A stretch of DNA of 64,000 nt, taken from Paracyclopina nana. Its lineage: Eukaryota; Arthropoda; Copepoda; Cyclopoida; Cyclopettidae. Shown here in pieces: positions 1 through 64,000 of the stretch. Position 1 is the stretch's first letter, and each line of letters opens with the position of its first letter. The stretch covers positions 14,706,501-14,770,500 of the forward strand of contig JAGUCH010000002.1 of NCBI GenBank assembly GCA_019096065.1, in the 5' to 3' direction. The notes below the pieces were generated by a model. The model saw only the letters and a list, made by a program, of their open reading frames with translations, searched no databases and had not been told where the DNA came from. The position numbers and the translations under genes were made by a program.

Positions 1-3000
1 TATTCACGACGAATACTCAAGCCAAAGTCATCATCTATAAAGTCCCCAGCCTCATTTTCCTCTGCTGTCGCAACGTCCACCAACTTTTCTTCCTCGTTGC
101 TCGACGATGCAACTTCTTTGCCTGCAACATTCTCTTCCTCCTCATTCCCAGTTGGGCCATCTAAAAATAGTAGAGCTGCTCAAAATCACATTGCATGAAT
201 CAAAAAGAATTTGTAATTACCCTCATCTGAGCTTTCAGAGGTCAAATCGAAGGTGGACACCATCATGTCCTGAACTGGCCTTGGCCTTGGAGGCTGCTTT
301 GACTCTTCAGCCTGTAACATGGATTGTGGCTCTTTTGGCCTCCTTAATTTGACCTTGCTGAAAGCATCGTCAATCATGGACTCCAAAAGATAGCCACAGA
401 TGGAATCAATCGTTTTCTCTGATGGAGGCGGCTTCTTGGATGCATCAATTTTTTGCTGTTCGCCCAAGCTGCTCATGCAACTTGAGGACGTGAAGTCGTC
501 CGAGTATCCAGCGTTGGCTGCTTCCACGCCAATGACAAGTGGAGATTCAGGCTTGACCTCAGGCCAAACTGGAGGAGCTTCCTCCTCGACCCCACCAGAG
601 GGAGTGGCAGGCTTTTGAGGGCTCACAATGATTGTATCCGTTGAATCCTCGACTGAAATGCTATTACTGGCTGCAGCCTCTGACAAGCTGCAGGTGGACA
701 AGGTCGGCGAAGAATGCTCAATATTCATGGTTTGCTGCCTTGGAACTTTGATCTGCGGCGGAACAATGTTGGCTTGGGACGTTGTCGGTTGTGGAGATAT
801 AGCCTCGACCATTTCAGCTTTGGTCTGGATGATGAGATTGTCATACACCTCGATCTGCTTTTTGAGCGTGTCCTCTTGAACCTTGAGCCGTTCCCTGCGA
901 GCCAGTTTTTGCTCCCTTTTCAACTTGGCCGCGGTCTTGATCCTCCGACTCAATTCCTCTTTCAGCACGTGAACCCGAATCTCCAAGTCACTCTGATCGC
1001 CTCCTATGGAAGACACGGACAGGATGCTGTTCGAGTCATCGGATTCAGCGCTGGAATGCCGTTTCCTCAATTGCTTCCTCATCTCCATCTTTTTGGGTGA
1101 CAAAGGCGCCTTCAAGGATGCAGCGCCCATCTTCTTCTTGAATATGTCCATTTTGGTCTTTTTAAAGGCGGCCGTCGATCCAGACATTTTTTCGCTGCCC
1201 ACATCTTCATCATTATGCCGAAGAGTCCTTTCGTCATCCAGGACTTGGGACGAGGACGCAATTGAGGAGGACACAGAAGCGATTGTTTTATCATAATCAT
1301 CATCATTGTCCTCGTCAGTGGTGAAGGTCACGGCCTTGGCCTTCAACGAGGCCAACTTCCTATGCTGGTGCTGCAATAGCTTCCGCTCTTTTTCAGCTAC
1401 TTGCAGAGTGTAGCGCAAATTCGCCAATTCCTCCCTATGATCACGGTGGTACTTGCGAACTTTCTTCTCTTTAGCAGCCAGCCTTTTGAGCCGGTGGTTG
1501 TCACCCAATTGGGCAGCTTTCTCCCGCTCCTGTTCAAGCTTCTCCATGGCAGCTCCAACTTTTTCAGACAGGATTTGCTCGCGCTTCGTGATCATGGCAA
1601 ACTGCTGACGATCGCGAACTCTTTGATCCTCCAGATGCTGCATAAAAACATGGCCAGTGCACCACGTGGACGAGGTCGAATCCATGCTCGTTTTCTCCTC
1701 GTCCTCGTTGGAAATTTGATCCAAGCTCGGCCCACTTTCGGAAAGCTCGGCTGCAATCTCCTCCGTGATGTTGCTCATCCTTGAGGAGTTGTCATCGCCG
1801 CCTCCCAATGACAGCTCCCTTATGGCGTTTTGAATGCTTCGCTGAATATCCTTGCTGGATTTGTCTGTGGCCTCGACCACACTCAGGATTTCAGGGATCT
1901 CCGACTCGGCTTGAGACATGAGTGTTTTGATGTCCTCAGGAATGGACGAGGATCCTCCAGATGCAGAACGCTTCGTATTGGCCTCAGTCAACTTTGTGGG
2001 TTTGCTCTTGACATTGGCCAGCATTTGGGCAGTCTCGTAGGTCATCTTGGTGGCTTGCATCTGGTTCTTCATCAGCTCGGCCATCCTCGAGTTGAACAAT
2101 TCATGAAGCTCATTCCTCATTCTGGCCTCGAATTGCGACCTCGTTTCTTTACTGCTACTTCTCGAGGCCTCGGTTTTTCCATTGCTTTTCTTGCTGCTCG
2201 AGCCTCGAGCAGCCAAAGTCTACAAAGCAAACAAATCCAAGTCAACATAGCCAATGAGTCAATTAATTTGAGCGTATTTAGCATAGCCTGCCTATATACG
2301 TTTTTTCAAAAGGGAATTCAAGGTCTCCTAATAGAGCGTTCAAAAATGCTTTCTTTTAGAAGTAGATGAAATGTTACTCCATATGGAAAAAGTGGGATCT
2401 CATAACTCGCCATATTCATTACTTTTTTAAAATAATTATTCACTGAATTTTCTGAAGAGGCGAACTTTTTTTGTTCCAAATGCCCCAGAGTGCACCAAAC
2501 AAATCGTACTTTTCAGTAACCTTGTCACTTTTTGTTAGAAATGCCCCATGGTGGCACATAAAATGCCTTAGCTTATTTATCAGTCAATTATCACTTACTG
2601 TGCTTATTGTTGTAATTGATACGGTTAACTTTTTTGTATTCAAATACCCCACAGTGCATGCAGCAAAAACATTTATTTCTCAAATTAATGTTGGTTTCTA
2701 GTTGACTTATGTCCATGGGTGGTAAGTTCGAATGTACTGTTCATATCCGTGCCATTATATTCCGTTCCGTAAAAATCCGTTCCTTGATAATCAATTCCGC
2801 AGATCTCCGATAATCCCCAAATACTTGTAGGGGTATATCTGTTGAAATCCGTGTCCGCAAAAATCCGTGCCGTTATATTCCGCTCCGTAGAAAGCCTCAC
2901 CGTGAAAATACGTTCAGTCAAAATCATCTCAGTTAAAAACCATTCAATATATTTTTGAAGAGCAGGGATAAAATCATTAGTGTTTTATGGCAATGAATCA

Positions 3001-6000
3001 ATGCAAGGCCTTTGTGCCTGAAGTGGTCGAATTGACTGGTAATGGGGACTGAAAGACCCATGACTCATTGTAATAGAGATCCAAATAAAAACATTTTGTA
3101 ACTTTGTGAAAAAATATGGGAAGTATTGGAGTGAAAAGGGCCATAATAATTCTGTTTTCCTTAGTAATATCAAAGTTAACAGCAAAATAGAAGAAGTTTT
3201 TGTAAATAGTCATAGTAATTCAAACTAGAAAAAGATTTAGCAAAAATATCAAAATTAAAAAAATGATTGCACCAAAATCATAAGTGAGTGGATAGATTTG
3301 GGGAGATTTGCGGAGCTGATTATCACGGAACGGATTTTTACGGAACGGAATATTACAGCACGGATTTTCACAGAACGGAAAATAACGGCATGGATTTTTG
3401 CGGACACGGATTTGAACAGTACATTCCTTGTAGGTAGTCTTTTTCTTTGGATGGTTTGGTAAGTTCAATTGAAGTTGCTACAGTGATTGCGCATCAGCTA
3501 TCAAAAGATGCAGTGCTGTTTTCTACCTTTGGTGTGCGTTGGGCTTACTATCCACTCACTAATGATAGTTATGAAACTAACAACAATTGCCATGACTATT
3601 TACAAAACTTCTTCTATTTTTTGTTAACTTTGATATTTCCAAGGAAAACAGAATGATTACGGCTTTTTTAAGAATTGTTCGTCTGAAAAAAAATTGTACT
3701 GTTTTTTCAACGAAAAAGTCATCACATTCCTTTTCACTCCAATACTTCATGACAAAATGTTTATATTAGAATCTCTATATTACAATGAGTCTAGGTTTTT
3801 CAGACCCAATTACCAGTCAATTCGATCACCTCAGGCTGAAAGGCCTTGCATTGATTCATTGCCATAAAACACTAATGTTTTTATCACTGCTCTTCAAAGT
3901 AGCCATCCCGAAATTCTGGTAAAAAACGAAAAAAAAATCAAGATATGTCATATAAGGATGAAACAAATATTATTTCTACTAGAAGATGACATTGATCAAA
4001 GTATATTGAATGGTTTTTAACTGAGATTATTTTGACTGAACGGATTTTCCCGGTGAGGATTTTTACGGAAAGGAATATAACGGCACGGATTTTTTAGGAC
4101 ACGGATTTTAACAGCTATACCGTAAGTTCTACCCCAATGTACACTGAATAGCGAATTTATTAGCCTACAAAACTTAGCTGTTAGTGTCTGCACACAGGGT
4201 AACTTTTTAATGTATATATTTGTCCACTGTGCACTGATGAAGCCTATTTATTTTAGCCAAACTAAAGTTAACTTCTTTAGCCCATTGTGAATCGTAATTT
4301 TTTGCCTTCTTTTTCAAGGGTTTTGCCTAGTGACTTGGATTTTCACATCTATTCTAATTTCCTACCTCCATTCAAATTTCTCGAGGTGGCTTTCTTACAT
4401 ACCTGAGCGAATGCAGCCATGGTAGCAGCATCATTTTTCGCACCCACAACCTCACGAATATGGCTGATCTGGTTGATTTGCCTCTCAGCCTCCTGGATCG
4501 ACTCCAATTGGTTAAGCTCTGCTTGGAACCGGAGGTGCAACGCAGTCGGAACCACCTAAGCATATAAAGAAAAAACATATCGGATATAGGTAATTGCAAG
4601 TCTGGATTTTCCTCACGTTTTTTTCTCCATGATCGTTTCGCGTTGCAGACGTCTCGTCGCGAACTGGAACTTCTTCCTCCATCATCAACTGGTGATCGTT
4701 TGGCGGTGGAAAACTTTCTGATTTTGTCACAACTTCCGTGGACGTTTTTTTGCCCACCAAGGATGACTTACTGGAAATGCTCTCAGAGGAAATTGGCCCT
4801 TCTGATAAGGCCAACAAAGGTGAGGGTGATGGTGTTGCCAACTGGTTTTTCAAAGCTGCTGCTTCTTCTTCTGCCTCAAATTTTCTCCTCGCACTTGACA
4901 TGAAATTGAAAGCATCCACCTGATTGCGCATAGCTGAGGCTGCAGGAGTGGAGGAGGTTTTGGGGTAGAAATAGCAGGGCATCACAATGTCAGGTGGCTT
5001 TTGCAAGACGCCTCTTTCAGACCCTTGGTCAACAACATCATTGTCTGGAGCTGCAATCAGTTCCGGATCACAGCTTTTGATGGCTTCGGCAATGTTGTTT
5101 TCCCGCAGTCGCAATCGTTCTATTTGTTCTCGCATGCTTTCCCTTTTGCTGCTCCCTACGGAGTTTGCTTCCGTGATCGACTTGTGAACAAGCGAGGAGT
5201 TGTCAACCTTATGATTGCTTTTGGATTTAGAGGCCTCCAATTCGTGCCTTGTTGCTAAGGAGCTTTTGGAAAATTCCGTCTTGTTGTTGGAGTTAAGGCT
5301 GATTTCATTGTTTTGCGGGGATCTTGAAGAGCTGGTGACATCTTTTTTGTGCTTCATACGCATTTCATCAGTGAGCTGAATTAGGAGCTTCTTCAGCTTT
5401 TCTTCCTCTTCTTGTTTTCTTAATCTCAAGATAAGCTCGTTGTCCGTTTCCGAGGCTTTGCTGCCTTTTCCTTGCCCCTGAAATGATCAATTTTGATTAT
5501 GACTTGCTATTCTTAGCACTGGAAATTGGCTCCTAATTGACAGCTTGTAAAATTGAATGAGCTTCCTTTTTTCCATTGTCACTAGATAAGAAGTTTACCT
5601 GAGACTTTCTGAAAGCCTCCAAGGCCAAAAGACGCTCTTGAACTTGGGCCTTCTTCTTCTTTGCTTCCTGGTCCTTTACCTTTCTGTCGGCCATTGCTTT
5701 ATGACGCTTTACTTTCATGAACTTTTTTACTCTATCGTGATCATGCGGCCTTTGTCTGGCATGACACGACATGCCCTCTGCAGTGTCAACGGTAGGACCT
5801 AAAAATACACTAGGTAAAAACACGCGGCATTCAAAATTAAAAATGTGCTCTTTTTGTACCCATATCGTCTTCTGCGCTCAGTGATTTCTTCATATTGTGA
5901 CGCCAGGGTTTATCATTTCCACTTTCGACGACACTGCCTAGGGCTGTGTCATTTCGTACAATAGAGTCATTACTTTTTTCTTTGGAAGGAGACGGTTTCA

Positions 6001-7450
6001 TATTGATCCTCCAAGCTTTCATTTCAAACGTCTTGTCAAGCTCAGGCTCTGTGTGTCAAAATAGAATTATTCGACTTTGTAGAAAAGAGGAATAGGTTTT
6101 TTTTACTTTGAATTTCCTCTAAGCTGGTATTTTTCTCTTTGGATGGTGACCTCTTCATGTTCGTTCTCCAAGCTTTTGTGTCTGGATTCTCTGCGAAAGA
6201 AGAGAAAATTGAGCCAAAACAAGAAAAAAAGTTTCGACATGCATACTTTGAGGCGTAGTGCAGGTATCATTGAGCTTTTCTACGCCCTTGTTCGCATTTG
6301 ATTCCGATGCTAATTGATTGGATTCCAACTTGAGCGTATTTTGAGCCTGCAATTCGTCCGATTTTTCTACGTCGTTCACTTTAGCAGCAGGCTTTAATTG
6401 CTCCGAATCTGGAAAATATAGGTGACCCACATTTAACTAGGAGCTATTATGATTATTTCTGCAATTGTACTTTGAGTGGCTGAAATTCCAAACTTGAAGC
6501 TAGTGACATGCGTAACAATGCGATTTTTATGCGCCTTCTCACGTTGACTTTTCCTCGCTGAATTGGAATTCTCTTGTAGCACATTGACATCAGGCTTTCC
6601 AGAGGATGTTTTTTCATCTGGAAAAAATTGGCAGACTTTATCATTTACAGCTAAAAATCATGTCAAGCCAAATGGGTGTACCTTGGTCCACATTTTTTGG
6701 CAAGATTCTTCCGTCCTCATCTATTGAGGTGTCCAAGTTAGCCAGCGAAAAATTCGACACTTTTCTGGGTCGTTTGGCCTTTGCAGCATCTTCTTTGGGA
6801 GTTGACTCATCTTTGCTCCAGGTGGGCTCCTCAGAGCTAATTTGCCCAGCTGCCAAAGTAAAGCACTTTTTACTGGTGATCCCAATACTCAAAATATCAT
6901 AATAAGACTTCAAAGCCAATTAGGAGCTTTGATGTGCACCAACCACCCACGTGCGAATTTCGTAGGCAAAAACGAGTGCAAGTTTTTGCTCCTCGTGCCA
7001 AAGGATACGCTATAAAATAATGAACTGCAAACCTGATTTTTGTCGATATTGCATTCGTATGCTGGCCACTTCTCGAAGCAATCGCCTCGTCTCTGGAAAT
7101 GTGACCTCTTAGGTGCCAATCATATAATTACTACACCATTGCAACGTACCATGTGACACGCTAGGATACAAATCCTCGCTTTTTTCCGCCCAAGTTGATG
7201 ATGGATTAAAAACGTTCGCAGTTCTTTGAGGCTCCGAACTATTATTTGCCCGATGGGGACGTTTTCTTTGAAGCTCGGGCAAATCAAGGCCATAGTAATG
7301 GAAATTGTCATTTTTCCTCTGTGTTTCCGGAGATCCTGGATGGTGAGGTGGAAGTGGATCGTTGAGAGCTTTCATTTGCACATCAGCCACGCGAAAATGC
7401 GAGGCCACGTGAGGCCGCTTATCGCGAAGCCTTGCATTTGTTCTCGTCAT
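1..7450 (-). CDS. CEP350: CEP350-like centrosomal coiled-coil protein, 5' part (continues beyond left edge)
   Basis: Reconstructed as 12 exons on the minus strand: 7450-7150, 7107-7033, 6849-6682, 6617-6471, 6408-6247, 6190-6107, 6048-5860, 5798-5599, 5477-4617, 4555-4403, 2219-221 and 160-1. All junctions are GT-AG and all phases agree, giving about 1,499 residues in the window. CEP350 is a large centrosome/centriolar-satellite protein that anchors microtubules. The family is recognised from three blocks: the basic KKKKAQVQERLLALEAFRK helix (exon 8), the ALHLRFQAELNQLESIQEAER helix (exon 10), and the ERLKVQEDTLKKQIEVYDNLI coiled coil (exon 11). The C-terminal CAP-Gly domain expected in this family lies off the window. 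Start ATG at 7450 follows a possible acceptor (tttgcag), so a 5'UTR intron may exist. Exons 6 and 7 carry three short AWRxNMK repeats. The intron at 4402-2220 is exceptionally long and repeat-filled. CEP350 assignment is fairly secure; exact exon ends are inferred. Confidence 0.75.
2727..4130. repeat. foldback (long inverted repeat) element inside CEP350-like intron
   Basis: The 2.2-kb intron holds two nested inverted-repeat systems rich in CGGA/TCCG motifs. The outer arms are about 2830-3215 and 3590-4126. They match as reverse complements over several hundred bases, for example the stretch around AATGAATCAATGCAAGGCCT at 2993 and its complement near 3850. The right arm carries an extra segment of about 100 bp (about 3905-4010). 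The inner pair is about 2727-2825 and 3290-3425, again reverse complements. No coding capacity was recognised. The design (long arms made of short repeated motifs) resembles Foldback-type non-autonomous DNA transposons; that class is inference. Confidence 0.6.
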
Positions 7451-8186
7451 GCTGCAAAAGAAAAATACTCGATAATGTGCTTCTTTGCGCAATTTGGCAC
7501 ATGCCTTACGATAAACACATTACATGACGGGGCAGTTTACTTTATGAGTAATTGCACAATTCCTCAAGGTGAATCGGTGGTACGTTAAAACAATATTGGC
7601 GCCACCAAGGGATCAAGCAAAGTTCAAAAGGGTAAGTGGTTAAGAAAAGCATTTTGTAAAGCCCTCAGACTGGTTTCAGCGAAAAACATGGAATGGATAT
7701 GTCAATAATACAAGCTGCTACTTTTTACCGCTTGCTCCAACCAAATACACTTCTTTGGTGTAAAAGATCAAAGGATTTCATATGCCACAAATGGATATAG
7801 ACTTGAGTGGGCGTGGACCTTTTTTCATGCTCTTGATATAGTAGATGCAAACTCAGTGCTCTTCTTGGATCACCGATGTTGTCATTTTATGTCAAAGAAA
7901 GATTGAGCGCTAGCTTCAAAAAGTGGAGCATGAAACCCACGTGGGCGTTTGACGGTCGAGCATTTCGCGATTTTTTTATTCTTATTTTCTTGTCTTTTAT
8001 ATCTATTACATAAGCATATGATTGCAACTCATAATAAAGGTACGTATGTAGTGTTAAGCCCAACAGCAAAAACTCAGAGGATTTCAGCCAAAATGGGTGG
8101 TGGTGGTGGTCTTGAGCACGCGTGTTTTTCTTATCTATTTGACTAAAGGGTGTTAAGCACAGTAACTGAAAAGTGAATTTCACTCA

Positions 8187-8975
8187 TTATCGAGACGGAA
8201 TCTTGGGAATCCGAGTGGTTGCATTGAGCTTGAAATAGTTGGCCTTTCGTGCTGCGGACGCGGCGGTGCTCGAGGACTTTTTCTTCTTCTCCTCACCCTG
8301 CTGCTTCTCCATGACCTTTTTATAGACGCTCAGCTTGTTTCGCCAGCCTCCGAGCGGGATTCGCGAGGGGGCCGGCGAGGTCGCCCTCGACCTCGAAGAG
8401 TCTCCATTCAAAGCTCGATTGATGTCCTTCTCCTCCTCCACCCGCCAACTTCCCACGGGGATTTTGCTCGGGGTCACCGGCCTCAGGTTGTTTTCGGCCG
8501 CCATGCTCCTCAGCTCCTCGGTGAACTGCCACTGGTTTTTCTCCTCTCGGAGTTGGGCCAACTCGGCCACAGCCTCTTGCAGTTGCCTTTGGGTGTCACT
8601 CAGCTCCTCGCGGAGCCACTCGTTTTCGTCTTGCACTCGCCCCATTTCCAGCCTCAGCGTGCTCCGGTCGGCCTCCAGCCTCTCAAAGTGGTCGTGCAAG
8701 CTGAGAAGCACCGAGGACTCGGCGAGGCCGACCTCCAACTGCTCTAGCGACTGAGTGACATTCGCGATCCTGTCTTCCAGAAGGCTGCTGCAGTTGTCAT
8801 CTTTGGTGCTGGATGTGTTCTTGTTGTTCTCGTACTCGTCCCTGATGTTGGCCAGGATGGAGTAATGATCGTCTCTGAGCGATTTGAGCCCGTTTCGCAC
8901 CACTTTCGTGTGGCTCACGATTTCCTCCTGGCCCATATCTCCCCTCAGAGGCGAGATGCGTTTCGACTCGTCCAT
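8187..8975 (-). CDS. kinesin-light-chain-like coiled-coil protein without TPRs, with SxIP motifs
   Basis: Intronless ORF of 262 aa with a true ATG (8975) and TAA stop. Residues 16-45 and 63-157 match the N-terminal heptad region of kinesin light chains, the part that binds kinesin heavy chain: EEIVSHTKVVRNGLKSL, then SLEQLEVGLAESSVLLSL, and the hallmark ENEWLREELSDTQRQLQ. The TPR cargo-binding domain that follows in KLCs is absent. Instead there is a basic Ser/Arg/Lys tail with two related segments, SKIPVGSWR (170-178) and SRIPLGGWR (204-212), and a final TRIPKIPSR. SKIP, SRIP and TRIP fit the SxIP-type short motif used by proteins that bind EB1 at microtubule plus ends. So it could couple kinesin heavy chain, or a KLC heptad partner, to EB proteins; this is inference. 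Lack of introns among spliced neighbours suggests origin by retroposition or exon loss. Confidence 0.75.
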   Translation of the reverse strand: MDESKRISPLRGDMGQEEIVSHTKVVRNGLKSLRDDHYSILANIRDEYENNKNTSSTKDDNCSSLLEDRIANVTQSLEQLEVGLAESSVLLSLHDHFERLEADRSTLRLEMGRVQDENEWLREELSDTQRQLQEAVAELAQLREEKNQWQFTEELRSMAAENNLRPVTPSKIPVGSWRVEEEKDINRALNGDSSRSRATSPAPSRIPLGGWRNKLSVYKKVMEKQQGEEKKKKSSSTAASAARKANYFKLNATTRIPKIPSR

Positions 8976-11900
8976 CTCACATAAGTGTGTATATCTACGG
9001 ATCGACTGTCCGGAAGCACTGCAATGTCAAGACTAAGTTTGCGATGCACAGCGCTATGCAGTAGACGCGCGCGTAACTTTTTGAGCTATGCTATAAGCGC
9101 ACGGAATTATTACACTCAAAACTTCTGCTGCTGCTGCTACACAGACGACTTCCCGTATTATCGGCAAATCGTTGCTGCTGATGCATTAACTTTGGCCACT
9201 CGTTCTCGCTTTTTTAGGCTTGCTCCAGCTCACAAGATATCCAGAGTAGTTGTTAGTGGCAGGCCGGAAAATCGTGAATTTGGCCCTGGAAGGTCAAATA
9301 ATCCTCGGTCCAAGCCAACAATGAGGAAGTCCCGTTCGTCGTTGTCCGCAGACAACCGCACCGTTTAACGACAACAATACATGCCCAATTTATCTGCTCG
9401 GCCTTCTTCTCAAAGTTGCCATGAGTCATCGACGACGAGAGATCCTTATATGCAGAAGCGGTCCTCCTCAAGCCAACGTTGAAAAATGAATACGAGTGCT
9501 TGCAATCTGATCTGAGTCCATTACACTCCGTAAATTTGACTGTGTGCATAAACCATTTGTCCGCTTGGAACACACACACACAAATGGCTAATGAGCAAAT
9601 ATATGTGTAGCCAAAAATCACTTTTTAAGGCGCGCCGTCCAAGTGAGCACGTGGGTTGAGGTGCGAGTAAAAAAGTCGTGAAATATGCCCAGGAATTTTT
9701 CAGATGGGAGAAGAGGGCTCAGCTGTTTTAGCTTTCGTCGTCAGAGATGCAGCGGACAGACGACTTTGGGGGCCTACCGAGGCCGAAAGCTTTCTCTTCC
9801 TTTCCACACTGGTGTATTTATTGATCGTTGTCGAGTAGGCAGCAGAGGTAGTTAAAAAAGTGCTAGGCAAAGCAGCCACCGGAGGCCAATCCTCTAAAGA
9901 GCAATCTTATCTATGTTTGAGTTGACTTAACTTGATCTAGGGATTTTGACACTCAAACGTATCGATATGGGAGAGCAAACATGGCAATATTGCTAAGAAA
10001 TCAGCAAATAGAATTTATGTGAAGCAATCTCATTAAGGATTGTATTACAATTGTTGTGTGTGCTACATCCCGACAAGCCGAACACAATCAAGGTGGCAAA
10101 TTGCCAAAATCTCTTGATTCCGCAATACGCGCCTAGATTGCACCATCCTCACGACTTGAGTACTGCATACTGCGTAAAGTTTGATCTTGAGCTGCTGCTG
10201 CATGACTCATTCATGAGAGAGAGAATTAGACTTCCTAGAGGTCACACATACCACTATGCTATATCTTGCCCATTAACGCATAGCACGCGGAAATCTGCAC
10301 ACTTTCTTGCTACAATGACAATTGTATACTAAAAAGAAGGAACCTCATTCAAAATAATTTCCGAACGTTAATTTTTTAAGGCTAATTTGTACGCCAAAAA
10401 TTCGCGCATAAAATAAGTGGGAAAAAGTAATCCACAAAATATTTATTTACATCAATGAATGAAATTGAAATACCAGAAAGAGGAAATTAAAAGGGAAAAC
10501 CCTAGTGAAGCTTTAATAGCACGAGCCTGCGAGGTACGTGTTTTTACGAGGGTAAACTGAATTATATCACCAGGAAATCGGTTAACTGTCTATGTCATGT
10601 TATATAAGTAGCATCACAAACAAATCTGGGTGACGACAATGATGCGAATGCAGAATGAGGCCACGATTAATCATGCATTCAATCTGTATTATGGAGGGAG
10701 GAGAAACGTGCATTTATTATGAGGGCAAAAGGGTGAAAGTCAATACGCGATCAGGAGCAATATGCGCAATTTCAACTCTCACCGCGGCGGGAGCAAATAA
10801 TTCGGAAAAATTGCGAGCACACCCAAAATTCTCACGCAGCGAAATTCCCCGCAAAATCGTTCCTGCAGCACAGTAAATTTGCACCTTATAAACTCCACAT
10901 CCCCGGCAAGGTCGTCAAGCCTTGGAAATTATGACCATTTTGCCAGCTGCTATTCCGACTTAAAAATGCTACTCCAATGCCCATTTTGAGACCGCAACAA
11001 CAAATATGTACTAGCATATGATGGAGCAATTTTGCCATTAGCGGAAACTAGCTCCCATCTGATCGAACTTGGGGGTCCACCACACGGCTGATTGATGACC
11101 TTGTCGTCGGCAGCTACCAATGCGTAAAGGATACTATATACTAGTTGATGATATGACGGACAACTCAAGTGCCATGTTTACCTGAAAAAACACTTGAAAT
11201 GCGGCAAAGAGGATTGCTGCAAAATCTTGAGCAAATACGCTAAAATTGAATCCTCAAAGTTTGAATAATAGATTTGGCAAGTTTTAAGCGAGGGCCTGTG
11301 CCAATTTTCTACGGTAATGGGGCGGAAGAAAATTAAGCACGCGGCGATTCAGAGTTTTGGGCGTCCTTGAGTTTGAGGGATCGCCTCGCTTAATGCTATT
11401 AGAATATTTTGCGCGTCAAGGTTGCGTGATTTTGAGGCTTAACTTCCGATAAATGTCTGGGCAAATGTATGAAACAAAATTGCATTTTTACGACCCTGAC
11501 AGCTTTTCAAGTCAATCATTGATGGTTGGTTGGCCATTTTGTTCAGAATTAGCACTATTTAGAAACCTTAACAGAAAATATTTTTCTTTCTATTTTTCTT
11601 TCAATTTAAACTGGGGTCATACTAAGTATTTGGAGCGTAAACTTACCGTCCTCGTAGGCTCGGGCTAGTAAAACTTGTGTTTTTTTAAACAACACGGCTT
11701 TACTAACGTGCCCACGCTGAATTGAATAGACATAATAAGTTCAAGCAAAGTTATCTCTTTATATTAAACAAAGAAACATGCAATTTACCTGCTAGAATTT
11801 TGCAGCAATATTAGCTGCTAAAAAAATCAATGCAAATAATAAGAAGCATCTTTCTGAGGACAAAGCATGTTTCGCCAAAGAAAAGTAATTACCGAAATGT

Positions 11901-12495
11901 TGAGGTTTACCAATGAAGTGCTAAAATGCTTCTACAGCTACTTTGCCATTATATGCGACTCAATACTGCATACTTGAAAAACCGCAAAGAAAAACCCCGA
12001 GATGCGTGCAAAGTTCGCACAGAGGTGTGACATTTTCAATGAATTTTTCCTTATGACTAACGCAATCACCAAAACCCTTAGCAGAAAAAAAATTATATAA
12101 AAGCAAAATCAAGTTTTCCACGAAGCGTAAAAAAATTCCACTTGTTTTGCAGCCAAGCCAGTTTTTTTGTGTGTGTGTCAAAACACAGCTAAAGTTTCAA
12201 TTATAATAAATCGAGCCTTTTTTTTGGGTGCTCAAGAAAAGTAGCCCTCATCAGTCCTTTTTCCTCACCCCAGCATGAAGTGGCAAAAAAGGCAATCTTT
12301 TCCAACATGGCACACAGATTTAGCCAACCATCAATTCCATGCCAAAAACAGCGAGATTTATGCTAATTTGATAAAACTGCAGAGCGTATCTTCATTTTGA
12401 TCAGCAAGTTGTACACAAATCGAGAACTTGTTAGGGCAATGAAAAAACTTCCAAAATTCGTATAGTAGTCGTTGAGCTCTCAAGTCAATGTCATC
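8976..12495. other. intergenic region, no gene recognised
   Basis: About 3.5 kb between the divergent KLC-like gene and the oxidoreductase gene. Only short open frames occur, many starting at non-ATG codons, and none resembles a known family or has splice sites that extend it. A short CTG/CTGCTG-rich run lies near 9125-9180. I see no RNA gene. Confidence 0.5.
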
Positions 12496-13853
12496 ATGGC
12501 AACTCAAAAGTTCAAAGGCGACTCTCCGTACGACAAAATCAACGAGCGGCTCCATCACAGCTCCGACTGGAGATATCAAAAGTACTCATAATCCTCTCCT
12601 TTGTTCTTTGGATCGAAAGGTCAACCTGATCGTTGATTTCAGGTATCTCGAAGGATTGGCACTGAGCAATCCGGATTCTAATAAGGATGATGAAAAGGGC
12701 CTAATTGTGGCCTTATTTGGCCTCGGCCGAGCGGGAACGATCCATCTAAATTCGATATTGTCTTCAGGCAGGAGAATGATTCTCAAGTACATCATTGATG
12801 CGGATCGCAGAAAACGCGAGGCCATCGCGCTCAATTTGAACTTAATTGACGCGGTCCACTTTTTGGATCCGGAAGAGGCCAAAATTGTCTTCGAGGACAA
12901 AGAGGTGGAGGCTGTCATTGTGGCCACTCCGACGAGCAGCCACGAGGAGCTGATCAGCAAGAGTTTGCAGGCGGGCAAGGCCGTGTTTGCGGAGAAGCCG
13001 ATAGCTGAAACGAGCGAGGCTGTCAGCCGAGTTTACACTCTTGCGGCTGAGGTCGGACGTCCTCTGTTTTGCGCCTTCAATCGGAGATTCGACCCGTCCT
13101 TTTCGGACGTTTACCAACGCGTCCGGTCGGGCGAAATCGGGCACGTCTGGCAAATCAAGTTAACCAGTCGGGACTCGCCGTTGCCGAGTGCGGAGTATCT
13201 CCGGATTTCAGGTGGCATTTTCCACGATTGCATGGTGCACGACATTGACCTGATGACGCACATTTTGGGCGAGTACCCCGTGGAGGTGTCAACCATGGCC
13301 ACAGCTTTGATCCCACAAATTGCTGAGCTGGACGACTTTGACAATGTCGTGTCCACCTTCAAGTTCATGTCAGGTAATTATTATGGCGTTGTCATCGCAA
13401 TTAATGATGAGTATCTATCATCAGGGACCATCGGAGTGGTGGACATCAGCCGTTTTGCGTCGTATGGGTACGACCAGAGGCTCGAGGTTTTGGGACCGAA
13501 TGGCATGCTCCAGGTGGAGAATGAGGTGCCCAACAGCTCCAAATTGTTCACCAAGGACGGCATTTCCAGGTTCAGCCTCATTCTACTCGCAATGGCAACT
13601 TGCTTGTAACGTACCTAATTTTAGGGCGCCCATGTACTGGTCATTTCCTTCACGCCACGCACAGGGCTACGTGAACGAGATGGACCACTTTGTGGACATT
13701 GTCAGGAGCAAAGTGGGCCTCTCTGTCACTAGTGAGATGACCATGGCCGTGACAAAGATCGCCACGGCCGCGGAGGCCTCGGCTCGTTCAGGCAAGGCTG
13801 TCACTCTTACTTGGACTCCAGAAGAGATACCCGAAGGCTACTTTCAAATATAA
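12496..13853 (+). CDS. Gfo/Idh/MocA-family oxidoreductase (inositol 2-dehydrogenase-like)
   Basis: Four exons: 12496-12581, 12643-13373, 13425-13569 and 13625-13853. Introns are 51-61 bp and phases agree, giving 396 aa. The ATG at 12496 opens a short exon (MATQKFKGDS...) that splices in phase into YLEGLAL; a competing ATG at 12488 is in another frame. The Rossmann motif is VALFGLGRAG (about residue 72). The family signatures EKPIAE and FHDCMVHDIDLM carry the catalytic Lys and the conserved Asp/His of NAD(P)-dependent sugar or inositol dehydrogenases. Likely reaction: NAD(P)+-dependent oxidation of inositol or a related polyol. The substrate is inferred from family resemblance only. The enzyme is patchily distributed in animals and common in bacteria, but typical host introns make it a resident gene. 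Its last exon is repeated downstream. Confidence 0.8.
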
Positions 13854-13982
13854 CCATTCTCGCTTTTTTGGTAGCCATAAAAATCCAAGGCCTTTTCTTC
13901 GCAATTTTCTCAAAAAGGCCGCATCAGTTTATGCTTATGCTGTTAATCAATAGTTTGCGCGTCAAAGCACAAACTGATCGTA

Positions 13983-14121
13983 TTTTTAAGAATGCGATGG
14001 ACCACTTTGTGGGCATTGTCATGGGCATAGTGGGCCTCGCTGACGCTATTAAGATAACCCAGACAAAGATTGCCAGCTACTCGATCAGAAAAGGCTGTCA
14101 CTCTTATTTGCACTCCGGATA
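13983..14121 (+). pseudogene. decayed second copy of the oxidoreductase last exon
   Basis: The segment from GATGGACCACTTTGTGG (about 13996) to a stop near 14119 aligns with the last exon at 13677-13853. It is diverged: the peptide reads MDHFVGIVMGIVGLADAIK and ends in HSYLHSG, so the EIPEGY end is lost. It lies 317 bp downstream of copy 1 and 251 bp upstream of copy 3. No usable upstream acceptor in phase was found, so it is read as a degenerate tandem duplicate. Confidence 0.65.
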
Positions 14122-14208
14122 GCCACTTTTTTTCGTTGACATGATTCTATCTAAAAGGCTGGATTAACTTTTGTTTTTCATGTTCATTAATGTTTTTCGC
14201 CTAAGCAA

Positions 14209-14421
14209 GTGTGGTTCGCTCATACTGCACAGGGCTATGTGAATGAGATGGACCACTTTGTGGTCATTGTCAGGAGCAAAGTAGGCCTCTCTGACACTAG
14301 TAAGATGACCATGGCCGTGACAAAGATCACCGCGGCCGCGGAGGCCTCGGCTCGTTCAGGCAAGGCCGTCACTCTTACTTGGACTCCAGAAGAGATACCC
14401 GAAGGCTACCTTCAAATTTAA
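14209..14421 (+). pseudogene. well-preserved third copy of the oxidoreductase last exon
   Basis: The segment 14230-14421 is nearly identical to the true last exon (13663-13853), including the final TWTPEEIPEGY and stop. The shared 3' flank (tttggtagccataaaaatccaaggcc) is also retained, so the duplicated unit covers exon plus downstream sequence. A possible acceptor (actgcacag, ending about 14231) joined to exon 3 would read out of frame and hit a stop at once. Use as an alternative last exon is therefore unlikely. Confidence 0.7.
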
Positions 14422-14707
14422 CCAATCTTGCTTGCTTTTTTTTTGGTAGCCATAAAAATCCAAGGCCTTTCTGTGATTTTCTCAAAAATGCCGGATCAAT
14501 TTATGCTTGTGATCTTCATTGGTGTTTCGCGCGTCAGAGCGCGGTTCGCTCGCGTTTTCACGATCGCAGCGTTGGGAGTGCGCGAGCCGCTTTTTCCCCG
14601 TAGTTCATTACTAGCTCGTAAAGTGGACAGTCGTGCAAATTCCCACGCTGAGCATTGAAAATGAACCGGCTCCACTTCTCTGGAGGATAAAATAGCCCAA
14701 AACCATC

Positions 14708-17700
14708 ATGAGCAATGAGAAGGCTTTAATTGTTCTGGCCTTTGGCCTCGCACTGATTGCAGCACCCTTGGCAAACGCAGGACAGTGAGTAAAGAAAACC
14801 TCCAGTTATAATAATGTGTGATCTCTTTTGTCACACACATTCGTGATTGCGTAGCTTATGCTATATTATGGGGAAACTTTGAACGTGACACAGCCAGTGA
14901 ATCGGGAATTAGCAAAGGAAGGCCGATTCATTGTTGAAGGCCAACTTTGAATGTGAAACAGTTTCTCCTGGTTTACCAATTAGTCGTACGGACAGTTATG
15001 CAGAAAAGTAATGATTTTCCCATCTTAAAACGTGGGAAGTCGTAAAAAATACGCTGTGGTAGTGGCTAACAGACTCATCAAGGACCGGACGAAAGAAGTC
15101 ATGAGCAGGCCTTAAAAAAAGGATCCCAGAGAAATCCGCCGATCGACGACGACGCAAGGTCGACCAGCAGCGCTAAGAAGGGGTTGTTTAAAAGGTGGAA
15201 AAATGGAAAAACCAGTGTGACAGCTTATTGGGCTTGACCATTTTAAAACTGTTTTGCTTGTAGGTCAACTGGATTTTCATTTCAATTCTTCCGTTATGGT
15301 CATTTTTCACATCTTGCAGCAAGGTTTTTTTTGCTTGCGAGAAAATTGCCATTTCTCCATATCTAGCAATTTTCCATCTTTCGGGAAATTGAGCAAGCAG
15401 CCGAACGAAAAAGGGAAGTCGTTACAAACTTGAGTACTCTATGGTGAAGATGAGAGGCAGAAACTCGCATGATTTATGTTGGTCAAAAAAGTGCTGTGAC
15501 GACAAAGCCTCTCATTTGCAGGGAGTGCCAAAATTATTAAAGAGAGATACGCAAAAAGCTCTTATGCTTTGTCAGCCTGTAATTGCGCAAAAATAAAAGC
15601 TAGGAGTGGCCATTTTACCGCAGCCACGATTTTTTCCCTCTGCGCAAGCTTTTTTCCTCAATCACGATCCAGACAATTCAGCAGTCCTTATTGAGATGCA
15701 AATTGAGCGTGGACCACCCGCGTGCAAATTCAGGCAAATCAAATGAGAAACGGCCTCATAATAAAAATCATGGCAGTAGCTGTCAAAGCTACCAGGAAAC
15801 ATTTGATTTTCGCTTGGCTAAACAGCATGTGGGAAATGCCAATATGATATTATTCATAGTCAAAGGAGTCAAAAAGATCTTCCTGCTAAAAGCCTGGTCA
15901 TTAAAATTACCATAGCGCGTGACCGAGCCATGATCACAAGTAAGATGATGCACGTGGTCAATAATAGTTGCGCCACTTCGTTTCCCGGAAAATCTATTAA
16001 GGTTGTTGTTGCTCCTCCTCCAAGTGTCACATGGTTATTACGTAACACTCCCAGCATGCAGAAGAACCAGAGACTTGAACGAACTGAAGAAGTGAGCAAC
16101 GCGCGACAGTATTTCACTATTTTCCCAGGTGATTATTATGGCGATAAAAGTAGGAAGACACATACTCTTACGGATCGCGATTCAAGGCTATTTCCGAGTG
16201 TACTACAACTACTATGCCATGATTATCAATGGCAATTACCGAATCTCTCCCAATACAGTGCGAAAAAAATCTTTTTTTGCCCGTTCCAGACATCCTGATA
16301 ATAATAATGATAATGACAGTGCCAAAGTGGTGAACATGTTCGAGGTGGTTCTTGCCACAATTGAGACGAAACTCCAACGCGTTGAGAATCTGGACAGAGC
16401 CGTCCATCACCTGATGCGAAAAATGGACATGATGGAGAGGAAATTGAGCGGCAAAGATGCCGACATCCTTGCCGCGATACACACGCTTGAAAAGCAGAAC
16501 AATGAGGCTCTCGTCAGTGTCAAGCTCAACCAGTTGTCAGCCAAAATGGACGCTCTGTGCAGCAGCAAAAGTGACAGCAACGACGCGCTGGACGAGGACG
16601 TCCTCGTGGCCGAGCCTTCCAACCGCAGGTCCAAAGTGTTGCACGACTCCCAACTGGACAACATGGAGGATGTCAAGGCCATCATCAGCGGGATGGACCG
16701 CAGGCTCGGCTTCCACATCAACATTGTGTCGGAGAACATGGGCAAGATGACGCACATGGTTGAGGAGGTGCGGAACGCCTTGATTGAGGAGGATCAGGGT
16801 GAATCCGGAGCCGATGCCCAAACCATCCTCTGGCTCAACGAAACCGAGTCTTTGGATGGTGGAGGAATCAAGCAGCGTGGCAGGAGCAAGTTTGACAAGC
16901 TACTCACCACCATTCACCCTCTTCTTGCGGTAATGTGATGATGATCTTGCCGTATGCTCGAGCCAATTTTGAATATTCGCCATTTTAAGGTTAAGGACAG
17001 AGTGGATGAGGTCCACGGGATGTTGGCAGGTACCAAGGCATCCGTGGAGCATTTAGTGCCCAAATCCGAGGAGCTGCTCAGCCAAACGCAGCGGCAGCAC
17101 AGGGCCATTTCGAACATTCACAGTGATCTCACCGAGAAGACCGGGGCATTCATGAAGGAGTTGGGCAGCGTTGAGGAAGCGACCACCGTTCTACGAAGAA
17201 GGCTCTTGAGGCCGGAGCAGCCACGCCAAAGCCATAACAACATACCTGTTGCTCAAGCTCTGGTGCAGGAGCAAAACCTCATTGAAGAGTATCCCGACTC
17301 CAAGTCCGCCACCACCACTCGTGGGCCAAGTGTCATTTTCCCGAGCATTGAGAATAAACCCATTGTGGTCAACTCGACCTTCGGGTATCAGCTAGGCAAG
17401 AACAAATTTGGCGTTGAGGTAAAGTGGCTCGCTTGATTTTAGTCGAATGATAATGTCATTATTTGCTTAGGGACACTCCTGCGCGGATTTGTACAGAAAG
17501 GGCCTGAGGAAGAGTGGCACTTACTACCTGCAAATGGAAGGGACGAGGTTTTGGTACCTCAAAGTCTACTGCGACATGGACAAAGACGGAGGGGGATGGA
17601 CGGTAATGTTTTAGCTGAACAAGGCAAAAATTAAAGTGGCAGATAATTTTAAGATTTCTGTGCCTCAAACATGAAAATAATTTTTAAGAGTTGTCAAATT

Positions 17701-18482
17701 ATCCGTGACGGAGTTGCTTAGCTTCCCCTTTTAGACACCTAGTTGGCAGGCATATGTAAGATTTCATAGTAAGTAATTTGCCAGGTGATGCAACGGCGAG
17801 GTGAATATGCGACTCAGATCAACTTCAACAGGGACTGGAACGACTACAAGTTCGGGTTTGGCGACCCCAGCGAAGAAGTGTGGCTTGGCAATGAAAACAT
17901 TCATGTGCTGACGCTTGGAGAAGAGTACGAGCTTCGCGTGGAATTGGAGGACTTTGAGGGCAACACACGGTACAATTTGACTCAATGTTGAACTATGAAT
18001 TCTTATCGATATTTTAGATTTGCGCTGTACGACCACTTCAAACTTGGACCAGAAAGCGATGACTATCAGCTCGAAATTGGTGGCTACAGCGGTAATGCAG
18101 GTGACTCCTTGAACGATCCGTGGTATGGATCGAATTTGAGGCCTTTCTCCACGTTCGACAAGTAAGGAAAAGCTATATACACTACTGCACGACCTCACTT
18201 TAAACGAAATTTCAGTGATAATGACAGGTCAAGCCTGAATTGCGCCTCTATGCTCAAGGGTGGATGGTGGTGGAAATCGTGTGGCCGAGGCCTCAATGGA
18301 ATCTATCTCACTAACCCACAAGATCTCACGGCGAGACAAGGTATGCAAAACTAAAAACTAAAAATTCTCTTTTAATATGAAAACTAGGCATTGTTTGGTT
18401 CCGCTGGCGAGGATGGGACTACACGCTCAAGCGATCCCTAATGATGATTCGTCCCAAGAGCTTGAGATTTAAGTCAACCTAG
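14708..18482 (+). CDS. secreted coiled-coil protein with C-terminal fibrinogen-related domain (techylectin/angiopoietin-like)
   Basis: Eight exons: 14708-14784, 16290-16929, 16990-17418, 17471-17602, 17785-17969, 18018-18161, 18216-18340 and 18388-18482. Phases agree, giving 608 aa. Exon 1 encodes a signal peptide (hydrophobic core LIVLAFGLALIAAPLANA, cleavage near AGQ). Residues about 27-380 are helical coiled coil and linker, probably for oligomerisation. The fibrinogen-related domain begins at GHSCADLYRKGLRKSG. It carries YCDMDKDGGGWT, the Ca2+-site region FSTFDNDND, and GGWWWKSCGRGLNG near the ligand pocket. Such proteins act outside cells as sugar- or acetyl-group-binding lectins in invertebrate immunity, or as adhesion/growth factors; which applies here is open. 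Intron 1 (1.5 kb) is long for this window and no gene was found in it. Confidence 0.85.
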
Positions 18483-19243
18483 CCACATTTATGAAATATA
18501 AAGCCATTGGCATGTGTGGCCAAAAATCAATGAAAGCTGAAATTCCTACCTGAGCGTTGGTTGGTACAATTGTTAGAGTAGTTCCACATCCGCACGAGCA
18601 AAATTCCACAGCAAAGGTCAAATTTCTTCATTTCAAATGAAAGCACTAATCACTTCGGCACTCACGCGTGACTCCATTAACCTGTTTGAGGCTGAGTTCG
18701 TTCCTAGAGGTGTCAGTTTTTCGTGCGCCCAAAAACGAATTGTCAACATTCAGAGATCCCAGATTGACATTAGAAGCGGCTGTTTCATTCATAAAAGTGC
18801 CAAAAGTGGAACAATGTAATTCCAGTCCAATTTTACGCAGCGCAATTGAATCAATTGCAGATTTAAGGCCTAAACTCAACTTTAAATAATATTAACAATG
18901 ACTACCCTCCGAGTAATCGACGAATCTTGGTTAAAATGAGAACATATTGAATTGGTAGGGGAGACGAAACTATTCATTATCGATATTATTACTTCATAAT
19001 GTCCGAAATTCAAGGAATATTACACTAATAAGTCGCATTTATTGTCTTTTGAGGTTTAAATAGGCTCAAAATAGAGCATTCAGATGCTAATCATTGTGGT
19101 GCTAAGCAAAGATGTCGCAGCAATTTAGTCGACCCTAGCCCGGTAACCCAAGTGTTTTGGCGATTTTTCGTCAGCTGAATCGACTGCAGCAGGTCTGAAG
19201 TGAAATGACTTTGGGAGTTGCCGCTTAAAGAAATCTCGCGAAA
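18483..19243. other. intergenic region
   Basis: 760 bp between the fibrinogen-domain gene and Arp1. No coding or RNA feature recognised. The promoter and 5'UTR of Arp1 must lie in its right part. Confidence 0.5.
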
Positions 19244-20374
19244 ATGGAGCAGTACGATTTGATTGTGAACCAGCCCGTGGTCATTGATAATGGCTCGGGC
19301 GTCATCAAGGCCGGCTTCGCCGGTGACCAAGTGCCCAAAGTCAACTTTGCCAACTACATCGGGCGGCCGAAACACACTCGCGTGATGGCAGGCGCCCTCG
19401 AGGGCGACTTGTTTGTCGGGCCCAAAGCCCAGGAACACCGCGGCCTTTTGTCCATCAAGTATCCCATGGAGCACGGAATTGTGACCGACTGGAACGACAT
19501 GGAGCGCATTTGGCAGTACATCTACAGCAAAGACCAATTACAAACATTCAGCGAAGAGCACCCGGTGCTCCTCACAGAAGCTCCGCTAAACCCGCGGCGA
19601 AATCGGGAAAAGGCCGCCGAGATCTTTTTCGAAACTTTCAACGTTCCAGCCTTGTTCTTATCCATGCAGGCCGTGCTCAGCTTGTACGCCACTGGTCGCA
19701 CCACCGGAGTCGTCCTGGATTCGGGAGATGGTGTCACGCATGCTGTGCCCATCTATGAAGGCTTCGCCCTGCCGCATTCGATCATGAGATCCGACGTGGC
19801 CGGTCGTGACGTTTCCCGGCATTTAAGGCTGCTGCTTCGCAAGGAAGGCGCCAACTTTCACACCACAGCCGAATTCGAAATAGTGCGAACCATCAAAGAA
19901 AAAACGTGCTACCTGGCAGCTCACCCCCAAAAGGAAGAGTCTCTCGACTCGGAAAAATTAGCCTATGTTCTACCCGATGGCAGCACTCTGGAGATTGGAC
20001 CCGCCAGGTTCAGAGCCCCGGAGGTCCTCTTTCGACCGGACCTCATCGGAGAAGAGTACGAGGGGCTGCACGAGTGCTTGGTATATTCCATTCAAAAGTC
20101 GGACATGGACTTGCGCAAAGTTTTGTTCCAAAACATTGTGCTCTCCGGAGGATCGACCCTGTTCAAGGGCTTTGGCGATCGCCTCTTGTCCGAGGTGAAA
20201 AAGCTGGCTCCCAAAGACATCAAGATCAGGATTTCGGCACCGCAAGAAAGGCTGTATTCAACGTGGATTGGTGGCAGCATTTTGGCCTCGTTGGACACCT
20301 TCAAGAAAATGTGGGTCTCCAAACGCGAGTACGACGAGGACGGTCATCGGGCTGTTCATCGAAAAACGTTTTAA
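19244..20374 (+). CDS. Arp1: actin-related protein 1 (centractin), dynactin filament subunit
   Basis: Single-exon ORF of 376 aa, the normal length for Arp1. Arp1 forms the short actin-like filament of dynactin, which links dynein to cargo. The actin fold is complete: phosphate-1 loop [25 protein letters not shown], phosphate-2 loop [22 protein letters not shown], adenosine site [15 protein letters not shown], and [50 protein letters not shown] is typical of Arp1 rather than conventional actin. The C-terminus ends HRKTF, as in Arp1, not in the KCF of actin. The ATG at 19244 sits in a good context (gaaaATGG). Absence of introns is unusual next to heavily spliced neighbours but the gene appears intact. 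Confidence 0.95.
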
Positions 20375-20489
20375 AGCCACTCCTCACAAAAGACCCACTA
20401 CGCAAATGTGAAATTATGATTTTTGAATTACTGCTTCTACTCTATGATACGTTGGTAACGAAATATTAACCACAAAAAATAACAAGTCT

Positions 20490-21560
20490 CTATTCCTTTC
20501 CCACACGGCCTCGTAAGCCGCGAATTTTCAACTGAGGAGGGAATTTGGATTGGGAGGGGAGATTAGGCAGCTCAGTCAGGCCCAGATAGTTCATGATTAA
20601 TTTCACCGAGCGCTCAATTTGCTCCTTATTGGCATTTTCGTGCCACTGCTTTAGGTAGAACTGCCACACGACCTCAGGCAGCCTAGCTAGTATTTTGGGA
20701 AACGTTTCATGCCCTCTGTTCTGCTCGAGGATGTTCAAAAGCCAGAACTCGAAATGGTCTTGGTACGGGTGATTGGTGACTTTTTCAAGGTAGTTGTTGT
20801 CTCCAGCATTGCCATAGAACACGTTGCACGATATGCCCGAATCCAGAGCTGTCACCTGGTGCCAATAAAAGGCAGGAATGAATAGCACTTCTCCGGGGTG
20901 CAATGTGCAATATTGGCACTCGGCCTCCTTGAACAAAGGAAACCTGTTAAGATCAGGGCTGTCAAGATTGACCTGACTCTGGATAGTTTTTCCGTGACTG
21001 CCAATCGGGTTGGGATACAGGCTTTGCCTTTGATTCAGACCAAACAGTCTGAGCTGTTTCCGACCTTGAATCATGATCAGGAAGTTGTCATCCGGATCAT
21101 AGTGACAAAACTCGTAGTGGTCCTTCAAGGCAACCCACATGTAAGGGCCCAAGTGAAGTTTCCCATTTCCCTGCATGTACGGGGGCAACGGCAAATCGTT
21201 GAGAAGTTGGGGGAACGCTTGTTGTAGTGATCCAACTGCAAGGTAGCTGCTCCTAGCTCTGGCATTGCCTTCAAGCAAATCTTCACAGTAGCGCCTGAAC
21301 GTGTTCCTTTTAATGGTATAAGCTTTCCCAAGCTTGTAGTCTTCTGTGTTGGTGTTGCCACGAATGAGAACCTCATTGTCTCCCACTCTTTCCATGAGGC
21401 CTTCAATGGTCCATTTTCGACATTCCCAGTCGTCAGTCATGCCAGTGATGATGACAGGTTTTGCAGCCTTGAAATAGCCCTCAATGAAGTCATCAGCACT
21501 CAGTGAAGCAAAGGGCACTCTTTGTATTTCTGTATTGCTTTTGCAACCATTCACAGCCAT
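20490..21560 (-). CDS. JmjC/cupin_8 Fe(II)- and 2-oxoglutarate-dependent hydroxylase (TYW5/FIH-like)
   Basis: Intronless ORF, 356 aa from the ATG at 21560 (MAVNGCKSN). The frame stays open farther upstream to 21641 but only with a TTG. The cupin domain shows the iron triad: H and D in FCHYDPDDN and the distal H in FIPAFYWHQV. RPKL-type elements include KQLRLFGLNQRQSLYP and VNLDSPDLNRFPLF, which resemble TYW5 and factor-inhibiting-HIF. The enzyme should hydroxylate a protein or tRNA substrate using O2 and 2-oxoglutarate; the substrate cannot be told from sequence. Its start lies 388 bp from that of OGFOD2, another 2-oxoglutarate oxygenase, on the opposite strand. It converges with Arp1, with 115 bp between stop codons. 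Confidence 0.85.
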   Translation of the reverse strand: MAVNGCKSNTEIQRVPFASLSADDFIEGYFKAAKPVIITGMTDDWECRKWTIEGLMERVGDNEVLIRGNTNTEDYKLGKAYTIKRNTFRRYCEDLLEGNARARSSYLAVGSLQQAFPQLLNDLPLPPYMQGNGKLHLGPYMWVALKDHYEFCHYDPDDNFLIMIQGRKQLRLFGLNQRQSLYPNPIGSHGKTIQSQVNLDSPDLNRFPLFKEAECQYCTLHPGEVLFIPAFYWHQVTALDSGISCNVFYGNAGDNNYLEKVTNHPYQDHFEFWLLNILEQNRGHETFPKILARLPEVVWQFYLKQWHENANKEQIERSVKLIMNYLGLTELPNLPSQSKFPPQLKIRGLRGRVGKE

Positions 21561-21948
21561 ATTGATGAAATTTCCAAGATTACTCCATAACTTTTCTAAG
21601 CTACCGATTTCACGATTTTTCAGTTCACACTTTGTTGACAAAGTCCCAAAAATGGCGCGAATTTACAAACTTTTTAGTTTTTTCATGCTCGTTATCTTAT
21701 TGGTTGTTCAATTTCCAAAATTATGCCTTCCATCAAAATTGAAGAGGATCGAATGTAGCATTAAGGTATCCGCTTGTTTTCCTATTTCTATTTAACGATT
21801 TTTAGCTCAATTATCTAAAATAGCTAGGTTGAGTGGACATCTTTATAATATATTTTTGCGTTAAAGCGCATAATTTGTTTTGAAAGTTGATTCAAGCTGT
21901 AACTCATCACGATTCGTAATCAAGTTGAAATTTTGATTAGATAAAAAA
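21561..21948. promoter_or_regulatory. shared divergent promoter region of the JmjC hydroxylase and OGFOD2
   Basis: 388 bp separate the two divergent start codons, so both promoters must lie here or overlap the 5'UTRs. An open frame from ATG 21652 (hydrophobic leader ending before a gt at 21766) could in principle splice to an AG at 21990 in phase with OGFOD2. It was not preferred because the OGFOD2 N-terminus aligns better from 21949. No TATA box is convincing. Confidence 0.4.
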
Positions 21949-22926
21949 ATGACTCAAGTGGCTTATTCGTACTGTTCCTGTTTTTTAAAGCAAAACATCT
22001 TTGTACGTGAACTAGGCAAGCATTTCAAGTATGTCAACGATGAACAATTCAAGGAGGAAAATCAAACCTTGGCCAACCTTGAAGAGACCATGCAGTCCAT
22101 CAAGTCAGAAATACACAGGAGGACTTTGCTGAGGACAAACGTGCTTGAGAGGATGCAAATGGTGAGATGTCTATACAAACCCCGAAATCCATTTGTCTTC
22201 AAGTTTGACTCAACGATTATACAAATGCCAGACAATTCTCGTGAGCCTTATGCTCAGATTGGCAAAGAAGTCTTTTCCTTGCCTGTCTTCAAGCCGGAGT
22301 TCACTAAAGAATTGTTGGAGGAGCTCAAGTACTTCAAGATCTTGAATATTCCTCACGAGCAGCCGAATTCTATGAATCGTCATGGAATCATATTGGATGA
22401 AATTGGCTTTCAAGATCTCTTTGATGCAATAAGAGTTCAATTCATTCAACCCTGGGCCAGGAAACTTCTCAATGAGCCGAATCTGATTCTGGACTCTCAC
22501 AAAGCGTTTGTAGTGAAATATTCCGTTGAGTCAAAGGAGGTGGATTTAGCAGCTCATTTTGACAATGCAGAAGTAACTCTTAATGTTGCACTGTCCGAAG
22601 ATGAAGAATACTCTGGAGGGGAGTTGGTCTTCACAGATCCCCCACCTATAATTGGCTATGAACATCGATTTTCTCACGGAGTTTTACACAGGTAAATGCT
22701 CTACGAATCTTATTAAAAAATGAGTGACAATTTTTTCATAAAAAGGGGAAGTCATGTGCATGAAGCATTGCCTATTTCTTATGGAGAACGATGGAATTTG
22801 ATCATTTGGAGTCGCAGTTCTTCGTTGAGGCAAGTTCGGTGTCCAATGTGCAAGTCACCTCCAGATTTGCAACCTGCTCCACTAGGAACATATGGGGATG
22901 GCTTTCTCGCGTTTTCCACCGAATGA
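21949..22926 (+). CDS. OGFOD2: OGFOD2-like 2-oxoglutarate and iron-dependent oxygenase
   Basis: Two exons, 21949-22691 and 22746-22926, with phase agreement: 307 aa, close to the vertebrate length of about 350. The start at 21949 gives a Cys-rich beginning (SYCSCFLKQNIFV), which parallels the vertebrate N-terminus. The catalytic core has HAFVVKY-like KAFVVKYS, the iron site AHFDNAEVTLNVAL (H and D), the GGELVF strand, GVLHRGS (distal H), and GERWNLIIWSRSS with the 2-oxoglutarate-binding Arg. It ends with a CPMCKSPPDL cysteine pair also found in OGFOD2. The physiological substrate of the family is not known to me. It is divergent from the JmjC hydroxylase. Confidence 0.88.
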
Positions 22927-23302
22927 CAAGGCGTTGAGGGAAACTGGGCTAAGACGTTTCCCCACTCAAAATAATAAAAGAAGAGCAGCATTTTCTTGGG
23001 CGCACAATCAAAACAACAGTGCTTTGAAGGCAAGTGAACTTCAGTTGACATTTAAAAGTCATCATGCACAAAATGACTGACAAATTCGTTTGCAGCATGC
23101 TTTCACACATCAACATAGTACAAAATTCCGCATATGCTCACGCTGTCATAATTGACATGATCTCACCGAAAAAGAGTGAAAACACATGTTTTGGCACTTT
23201 TTCAGCTTCCTCCTTACTTCAATTAGTTTTGACTTCAAGGATGGCGGTATTTTTTATTTCTTTTACTGAGTGTATTTGAATGTTTTTGCTAAGTGGGTTG
23301 CA

Positions 23303-23698
23303 CTATGGTACCATCATCCAATGGATCGTTTTGTCTATCGTATCTAAATCTAGATCTGTACTGAGTTGTGACAATTCCTCGTTTTTGCTTTCTCCTGGGC
23401 AGTTTTTGAAATGCTTTTTTATCTGAGGCAGTAGCACCGAACACCTTTTGCAGTGCCTCCACACTGAACACTTTTTAGCACCACTTTGTAATGAACGTTC
23501 TAAGATGACTTTGAGGCATATTGGGCACTGGACTTGATTGCTTTTCCTTCCCAACTTTTGGCATAGCTTGAAATGAAGCCAAGCATGAGGATATTGGACT
23601 GGGTGAACTCTCATGTGCTTTTTTTTAGTTGTTTTGCTTACAAATTTGTAACTGCAATACTTGCACGCCATCAACTTAGCTTTAACTTCCTTGCTCAT
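23303..23698 (-). CDS. small C2H2-type zinc-finger protein A
   Basis: Single ORF of 131 aa from ATG 23698. An N-terminal C2H2 finger (CKYCSYKFVSKTTKKKHMRVH) is followed by AWLHFKLCQ, a CPIC knuckle and a CKRC...HFKNC unit. The second gene (23886-24803) has the same order of elements: CDIC...HIHQKNH, VWLHYILC, CPFC, and CMNCK...HLWSC. These two are tandem paralogues and I recognise no wider family. It probably binds nucleic acid, by zinc-finger analogy only. Copy A lacks the N-terminal exon and the C-terminal third finger seen in copy B. Confidence 0.6.
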   Translation of the reverse strand: MSKEVKAKLMACKYCSYKFVSKTTKKKHMRVHPVQYPHAWLHFKLCQKLGRKSNQVQCPICLKVILERSLQSGAKKCSVWRHCKRCSVLLPQIKKHFKNCPGESKNEELSQLSTDLDLDTIDKTIHWMMVP

Positions 23699-23885
23699 TT
23701 TCTCAAGCTACGCTATGATGCGGTGGCTCCATGTGACAGTGGGTGTTGCTGCCTAACAGTAAATGATCAATATGTTTGCCGTACCAAGCAGTGCTACCAG
23801 ATAAAGTTGTCCTTAAGAGAAATCGGAAGATTGAATGCATTTTTATTTGATGAAGCTTCATAATTCATACTATGTGGATGTGTTT

Positions 23886-24803
23886 TCACTTTTTAGATTT
23901 TGCTGGCTTGGGCTCCACTTTGCTTATTTCAATTTTGGCACTAGCCATCCAGCTCAGCTTGACCTTAACTTTGTCTATGTCAAGGGCTTCATTGTCAGCT
24001 TCTGGCATTTCTAAGTTATGGGCTTTTTTCAAATGATCAGCCAGATTATTGGGCCTCATAAAACTAAGCCCGCATGTTGAGCACTTGGAACTGAATTCCT
24101 TTGGAGACCTTCCAGCTTTTGAGACAACTCTGTGCTGGCAGCTCCACAAATGATTCTCGAGTGGTTCCATAAAGGACTTGCAATTCATGCAGCCTTTCCA
24201 ATTGTGGCCAAAAGATTTAGGCTTGGCAAATCTGGCGTTGAAGCAGAATCTTTTGCAAAACGGGCAAGTGACACCAACTGTCCTGAATCCCTTGGAGTCC
24301 TCTGAGGACACTATGGAGTGAAGCTTGAGTAAATTGCTTGAACACAGTATGTAATGGAGCCAGACTTTCGGGAACTCCACAGGATGATGGTTTTTCTGAT
24401 GAATATGTACTTCCCTCGAAAACCTATAAGCAAAAAAAGGATTTTAGCAATTGTTCCCATTCAAAGTCTGCATTTACACAACCAGACATTTTGTAGCTGA
24501 CAGCTGGCTCTAATGATATTTTCACATAATGGTGGCCAAAACGGAAAGCTTTTTGAAAAAGTTAACCCACCTGTATCTTCTTTCAACATCGGGTGGGCAA
24601 ATGTCACAGATCATTTGGGCATCATTGCGATTGGACGCTTTGGGTACTTTCGGAACTTTCTTCTTGGCTTCTTTTATGGTGGACTTCAATACCCTCTTAA
24701 ATTTCCTTGTTCTTGGTGGAGACGCAGGGGCAAATGCAGGATCAATAATTTCCATGCAAAATATAGGAGCGGGCTCTTCTTTTATATCAATAGAAGAATC
24801 CAT
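23886..24803 (-). CDS. C2H2-type zinc-finger protein B, paralogue of A
   Basis: Two exons, 24803-24571 and 24423-23886, joined at CGAAGATACAG|gt...ag|G in phase: 256 aa. Acidic N-terminus (MDSSIDIKEEPAP) then a basic patch with KRVLKSTIKEAKKK. The first C2H2 finger is split by the intron (CDICPPDVERRYR|FSREVHIHQKNHH). Next come VWLHYILC, a CPFC knuckle, CMNC...HLWSC, and a good C2H2 finger CSTCGLSFMRPNNLADHLKKAH near the C-terminus. The tail is Lys/Pro rich. The intron position inside the first finger means copy A, which carries that finger in one piece, may have lost the intron. Likely a nuclear DNA- or RNA-binding protein; no specific function assigned. Confidence 0.65.
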
Positions 24804-24905
24804 TTTTGACTACCTTCAGTTTGGCAGACAAACTGAGAAATTGAGAATACTTCTCGGTCACAAAAATAACAACAACGCTAAACTAGTCCGAGTTTTCTAA
24901 GGCAT

Positions 24906-24954
24906 TTTCCACTGAATATTTTTTTCAACAGTTGAAAAAAATATTCAGTGGAAA
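24906..24954. repeat. near-perfect palindrome, 24-bp arms with 1-nt spacer
   Basis: Positions 24906-24929 (starting TTTCCACTGAAT) are the exact reverse complement of 24931-24954 (ending ATTCAGTGGAAA), with a single A between. It lies about 100 bp upstream of zinc-finger gene B. It could extrude as a cruciform, be a binding site, or be a relic of a MITE. Confidence 0.8.
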
Positions 24955-26057
24955 GCATCACTAACTAGAGCACTGAATTTCAAACCACTGTTAGCTCTAT
25001 TTTTGATGATGGATGCAAAATGAGACAAAAGGTTTGGCTAACTAATATATATTACTTTAGAAAATTGAGGCTATGCCTGATGCAAACAAAAGTTTTTTAA
25101 GCAGCAAAATTTGAAAAATCTTGGTGGTGCATGGTGGGAGCTTTTAATTATTTTGTTCTCTGGGATATACAAACTAAAGCTTAGAAATCAGCAATGTCTC
25201 ATTTAAGCCTTTAGACTTATCCTATTTGCTTTGCATAACCCTTAATTTTAGCCAAAATCTATAATGATAAGAAAAATGGCTATGAGTTTTGAACTGATCT
25301 CCTTAAGTAGTGATAATCAGAAAATAAGATATGATATCAATTTATCATTTTCCTGCTCATGATAAATAATTATGCTTTAGCATGCTTTTCGTTTAAAGCT
25401 ATGAGCTGTAGTTGACATTTGACTAAGAGTTGACAAACTCTGTAAAAGCCTCCAGCATTTGAGAAAAAGGAAAATGGTGAAATGTCAACGTTTTTGCTTC
25501 TCATGTTCACCTCCATGTTGATGATGGCCGGTGCAAGACTTTTATATCTACTCAACAACTTTCTCCACAAATGTGAAGTCTCCAGGGAAATTCTGACTTT
25601 CAAACAAAAGGGGGTGTTGGCATTTGGAACTTGTGCATGACAGTTCAGGAGCTGCAATTTGTATCTACAGCTTCTCATTCAACTGTCATACGCATTCTGT
25701 GTGATGTTTTTGTAATTGGTGCTTTCAAGCTTGATCAAGCTTCTTGAAGCCCCCCTCTTTTTTAGTCTCTGTATTTCAGTAAGTGAGTAGATGCTTTTTG
25801 TAGCATCCCTTTCCTAGTACGGTGATTTGAGGCCAAACTAAGGAGCATTTCTAATTTCAGATCACAACTGACTTGGTGAGAGCTTGCTCTTTTCACTGGA
25901 CTGACTATTTAACAGCCTGCACCTTGCTAACAATGTCTTAGAGCTTTGGCCACTTCTGCAGGGTCCATATCTCTTTGTGAGTCATCACAATTCTGCCCAT
26001 TCTTTTTTAATATTGCTAATTGCCCATTCACACAATAGGATTTCATAAGTTGCTAAT
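24955..26057. other. intergenic/5' region of myosin heavy chain
   Basis: 1.1 kb AT-rich sequence with no open frame that I can assign. The myosin promoter and possibly a non-coding first exon should lie here; CCTAATTTCAG near 25850-25860 looks like an acceptor but its donor is unknown. Confidence 0.4.
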
Positions 26058-29000
26058 ATGCCTGGCCATATCAAGAAATCTGATGGGCCAGACCCTGACC
26101 CAAGTCCTTGGCTCATTGTGTCACCCGAGCTGAAGGACAAATTAAAGTCCAAGCCTTATGATCCAAAGAAGTCTTGTTGGGTACCTGATAAGGCCTCTGG
26201 AGGGTATTTGGAGGGTCTCATTGAGTCGACTGATGGAGATAAAGTTACCGTCAGCATCCTTGAAACCAAAGAGGTAAGGATTGCTCTGCAACTTTTTACT
26301 TGAAAAACACTAACTTGAAATTCACACAGAAAAAAGTATTCAAGAAAGATCAAGTTGGTCAAGTCAACCCTCCCAAGTTTGACTGTTGCGATGACATGTC
26401 TGGCTTAACCTATCTTAATGATGCATGTGTTTTGTGGAACTCAGTGGTGCGCTACAAGAATGAGCTCATTTACACTTACTCTGGGCTCTTCTGTATTGCC
26501 ATCAACCCCTACAAGAGGTTTCCCATCTACACTCAGCGGACTATGGAGATTTACATTGGCAAGAGGAGAACTGAGTGTCCTCCTCACATCTTTGGTGTAG
26601 CTGAAGGCTCTTATCAGGGCATGATGAACGCTGGCAAGAACCAGTCAATTCTGATCACTGGAGAGTCGGGAGCTGGTAAAACTGAGAACACCAAAAAGGT
26701 AATCTCCTACTTTGCAAGCATTGGTGCCTCTGGCAAGAAGAAGGAGGGTGAGGCTGGACTAGAAGACAAGATTGTGCAAACCAATCCAGTCTTAGAGGCA
26801 TGGGGAAATGCGAAAACAGTAAGGAATGACAACTCCTCAAGGTTCGGAAAGTTTATTCGTATATGGTTCAACCAAGCAGGAAAGCTGTCTGGAGCAGACA
26901 TGGTTGTTTATTTGCTTGAGAAGTCAAGATTGACCTTTCAGGCAACTCTTGAAAGATGTTACCATTCTTTCTACAACATTATGTCTGACCAGATTCCTGA
27001 TATAAAGCCTAAATGTCTGCTCTCCAACAATATCTATGACTACTGGTGGGTATCTCAAGGCAAGGTTACTGTGGAATCGATTGATGATAAAGAAGACATG
27101 CAGTTTGCTGATGAGGCTTTTGACATCCTTGGCTTTACCAATGAAGAAAAGTACAATGTGTACAAGTTGACAGCTGTTGTCATGCACATGGGCAATCTCA
27201 CCAAGGACTTTTATCCTGTTGGCAAAGAGGAGCAAGCCGATGTTAGAGATGAGACCAATGCTGAGAAGGTTGCTACCATTTGTGGAATAGATAAGGAGTG
27301 GATGATAACCTACTTTTGCAAGCCTAAGTTGAAGGTTGGAACTGAGTGGGTCAGCAAAGGTCAAACCTGCTCTGCAGCTGGCAGCTCAGTTGCTGGTATT
27401 GGTAGAAGTATCTATGAGAGAGTCTTCCGATTCATTGTTGACAAGTGTAATGAAACTTTGATTGATCCAACCATGAAAAAGGTTCAGTACATTGGTTGTC
27501 TTGATATTGCCGGCTTTGAAATCTTTGACTATAATGGATTTGAGCAAATTTGCATCAACTTTTGTAATGAGAAGCTGCAACAATTCTTTAACCAACACAT
27601 GTTTGTCTTGGAGCAAGAGGAATATGTCAGAGAAGGTATTGAATGGGCTAATGTGGATTTTGGTATGGATTTGCAGAAATGCATCACCATGTTTGAGAAG
27701 CCAATGGGACTTTTAGCCATCCTAGAGGAGGAATCTCTATTCCCCAAAGCAACCGATCAAACATTTGCTGCCAAACTGCACGACAACTTGCTTGGCAAAT
27801 GTGAAAACTTTCAAAAGCCCAGCCCCAAACCAGATCCAAATGCCCACTTTGCTGTTATTCATTATGCTGCATGCGTTTCCTACAACCTAACAGGTTGGCT
27901 TGAAAAGAACAAAGATCCCCTCAATGATACCATTGTTGAGCTCATGAAGAATGGCACCAATGCTCTTTTAGTTGAATGCTTCTTTGATCACCCTGGTCAG
28001 CCCTTGGAGGCGAAAAAGGATGGTGGAGGGGCCAAGAAGAAAGGTGGTGGCAAAACTGTATCATCTTTCTACAAAGGTCAACTTGATGACCTGATGAAGA
28101 CCCTGTATGCCACAGATCCTTCTTTCATCAGATGTGTTGTACCAAATACTCATAAGCAGCCTGGTGGTGTAGAGCCTGGACTTGTCATGCACCAATACCA
28201 ATGTAATGGTGTGTTGGCTGGCATTGCTATTTGTCGCAAAGGCTTCCCCAACAAGATGCTTTACAATGACTTTAAGATGAGGTACAACATCTTAGCTGCC
28301 AATGAATGTGCCAAGGCTAAGAAGGACAAGGATGCTGCAAAAGCTGTATTGGACAAAATCAACTTGGAAGCTGAAAAGTATCGCCTTGGTCACACGAAGG
28401 TTTTCTTCAGGGCAGGTATTCTTGGATTTATGGAAGAGGTGAGAGAAGACAGGATTGGTCAAATATTGTCTTACTTGCAAGCCTTTGCCAGAGGTAAGGC
28501 ATCAAGAATGGTATTCAAAAAGATGCAAGAACAAAAGCTTGCTTTGTATTGTTGCCAACGTAGTATTAGGAATTGGCAAATTGGCAAGCACTGGCTGTGG
28601 TGGAAATTATGGCTTGCCCTTAAGCCTAATTTGAAATGTACCAAGTTTGCCCAATACAAAGCTGAGTATGAGGCCAAGATTGCTATTGCTGAGAAGAACA
28701 TTGATACGGCTATTGCCGAGTGCAGGAAGGTAACAGCCCAACATGACAAACTCATGAATGAGAAGAATGAACTTGTTCATGCTCTTGAGAGTGGAGGCTC
28801 TGCTGTGCAAGATTTGATTGATAAGGCAAATAGGGTTGAAGCTCAAAAGAATGAGCTGCAAAGGCAAGTGGATGACCTAAACAACAGAATCCGTCAAGAG
28901 GAAGATGGCAGGTCTTATGTTCAAGCTCAAGCATCCAAAATGAGGCAAGAAGCTGACAAAGCTAGGAATGAAATCAAGGAGCTTGAGAACACCTTCCTTC

Positions 29001-32000
29001 AATGTGAGGAAGATAAAGAAACCAAGGAAAATCAAATAAGAACCTTGAAAGAAGAGCTTCAACAGCAAGATGATCTATTGAACAAGTTGCAAAAGGAAAA
29101 GAAAGCAATTGGTGAGTCCCGGCAAAGAACTGAGGAAGAAATTCAAGCTTTGGAAGATCGTTGCAACCACTTAAGCAAAGTGAAGGGCAAATTGGAGCAG
29201 TCTTTGGATGAATGTGAAGATTCTCTTGAAAGAGAGAAAAAGTCAAGAGCTGATGTTGACAAGGTCAAGCGTCGCCTTGAGGGAGATGTCAAGTTGACTC
29301 AAGAGGCAGTGGCTGATCTTGAAAGAGTGATCAGTGAACTGTCACAAACTGTGCAACGAAAGGAAAAAGAGTTAGCTAGTATTGCAGCTAAGATTGAGGA
29401 TGAGCAAACCCTAGGAGGTAAGTTCACCAAGCAAACCAAGGAGTTGCAATCAAGGATTGAGGAGCTAGAAGAAGAACTGGCTATTGAGAGGCAAAATAGG
29501 GCCAAAGCTGAAAAAAGCAGGTCAGCCTTGTCAAGGGATATTGAAGACTTGGCAGAGAAACTTGAAGATGCTGGTAACAATACTGCTACTCAAGTGGAGT
29601 TGAACAAGAAGAGGGAATGTGAGCTGATGAAGCTCAAAAATGATCTTGAGGAGTCAAATATTGCTCATGAAAGCACCCTAGCTTCACTAAGGCAGAAGCA
29701 CAACAGCTCCATGGCTGATCTGGGTGACCAAATTGATCAACTCAACAAGATGAAAGCAAGAATTGAAATGGAAAAGGGTAACATGGAAAGAGATCTCATG
29801 GAAGCCCGAAACTCTTTGGATGATGCTTTGAGGGACAGAGCCAACTTGGAAAAAGCCAGCAAAATCAATAATTCAATGATTGTGGAGGCAAACCAAAAGC
29901 TTGATGAGATGGCAAGAGCCCTCAATGAAGCTGACTCATCCAAGAAGAAGCTTCATGTTGAGCAACAGGACCTTCAAAGGCAATTGGATGAAACTGAGAA
30001 TGGTATTGCTGCTCTTGGAAAGAGTAAGATTTCTCTTACTACACAACTTGATGACACAAGAAGACTAGCTGATGCTGAGACCAGGGAGAGGGCAGCTCTG
30101 CTCAGCAAATTCAAGAATCTCAATACTGAGCTGGAATCCATCAGAGTAAGGATTGAGGAGGAATCTGAGCAAAAGTCTGATTTGCTGAAAGCCTTATCAA
30201 AGGCCTCTGCTGAGGTTCAACTTTGGAAGTCTAAGTATGAGACTGAAGGGTTGGCTCGAGTTGAGGAGCTCGAGAGTAACAGGGCCAAGTTGAATGCCAG
30301 GCTGCAGGAGGCAGAGGAGACCATTGGCTCGTTGCATGCTAAGGTTGCTGCCACTGAAAAGACGAAGCATCGCCTTGAAGCTGAACTTGAGGACTTGCAG
30401 TTGGAATATGAGAGGGTTCATGCAGCTGCTGTCATTGCTGAAAAGAGAAGCCACAACTTTGACAAGGTAAAATTGCTTGATAGTGCACTGCTTTACCATG
30501 GTTACCAGCTATTAACTTCTAGGTTGTCAATGAGTGGAAGGCCAAGGTTGATGATTTGTCTAATGAGTTGGAAGCTTCCCAAAGAGAGTGCAGGAACTAT
30601 AACAGTGAGTTGTTCAGGTTGAGAGCAGCTTGGGATGAAACAATTGAGCAGCTGGATGTTGTCAAAAGGGAAAATAAAAACCTTGCTGATGAGATCAAGG
30701 ATTTGCTTGATCAGCTTGGTGATGGTGGAAGATCTATTCATGAGTTGGATAAACAGCGAAGAAGGCTCCAAGTAGAAAAGGAGGAATTGCAAGCAGCCTT
30801 AGAGGAGGCTGAAGCTGCACTGGAGCAAGAAGAAAATAAGGTCATGAGAGCTCAGCTTGAGCTTGGTCAGGTCAGGCAAGAGATTGATAGGAAAATCCAG
30901 GAGAAAGAGGAAGAATTTGATAATACTAGGTAACAACAATTTTGCTTGATAAAGTTATTTTGATTGCAAGCTTTTTTTTTCAGAAAAAATCATCAAAGAG
31001 CTATGGATTCAATGCAAGCCTCATTAGAGGCTGAAGGTAGGGCAAAGGCTGAAGCCCTCCGCATAAAAAAGAAGCTTGAATCTGACATTAATGATCTTGA
31101 AATTGCTCTGGACCACAGCAACAAGTCCAATGCTGAGGCTCACAAGTCCATCAAGAGGTATCAGCTTCAATTCAGGGATGTTGAGCAAGCTTATGAAGAG
31201 GAATCAAGGCAAAGGCAAGAGTTGGCTGAAAAAGCTGGTTTGGCTGATCGCAGGGCCAATGCTTTGGCAAGTGAGCTGGATGAGGCTAGGTCACTCTTGG
31301 ACTCTGCTGATAGGGGAAAGAAGCAAGCTGATATGGAACTTGTAGAAGCTAGATCAGCTGTCAATGATATGTCTACCATTAACTCTAAGGCCAACTCTGA
31401 GAAGAGGAGGATTGAGGCCTTGGTTCACACTGCCCAGGCTGAAATTGATGATTTGATTCATCAAGCCAAGAATTCAGAAGAGAAAGCCAAAAAGGCCATG
31501 ATTGATGCAGCAAGGCTTGCTGATGAGCTGAGAGCTGAGCAAGATCACTCCTCTAGCCAAGATAAGGCGAGGAGAGCAATTGAAGCTCAAATCAATGAGC
31601 TTCATCAAAGACTTGAGGAAGCCAATGAAATGGCAGCCAAGGGAGGAAGAAATGCTATTGCTAAGATGGAAGCTAGGATCAGGGAACTTGAGCATGAGTT
31701 GGGCTCATCTCAATCAAGGACCTCTGAAACTTATAAGGCCTATCAAAAGGCTGAGAGAAGGCTGAAGGAGCTTCAGTTCCAGCAAGATGAAGAGCACAAA
31801 AACCAGGATAGGATGTCAGAGTTGGCAACCAAGCTTCAGCAAAAGATCAAGACTTACAAGAAGCAAATTGAGGAGGCTGAAGAAATTGCTGCCTTGAACT
31901 TGGCCAAGTTCAGGAAGGCCCAACAAGAGCTTGAAGAAGCTGAAGAGAGATCCAAGTTGGCTGAAAACCAGCTTTCTTACAATAGAACATCCAGGGCTGG

Positions 32001-32013
32001 ATCTATGATGTAA
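26058..32013 (+). CDS. Mhc: muscle-type myosin II heavy chain (divergent, intron-poor)
   Basis: Four exons: 26058-26273, 26330-30466, 30523-30929 and 30984-32013. Phases agree, giving 1,929 aa, the usual length. The motor holds the P-loop GESGAGKT (about residues 183-190), switch I NDNSSRFGKF, switch II DIAGFEIF and a Gly/Lys loop 2. The reactive-thiol helix reads QYQCNGVLAGIAICRKGFP, where muscle myosins generally have LTCNGVLEGIRICRKGFP. The lever-arm region is diverged (ALYCCQRSIRNWQIGKHWLWW). The tail, from about residue 835, is a continuous heptad coiled coil ending SRAGSMM, with the assembly region well conserved (ALDHSNKSNAEAHKSIKRYQ). It drives actin-based contraction in thick filaments. 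No mutually exclusive exons of the insect Mhc kind are present: the whole motor is in one 4.1-kb exon. This suggests a duplicated, specialised copy. Confidence 0.93.
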
Positions 32014-32020
32014 AACTTGA

Positions 32021-32026
32021 AATAAA
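32021..32026 (+). terminator. AATAAA polyadenylation signal of myosin heavy chain
   Basis: AATAAA occurs 8 bp after the TAA stop at 32011-32013. Its position suits a very short 3'UTR before the convergent MMACHC gene, whose stop is at 32187. Confidence 0.45.
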
Positions 32027-32186
32027 TCATTATCAGATGCAGGCTGACAACTGGTGATAGTATGAAAAAAAGTACTAACAAAAACATTTTGTCCTTGCAA
32101 GCGATCCAGTTGTCATTTTGCATCTAAACTGCAAGCTAAAATATCTCGTGGATCTTTCTTCATATTGACTAAAATAGACTAATAAT

Positions 32187-32933
32187 TTATTCTATGCGTA
32201 GCAAAGATGCCAAAAAAGCCAGTCTCTCCTTCCCAGGCTTGAGACTGAAATAAGTCTGCTGATTAAGGGAGTATTCCTCAGAGACATTTCCTGAACAGCT
32301 TCTAAACCTGTTGTCTCTCCAATGGTGATTGTAAAGATTCAACAAACGAGACACTTGATCTGGAGATTTTAAGATTTCAGGTGGAGTGGTCTTGAGCAGA
32401 TCATGTGCAGACAAGTTGGGGAATATGAAAGCACCTCTGATGGCAAACCATCCCCCAAATTTAGGGTGAAGGCACACTGGGTAAACTTTGCTGCAGTCTT
32501 CTAGTAGGTCCAGATTGGCATCAGTTTTTTGGTAAAATCTCACCACACCAGATGCATGAGCTGCAGTTTGAACCAGAATCTTTGGTCTCCTGTTTGGACC
32601 AAGCTCAAAATCATGAAAGCTCATCACACTTGGGTCAAGATGAAGCAGTTTTTCAGTCAAGCAAGCAAATAGGTAAACCATACACTGATCCAGAGGATCT
32701 TTTATGGTGTCATTCATGATGTCACTCCAATGATCTTGAACAAAGGGTAAAAATGCCTTTTCAAACATAGAAGGCTGTGATAAAATGATAAAGGCAAGAC
32801 TGTCTTCAGGAGCACAGTCCATTTTGAACTTGTCATTGGCCAAGGATGAATTGTACCATTTCAGCATGTACGGCGCAGCTTCAAGGCCTTTGGTGTCACA
32901 AAATTCGTCAATGATCTCTTTCACAGCCTCCAT
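32187..32933 (-). CDS. MMACHC: MMACHC (CblC) cobalamin processing protein
   Basis: Intronless ORF of 248 aa from ATG 32933 (MEAVKEIID). Three codons farther upstream begin with TTG and are excluded. MMACHC removes the upper ligand of incoming cobalamin (decyanation, glutathione-dependent dealkylation) in the cytosol, for methionine synthase and methylmalonyl-CoA mutase. Diagnostic stretches are DPLDQCMVYLFA, PNRRPKILVQTAAHASG, HPKFGGWFAIRGAFIFP and NLYNHHWRDNRFR, all in the order of vertebrate MMACHC, and YFSLKPGKERLAFL near the end. The TAA stop is embedded in an AATAAA hexamer (32191-32186). It converges with myosin heavy chain with no obvious functional link. Confidence 0.92.
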   Translation of the reverse strand: MEAVKEIIDEFCDTKGLEAAPYMLKWYNSSLANDKFKMDCAPEDSLAFIILSQPSMFEKAFLPFVQDHWSDIMNDTIKDPLDQCMVYLFACLTEKLLHLDPSVMSFHDFELGPNRRPKILVQTAAHASGVVRFYQKTDANLDLLEDCSKVYPVCLHPKFGGWFAIRGAFIFPNLSAHDLLKTTPPEILKSPDQVSRLLNLYNHHWRDNRFRSCSGNVSEEYSLNQQTYFSLKPGKERLAFLASLLRIE

Positions 32934-33404
32934 GTTCCTCAAGATAAGTTTGCAGAATCACATGCCTGATTGTATACAATGATTACGTAACAACTAGACT
33001 TTCTTGATTGACAACAACAACAAAGCGAGTGGATCAGGTGAGAGCCCGAGCAAGTTCACAGCTCGAGCAGAAATGTTAGGACCTTTCCATGTGCTGGTAC
33101 CCAAAACACATCTCAAAAACGGTTTTTGATGGTACAAAAAATTGGTCTTGGCCAAGTAGCAAATAAAAGTAAGCAGCCAGTACGCAAAAATGTAAACAAA
33201 AACGTAAATTAACAATGAAAACGGTCTTGCAAAAATGGTTTAGTGTGGCACATTTTTTTTGTACCTCAAAACCATATAAGTGTGTGCTTACTTATTTGTT
33301 ACTTGGCAAAGAACAATTTTTTGTACCTTCAAAAGCCGTTTTTGAGAAAACTTACAAAGAGTTAGCATTGCATTGAGAATCATCGGAAGGTTAGCATGAG
33401 AATG

Positions 33405-34463
33405 CGTATATACTAAATACCGCACACAAACACAACGCAACGCACACTACTAAATACCGCACACTACTAAATACCGCACACAGCACAAATAAAAAAAGCA
33501 AACCACAGTAAATTCATCAATTTTGGCATAAAAACTCATTTTCATTATTGGAACCAGGCTATTGCTGGCTTTTTTTCTTTTCTTTTTTTTGATTTTTGTG
33601 TTATTTCACTTCTTTTTTTTTAAAAGTATTCACTTAGTGTGCGGTATTTAGTACTCACATACTAAATACCGCACACACCCAAACTATACTTATGCACACA
33701 GTTTTGTTTGGTGTTTTTGATTTTATATGAAAACTTGCGCATCTCTTTATACTTCTACATAACTAATTAGAAAGCACAATATTCTTGGTTGGGTCAATTT
33801 TGAGCCAAAATGTCAATTGGGCTAAAAATAGACATTTTTTGCCAAATAATCAATTTAGTAAAATAACTCCAAGTGGCTTGTGATGCTATTATGCCTTTCT
33901 GACACTAAGTTAGCCAATTTTGGGCAAAAAATAGCTGGGATTGGCCAAGCTGAAAATTTGGTCAAAAATAGCCGGTTTTGGCTTTGCATTTTTTGTAAAA
34001 AAAAATTAAGTGTGCCTCAGGAAAATTAAGTTTTCTCAATTTTTTTACTTTTAATTTCTTTTACCCAAGCTTTCCAATGATATCCATTGTGTCGAATATT
34101 TCCCGAATTTGTTACATAAACTTTTGATCTCTAAGTGTGCAGAAATCTCCGGGACAGTCTGAATAAAGTGTGCGGTATTCAGTAGGCAAACATACTAAAT
34201 ACCGCACACACTTAAAAAACGGCAATAGACAAAAAACAGATTTACTAGCATACTGCAAGTGTTTTTAAAAAAATAATTTGTGTTATCCTTCAGCCAGTTT
34301 GATTAGTTTATTGATACAATGTAATATTAAAAGTAGTGTGCGGTATTTAGTAGTGTGCGGTATTTAGTAGTGTGCGGTATTTAGTAGTGTGCGGTATTTA
34401 GTAGTGTGCGGTATTTAGTAGAGTGCGTTGCGTTGCGTTTGTGTGCGGTATTTAGTATGTACC
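33405..34463. mobile_element. foldback/MULE-like non-autonomous DNA transposon with 10-bp target-site duplication
   Basis: The ends are inverted repeats built from tandem copies of the 17-mer TACTAAATACCGCACAC. The left array (about 33411-33483) has three copies interrupted by a CAACGCAACGCAC spacer. The right array (about 34337-34456) has six copies in the opposite orientation with the same spacer. Outer end sequences pair as CGTATATACTAAATACC (left) and GGTACATACTAAATACC (right, complement). CATGAGAATG occurs directly before the element (33395-33404) and directly after it (34464-34473), as expected for a 10-bp target-site duplication. Two more palindromes of the same motif lie inside (33636-33680 and 34169-34215), suggesting nesting. 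No transposase is encoded. Confidence 0.75.
34060..34158. repeat. terminal fragment of a MITE related to the 59.1-59.7 kb element
   Basis: The run from GCTTTCCAATGATATCCATT to CGGGACAGTCTG inside the foldback element matches 59608-59697 in order and spacing (TTCCAACGATATCCATT ... GAAACAGACTG). The matching left end was not found, so only one end is present. Confidence 0.55.
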
Positions 34464-34473
34464 CATGAGAATG

Positions 34474-35385
34474 AAATAAGCTCGCCTTTTAGGTAATGGA
34501 AAGTACATATTTTCTTTTTTTTATCGTCCTAAATTGAGGAGCTGACTAAACTCTGAAATCCAACTAAATTACCAAGGTACCTAGACAAAAAAACACCATT
34601 CAGCCATGACAAACGGGTCTTTACAAACGGTGGAAACTAAGGGTACCCGAGAGATGGCGCCTCATATAATTAAGAAATAAGTAGGTCAAGCACAAGTGCG
34701 TCAGCCGATCGGCCGAGTGCTCAAATTAGCGCCTAGCGCCTTGAAATTTGCCCAGAGAAGCGCAGCGGAGGAATCATGACGCATTGCTGATTCCTCGCTG
34801 TTTTTGCCCGGGCGCTTGCAAATTGCAATCTCGTCAGCAGCATTATAATCTTGGCATTTTTAGTTTCCAATTCTGGCAGCACTTAATTTGGCTTTTTTTC
34901 AAGTATTTTGGATTAAAAGTGAATTTTTGCTCTAACAACTCGTTCAGCCATTTTGAGAGCTACACATACACATGCTATCCAGTTAATATTCCAGTGTAAA
35001 CCTCGCCATGGAGAAAATTCCAGTAGAAAAGCGAGTTGAATAAAATAAAATGTGAGCCGCCGCATACTCATTTTGGCAAAGCAAAGGTAAGAAAAAGTTT
35101 TCTCCAGGTCAGACGACCAAAGTGCCATTTTCGCCTTTATAAGATAATGCTAGTGACTAATTTGCGATATATATGGTTTTTTCTGTGAGAACAAAAAATG
35201 CTATGGATGCATCAAAACTCAAAAACTGAAATAATGACATGATAGTCTTTGCGAATGCTATGAGCAGAACACGGTTCCGTTATTCACTCTCTTTATTCAA
35301 TAGAAACAATAGTGCACATTTTTTATGTGAAACTTGAACCAAATTAAAATTGGAAAAATATAGCGGTGCCCAGTTCAATTATCGA
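34474..35385. other. intergenic region
   Basis: 0.9 kb after the foldback element. Only short frames without family resemblance; nothing recognised apart from the 3' flank of the phosphatase-like gene. Confidence 0.4.
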
Positions 35386-38300
35386 TTATTCCTCAACACT
35401 CTCCTCATCTTCAGTCTCATCATAATATTCCCATTCCCACTCGGAAGAAGCATTGCTCACCATACTAGCCCTCTTGGAGCAAGCTTTTGGAATCCCAAAG
35501 GTATTATCATGCTTTTCATAAAAAGCTGGTTGCTGCACCATGTGAGTCAAAGTAAATGGCAAATCCTCATCTTCAGGAACCTCATTCCAGAACTCAAAGT
35601 GCCAAGGTTTAGGCAATGAGTCTAGCTCTTCAAAAGAAGGCAATTTGATGGATCTTGGAATGCCATACTCTCTTGCTTTCCTCAAGTCATTGTCTAGTTC
35701 CACAATTTGCTCCATGAAATAATCATTTGGCCTGAAATGTTTACTTCAGATAAGTAGAAGTTGAGAATTATAGCTTACTCAGCTTACCTGACATCCCTTC
35801 TCCTTCTGAAAGTTCTAAGAATATCAACTGCAGCCATTTCCTCATAAATCATTAAATAAGCCATGGCTGAAGAGCATGACCTGGAAACTCCCATTTGACA
35901 ATTCACCAGGCATTTCTTTCCACTCTCCATTGCATTTTTGATGAAATCTGCTGCTACACCCAGATAAGGCAGGATTTTCACATCAGTATGGTCAAACAGT
36001 GGCAGACCCTGAAATGGTCATTTTGATAACTCTTTTTTTGCTATTGCACTATCAAAAAGAGAATAGCCGCAATAACAAGACTGGAAAAGAAACAAAGATC
36101 GCTTACCAAATAGGTGATGCCTGACCCTGCATAATGGTCTTGACTCAGGTCCACACAATGCTCTTCCCATGGACCCTCAGCTGCATTGAGGACGTGAGTG
36201 ATTCCATATCGTTTGAGAAAAGCAATGTTCCTTGCAGCAGCTTGATCACCAACCAAAATTCTTGGGAAAACTTCATCAGCATCCACTCCCCAGGGAGAGC
36301 CCAGCATAGAAGTGAACAATTGCCTTTCAGCAAAAGTCTTTCTGGCTGGTTGCTCCCAAGGCTTAATTTGCCAACATATTCTCCTCAATTCTGGTACAGT
36401 TGTGGGCTTAAATGAATCTGGTACTGTAAGCCTTGAATGTAATGTGCTTGATTTATCTTCCACTGGCTGAATGCTATTGGAAAGAGCTTCCAGCATGGCT
36501 TCCTCAAATGGTGTTTTGGGGGCTGCATTCAAAGGTGGTTTCTCCGATAAGTTCTCAGGAAGGTCATCTTCTCTAAAGGGGGCTTGAGGGATTGATTTCT
36601 TTTCAGCATTCTCATTAGAAGACGCCTTGTCATCTGTAAGGTCCAAATCATCAAAGTTGATGGTTAATTTCCTTGAAATTTGCTTCCATTGCTTGGCTGA
36701 AGCAACTTTTACCATAGCTAATGGATCACTTTCTTCCACTCCAGCTTGAGCAGTCAATTTTCCATTATTGTAAAAGCTGCTGCACCTTGAGCTTGTTCTG
36801 GTTGACAACTTGTCCAATTGTCTCCACTTTTCTTCTGATTTGCCAATAATTTCACTGACCTGTTCTAGCTTATTTTCAACAAGTTCATCTTCATCATCTG
36901 TCTCCCAGACCCATTCCCAATCAGACTCAATGCTTGAGGCTATACAAATACTGGTTGGCCTTGACCTTTTTGTGCTGGAACATCTAGAAAGTGGCTTTCT
37001 GAAACTATTTCTCTTAGATGAAGTTCTAGAGCTTTTGTTTGAGGTTGACCTTCTTGAAACTGAGGTTGAGGATGAGAGCTTTAAAGACATAAATGACTGG
37101 CCCATAGGGACAATAGGAAATCCAAGCTCTTCTTCAGTCACTTCTCCAGGAATCCAAAACTCTGTGTGCCAAGATTGAGGTAACCGATACTTGTCATCAA
37201 TGGTTGATAACCGCAGCTGTCTAGGAACATTACATTCTCTCTCCTTTCTAAGCTCATTATCAAGATTTATGAGCTGTGATAGGAAGCCATCATTGGGCCT
37301 ACAGTCTCTTGATTTTCTGATCATTGTCAGGGCCTCCAGAGAAGTTAATTCTTGATGAATCATGAGATAGGCTATGGCACATGAGGCTGATCTTGATACA
37401 CCCATTTGGCAATTAACCATTACCTTGCCACCCTGCCTATCAATAGCTGAAGCTATGTAATCTGCAGCAATGCCAAAATATGGTGTCAAATTGCATCCAG
37501 GAGCATCCCAAAGGGGAAAGCCTAAGTAGGTGATTCCTGTGTCATCATAATGATCTGCACTTAGGTCCACAAGGCCTTCCTCTTGACCTTCAGCTGCATT
37601 CAAGACATGAGTGATACCATACTTTTTCAGAAATGCAACATTGCTTGCAGAAGCTTTGTCCCCAATGAACAGTCCTGGATAGACCTCATCACAGTCAACT
37701 CCCCATGGAGCACCAAAAATAGAAGAGAATAATTTGTTGTGTCCAAAGCCCATCTTGGGCTGCTTCCAGGGCTTTATCTTCCAACAAATCAGCCTCAATT
37801 GCTGGACCCTTGAAAAGATTCATGGTAAGAATGTCAAAATCAATTAATTTGTTCCTAATTAGCTTACTTTGTGGGCTTGAAATCAGGTGTTTGACCATCA
37901 TCTTCTGGGCAATAAATATCATAGTTGATTTTGTCATAATCCTGAACAGCTGCTTCAGATAATTGAGTTTGGGGGATGTCAGGCAATTTTTTTGGTATTT
38001 TAAATGTATGATGGCATTCAATTTCAGAATCTTCAAGTTTACTTTCAAAATTCCATGAGATTCTTTTGGAAACTGCCATCCACTGAGCAGCACTTTTGAT
38101 CTGTATGAATCCAAGAGGATCCTCTTCATCTTCTTCATTGACATTCTTATTGGTAGTGTCTGCTGTTGCTGTCAATACTGATTTTGCATCACATGTATCC
38201 TTGGTCGGTGGGACCTCAGCTTCTGCATAATCTTCCTCTTCAAGCCTCCTTTTCAAGAAAGGATTTTCCTCACCAGAATCATTTCTCCTCCTTCTAAAGG

Positions 38301-38797
38301 AGGTCTTCTTTTGGACAGTAGGTTTAGCTGGACTGCTACTCCTAGATCTTTCTGAGCTGCTTTGTTTTGGTGTGTTTTGGGGGCTACTTGTCCTTGTAGA
38401 GTCATGTGAGCTTGACTCATCTGACAGCAGTGGCAAAAGTGAGTCCAAGTCCACTCTATGCCTTCTCCTTTGCCTATACTCCCTGTAAGTTGCTTTCAAA
38501 TCAAGTGCTATTCTTAAAATGAAGGTGTGGAAATCTTATTACCTCAAGACATTTTCTGCTGTGTGCAAAGGATTGATGGAGATGTGATCTCTGTTGTGCA
38601 AAAATCTGCTCTTGAAGTAATTCATTGTATCAGGAATATCATTGGCCGGAAATTCTGTAGATGGATCCACTTCTTGAGTAACATCAAGTGTGACTAAGTC
38701 ACATCCTGGAGAATTAGAAAGCTGGCTTTCTAATGCAGGCAAAGAATTTGAGAGTTGATTTACTTCTTCTTGAGCACAATAGGTGACCCAAGAAGGA
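35386..38797 (-). CDS. STYXL2/DUSP27-like protein with two tandem dual-specificity-phosphatase domains (5' end unresolved)
   Basis: Exons on the minus strand: about 38797-38543, 38482-37868, 37808-36107, 36008-35788 and 35731-35386, all phase-consistent. The first start codon was not found; a likely acceptor (cctttcag) precedes 38797, so more 5' exons exist. Two homologous modules each comprise a DPLxxxxxASAKQW segment, a (R)xICWxIKPWxQP segment and a phosphatase fold starting PWGVDxDEVxP. Loop sequences are VNCQMGVSRSASCAIAYLMI and VNCQMGVSRSCSSAMAYLMI. The HCx5R signature is thus NCx5R: Cys and Arg kept, His replaced by Asn, in both domains. PNDGFLSQLINLDNELRKE follows as in STYXL2, a muscle protein whose vertebrate form has lost the catalytic Cys. 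Function may be scaffolding or weak phosphatase activity. The N-terminal half is Ser/Arg-rich and disordered. Confidence 0.8.
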
Positions 38798-40070
38798 CTG
38801 AAAGGTTGCCAGGGTAGGTCAAGACACTCTTGGATTTTTGGAATGTTTTCTTTTCTACTATGCTATTTATCTAGTAGAAAATAGTTGCGCTTTTTGACCA
38901 CAACCTATGAAGTATTCTTGCTGTCGGACTCAATAACAAAATTGTTGCGTGCAAAACTGATAGATAGCCAGCATGACTTGCATTTTCTGAGGTTTTGAGT
39001 ACATTTGTACTGCATAATGTATCCATCATTTTTGAAATCATGCCAAGTTATGGGCGATTAAATGATATCCTTGGCTACTTCCTTTCAAATTCCTCTGTAG
39101 GGGAATTTTCAGCGGAACTTTTTCTTGTCAAGTTAATTTCATGAAGGAGAATTATGATATAGCGTAGCTTAACCAGTTGCCATGGCATAACTGGACAATC
39201 TTGGCGTAATGTCAAACAGGAAATTTCCTTCAAGAGAGAAAAATAAGAAGTGCACAAGTAGGAATGTCCGCCTTTTAAAACCCTTTGCAAACACATTTTA
39301 TGCCAAAAATGTTCTTCAAGTAGCCGCGCTTCCTGATGCTATACAAATCGTTGTAATTGTTTCTGAGCTGGGATTAGTGTTACTTCCGGTTGAAAAATTA
39401 ATTTCTTCAGAAATGAGTAGACTTGAACCGCAACATAATTTTAAAGCTCCTTCAGAGACTTAGATAACAAGAGAAGTGCTACTGGACGAGGCTTAAGGGG
39501 GTGCGTTTGCAGATCTGCTGCACTCCTCAAAAGAGACTACAATGGAATTTTGGTCGCGGCTGCCAGAATTTGGGCTGGGGCAGACTTTTGGTTGCTAATA
39601 ATTCTTAAATGAGTCAACTTAGCCTAAATAGTCCTATTTTACGAGCTGCTCAATATTGCTAAGGCTACATATAAGTCTCTGAGCTCCTTCTTTTGGATTT
39701 GAAAATGCAAAAATAGTAAAATACTCGTTTCCATAATGCCCCCCACCTCCTTATAAAGTCCGCGATATATGTAAATTAAAGATGACTTGGCCATTTATTA
39801 AAAACTGTAACTGCTACTTTCCAGATTTTTAAAAGTTTTAGACACCCTAGATTCACCCTAACTACTATAACTAGAGCTATCGGAAGACCATTTCTTAAAA
39901 AGCTTCAGAAATGAGTGAAATTGTGGGAAATGGACAGCATCACATTAGTATCAAAACAATAACATTTAATGTGGGGCGATCCCAGCGAGCTCTATGGCCA
40001 ACATCTGGGATTTTCAGCTGACACTGCTGGATAAAAAAAACCAGATGTACATGTCCACATTGTGGACTGC

Positions 40071-41117
40071 TAGGGTCGAGCACGTTTTCTTAAAGTAGGC
40101 TCAAACTTAGGGCATTATGCCTCTGATTCTTTATAAAAATAAGAGGCTATAAAAATCAGTTGAAAAAAAGTTTCAACAATTTCCTAATACATCACCTTGT
40201 ATTCTATATCTTCTGGTAACGCATAATGATAAGCAAACTTTATATCTTAAATGGCTGCATCCTTGCATCCATCACTCCACCTGTGCTCAGTGGGTCAAAA
40301 AGCTGATTTCACGCGCATGATAAAATCCGCCAAATCGCCCAAAGTCCCATTTTACCACTAATTTTTGTCATCTGATTTGGTTCACTTCTGAGCGATTGAA
40401 ATATTCAAAACTGGTTTTAATTGACAGATACAGATTCAAATTTGACTTCAACATCAAACTTTGCCTGAAAAAGTGTTCAGCTAGGAAAATGCTAGAATAG
40501 TTATTTTTGCCCATTTCTTGGGCATCCATAACTTTTGATTGGAATCGAAAGTTATTTATCTATGATGACTGAGAGGTCAATCAGACCACATTTAATGATT
40601 ATTCATCAAAATTGGCTGCGGAAATTTGCGGACTTGGGAGCTCTGAATGTCTGCTTTTAGCTTACGGCCCTATGAAAATTCACTGCAACGATTTTGCGAG
40701 TTTTTTTCCGTGTGCGTCAAGAAGGCATTTTGAGCCACTGTGCTGTGCGAGAAAATGAGCTGTCATCTCGTTTTCTTAAAACCAAATTAGACCAATCAAA
40801 CTGCAGAATGAAATGCCTTTACATCATCAGCCAAGTTTAAGTGTTGTTTAAAGTTTAATATTAGTTCTGATAGGCTGACCAATTAATACAGTGATATTAA
40901 AAATTGGCAATTCTGATTGGCTAAAAAGAAAATAACGCAGCCAGCTCGTGGTTACCAGCTTAATCGCTGACTCGTGGCTTCTTTTTTAGCAAAAAATGCC
41001 GTTTGACCATTCCAGATCAATTTTCTAATCTGGAAACTTTGCACAAAATCTCGACTTTTCCTTTCCGTATTAGAGGATAACTGCAGGGTCTCGAGCGCTA
41101 ACGCGCTCTCGACCCTA
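40071..41117. repeat. possible non-autonomous element bounded by TAGGGTCGAG inverted ends
   Basis: TAGGGTCGAG at 40071-40080 is repeated as its exact complement CTCGACCCTA at 41108-41117, about 1.05 kb apart. The right end also contains an imperfect local palindrome (GTCTCGAGCGC TAAC GCGCTCTCGAC). No target duplication was convincing and no protein is encoded, so this is tentative. Confidence 0.3.
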
Positions 41118-41487
41118 AATAGTTACCGCGTTTTTGCGACTTGAACAGCAGTTCGAAATAAAGACCCAAGCAAGTTAGTTAAATCAAATTTTAAGGATTT
41201 CTTCATGATGCTCGAATATAATTGTTTGAAATTGATAATAACCACTATATGCTCAATATAAATAAGAATCCTGATGCTAAGCATATGTAAAATAAAAGTA
41301 ACCATGATTATTCGCCCTAAAGACAGAGGCCATCAAAGCAAAACATGAATTTAAACTCAACTCCCAAGTATTTCTTCAATCTGTATATGGTATGTCTTTG
41401 TTATGACACTGTTGCCTATAGCTTACACAAAAGTATGAAGAAATAGCGTACTATGAATATGGTGCTTAAGATTACACTTGTCTTGGT

Positions 41488-41721
41488 CTACCCTGACTTT
41501 TGTTGCGGTTGAACGGGTTGCTTTTTCTTTAAATTCTTCAAACTTCCAATCGCTTTTTCCAACTCTTGAATCTTAGTCATATAGTAGTCGTTGGTCTTTT
41601 TTAGGGAAGTTTCTTCCTCTGCTAAATCACCATGATTTCCCAGAGTTTTGAACAGCTTCCCAAAATCACTGAAGCTTTTCTTTCCATCACCTTTCACAAA
41701 TTCGATCACTTTCTTATGCAT
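41488..41721 (-). CDS. hypothetical small lysine-rich coiled-coil protein (77 aa)
   Basis: ATG-started ORF (MHKKVIEFVKGDGKKSF) of 77 codons in an otherwise gene-free stretch. The protein is highly charged, with a predicted helix SLKKTNDYYMTKIQELEKAIGSLKNLKKK and a Gln/Pro tail. No family is recognised. It could be a real small gene, or an exon of a longer one, since splice-like sites exist in the flanks but no partner exon was found. Confidence 0.4.
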   Translation of the reverse strand: MHKKVIEFVKGDGKKSFSDFGKLFKTLGNHGDLAEEETSLKKTNDYYMTKIQELEKAIGSLKNLKKKQPVQPQQKSG

Positions 41722-43468
41722 CTTTGAGCTTTCAAACTTGGAAAATTTTCGCTTGTTTATGTGCTAGGACAAGAAGAGGCATAATAGAAAGCTGGCAAAG
41801 ATTCAGGGACATGTGCATGCGGCACATGCAATCAAGTAGTCTTGAAACTTTCTTTCTGGTGAATGGGCAATTGCTTTCAGTTTGTTTACCCTTTGAAAAA
41901 ATAAACTTTATGTACAGGAGTACAAGTTCCTCGTGTTATAATTCAGTTACCAATATGACTCAGCTATGAAAGATAAAAGTTAGGAGGACACTAAATAAAG
42001 CATCCAGCACTAGATGATCCAGCCAATTTCCATCAATTAAGCTAACCTCATACTTAAAGCAGAAAAAACATGAACTAAGTTTGAACACTATGCTTATGAA
42101 TTGAGCGTCCAATGTTCAAACAAGGATAAAAAATGATTGCCAGATTTTACATTATCTCGCTAGAAATTAATAGATATTTCTTTCCTTCCAATTTGAGACG
42201 AATTTTCATTGCAACACAAAAGAATAAGCCTTGACAGAGATGTAGCAATTATGTATTTATAAAAAAGAACATAATTTAGAAAGCACTGGGGCATTTTTCA
42301 ACAGTTCGATATTTTGCTAAATATATATTTAAGAATCGAAAAAGCAAAATAGGGATAGCATTAATTCAAGCCATACCCAATCTGATGAGCCCTTTTATCA
42401 TACGCCAAAAAAAAAACTGATACGTCTAATCAACTTACATAGAGTTTAGGTCATTATGACATTAACTGCCTCGAAAAGGCCAATTTTTCGTGACACCTTC
42501 GATTTTTTTACATTTGTGGTACAGAAGTTAATGTTACATAACGACATAAACTCAACCTAGGTAAAACGAAGGAGTGCTAACACGTTACAATAACTTTCAG
42601 AAAACTTCGGTAAATCACTGCAGTCATCATGGGGATCACATGGCTGATAGTCGACCAGGAAAACGGCCCAAAAGACTTTTGAATTCTTGCATGAAAATTA
42701 CATTTTTAAAACTGAACACTTCTGAAATGTTGTCCTTATTACCTCTATGAATGCTCCTTTTATCAAAATAACATTTGAGCCTGAATGGTGGCATAATTTA
42801 TTCGCTATCAATACGGAGATTCTGTTCTTAGATCCTAAAATGTAGATGTTAATTTGTGAAGTTCCAATCTCTAAACGTACAAAAGTGGCCGTAGTATTTT
42901 TAATGAGCCGGGTGCGCGCCTAAACGTTGCTTCCTCTCAAAAAACTTAATTAAATGTGGAAAGTCGAATTAATCGGTATTGTTTAAGTTCCCTTTTTTGG
43001 AATCTTCTGAAAAAGAGCAAGAAGCTGCAATTCTTTACGTAAAGGTATTATACGTTAAATATTATATGTATAAGGGCAAAGCTATGTGCAGGCAATAAAG
43101 TGTTAGATAATTGTGCGGTTCTATAGAACCCTTCAGGAATATTGGACTGGTTGCATGTCTAGGATCAAAATCCTCCTGCATATTATGAGGCATGCAATAA
43201 TCAAAAATGTCCTTGACTTGACAATTACCACCACTTAAAAAACTTTTTTAGTGGTTTGCTATAGAAACTGGAGTTGATTGGCATGGTGATACTGGATTGC
43301 TTTCACTTTGAGCATGGTTATAATAATGTGTGTGATCAATAGAGAATATATCCATAGTGACACAATTGGAGAGAGGCTTCTCTAGTTTTATGATTATACC
43401 ATGCAACTCTCAAATACAGGTAGAGAACAGAAAGCTTTCAACAAAAGGAGCAGTTTGACTTGCTCAAA

Positions 43469-46400
43469 ATGGCAGACAGACCACTTTTTATAAGGCTCAG
43501 CATGCCAAGTGGATTGGAAGATGCTTTGGAAGGGTTGGCAAGAGAGATCCTTCGTCATCAACCAAAAGACATGTATGAGTTTTCTGCCCAATATTTTGAG
43601 GGGCTCTTGAGGCAAAGGAACAAAGGTAAGATTCATTTCACTCAAGTTATTGAAGGGGTTGGTAAATCTAATTCAATATTGATCTATTAAATGAGATGAG
43701 TTTTAATGAAAGATTTCTCTGATTGCCTATGATCCATAAGAAATTCACTTACATGTATCAGATATTGCTTTTTAGTCAAGTCACATTTCAAAATGCTGCA
43801 ACACAAATAACAAAATTATTGGCACTTTTAGATAATTTATGAACGATTTTCTGAGTAGGGCAACTACCTATGCTAAAACATACTTAATTTTACTAGTTGA
43901 TTGGGTATCCTTGAGTCATCTGAGCTAATAGTAAAATATTACAGAAATGGGCATGCCAGAAGATGATGTTTATGGATTATCAAGATACGTGGATGAAGAA
44001 CTTCCTGATTTGAATGACCCTGAGTATGAAAAGGCAGCAACAAAGATTCAAGCTGGTTTTAGAGGATCAAAAGCTCGAAAAGAAGTTGTTGCAATGAGGC
44101 AACAGAATGTTGAAGAGGATGATGAAGATATGTCAGTAGACCAACATATTGAAGAATCTAGCAAAACTGCTATCCAAATTCAAATGCCAACAGAAGAGGA
44201 AGAGGAAGTTGCAGAGGGAACTCAAGGGGAAGAGGAAATTGATATTGATCTAGATGACCCAGAAGTTGAAATGGCTGCTACCAAAATTCAAGCAGGGTTC
44301 AAAGGGATGAAAACTAGGAAAGAAATGAAGCAGAAAAAAGAACAACAGTACAGCCATCAAATTCCAACAATTGAAATAGACTTAGATGATCCCGAAGTTA
44401 ACTTGGCAGCAACAAAAATTCAAGCTGGCTATAAAGGCATGAAAACAAGGAAGGAGCTTAAAGAAAGCACCAAGCATGATGATGCAGCCTTTGATGAAGA
44501 GATAGTTGATGAAGCTGCCACTGTTATCCAAAGTGGGTACTACTCAATGAAAGCTAGAGAGGATATGGGGGAGAGTGAAGATAACTTGTATTTTGATCCA
44601 AATGATCCTGAATTGAATCAAGCTGCATCAAAAATTCAGGCAGGGTTCAAAGGCCATAGGACTAGAAAGGAAATGGACAAAATAAAAGCAAAGAAACTTC
44701 AGGAAGTTGTAGAAGAAGAAGAAGAAAATGAAGGCGAGGAGTTGGAGATTGATATTGACCCTGATGATCCAGAAGCTCAACTAGCAGCATCTAAAATTCA
44801 GGCAGGTTTTCGAGGGATGAAAACAAGAAAGGAGCTCAAAATTAAGGTAAATACTGGTAAGACTTCTGAGGTGCAGGAAGATGAAATTGACATTGACTTG
44901 GAAGATCCAGATGTTGAAGCAGCAGCAACCAAGATCCAAGCAAGCTTTAAAGGAATGCGAACAAGAAAGGAAGTGAAGAAAATGAAGGAAAAACAAACTG
45001 AAGCAGAGGCCCCTGAAGTACTTGAAGAGCCATCCGAAACAGAAATTGATATTGATCTAGGTGATCCTGAGGTTGAAATGGCTGCAACCAAAATACAAGC
45101 TGGATATAAAGGAATGAGAACTAGAAAGGAGCTTAAGAAGAAAACATATGATTCAGAAATAGTGAAAGTAGCTGCTGATTCTGAAATAGAAATAGATCTT
45201 GATGACCCAGATGTGAATTTGGCAGCAACTAAAATACAAGCAGGCTACAAAGGAATGAAAACTCGCAAAGAAATGAGGCAAAATCAGCTTACCTTAAACA
45301 AAAATGATCATGATCAAGAAGAAGCTGAAGGGAATGACAAAGATGAATGTGATGATCATACAGAAGAAATAATTGATATTGATTTGACAGACCCTGAAGT
45401 AGAAATGGCTGCAACTAAGATTCAAGCAGGGTTTAAAGGAATGAAAACAAGACAAGAACTAAGCCTAAAAAAAGCAGCTTTGGGAGATGATTCCCAGAAA
45501 ACTGCCTCTCAAGGAGAAGAAGTAGACATTGATTTGGATGATCCAGAGGTTAATGCAGCTGCAATAAAAATTCAAGCTGGATATAAAGGTATGCAAACTA
45601 GGAGAGAATTAAAGAAGCACAATATGAACTATCAAGATGCAGTTGATCCAACTGAGGTTGATGTCAAAACCCAAATCAATCAAGACAAAGAAATTGACAT
45701 TGATCTGAATGACCCTGAGGTTGAAATGGCTGCTACAAAAATTCAAGCAGGATTCAAAGGAATGAAAACTAGAAAAGAAATAAGGGCCCAAAAAGGAGAG
45801 GGCTATGAATGTAAACCTATGACTGATGATGTTGGATCTGAACTCAAGGATGAAGAAAATATTGACATAGACCTGGAGGACCCTGATGTTAATCAAGCAG
45901 CTGTCAAGATTCAGGCTGGCTATAAAGGAATGAAAACTAGAAAAGAGTTGCGATCAAAGAAAGATGTTGATCAAGAAGCAACAGAAGAGATTCAAGCAAA
46001 TGAAGATGAAGAAATAGACATTGATCTAGAAGACCCAGAGGTCAATAAAGCAGCAACTAAAATTCAAGCTGGATATAAAGGAATGAAGACGAGGAAAGAG
46101 CTCAGGTCTGCCAAGGAAGGATCAGCTATTGAGATAGCATCTAAAATTGAAGAAGAAATGCCAATAGGGCCAGAAGATGATGAAATCAATATAGATCCTG
46201 ATGACCCAGAAGCTAATCTAGCCGCAACTAAAATACAGGCTAGCTATAAAGGAATGAAAACTCGTAAAGAGCTGAAAGCCAAACAATCCAATAACACAAC
46301 ACTTCCTTTGCTAAGGAGAGATGAGATAGATGAAACTGACATAGTTGTATCAGAAGAAGCTGCACCAGAAGAACCAGAAAATGAACAATCAGCATATGAA

Positions 46401-49400
46401 AAAGCAGTTCCAGAAGAAGTTCCATCTGCATATGCTGAACTAGAAGAACTTGTATCCAATGAAGTAGCACAAGAAGAAGCCACACCAGAAGAAGCCGCAC
46501 CAGGAGAAGTTCCACCTGACAAAGCTGCACCTGAAGAAACTTCTCCTGATGAAGGAGCACCGGAAGAAGCAGCACCTGAAGAAGCAGCACCTGAAGAAGC
46601 AGCACCTGAAGAAGCAGCACTTGAAGAAGCAGCACCTGAAGAAGCAGCACCTGAAGAAGCAGCACCAGAAGATGGTACACCTCTAGAAGCTGCACCAGAA
46701 GATGGTACACCTCTAGAAGCTGCACCAGAAGATGGTACAACTCTAGAAGCTGCACCAGAAGAAGCTGGACCTGAAGTTGCAGCACCAGAAGAAGCAACAC
46801 CAGAAGATGGAGCACCAGAAGATGGCAAACCTCAAAAAGTTGCAGTAGTAGAAGCTATACCAGAAGAAGCTCCAGCAGAGGATGCTGCACCAGAAGTAGA
46901 AATACATGAAGAAGCAGCGCAAGTAGAAGCTGAACCAGAAACAACCTCCCCAGAAGATGCTGCACCAGAAGAAGCTGTACTAGTAGAAGCTGCACAAGAA
47001 GAAGCTGAACCAGAAGAAGCCACACCTGAAGAAGCTACACCAGATGAAGCTTCAATTGAAGGAGGTGCTCCAGAAGAAACTTCACCTGAAGAAGAAGCAC
47101 CTAAAGATGTTGCACCTGAGGAGCAAGCACCTGAAGATGCTGAACAATTAGAAGGCCAACAAGATGAAGCCTTACCAGAAAAAGCTGTAACAGATTTGGA
47201 GACTGCATTTGATGAAACTAAGCCAGGAGAAGTTGCAGAAACTGCCCAAAAAGAACTTGTACCTGAAGAAATAACAACTGAAATGCTTATTGAAGGAGCA
47301 GGGGAACTTCAGGATCAGGATATTCAACAACAATCTCATGCAGAGGATGATGGGTACAATTCTCCTGAATTTACTGCAACAACTGCCTCTAGCATGCAAG
47401 GATCGCCTATAAAATCAATGAATTTGGAATTGACAGGAACTGCTGCTTTATTGCATGATCCAAATGATGATATCATCATGACCATGGTATCACAAGAATC
47501 GATAACAGACTCTGATATGATAGATGAATGCAGTGATGTTACTCAGGAAGACAGATGCTTCAATTTTGGTGCTCCAGAAGCACTTGATGAAAATGAGGAG
47601 GATGGAGGTTCTATGCTTTCATCTCTTCTCACAGTTGCTGCTGCAGAGGATTATAATCAAGTACCTGAAAATCATGAACCAGACTTTGAAACTAATTATG
47701 ACGACATTGTTAGTGACAGAAATTGTGCAATTGATGAAGGAGGAGCGGTCCCATTTTTTGAAGGTGGAGGTGAACAAACAGAATATCCAAAAGAAGATGC
47801 TCCTGAAGAAGAAGCATCAGGGGTAATAAATCCTAATTCTGTTTCTATTGGCAATTGTGTACAAGCAGCCCCTGAACCAGCTTCAGATGGTCTTGATGAA
47901 ATCTCAAATATAACTTTGGATGGTGCAAGGCCTCAAAATGACACAGCAGTTTCAAGCACAACAGAAACAATTGTGGACTCAGAAGATGTAATTACTGGAG
48001 CTCATGACACATTGATTGTAGCATCGGAAGGTGAAGAAGCAACAGCACTAGATGATCAATCTGATAGTGAAAAACCTTGCACATTTGAAGTAATGAATAT
48101 TGACTCTAATCAAGCTTTAGTCCAGTCAGCTAAGTCCATTGAAATTGAGGACCAAATATTCCAAGAGCTCAAAAAGAGCCATGAGTCAGACTTAGTTGTG
48201 GAAGAAAGTGCTCATTCAGTCCAGGAAGTTGGTGCTGTTCCATTTAAACTCTACTCAGGTCACCCACAAGCCAAAACAAACCATCCAAAATCAAATGAAG
48301 AAATCACATTGTATTTTAACAGAGGGTCATATTGTTCAGAAAAAGTGCTCATCTATTTGCATGAGAAGGGACTTGAGTTTATGCCTTTCCACATTGACCT
48401 TTCAAAGGGGGAGCAATTTTCAAAATGGTTTTTAAAAATCAGTCCCAAAGGGGAAGTTCCAGTGCTAACTATAAGGGATATCTCAAAAGATACTTCTGAT
48501 CCAAGACACCTAAGAGCTATCACTGAATCCACCAGAATCATTCATTCCTTGGAGACAAAATATGGTGATGATTTGCCATCCCCAAGATTAGTTCCTCTAG
48601 TTCAAGATACAACTTCTTACCAACTCCATGTTTATTTCACAGCAATTTTTGATCAGGTAGGTGGAAAACATTGACCATTAATTTAGCTAACATTCATCCC
48701 TCTCTTTTAGATTCCACTCAATATCATCAGTCATGGACTAGCTTTTCATGACCACTTGGCTATTGAGCCTGAACCGCCATACATTCATGAAAACTATGAT
48801 GCTATAAAAGAAATGGTTCTAAATAGATCATCTGTCCTTATGGATGCTGCTGATGACTATGCTAATTTTATTGGTTCAGACACTGATGCTGCAGTTGTTG
48901 AGCTAAGAAAAAAAGCCAAGTAAGTGTTGCTTCCTATAGAACTAATTATGTGAACTTATAATAAACTTTGCAATTCTAGCATTCATAAGACCAGCATGGA
49001 CCAGTACATGAATTTTACAGAATACAAAAAGCTACTGAAGAAAACTTCCTCAGCTTTGGATAAAGTAGAGGCACAGCTTAAGAAAACCATGTCTGGCAAT
49101 ACAGAAGATGACTGTGATGGCTGGCTATTGGGAAGCGGTTTCAGTGCTGTAGACATTACTTTAGGTGTATTCCTTCATCGACTGGCAAAGTTGGGTTTGA
49201 GGCATTATTATTGGTCCCATGGAAAGAGACCTTATACCCACAAGTTCATGAGACAAATGGTATTTAGGCAATCATTTGCAAAGTCTGTATCTAGACTTCC
49301 AATCTCTGAAATCAGTGGCCCTAAACCTAAACTCATGACAGACTCATCACTTGAATCTAGGATTTCTTTGGATGAAATGGAAGTGTATGTGCAAATGGAG

Positions 49401-49631
49401 AAGTCTGATTTTAGAGAGAAAAAGATACCACCTCTCAGAGTGACTGCCAAGAGCAAAGAATCAATGGAAGTGTTTAATGAAATTCAAGAAGCTCATGCTA
49501 CTGATGAAAAGGAGGATAATGCAGTGTATAAAACTCTCAAGACTCACTTAGAAGAGGATGAAGGACCAGTCACACAACAGAGAACTTCTTGGAAGCAACT
49601 GTGGGTGTCTGATGAAGAAGAGGAAAAATAA
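43469..49631 (+). CDS. fusion protein: RIIa docking domain + 15 IQ motifs + acidic PEEA repeat + GDAP1-like GST
   Basis: Four exons: 43469-43625, 43945-48656, 48711-48919 and 48980-49631, all in phase, giving 1,909 aa. Exon 1 encodes an RIIa/Sp17-type dimerisation-docking helix pair (LEDALEGLAREILRHQPKDMYEFSAQYFEGLL), which docks on A-kinase anchor proteins, often in cilia. Exon 2 has 15 IQ motifs (about residues 79-820), most as AATKIQAGxKGMKTRKE with an EIDIDLDDPEV spacer, expected to bind calmodulin. Then comes an EEAAPEEAAP-type repeat (about 855-1130) and a long acidic linker. The same uninterrupted exon then encodes a thioredoxin-fold GST N-domain, starting ITLYFNRGSYCSEKVLIYLHE (about 1504). 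The all-helical GST C-domain follows (WLLGSGFSAVDITLGVFLHRLAKLGL), as in GDAP1. RIIa plus IQ resembles Sp17; the added GDAP1-like half is unusual. A sperm or ciliary role is inference. Confidence 0.85.
46540..46840 (+). repeat. coding minisatellite (GAAGAAGCAGCACCT units and longer variants)
   Basis: In-frame tandem 15-bp units encode EEAAP, and three nearly identical 30-bp units (46670-46760) encode PEDGTPLEAA. Near-identity at the DNA level shows recent expansion by slippage or unequal exchange within the RIIa-IQ-GST gene. The wider Glu/Ala/Pro region extends to about 47160. Confidence 0.8.
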
Positions 49632-49679
49632 AACTAGTTATCTTTGTGCATTACTAACTGTACAAAATAGGCTACAACT

Positions 49680-52607
49680 TTATGCAGGGATTTTTGATGC
49701 AGTGAAAGGAGTAGATTCTTGCTCATCTCCACTCTCAGTACTAGATGAACTTGCAGTGACATTCTGATTGAAGTGAATTGAGGGCTGTTGTGGTGGGATA
49801 GATCCATGTCCAACAACTATGGATGAAAGAAGAGTTTTAGCATGGGGCTCTGTTAAATTGAGTTTTGTGTTCTTACAAGAAGGTGGAGGTGGCTGAAATT
49901 TAGCCCCATTAAAGTTGGCCCTGTGTTGAGCTGCTTTATAGTATTGCTCTAGTTCAAAGGATGAGCACAAAGGTGTATCAACTTCATAAGTTGAGTGGAA
50001 TGCTGAGAAGTTGACTTGATGCTTGTTGATGTCTCTCCTGTACAGCATCATGGGTTCAAACCTGTGACCCCAAAGGATTTCTGTTGGCAAGTATGAAGAT
50101 CTTGCTTGGAAAGTCATACTTGTTGACTCAGTCACCCCTTCCAGCACCATGTGAAGCTCAAACTTCTCCTTAGCCATTGCTGCAGCTGAAGTTCTGTAGA
50201 GAGGGCTTTCTTCATCAATAACATGGACTACAGTAATTGGCCAGATCAAAAAGATACAAGGCTCCTCACATGAGTTGGGAGTGATTTTAAGTGGGATAAC
50301 TTCATGAAGCATTTCTCCTTCTTCAGTGACTCTTCTTCGAATAATTTTTACACTTAGGTTAGCATTCACTATAAAGCTGTCATGTCTCATATCTCCCACT
50401 CTGAATATCATGCAGAGTTTCCTGTTCATTTCACAAACAACTGCATGCTTGCTGAAGACCACTGTTTTAGCTCTGAAAAAGCACAGAAAATCCAGTTCAT
50501 GCATACATAAGCTTAATTTTGAGATAAAAACCTGTGTTTAGGTCTGGACAACTTGGCAAACACCAAGCCCACCATGAAAGCCTGAATCAAACAACCCAAA
50601 ACACTCTGCAGAGACATGACTATCATGGCTGAGACACACTCATTTGTGGTTTGTCTACTTCCGTACCCAATTGTATGCTGAGTTTCCAGTGAGAAGAGGA
50701 AGCAAGAGGCAAAATCTTCTATTTCCCATACACAAGGCTTCCAAGATGAATTGTCTTGATTTTTTGGTAGGTGGTTCTCTTCCAAATCTCCATGGACATA
50801 GCATATGACATAGTATGCAACAGCAAAAGCAAGCCATGTCAAATAAAAACTAGTTGCAAACAAAAACAAGGTTTCAATCCAGCTGAAATTCAAATTGACC
50901 ATTGATGCATGCTGAAGATAATGATTAAAGAAAATGGCAAGCTTGCCTTGAGTCCACAAGAGTTGTGTAGAGATCAGATATGTATCTCCTCCTTCTTTTT
51001 GAAATATTTTTGTATTGAATATTGGCATCTCCATCTTTTTCCACAATTCTCCTCCTTTTGTCACTTCTCCTGTTTCCATCATCTTTTCCATGATTTGAGG
51101 TGAACTCAATGATCTTAGCCATTGGACTTAGCTTGGTCTCCTCACCCTCAGAGTCTGAAGCCTCATGAGCTCCACCTACACTCACTCTCCTTGTCCAAGG
51201 ACTTGGTATACCTGCAGGTCTGGAGGCTACAGAGCCCAAATCCGAGGGTAGAGTCTGAAAATGAACATCCTAAAATAAATTAATAAAGACGCAGCATTTT
51301 ATTTTTTCTTTTATCATTTTTTTCCTATTTTAGAGCGATTTTTGATTTTCAAAACTCAGTTTGAAACAAAGTGGAAAAAAATGCCCTTTTGCAACTTGCT
51401 TAGAGACTTCAACCAAGCTGTTCTTGGATGATATGATATATTTTGTTGATTTGGGGGGCCGTAAAACAAGTTCAAGTACCTTGTATAATCTTCTTAGACT
51501 GCATACAACAAACACTTGAATGAAAAGAGATCTTGACTTTTTTTAGTTGGACCTCAAGTGCTAATTGGCATCCATTGGATGTGTCTTATCTAAACATTGT
51601 GAAACAACACTCAATTCATGTAGGTGTTGGACCATCAATCAATCACACACACACACAGCAGAAAAAACCAGAACATGGAATTTTGCATTTTAAAAAAAAG
51701 GATCACAAAATTCCAGGGCACAACAAGTGAAATCTGAGAATTATCACCTCAATTTAATATGTTTTTAAGTATTAAGTTACCTTGGTGCTATGAAAGTGGG
51801 CACATCCACACAACTCTAAGCTCAGTTGGACACTGCAAACAATTATTCACACGCGCGCCCCCCAGCGGTTTTTGGTAGTAATTTGTGATCTCAAAATGCC
51901 TCACACCTCAAAAAAGGGAAACATGGCCGTGAATCTCTTATCTGATCCATCACAGCATTTTTTGTGCCAAACCGCCGCAATTACCTTGCTTGTGTGCAAA
52001 ATGCAATGATTTGAAAACTTGATTTAATGACCATACCAAAATAAAATCTATCATCACTTTGGCAAACCGAATTATCACTTTTAAGGTTTTTGAATGTGGT
52101 TAAAGGGATTTTAACAAGAAGAAATAACACTGCACAAAAAAGTTTTTTAATGCTTTTCTTGCAGACTCAGGGCTAATTTTTACCTTGGCTTTGTAATGAG
52201 GCATTTCTTGGCCAGTTGTCCCAAAAGTTGTGGCAGGCCTGCCTACCCAATTGGCATATTGGTCATCGAGGTATCTTTCCATTGTATTTTTAATGGGTGG
52301 CATTGAGTGCTTTGGTTTTGATACCGGGGTGTCAAGCTTGGGCCCAGGCTCCTCTCCAAACATCATCGATGCTTTGGTGGTTTTTCTTGCCTTACCCACT
52401 GAAATTAAGAGAATGCTTTTTTCTCGGGGGACTCAAGCTCAAATTGAAGCTTATATTTTAGTTGCTTCTCTTTTGAGTAGCGCCTTAGCAAAAAAAAGAG
52501 TTACCAGATGCAGCTTTTGGTTGGAGATGGAGACTTCCGGCATCAATTGCAGACTTTTTCTTCAATTCTGAAGACACATCATACATGTTTGGGATTGAAG
52601 TGCTCAT
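49680..52607 (-). CDS. inward-rectifier potassium channel (Kir family)
   Basis: Core exons on the minus strand: 51254-50947, 50882-50532 and 50472-49680. Two upstream exons, 52607-52505 and 52398-52184, fit in phase, for 589 aa in total. The core is a typical Kir: the slide-helix lead-in RRRRYISDLYTTLVD, M1 (LFLFATSFYLTWLAFAVAYYVICY), and the pore ETQHTIGYGSRQTT with the K+ filter TIGYG. M2 is VLGCLIQAFMVGLVFAKLSRPKHR, and a cytoplasmic Ig-like domain follows (FSKHAVVCEMNRKLCMIFRVGDMR ...). It should pass K+ inward at the plasma membrane and respond to PIP2. The intron inside the M1 lead-in (50946-50883) starts with GC rather than GT; splicing there restores LVDSSWIETLF. The 106-residue N-terminal extension from the two upstream exons is unlike known Kirs and could belong to a separate gene. 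Confidence 0.82.
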
Positions 52608-55064
52608 TTTGGAGGTCAGCTCTCTGCGGAGAATTGATATGAATTAGACTTTGCCCCATTTCAAGTTTTTCTAGCTATTGTAGATCAATTATGACATAAA
52701 AATGAAGGATCAATTGTCCACCAGAAATCATGATAGAATTGAAAAATCATGAGCTTTACTCAGCACAATGAGCTATTTTGTATAAAATCTCCCAAACTTT
52801 AAATCAAAAGCCAAATCTTACTAAATGAAAAAGGATAAACCGTTTGGATTTTCCAGTTTTCTTAGAGCTTATCCAAAAGCATGCATGAGAACTCTAAGAA
52901 AAAGCCTATGTCAACAAACCAACTAGAATTTCAAGTTTTGTACTAAAAAGACCCTCATTCACATTTTTAATAGCGAGGGATGCTGATGTACTTTTCTCTG
53001 GAAACCAATGCATTCTAATTCTGAAACAGCATCAATTCAAAAGGAGGCTTTGGAAAAACGATTTTGATTACCACCATTCCAGTCTTTTAAAGCTACGATT
53101 CTTTATTGGATAATGGCCATGGGTGGAAAAGATTCATCTACCAGATTTTTCTAGTTCCTTGCGAGAGAGGAGATGCAAACTTCCCAAGATGAGCTTTAGC
53201 AGCAGTTGCTGCTGGCAGGCTTCAAGTGAATAATGGCTATTTTTTATTTGTCTTCCAGCCATATAATTTTGGGCACTAGCACCCAAGAAGTCCAACTAGA
53301 AATTTCTTGGGGAAATTCTGTGCTCTTAAAAATATGACCCCTCCTACAAACCAGTTATGCTATCATTGTAAAAATTAGCTGAACAGCTGAGTCATGATAT
53401 CAGTAGAAAAACAAACCTAAAAACTTAAATTGGAGCTGACGTGCAAGTGCACTTTCAATAAAAATGAACAAAAGGGGTCATTTTCCAATTTTGAGGAAAA
53501 TGACAATATACTGCTAGAATTTTTTGAAGCTTCTTAATATGACATCACTATAGTTAAGAAATCCTTAGGGCAATTGCAACTTATGGAGTGAATCTTACCA
53601 ATGTTTTATGCCAAATATGTCTTACCCTGTATCTTTTGATAGGGCACTATCAGCATGGTTGTGAGCCTTGTCGCTACTAAGCTCTCTCGAGGTGGAACTA
53701 GACATGTTGATATCAGCGCGGCGGGCTCGAGTGCTTTTTTGGATGAGGAATCTCTGTTTATCCAGCCTGAATTCAAAGCATTTAAACTCAGAAATGCGCT
53801 AGCTCATGGACATGGACGACGGCCGAGAAGGAGCAGCAGCAGCAGAAAAACCTGATTTACCAGAAGAAGCAAAAGAAGCGCCCAAAGCTATATATGCTGT
53901 ATTATACAGAAATAATGCTCCACTAGGGTGGCTCAGTATACAGATTGCGCCCAAAATGGTGGAATAATTGAGTTGGAAAACGTAGTACTTTTTCAGTGGG
54001 ACACCCTGTACACAGGTTGGCCTTAAAATATTGACATACTACCCTTGGTACAGGGTGCCACACTCATATATAGAAATTACTACTATATAGTGTATCTTAA
54101 TTCTTCAGAGGAATATTTTTAATAAGCGCCTTGGCCAAAATTAGCCTTTCAGGGAATTGGTTCTCTTACAGTTTTCTGCTTGGAAAGATATTTTGTTGGG
54201 ATAATGCAGTTTTCTTCACCTGTGGAATATCACGAAGGTCACGCACACAGCTAGCACAATAGAACGTATAAATGCAAATTACCCAATTTCATTAGAATGG
54301 GGGCGTGTGACCTCAAATTCAAAATAATAATAACACTGGGGGAAATTGAAAACTTGTTAGCACGCAACACGGGAAAAAACGGCAAAAAAGCAGAATTAAA
54401 TAAAACTGCAAAAATGTCATGAAGTTGAACAGCTTTTTTCTCCATTCCCATTTGGGCAAATGAAAAAAAATCCTTTCAAATATTCAGTATGGTAGACTAA
54501 AGTGGCATAATAAGCCACTGTGGCGTGATGATGAACATATTGGAGTGGCAATAATAAAACTTGCGGACCTTTTCAAATCTTTTGATGATAGTAAAGTTGC
54601 CAGATGTTGAGATCTAGATTAGGAAACGAGAACAATCTTGAATTGACATCATCCAATTCTCCGGCTTTTCTTAGATAATAGTAGATTTTTTGTGCATCCT
54701 AAAAGCACACTTGCTTTTGACTGTGCATTAGCTGGCATCTTTTAATCCCACTTTCTGCTTACAGCTTGGTAATAACCATCAAATTTGGGAGGATGCACTT
54801 TGAATAATCTGGACTGAGCACATTTTGGGGCTTAACTCAGTAGTGCATTACTCTCATGATTGACTGCTGTAACAAGATACCCTGCCAAATTCAGATGGCT
54901 CCCATGATGCTTCTGAAAGGAGCATCCAATAAAACTCTCTGTTTTTAAAGGTTCTGACCATAAATCTTATGCAAATAATGCAAATGCAATTGTTGTTGGC
55001 ACACCTGAATATGATAACCATCCGAAAAGGGCAAGCTCCTCAGTTGAGATCAGAGCCTGGGATC
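52608..55064. other. intergenic region
   Basis: 2.5 kb with no gene I can support. It holds a small ORF (53806-53967, Ala/Glu-rich then hydrophobic), not supported by splice sites or homology, and a short inverted repeat at 53996-54063. Confidence 0.4.
53996..54063. repeat. tiny MITE-like inverted repeat
   Basis: GTGGGACACCCTGTAC (53996-54011) and GTACAGGGTGCCACAC (54048-54063) are imperfect reverse complements around a 36-bp centre. ACCCTGTA/TACAGGGT ends are common in mariner-type remnants. It is too short for confident classification. Confidence 0.3.
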
Positions 55065-55249
55065 ATGAACAATAACGCTACTAGAATGAAAGTTTGGCTC
55101 CTTCTCTTACTCCACTCCGGATTGTCAAGTGCTGAGTCAGCAAGGGAATGTCCGGATCAATGTCGGTGCTCTACCTACACGGTCAACTGCATACATGTCC
55201 AGTACAGCTTTGTGCCCACAAGAAATACTTCATTGGATGTGGAAGTCAT
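55065..55249 (+). CDS. candidate alternative first exon A of peroxidasin (signal peptide + LRR N-cap)
   Basis: The reading frame from ATG 55065 (or the internal ATG 55086) encodes a signal peptide (MKVWLLLLLHSGLSSAESA). A leucine-rich-repeat N-cap with Cx3CxCx6C spacing follows (CPDQCRCSTYTVNC), then VPTRNTSLDVEV. It ends GTCAT|GTAAGT, a strong phase-2 donor. Joined to the first LRR exon of peroxidasin (61439) it reads VEV-M-DLRFNKI, just as exons B and C do. No other LRR exons exist between here and 61439 on this strand, so use as a distal promoter/first exon is the simplest reading. An orphan duplicate is possible. Confidence 0.55.
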
Positions 55250-55329
55250 GTAAGTGTTAAAATGAGCTTTTCACGAATTTTGGCAAAATTTAGCTACAAT
55301 AACACACTTTATTGTCTTGTTTGTACTCA

Positions 55330-56562
55330 TTACTCATCATCGTCATCCTCTTCTGGTTCATCATTCTCCACTTCTTCATCATCATCTTCTTCTTCGTCAT
55401 CATCCTCTTCTTCTTCGCCATCCTCTTCTTCATCGTCCTCCTCTTCTCCTTCTTCTTCTGCCTCCTCTTCTCCGTCTCTTTCTGTTTCTTCTACATTTTC
55501 TCCATCCTCTTCCGATTCTTCTTTCTCAGAAGCCTCAACTTTGGACTCTTCTACCTTTTTAGGCTCAACTTTGGCCACTTTGGACTTTTTTGAGTCTGCT
55601 TGATTTTCGTTGGACCTTTTCTTGCCACCTTCCTCAGCCTTTTCCACTTCGGCATGCTTTGCCAGCCTTGCAAACACCACTGTCAACTGTCCTTCATTGA
55701 CCTTAAGCTTTTGGGCCGCATCAAATGCAGCTTTGGCATCAGCAGGATTTGAGAACTGCACAAACCCATACGATTTCGACTTTGGAATCGTCGCACGAAT
55801 ACTCTTGGGGAAGAGAGCCTTCAACTTTTGCTCAGTTATGACACCTTGAAGGCCAGAAACATGAAGCCTGGTGGGATTAATGGGGTTCTGGCGCTTTTTC
55901 GTGCTGGCAGCATTGCCACCTTTGGACTTGTCGCCCACAAAGTCCACGTAGTAGTCTGAATTGGAAGCCAATTGCTCCTTGACTGACTCACAAAGGGCTT
56001 CCGTGCCAAACTCGAGAAATGCGTATTTTATGTAACCGCTTTTCTTGTTTCCTACAAAAAGTACAAAAAGAAATCAGAAGAGGTTAGAAAATTTAAAAAA
56101 CCTTTTATTTACCTTGACGAGGAATCCGGATGTCAGCCACGCTTTTGTGCAATTTTCGCACCTCGGCCTCGGATTTTGGCGCGGACTCCGACGAACGAAA
56201 ACGGACGTAGAGCGTACGCAAATCTCGCTCCTTTTTGCGTTTCAACTCGTCGTTGCTCAACTCACCAGTGGCCAAGGCGAGCCGGGCTTTCTTGTTGGCT
56301 TCTTTTGTTGCCGATGAAACTGGCCTTTTCGATTTGACGATTCCTCCCGCTGAAAAAAAATTGCAATTTCATAAATGAGCTTTTAAAGCCTAATTTAGCC
56401 GAGTCCTTAAACTATCCAGTTTTCATGCGAAATGATGCAGACATTTAGCGACTCACCTTTGTTGAGCTGCAAAAGCGGTCTGTTTATGGCTTTTGTGGCC
56501 TTCGTAAGCCTTTCTGGACTCGCGTCATTCTCTTTCGCTACTTTTTTCGCCGCTTTAACCAT
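55330..56562 (-). CDS. two-RRM nuclear RNA-binding protein with acidic tail (RBM34/nucleolar type)
   Basis: Three exons on the minus strand: 56562-56457, 56349-56113 and 56051-55330, phase-consistent, 354 aa. The first RRM spans exons 2-3 (RTLYVRFRSS as RNP2, KSGYIKYAFLEF as RNP1). The second has TRLHVSGLQG (RNP2) and KSYGFVQFSN (RNP1). The N-terminus is Lys-rich, with KSKRPVSS and KKAR nuclear-signal-like patches. The last 70 residues are almost entirely Glu/Asp, as in nucleolin and other ribosome-biogenesis factors. Probable role: nucleolar rRNA processing, by family resemblance. The gene lies between alternative first exons A and B of peroxidasin on the opposite strand. Its start is 191 bp from a divergent small ORF. 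Confidence 0.75.
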
Positions 56563-56753
56563 ACTTGCTAACAAAAAGTAAAAAACTCGTGAAATCAACG
56601 TGTGTTGAATTTGTTTTCAATAACAATACACGCTTTTGGATATGTCGCAGCAAAAATTGCCAAATCATTACAATAAACGCCATAAAAATGATTTTTGCGT
56701 TAGGGAGCGTTACAGCCAATAACTCTGGCAACTTGTTGACAAATAACAAGAAA

Positions 56754-56864
56754 ATGGCAAATCTGAAATATGTTGATCAGCATGAGAAACAGACTTTGAA
56801 TCAGATGATTTGTACGCTGATCTTGATTGGTGGTTTATTTATTGCATCGAAGCAGGAATATTAA
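56754..56864 (+). CDS. putative small single-pass membrane protein (36 aa)
   Basis: ATG in a good context (aagaaaATGG) starts [18 protein letters not shown] hydrophobic segment, [14 protein letters not shown], and a short polar end follow. The size and layout suit small subunits of mitochondrial or ER membrane complexes, but none is recognised. It is divergent from the RNA-binding gene, and its last 26 bp overlap the 3' end of C1GALT1 on the other strand. It may be a chance ORF. Confidence 0.35.
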
Positions 56865-58188
56865 GGTTTGAGTTTGAGTTGAAAAAGCTTTGAATGTCGT
56901 GTCCATACGGCCGTAAATGGTATATCAAATATTCTAGTACATACATGTCCCTTGGTAAAATGTAATGGAACGAAATTGCAATGTCTGAGCAACATTGCAA
57001 GCCCTAAAATTAACCATATTTTTAGCATCCTCTTTTAGAATTTGGAAAGGCAGTACTTACTATCGTGAAAGGGTAGAAAGCATAGCTGTATAACCAAAAG
57101 TCATCTTGAAGCAGTCCAGGCATCAAGAACATGGCCGGAACTAATGGGAAGAATCTTCCTCTTCCAATTGAATCTCTCGAGTCTCCAGCTCTAACCTATT
57201 GATTCATGGAAATGAGCAAAGTAGTGTACTTTCAGATTGAAGAGGTTTCCACCTTGAGATTTTCCATGCATTTGCCAAGTTCCACATCTTCTGGACCATG
57301 ATCATCTTGACGGCAATAGAGTCCAGTTTGATCAGCCAAGCCTTGATTCACCAAACGAATCAGTGCCTCTTTGCTCAAGACATAACCAGCTCCACCACTC
57401 ATGTAGCCTTGCTTTACAAACTTTTTGAATTTGCTTCCAAAATACCAAGGGTCTGTGGCATTGTATTGTGTCAGCATGTATCTCAGGTTCTCCATAACCA
57501 TATAAGTGTCGTCATCTGCCTTGACAAACCAGTCACCATCATTCCTGAAAATTTTTCTTCTAGTTGTCACTTTTAAGAGAGAATGCTGTACTCACAAATG
57601 GTTGTTGTAGATGTACTTGAAAGCTGCTTTCGTTTTTCCCCACAGATTTTTTCGATTCTCCTCAACTTGTAAGTCAATTGCAGGTAGTGAAGTGTCTACG
57701 ATTTTATGTGCATAATAAGCAAATGTGGCCTAGATTTGCATTCAATACAGTACCGTTTTGTGAGCTCATGAAAATGATCTTATTGCAGCGTTTTCCCCAA
57801 GTTTGCTTCACATGAACTGCCTTTTTGTCGTGATTAGCAGGGTATGTCAGAATCCAGCAAACAATTCGGATTTTGTTGAAAATCTCCTCGGCCAAATCAT
57901 CTTCATCTGGAAAGCCATTTAGCCTCAGCACATACAGATTAAAAGTTATTTTACTGTACTTGAATGCAGATCTTCGTCGTTGAAATGGTTGGCGAGCATG
58001 GAGTTATTGATGAGGAACTCTGAAGTTTGCACCAGATTTGGATCTCCTTCAATGACGCTACTGTAGTAATGTTCTTGAGGCTCTGTTTTCTCTTGAAAGA
58101 TCGTGGATATGAACACACCCAAATTGACACCAATGAGTAGAGTGAATAAGTGGATCACTTTAGAGCTTGGAAAGCAGCTAGTATTCAT
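56839..58188 (-). CDS. C1GALT1: core 1 beta-1,3-galactosyltransferase (C1GALT1, T-synthase)
   Basis: Six exons on the minus strand: 58188-57960, 57906-57754, 57695-57596, 57544-57253, 57195-57061 and 57003-56839. All junctions are GT-AG in phase; 357 aa. It is a type II Golgi membrane enzyme that adds galactose to GalNAc-Ser/Thr to form core 1 O-glycans. The signal anchor is [18 protein letters not shown]. Catalytic features: [28 protein letters not shown], the DxD motif in [52 protein letters not shown], and the terminal [12 protein letters not shown] followed by [12 protein letters not shown]. These are signatures of animal C1GALT1. The start at ATG 58188 places the anchor normally; upstream in-frame codons begin with TTG. 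It lies antisense between first exons A and B of peroxidasin. Confidence 0.93.
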
Positions 58189-58809
58189 GCTATTTTTTAT
58201 GGCAAAAGAAAAGGACAACTCACTCCCTTTCCACAACACCTGTGCATGAACTTTTACATCACATATTGCAGCAAACTTTTATTGTCAAATGTGCAACGGT
58301 TTTAGCCTCATTATTAAATATAGTAAAACAGCAGAAATGCCAATATGACAATGCATTCTTACTACATATATAAAAAATAACGAGTCAAAAGAAGGACACT
58401 TATTTGCTTATCATAAAAAAAAGGATTCAAAAAAGTAATTGAGGAGACCGAGAAAAAAGCAAAGTGACCTCGTTTCATCTCACTGGTTGCTATCTTGGAC
58501 ATATTTGCGTGTCCAAAATCAGAATTGAAGTCAGTGATGTCAAGCTTCAAATTCGGCATCCTTGGTCAAACCATCTTAATTTCTTATCTTATCTATCCAC
58601 GCAGATTTGCATGGAATGTATAAAGAAGCACTTTTAATCGTGCTTCTAGAAAAATCCCTGCGAGCATTTTGAGGCAAACAAAAAATTGCGTTAAGTGATG
58701 CGAAAATTGTCATTGCATCGAAATGTGTGTACCTTTTGGTGCCATGATTGCCCCACTGTGTCATGGTGGCGCTTCATGCTTCATTTCAGTTGAGTTTGAA
58801 CCACTCACA

Positions 58810-59054
58810 ATGAACCTCGCGCTGTTGGTACTCATAATTAACCAGTTTGACCTCAATGTCAGCGTCAGCCCAATATCCGTAAAAAGGCAATTGCTCGTCC
58901 GGAAAATCAAAGAGAAGATGCGCATGGGAAAAGTTGACAACCACAATATTAGCGAGTGTCCTCAAAAATGCATTTGCTTCGAAAAAGACATAAGTAGGTG
59001 CATGTTTTTGAGGCTCAAAAAGGTGCCAGAAATTCCACCAAACATTGAAAGATT
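58810..59054 (+). CDS. candidate alternative first exon B of peroxidasin (leader + LRR N-cap)
   Basis: From ATG 58810 the frame encodes a hydrophobic leader (MNLALLVLIINQFDLNVSVS), a basic linker, and an LRR N-cap CPQKCICFEKDISRC. MFLRLKKVPEIPPNIERL follows, the best match of the three caps to peroxidasins (CPxxCLCFxxxxRCMxLxLxxVP). It ends AGATT|GTGAGT, a phase-2 donor that joins to 61439 as IER-L-DLRFNKI. In-frame ATGs farther upstream exist (about 58723) but give no better signal peptide. The intron to 61439 contains two MITEs. Confidence 0.65.
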
Positions 59055-59105
59055 GTGAGTATTAGTTAATATCTACAAAGAATATGACAACATTTTTTGG
59101 GGGAA

Positions 59106-59125
59106 TATATATATATATATATATA
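59106..59125. repeat. TA dinucleotide repeat
   Basis: A pure (TA)n run abuts the left end of the first MITE. TA is the expected insertion target of Tc1/mariner-type elements, so the run may be the target or derive from it. Confidence 0.8.
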
Positions 59126-59697
59126 CAGCCTGTTTCAGAGAATTATACGCACTTTGAAATCAAAAGTTTGTGTTGCGGATTTGAGAAATGCGGTACAAAA
59201 TGGATATCGTTGGAAAGCTTGAATCTTTTGCCATCTATTTTGCATCAGTGAAAATCCCAAAATAAAAATAAAAAAGATAAGAAAATTAAATTTTTCTGTG
59301 GCAACTTTTTTAGAGCAAAAGTGCAATTTTTCACCTACTGAATGCAGCTAAAATCAAGCATTTTCATAATAAAATCAAAATCACTGATGAACCATTAGTA
59401 TTTAATGCTGAGAAGAACAATTAATCCTTTATCGAAAAAAAAAACAACGTCAAAATTCGCAATTTTGACCATTTTGAAATGTGTGCATTGCCATCAAAAA
59501 ATGGGTGCCATTTTTGAGTGCTTTTTTATTTTAGGCTTTTGATCCAAATCTTAATTAATTTTTATCAAAAGTGATATTAATAAAAAAGAAGACCAGAGTT
59601 TCAAGGTTTCCAACGATATCCATTATGTCTAGCATTTATCAAATCCGTAACACAAACTTTGGATTTCAAAGTGCGTAGAAATCTCTGAAACAGACTG
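59126..59697. mobile_element. MITE 1, Tc1/mariner-type, ~100-bp terminal inverted repeats
   Basis: The left end begins CAGCCTGTTTCAGAG and the right end finishes CTCTGAAACAGACTG. Roughly 100 bp inward on each side match as complements, including GCACTTTGAAATC and GGATATCGTTGGAAA. The element is 572 bp, has no ORF, and is flanked by TA-rich sequence (TATATA on both sides), consistent with TA target duplication. Confidence 0.75.
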
Positions 59698-59703
59698 TAT
59701 ATA

Positions 59704-60093
59704 CAGTCTGACCGTTCAAAATTGGACGGTACGGGAATCTAAACTTTTCGTCACATATTCAAGAAATACAGGACTTTTAAATGATATCGTTGGAAAGATT
59801 GAGCCTTTTTCCATCTTTTTTGTAAAAGTAGAAAAAATCAATTGAACGACAAGAAAACCCAGGAAAATTCCATTTTCATAATGCAACCAAGAAAAATACC
59901 GAGAAAAAACTGATGCGACATCTATTTTTTGCTGTAGCGCGGTATTCATAATAATATTTTTCATTTTGTCAGAAAACAAAAAAGATGCCCTAAGGTTCAA
60001 GCTTTCCATCGATACCCATTAAGCCTCAAAATTCATGAATTCATAACACAAACTTTTGATTCCCGCACCGTCCAATTTTGAACGGTCAGACGG
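59704..60093. mobile_element. MITE 2, Tc1/mariner-type, directly adjacent to MITE 1
   Basis: The left end starts CAGTCTGACCGTTCAAAATT and the right end closes TTTTGAACGGTCAGACGG. The inverted repeats extend about 100 bp, again with an inner ATATCGTTGGAAAG motif shared with MITE 1. It is 390 bp with no ORF. TATA lies on both sides, and only TATATA separates it from MITE 1. Confidence 0.75.
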
Positions 60094-61188
60094 TATATAT
60101 AATCGTTATATGTCAATCAATTCAGAGACTGGCTCGTTCTGAAAGGGTCACGACCTCATTTTCTTTGATGTATGCCCATTTTGGTGTAGCCGCAAGTTTT
60201 TACTTCAGATCTTGAAGTTTGATCTAGTCGAACAAGCAAGAAAGGGAATTTTATTTTCATAAATAGGAATGAGTTGAAGGAAAAACGTGGGGCGCTCATT
60301 TCCATCTAAAAGGCACACAAATGTAGGTCTTCAACTCAAGCTCTTTTAATTTAGGTAAGATAAGTTGGGATTTGAAAGGGTGTTTCAGTCTATAACATTT
60401 TTATAAGAATTAATTGCTGGTTTTCAAAGTGAACTACTTCTTCAATGACAAAATAATAATTCAACGGGATTTGATTAAAGTACATCAAAGAAAATATGTA
60501 ATTGACTTATTATGCTGTTTTGATAATTTTTCTGCTTTACCAATTTTTTAACCAAAGCATTTCTAGGTAAAAGCGTAAAAGCACTAATTGGTGTTGAGTA
60601 GTGTAGCTTCTAATCTGCGCCCCATGTGTCGTTCAGCCAATTTGTTACATAAAAGATGTGGGTGTCTGCCCACTCATACAAAATCAAAGGCTTTTTTGCT
60701 AAGGAGTCAAGCAGAAGTCAACTTTTTCATCAAGTGGTTTCACTAATTTTTTCAGTTGAAACAAAATGAGCAACACACATGGTGAACTAATGGATTTAAG
60801 AGTGGTAGTTTTTGACATTCAAAATACCATGGTGGTAAAAGGTTAACTTTTGATTGATGCCTTGTGTCTAAGGGAAAATTGTGGGGTATATTTCACTTTC
60901 CTCTGCAGTATTTTCCAGCAGAAAAATAAGGAAGAAAAAAATAGGAGTTTGATCAGACAAGAAGAATCTAACTAACCAGCACTTGAGATAAACATCTTAT
61001 TCTTTCATGAAAAAGGCAACAAATTAGATCCCAGATTGGCTACAGAGGAGGTTCCTCTTTATTCATGATATTTTTGGCATTTTTTTTTTTCATTTCATAA
61101 AATGTTGCATGTGTAATGTGTCTGAGGTAGGTTCAGTTCCCTTCAAGCGCTTGATTTGAAAGGATGTTGTTCAACTTGATCCTGAAAA
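60094..61188. other. intron/intergenic sequence before peroxidasin exon C
   Basis: 1.1 kb AT-rich sequence with no coding or RNA feature recognised. It would be intronic in transcripts that start at exons A or B, and the promoter for exon C must be within it. Confidence 0.45.
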
Positions 61189-64000
61189 ATGGTCACATTT
61201 TCACAGCTAATCCTGCTTCTTCTCAGCCAGCCTTTAGCTTTGTTGAGTGGAACTGACACAAATGAGCTCTGCTCAGCTGATAGTACAAAGTGCCTTTGTT
61301 TAGGCTCCTCACAGACAGTGAGGTGTTTGTTTACTACCCTCACTGGAGTGCCACAAAATTTGCCTGAAAATGCCAGAATTTTGTAATTTTTGCTACTGAG
61401 TGAAAGTCATCAATCTCTCTAACCTTTTTATCTTGCAGGGATTTGAGGTTTAATAAGATAAGGCACATCCCCCCTGGGTCTTTCAGAAACTTGACCAGAC
61501 TGAACACTCTTCTACTCAACAATAATAAAATCAGAGGCCTAAGGAATGGAGCTTTTGAAGGACTTCAAAATCTGCAGTACCTGTATTTATATTCTAATAG
61601 CATTAAGCACATGGATGACCAAGTATTTCAAGATGTACCCAACCTTGAGCACTTGTAAGTTACAAAAATAGGTCATAACCAATTCAAAAAATTTTAACTT
61701 TTGCAGATACTTGCATCACAACAACATCAAAGTGATTTCACCAACAATGTTTCAGAATTTGGCAAGCTTGAACAGATTGTAACTAATCCTATTGCTTTTT
61801 GTAATTACATTTCTAATGAGCTTTTTCCAGGTTTTTGCATCAAAACTATTTGACAAAGATTCCTTCAGGTACTTTTGTAAAGCTTCCCAAGCTTGAAAGA
61901 GTGTAAGAGTTCTAGTTTTGCCCATGAAGTAAATTTCAACTGAATTTCTTTAGGAGACTTGATGCAAATCCTTTGAATTGTGATTGCCAACTGAATTGGT
62001 TAGTTGATTTTATGAAAAGCTCCAAAGTTCAATTGGCTGCAGTGTGTGCCAGCCCTGAAGCATTGTCCTCTAAGCCTATTAAGACAATATCTAAAGAAGA
62101 CATGCTTTGCAGTAAGTAAAACAAGTTTGAGGAAGTCAACATTTAGTTGGAATTGTACTCTTGAAGGGTGAAGATGATAACAATCCTTTTCAGTGCTTTA
62201 TTCTTGGCTGTATCATGTACTACTGAAGTGAGAAGTGGTAATTTGGAGGACTTGTTTCTGCCTTATAAGGGGGCCTTTTTCTTACCAAAATTAAGGCCAA
62301 GTTCTTTCTTATAGATGAGGCTCATTTTGTTGAGGAACCAACAGATGCTGATGTGATTCCTGGTGGAACAATTGTGTTCTCATGTATAGCAAAATTGAAT
62401 GACAGCATCCTTGAGGATATTCAATGGACTAAAGAGGGACAACCAGTGCTGCCTAGCAGTAGAGTTGTAATAGAAAAGACATCTTTGATGGTCTCCAATG
62501 CTCAGCAAGCAGACATTGGAGTGTATCAATGTCATGTCAATTCCATAAGCTCTAGGATGGCTAGGGTGAGGTTCTACAGAGGCAGAGCAAAGCCTTCTAT
62601 TGTGCATAGCCCAATTCATTCAGAGGTTGAAAAAGGCTCCACAATTATACTGGATTGTGGAGCCTCAGGCTTTCCTAGGCCAACATTTGCATGGTACAAA
62701 GACGGAGGAAGATTATCCACTGCTCATGATAGATATAAGGTAAAAAAACACATTGACTCAAGGCTCATGCCTTTATTGTGCTCTAAATAAAGATTGAAGA
62801 AAATGGAACTTTGGTGATAAGCAATGCCCAATTAGGAGATTCTGGACATTACAGATGCTCAGCTTCCAATTACCTAGGAAGAGCCAGCTCTGCAGCAAGA
62901 GTTAAAGTCAACTTAAAACTGCCAGAATGTAATTTGTAGTAATGCTTAAAAAGAGCCAAAATCAAAATATCTACTTTTCAGCCATGCCAATCATTACTTC
63001 CAAACCAAGGGATGCTGAAGTAGCTGAAGACACTTTTGTTGAATTTACTTGCGTGGCTAGAGGTCATCCTTACCCAGACATTACATGGTGGAACAACAAC
63101 AGACTAGTTGATTCCAATCATAGAATACATGTGTCAAATGGGGGTCAGCATTTGAGGATTGAAGATACCAAGAGTTATGATTCTGGTGTTTACACCTGTA
63201 GAGCCCAAAATAGATTGGGTCAAGAGGAGTTTTCAGCAACTCTCAAAGTCAATGCTAGACCAAAGCCATTGGAACTGATTGATGTTCCACATGACATGGT
63301 AGCTCTCAAAGGAACCACCATTCAAATGGCATGCAGAGCTAAAGGGTCCCCTGAACCAAAAATAAAATGGCTGAAAAATGGCCATTCAATGCCTTCAGAT
63401 GATTCCAGGTTTTATTTCAGACCTGATGGTAGCCTCATTGTACAAAATGTAACAGAAGCAGATGAAGGCAACTATGAATGCATAGCTGAGAATGGCATTG
63501 AGAAAAAGTCAGCTACAGCAAAATTCCAGCTGAGAAAAGCAAGGCAAGCTGAGACTCAAAAAAGGTAAAATTATGTTCATGGGAATGAATGATGGCAACT
63601 TGTCATTTTAGCTCCATCAATGAAATTAGGTACCAGACTGAGAAAAATAGTAATCCTGGAGATGAGTATGTTCTAGTAGCCCTAGAAGAAGCTACTATAG
63701 AAGTGGACAAAGCATTGAATGCTACAGTGGAGGAACTATTCATGAAATCAGTATCAAACTCTACTCCTGCTGAGCTTATAAGAGTCTTCAGATTTCCACC
63801 TGAAAACATCAGGGGCCTAGCTAAAGCTGCTGAGATCTATGAAAGGACTTTGGAGATTGTTGCTGAGAAAGTGCAAGCTGCAAATGAGGACTGGAAAGCT
63901 GCAAAAAAATTCTCTTATGATGATTTGCTGTCAACATTCAACCTTGAGCTTATTGCCAATTTGTCGGGGTGTGAAGCACATAGAGCTCAAAGAGAAGTGA
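61189..64000 (+). CDS. PXDN: peroxidasin (LRR + Ig part; continues beyond right edge)
   Basis: Exons: 61189-61382 (first exon C: signal peptide and N-cap), 61439-61654, 61707-61778, 61831-61902, 61954-62111, 62315-62739, 62793-62928, 62982-63564 and 63612 onward. All phases agree. Order of domains: signal peptide, LRR N-cap, about five LRRs (DLRFNKIRHIPPGSFRNL ...), and LRR C-cap NPLNCDCQLNWLVDFM. Four I-set Ig domains follow with Cys...Trp...DxGxYxC cores, then the start of the linker to the peroxidase (EVDKALNATVEELF, LIANLSGCEAHRAQRE). Peroxidasin is secreted into the extracellular matrix, where its haem peroxidase makes hypobromous acid to form sulfilimine cross-links in collagen IV. The catalytic domain lies off the window, so activity cannot be judged. 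The phase-2 LRR exons of 72 bp are one repeat each. Confidence 0.93.

Follow-up and report, generated by a model that had tools for sequence, protein, structure and literature searches.

A single gene model on the forward strand extends from position 43469 to 49631 of the window (the whole 64,000 bp stretch of Paracyclopina nana DNA that was analysed). The model comprises four exons (43469-43625, 43945-48656, 48711-48919 and 48980-49631) and gives a product of 1,909 aa, uninterrupted by stop codons. The introns of 319 bp (43626-43944), 54 bp and 60 bp each have canonical GT-AG splice sites, and the frame is preserved when the exons are joined across all three. Exon 1 carries the start codon and an RIIa (docking/dimerization) domain (aa 1-52), and exon 2 encodes the remaining N-terminal part, an array of IQ motifs, an acidic linker and a GST N-domain. 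Exon 3 falls in the region that aligns with the core of GDAP1 and with the insertion in that core, as positioned by eye, and exon 4 encodes the GST C-domain to about position 49301, followed by a tail without a membrane segment and the stop codon (49629-49631). Exon 2 is open throughout its 1,570 codons, whereas none of 200 mononucleotide shuffles had an open run of more than 147 codons, ruling out a chance open frame. Five codons before the ATG of exon 2 there is a stop in the same frame, so that the RIIa part can be joined only through splicing from exon 1. A sequence-only reading of this DNA had proposed an RIIa-type domain in exon 1, a single 4.7-kb exon carrying both the IQ array and the GST N-domain, and two further in-phase exons completing the GST C-domain. 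Each of these elements was recovered, with the junctions in frame, and the predicted product accordingly has the RIIa, IQ and GST parts fused in one reading frame, as had been claimed. In Pfam searches of the 1,909-aa protein (the main scan covering aa 1-849 and 1448-1909), the RIIa, IQ, GST_N_2 and GST_C_2 profiles all exceeded their cut-offs.

The RIIa profile (PF02197) matched aa 15-50 (43511-43618, forward strand) with an E-value of 1.4e-10 and a score of 41.1 bits, relative to a Pfam cut-off of 22.4. Domains of the RIIa (D/D) type dimerise into a four-helix unit that clasps an amphipathic helix. A search of solved sequences with the N-terminal 106 aa returned 27 matches at E<=1, of which the best were Sp17 chains (9fqr, 3.6e-14; 8j07, 1.3e-12) from what we take to be axoneme structures. 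These were followed by RSP23 (5.1e-10, via the IQ unit) and SPA17 (7my4, 6.1e-8), with PKA RII chains, CFAP91 (3.5e-6), RSP7 and RSP11 lower in the ranking. The SPA17-type order of an RIIa domain followed by an IQ motif is present, and the earlier comparison of this half of the protein with SPA17 is borne out by Sp17 being its best solved match. As described in sections of a survey of the D/D superfamily, the R2D2 docking proteins have SPA17 as their prototype, and in them the loop between the helices retains its first Pro and has Ile, Leu or Val in place of the second, a Gly opens helix I, and helix II contains 'YF' (PMC8339350). In the loop encoded here, QPKDM, a hydrophobic residue stands instead of the second Pro, but this is Met rather than Ile, Leu or Val. 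The loops of the other RIIa frames in the same genome are RPDNP (RI-like) and QPADI (RII-like). Both of the remaining R2D2 features are present, the Gly in SGLEDALEGL and the YF in AQYFEGLL, of which YF is non-discriminating, being found in the RI-like frame as well.

The IQ array (44007-46283, forward strand) was matched by the Pfam IQ profile in 14 stretches, over the cut-off (E 3.9e-79). It contains 14 units that fit the consensus, at aa 87, 167, 211, 283, 337, 383, 436, 483, 545, 595, 652, 708, 759 and 816, and one degenerate copy at aa 247 (position 44526), with a copy-to-copy spacing of 36-80 aa over all 15. The sequence-only reading had described 15 near-identical IQ motifs; the number stands only if the degenerate copy is included, and 'near-identical' is loose for 14 units that share 12 invariant columns and a mean column identity of 70%. 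The full repeat unit exceeds the IQ motif itself (DLxDPEVxxAATKIQAGFKGMKTRKE). Pairwise comparison of 13 units, with the first and the degenerate copies omitted, gave a mean pN of 0.19 versus a mean pS of 0.77, with pN lower than pS in 78 of 78 pairs. Silent sites are close to saturation (single pS values up to 1.05) and the protein sequence is kept; from these substitution patterns, the IQ repeats look to be under purifying selection. A profile built from the 14 units found seven solved sequences at E<=0.001, in the order RSP23 (1.6e-9), CFAP91 (2.9e-9), Sp17, neuromodulin, a second Sp17, neurogranin and PCP4. By this ranking the unit is nearest to axonemal proteins, with neuronal calmodulin-binding proteins close behind, and it is not of a cilia-specific type because neuromodulin (fourth), neurogranin and PCP4 also match it.

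Two further giant IQ-array frames with a related unit are located on C3 of the same genome. The 2,487-aa frame has 26 units by a strict pattern, of the type DLDDPEVADAALKIQSGFRGHMARKEV, and the 2,268-aa frame has 26 strict-pattern units in the 2,115 aa read, of the type DLxxADVAxAAVKIQKVYRGFQARKKV; a looser pattern gave 27 and 36 units in the two frames. Mean identity within the three arrays is 0.69, 0.66 and 0.51, and between arrays it is 0.40-0.49, values that fit a separate expansion of a common unit in each. In the C3 frames themselves neither an RIIa nor a GST profile passed its Pfam cut-off, EVE and Annexin_2 being seen below theirs. A phmmer search of the surroundings of the C3 arrays with the present RIIa domain found nothing at E<=10, but the scan also missed the RI-like frame and gave the RII-like frame an E-value of only 0.1, and its negative outcome carries little weight. 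Better evidence is that the Pfam search of the genome, which scored the best candidates, placed no RIIa domain near these arrays.

Between the IQ array and the GST N-domain lies the acidic linker, with a net charge of -86 across aa 841-1110 and -80 across aa 1111-1490. It includes the PEEA-type tandem repeat that had been noted in exon 2, here located at 46467-47142 (forward strand; 15-bp period, 45 copies, 69% matches). The linker beyond this repeat (47143-48299, forward strand) has no Pfam match, and a scan of positions 46335-48299 found nothing at E<=0.01.

The thioredoxin-fold GST N-domain ascribed to the end of exon 2 was found at 48300-48656 (forward strand; aa 1505-1623). Four GST profiles passed the curated Pfam cut-offs, namely GST_N_2 (1.3e-11), GST_N_3 (9.2e-11), GST_N (2.3e-8) and GST_C_2 (9e-7); GST_C (PF00043) was under its own cut-off (15.9 versus 20.7 bits), and matches to other families (Yop-YscD_cpl, CE2_N, DUF2737, Daz and others) were weak and all below theirs. 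The description of this half as GDAP1-like is upheld by a search of solved sequences, in which the best 9 of 87 matches were GDAP1 (E 7.4e-28 to 5.3e-23) and the next was DHAR at 2.4e-7. The top alignment, to residues 16-296 of 8exz, covers the GDAP1-specific insertion (placed by eye). The two GST domains differ in their closest relatives. The N-domain alone gave LigF, Ure2p-like proteins and plant and bacterial GSTs as top solved matches, with no GDAP1 among 18 matches at E<=1e-4, and the C-domain with the insertion-aligned stretch matched solely GDAP1 below E 0.01 (9 solved sequences), the next being three SMC3 chains at 0.061-0.46. We take the GST half to be related to GDAP1, with an N-domain that appears to have kept a more canonical glutathione-site look. 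The GEVPVL loop and the ES of ITESTRII, which reads ICEATQII in GDAP1 (by eye), resemble a canonical site and mark a putative glutathione site. GDAP1 ends in a C-terminal HD1 segment and a transmembrane tail anchor, according to passages of PMC5107993, whereas the windows after aa 1780 contain no hydrophobic tail behind the C-domain, the best 19-residue mean hydropathy being 0.31 (starting at aa 1786). The residue aligned with Cys88, given as the dimer cysteine of GDAP1 and as missing from GDAP1L1 too in passages of PMC7873046, is Thr (by eye). The same passages report hexadecanedioic acid as a fatty acid that binds GDAP1. The absence of the membrane tail and of the dimer cysteine argues against a mitochondrial role. 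No relatives of the GST half were found in viral contigs or prokaryotic genome contigs, where 8 and 21 pattern matches, respectively, gave none that was confirmed.

The host genome (92 Mb, 10 contigs) was searched with profiles that read exons singly and score only the best candidates, a procedure that divergent or split RIIa domains can escape. The RIIa cut-off was reached at three places, the present gene, one on C4 and one on C5. The C4 gene has RIIa and cyclic-nucleotide-binding frames and looks PKA RII-like by its domains, and the C5 gene, in which the RIIa frame is RI-like by eye (the RPDNP loop), looks like a PKA regulatory subunit. Since the two other RIIa genes are PKA-like, the present gene is the sole SPA17/ROPN-type candidate seen in the genome. 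Three sub-threshold RIIa places (E 0.476, 1.74 and 3.17) were considered as a second SPA17/ROPN gene and rejected as noise-like by eye, and the RIIa profile found no ROPN1L-like partner gene among the best candidates at E<=10 across the whole genome. Genes for RSPH3 (5.1e-15) and CFAP91 (1.3e-16) are present, hence a radial-spoke setting exists. The genome also gave 97 exon matches to innexins and 73 to nuclear-receptor zinc fingers (zf-C4), gene families that suggest a bilaterian and probably a protostome. C2 holds another gene, weakly GDAP1-like, of which the present GST found two pieces (E 7e-5 and 8e-4). For its C-terminal piece, GDAP1 gives the sole matches at E<=0.01 (0.0047-0.0084), with GST_C_2 below its cut-off, and its N-terminal piece has no good match among solved sequences or in Pfam. 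The tail has a moderate hydropathy of 0.95; that the product is tail-anchored is a guess.

Judged on its predicted sequence, the protein is of the SPA17 type but enlarged, and its fusion to a GST is unusual. SPA17 is a short protein with one IQ. In the solved SPA17 chains (8j07_K, 9fqr_Ic), too, an IQ motif comes after the RIIa docking domain, but they are 147-151 aa long with one IQ stretch, whereas the present protein has 1,909 aa, 14-15 IQs, an acidic linker and a GST domain. RSP23, the top solved match of the repeat profile, is similar in combining an enzyme-type domain with IQ motifs in one radial-spoke protein, and it offers the nearest parallel for a spoke protein that has both an enzyme-type domain and calmodulin sites. 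It differs in being by name a nucleoside diphosphate kinase with no GST, and in showing three IQ stretches in the alignment, of which two are weak; RSP23 also carries a DPY-30 domain. The spoke proteins RSP7 and RSP11, among the solved-structure matches, share an RIIa docking domain in a flagellar protein, although their remaining architecture is unlike that found here, and we know of no GST in either of them or in CABYR. CABYR of the fibrous sheath, as listed in sections of PMC8339350, likewise pairs an RIIa docking domain with an otherwise different architecture. GDAP1 and GDAP1L1 align over the entire GDAP1 core, GST-N and GST-C with the insertion included, and differ from the present protein, in which the GST is joined to an RIIa domain and an IQ array; the hydrophobic tail of GDAP1 is absent, Thr occupies the Cys88 position and the N-domain is nearer to other GSTs.

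The suggestion that this architecture is undescribed agrees with the open-licence literature searched, which contained nothing on RIIa, IQ motif and GDAP1 together, on GDAP1 with the axoneme, or on Sp17, IQ motifs, sperm and RII together. Titles and the starts of abstracts on Sp17/IQ and on GDAP1/sperm/flagellum held no description of a fusion of RIIa, an IQ array and GST. The main text of a Tetrahymena spoke paper (RIIa, IQ motif, radial spoke, calmodulin) has neither 'glutathione' nor 'GST', and 'SPA17' is absent from the main text of PMC10266980. The D/D superfamily survey counts adenylate kinases and enolase among the D/D carriers in the sections consulted, and names no GST in its Table 1 and sections 4-6; the 'GST' passages found in the survey concern purification tags (PMC8339350; its supplementary list has 249 proteins).

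The reading that we favour, with a probability of roughly 0.55, is that the gene encodes a lineage-specific, enlarged SPA17-type (R2D2) protein that would dock on an AKAP-like axonemal helix and carry a calmodulin array and a soluble GDAP1-related GST. In this model, the N-terminal RIIa domain would dimerise and dock on an amphipathic helix presented by an axonemal protein of the AKAP type, RSPH3 of the radial spoke being the likeliest. Up to about 14 calmodulins, or light chains resembling calmodulin, would sit along an extended arm formed by the IQ array, the acidic linker would keep the soluble GST domain distant from the dock, and the GST part may be a glutathione-dependent enzyme, or a redox-sensing or binding module, beside an axonemal Ca2+/calmodulin array. 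We propose RSPH3 or a different AKAP-like protein of the axoneme as the dock because SPA17 is the R2D2 prototype and RSP3 anchors the D/D heterodimers of RSP7 and RSP11 in the radial spoke, as stated in sections of PMC8339350. The same sections present D/D-domain proteins as organisers of motile cilia and sperm tails, and report that SPA17 alone binds AKAP18 weakly and its heterodimer with ROPN1L strongly (PMC8339350). Counting against the favoured reading are the lack of a ROPN1L-like partner in the genome search, the Met in the R2D2 loop, the closeness of the neuronal IQ matches and the absence of GDAP1 from the matches of the N-domain alone.

A scaffold of the cytoplasm or of neurons, linking PKA/AKAP and Ca2+, would have the same parts, with a non-ciliary AKAP as the dock, a neurogranin-like IQ array that buffers or stores calmodulin, and the GST as a passenger enzyme. 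The matches of neuromodulin, neurogranin and PCP4 to the IQ unit speak for such a protein, as do the two other giant IQ-array frames in which RIIa or GST was not seen; we consider it unlikely, as the top matches of both the N-terminus and the IQ unit are Sp17, RSP23 and CFAP91. Still less probable is a chimeric locus, at which one transcript ends after the IQ array or linker and another starts in exon 2 to yield a free GDAP1-like GST, the full-length protein being rare or absent. The genomic sequence is compatible with this arrangement, but the IQ array and the GST N-domain share the 1,570-codon open frame of exon 2, the openness of the linker would be needless for two separate products, and the frame is kept at every exon junction.

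The remaining two explanations are very improbable. Both the IQ array and the PEEA array might be mostly the outcome of neutral tandem-repeat growth, within an ordinary SPA17 gene whose frame happened to run on into a GST gene, and the PEEA array is indeed a simple 15-bp repeat. Simple repeat drift was nevertheless rejected on the conservation of the IQ units at the protein level against their silent divergence (78 of 78 pairs), and both the GST-N and the GST-C profiles exceed their Pfam cut-offs. A role in mitochondria, or in the mitochondrial sheath of sperm, with a membrane function like that of GDAP1, to which we give hardly any credence, would explain why GDAP1 is the sole match of the GST C-domain below E 0.01. 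This role was rejected since the GST half lacks a hydrophobic tail, whereas GDAP1 is tail-anchored (passages of PMC5107993); the Thr at the Cys88 position, aligned by eye, and the more hydrophobic, if itself moderate, end of the weakly GDAP1-like C2 product also stand against it. The earlier suggestion of a flagellum or mitochondrial sheath is thus divided: the flagellar setting is likely, given the Sp17, RSP23 and CFAP91 matches and the RSPH3 and CFAP91 genes, and the mitochondrial one is disfavoured by the missing tail.

Under the favoured axonemal SPA17-type reading, the row of calmodulin motifs between an RIIa domain and a GST-like domain may link calcium signalling to an enzyme-like module in the beating cilium. 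A bolder and rather doubtful extension is that the SPA17 spoke dock has been replaced in this lineage by a giant version, in which a calmodulin array and a working glutathione enzyme would allow Ca2+ and redox state to be read together; the sister arrays would then suggest a lineage-wide expansion of calmodulin-storing scaffolds. The existence of the fusion suggests a need for a glutathione-linked module at an AKAP/radial-spoke site. If true, a GDAP1-type GST would be in use away from membranes, which bears on the poorly understood role of the GDAP1 fold.

Approximately 50 bp (49627-49680) separate the coding end of the window's RIIa-IQ-GST gene from an inward-rectifier potassium channel gene that converges on it from the minus strand (49680-51109), and an AATAAA hexamer (49627-49632) overlaps the stop codon of the RIIa-IQ-GST gene. 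The window also contains an intronless actin-family gene (19244-20374; Pfam actin, 1.3e-135) encoding 376 aa in a single open frame, which looks Arp1-like, and long open frames at 26300-30622 and 30964-32013, including a 4.3-kb open stretch, which were named from sequence as presumably a muscle-type myosin heavy chain.

Elsewhere in the host genome, units related to the window's IQ unit were found in two giant frames on contig C3, at 114428-121888 (loci L019/L020) and from 8947655 onward (locus L021). These frames consist largely of IQ units (26 in each by the strict pattern), and a Pfam scan of both detected no RIIa or GST domain over Pfam's cut-off. The PKA RI-like docking frame on contig C5 (locus L027, 5039-5371, minus strand) also passed the Dpy-30 cut-off, narrowly (22.1 vs 22.0 bits).

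A putative LTR retrotransposon was observed on contig C2 of the same genome (G000) at 9872506-9882057 (loci L024 and L025), between the two parts of another gene, which is distinct from the window's fusion gene and weakly GDAP1-like. The element looks like an LTR retrotransposon, with two 212-bp ends that are 100% identical to each other and a 5-bp target-site duplication, and its inner frames look BEL/Pao-like when their sequence is judged by eye. It apparently lies within the coding frame of the weakly GDAP1-like gene; the insertion looks recent, so the sequenced haplotype may carry a disrupted copy of that gene.
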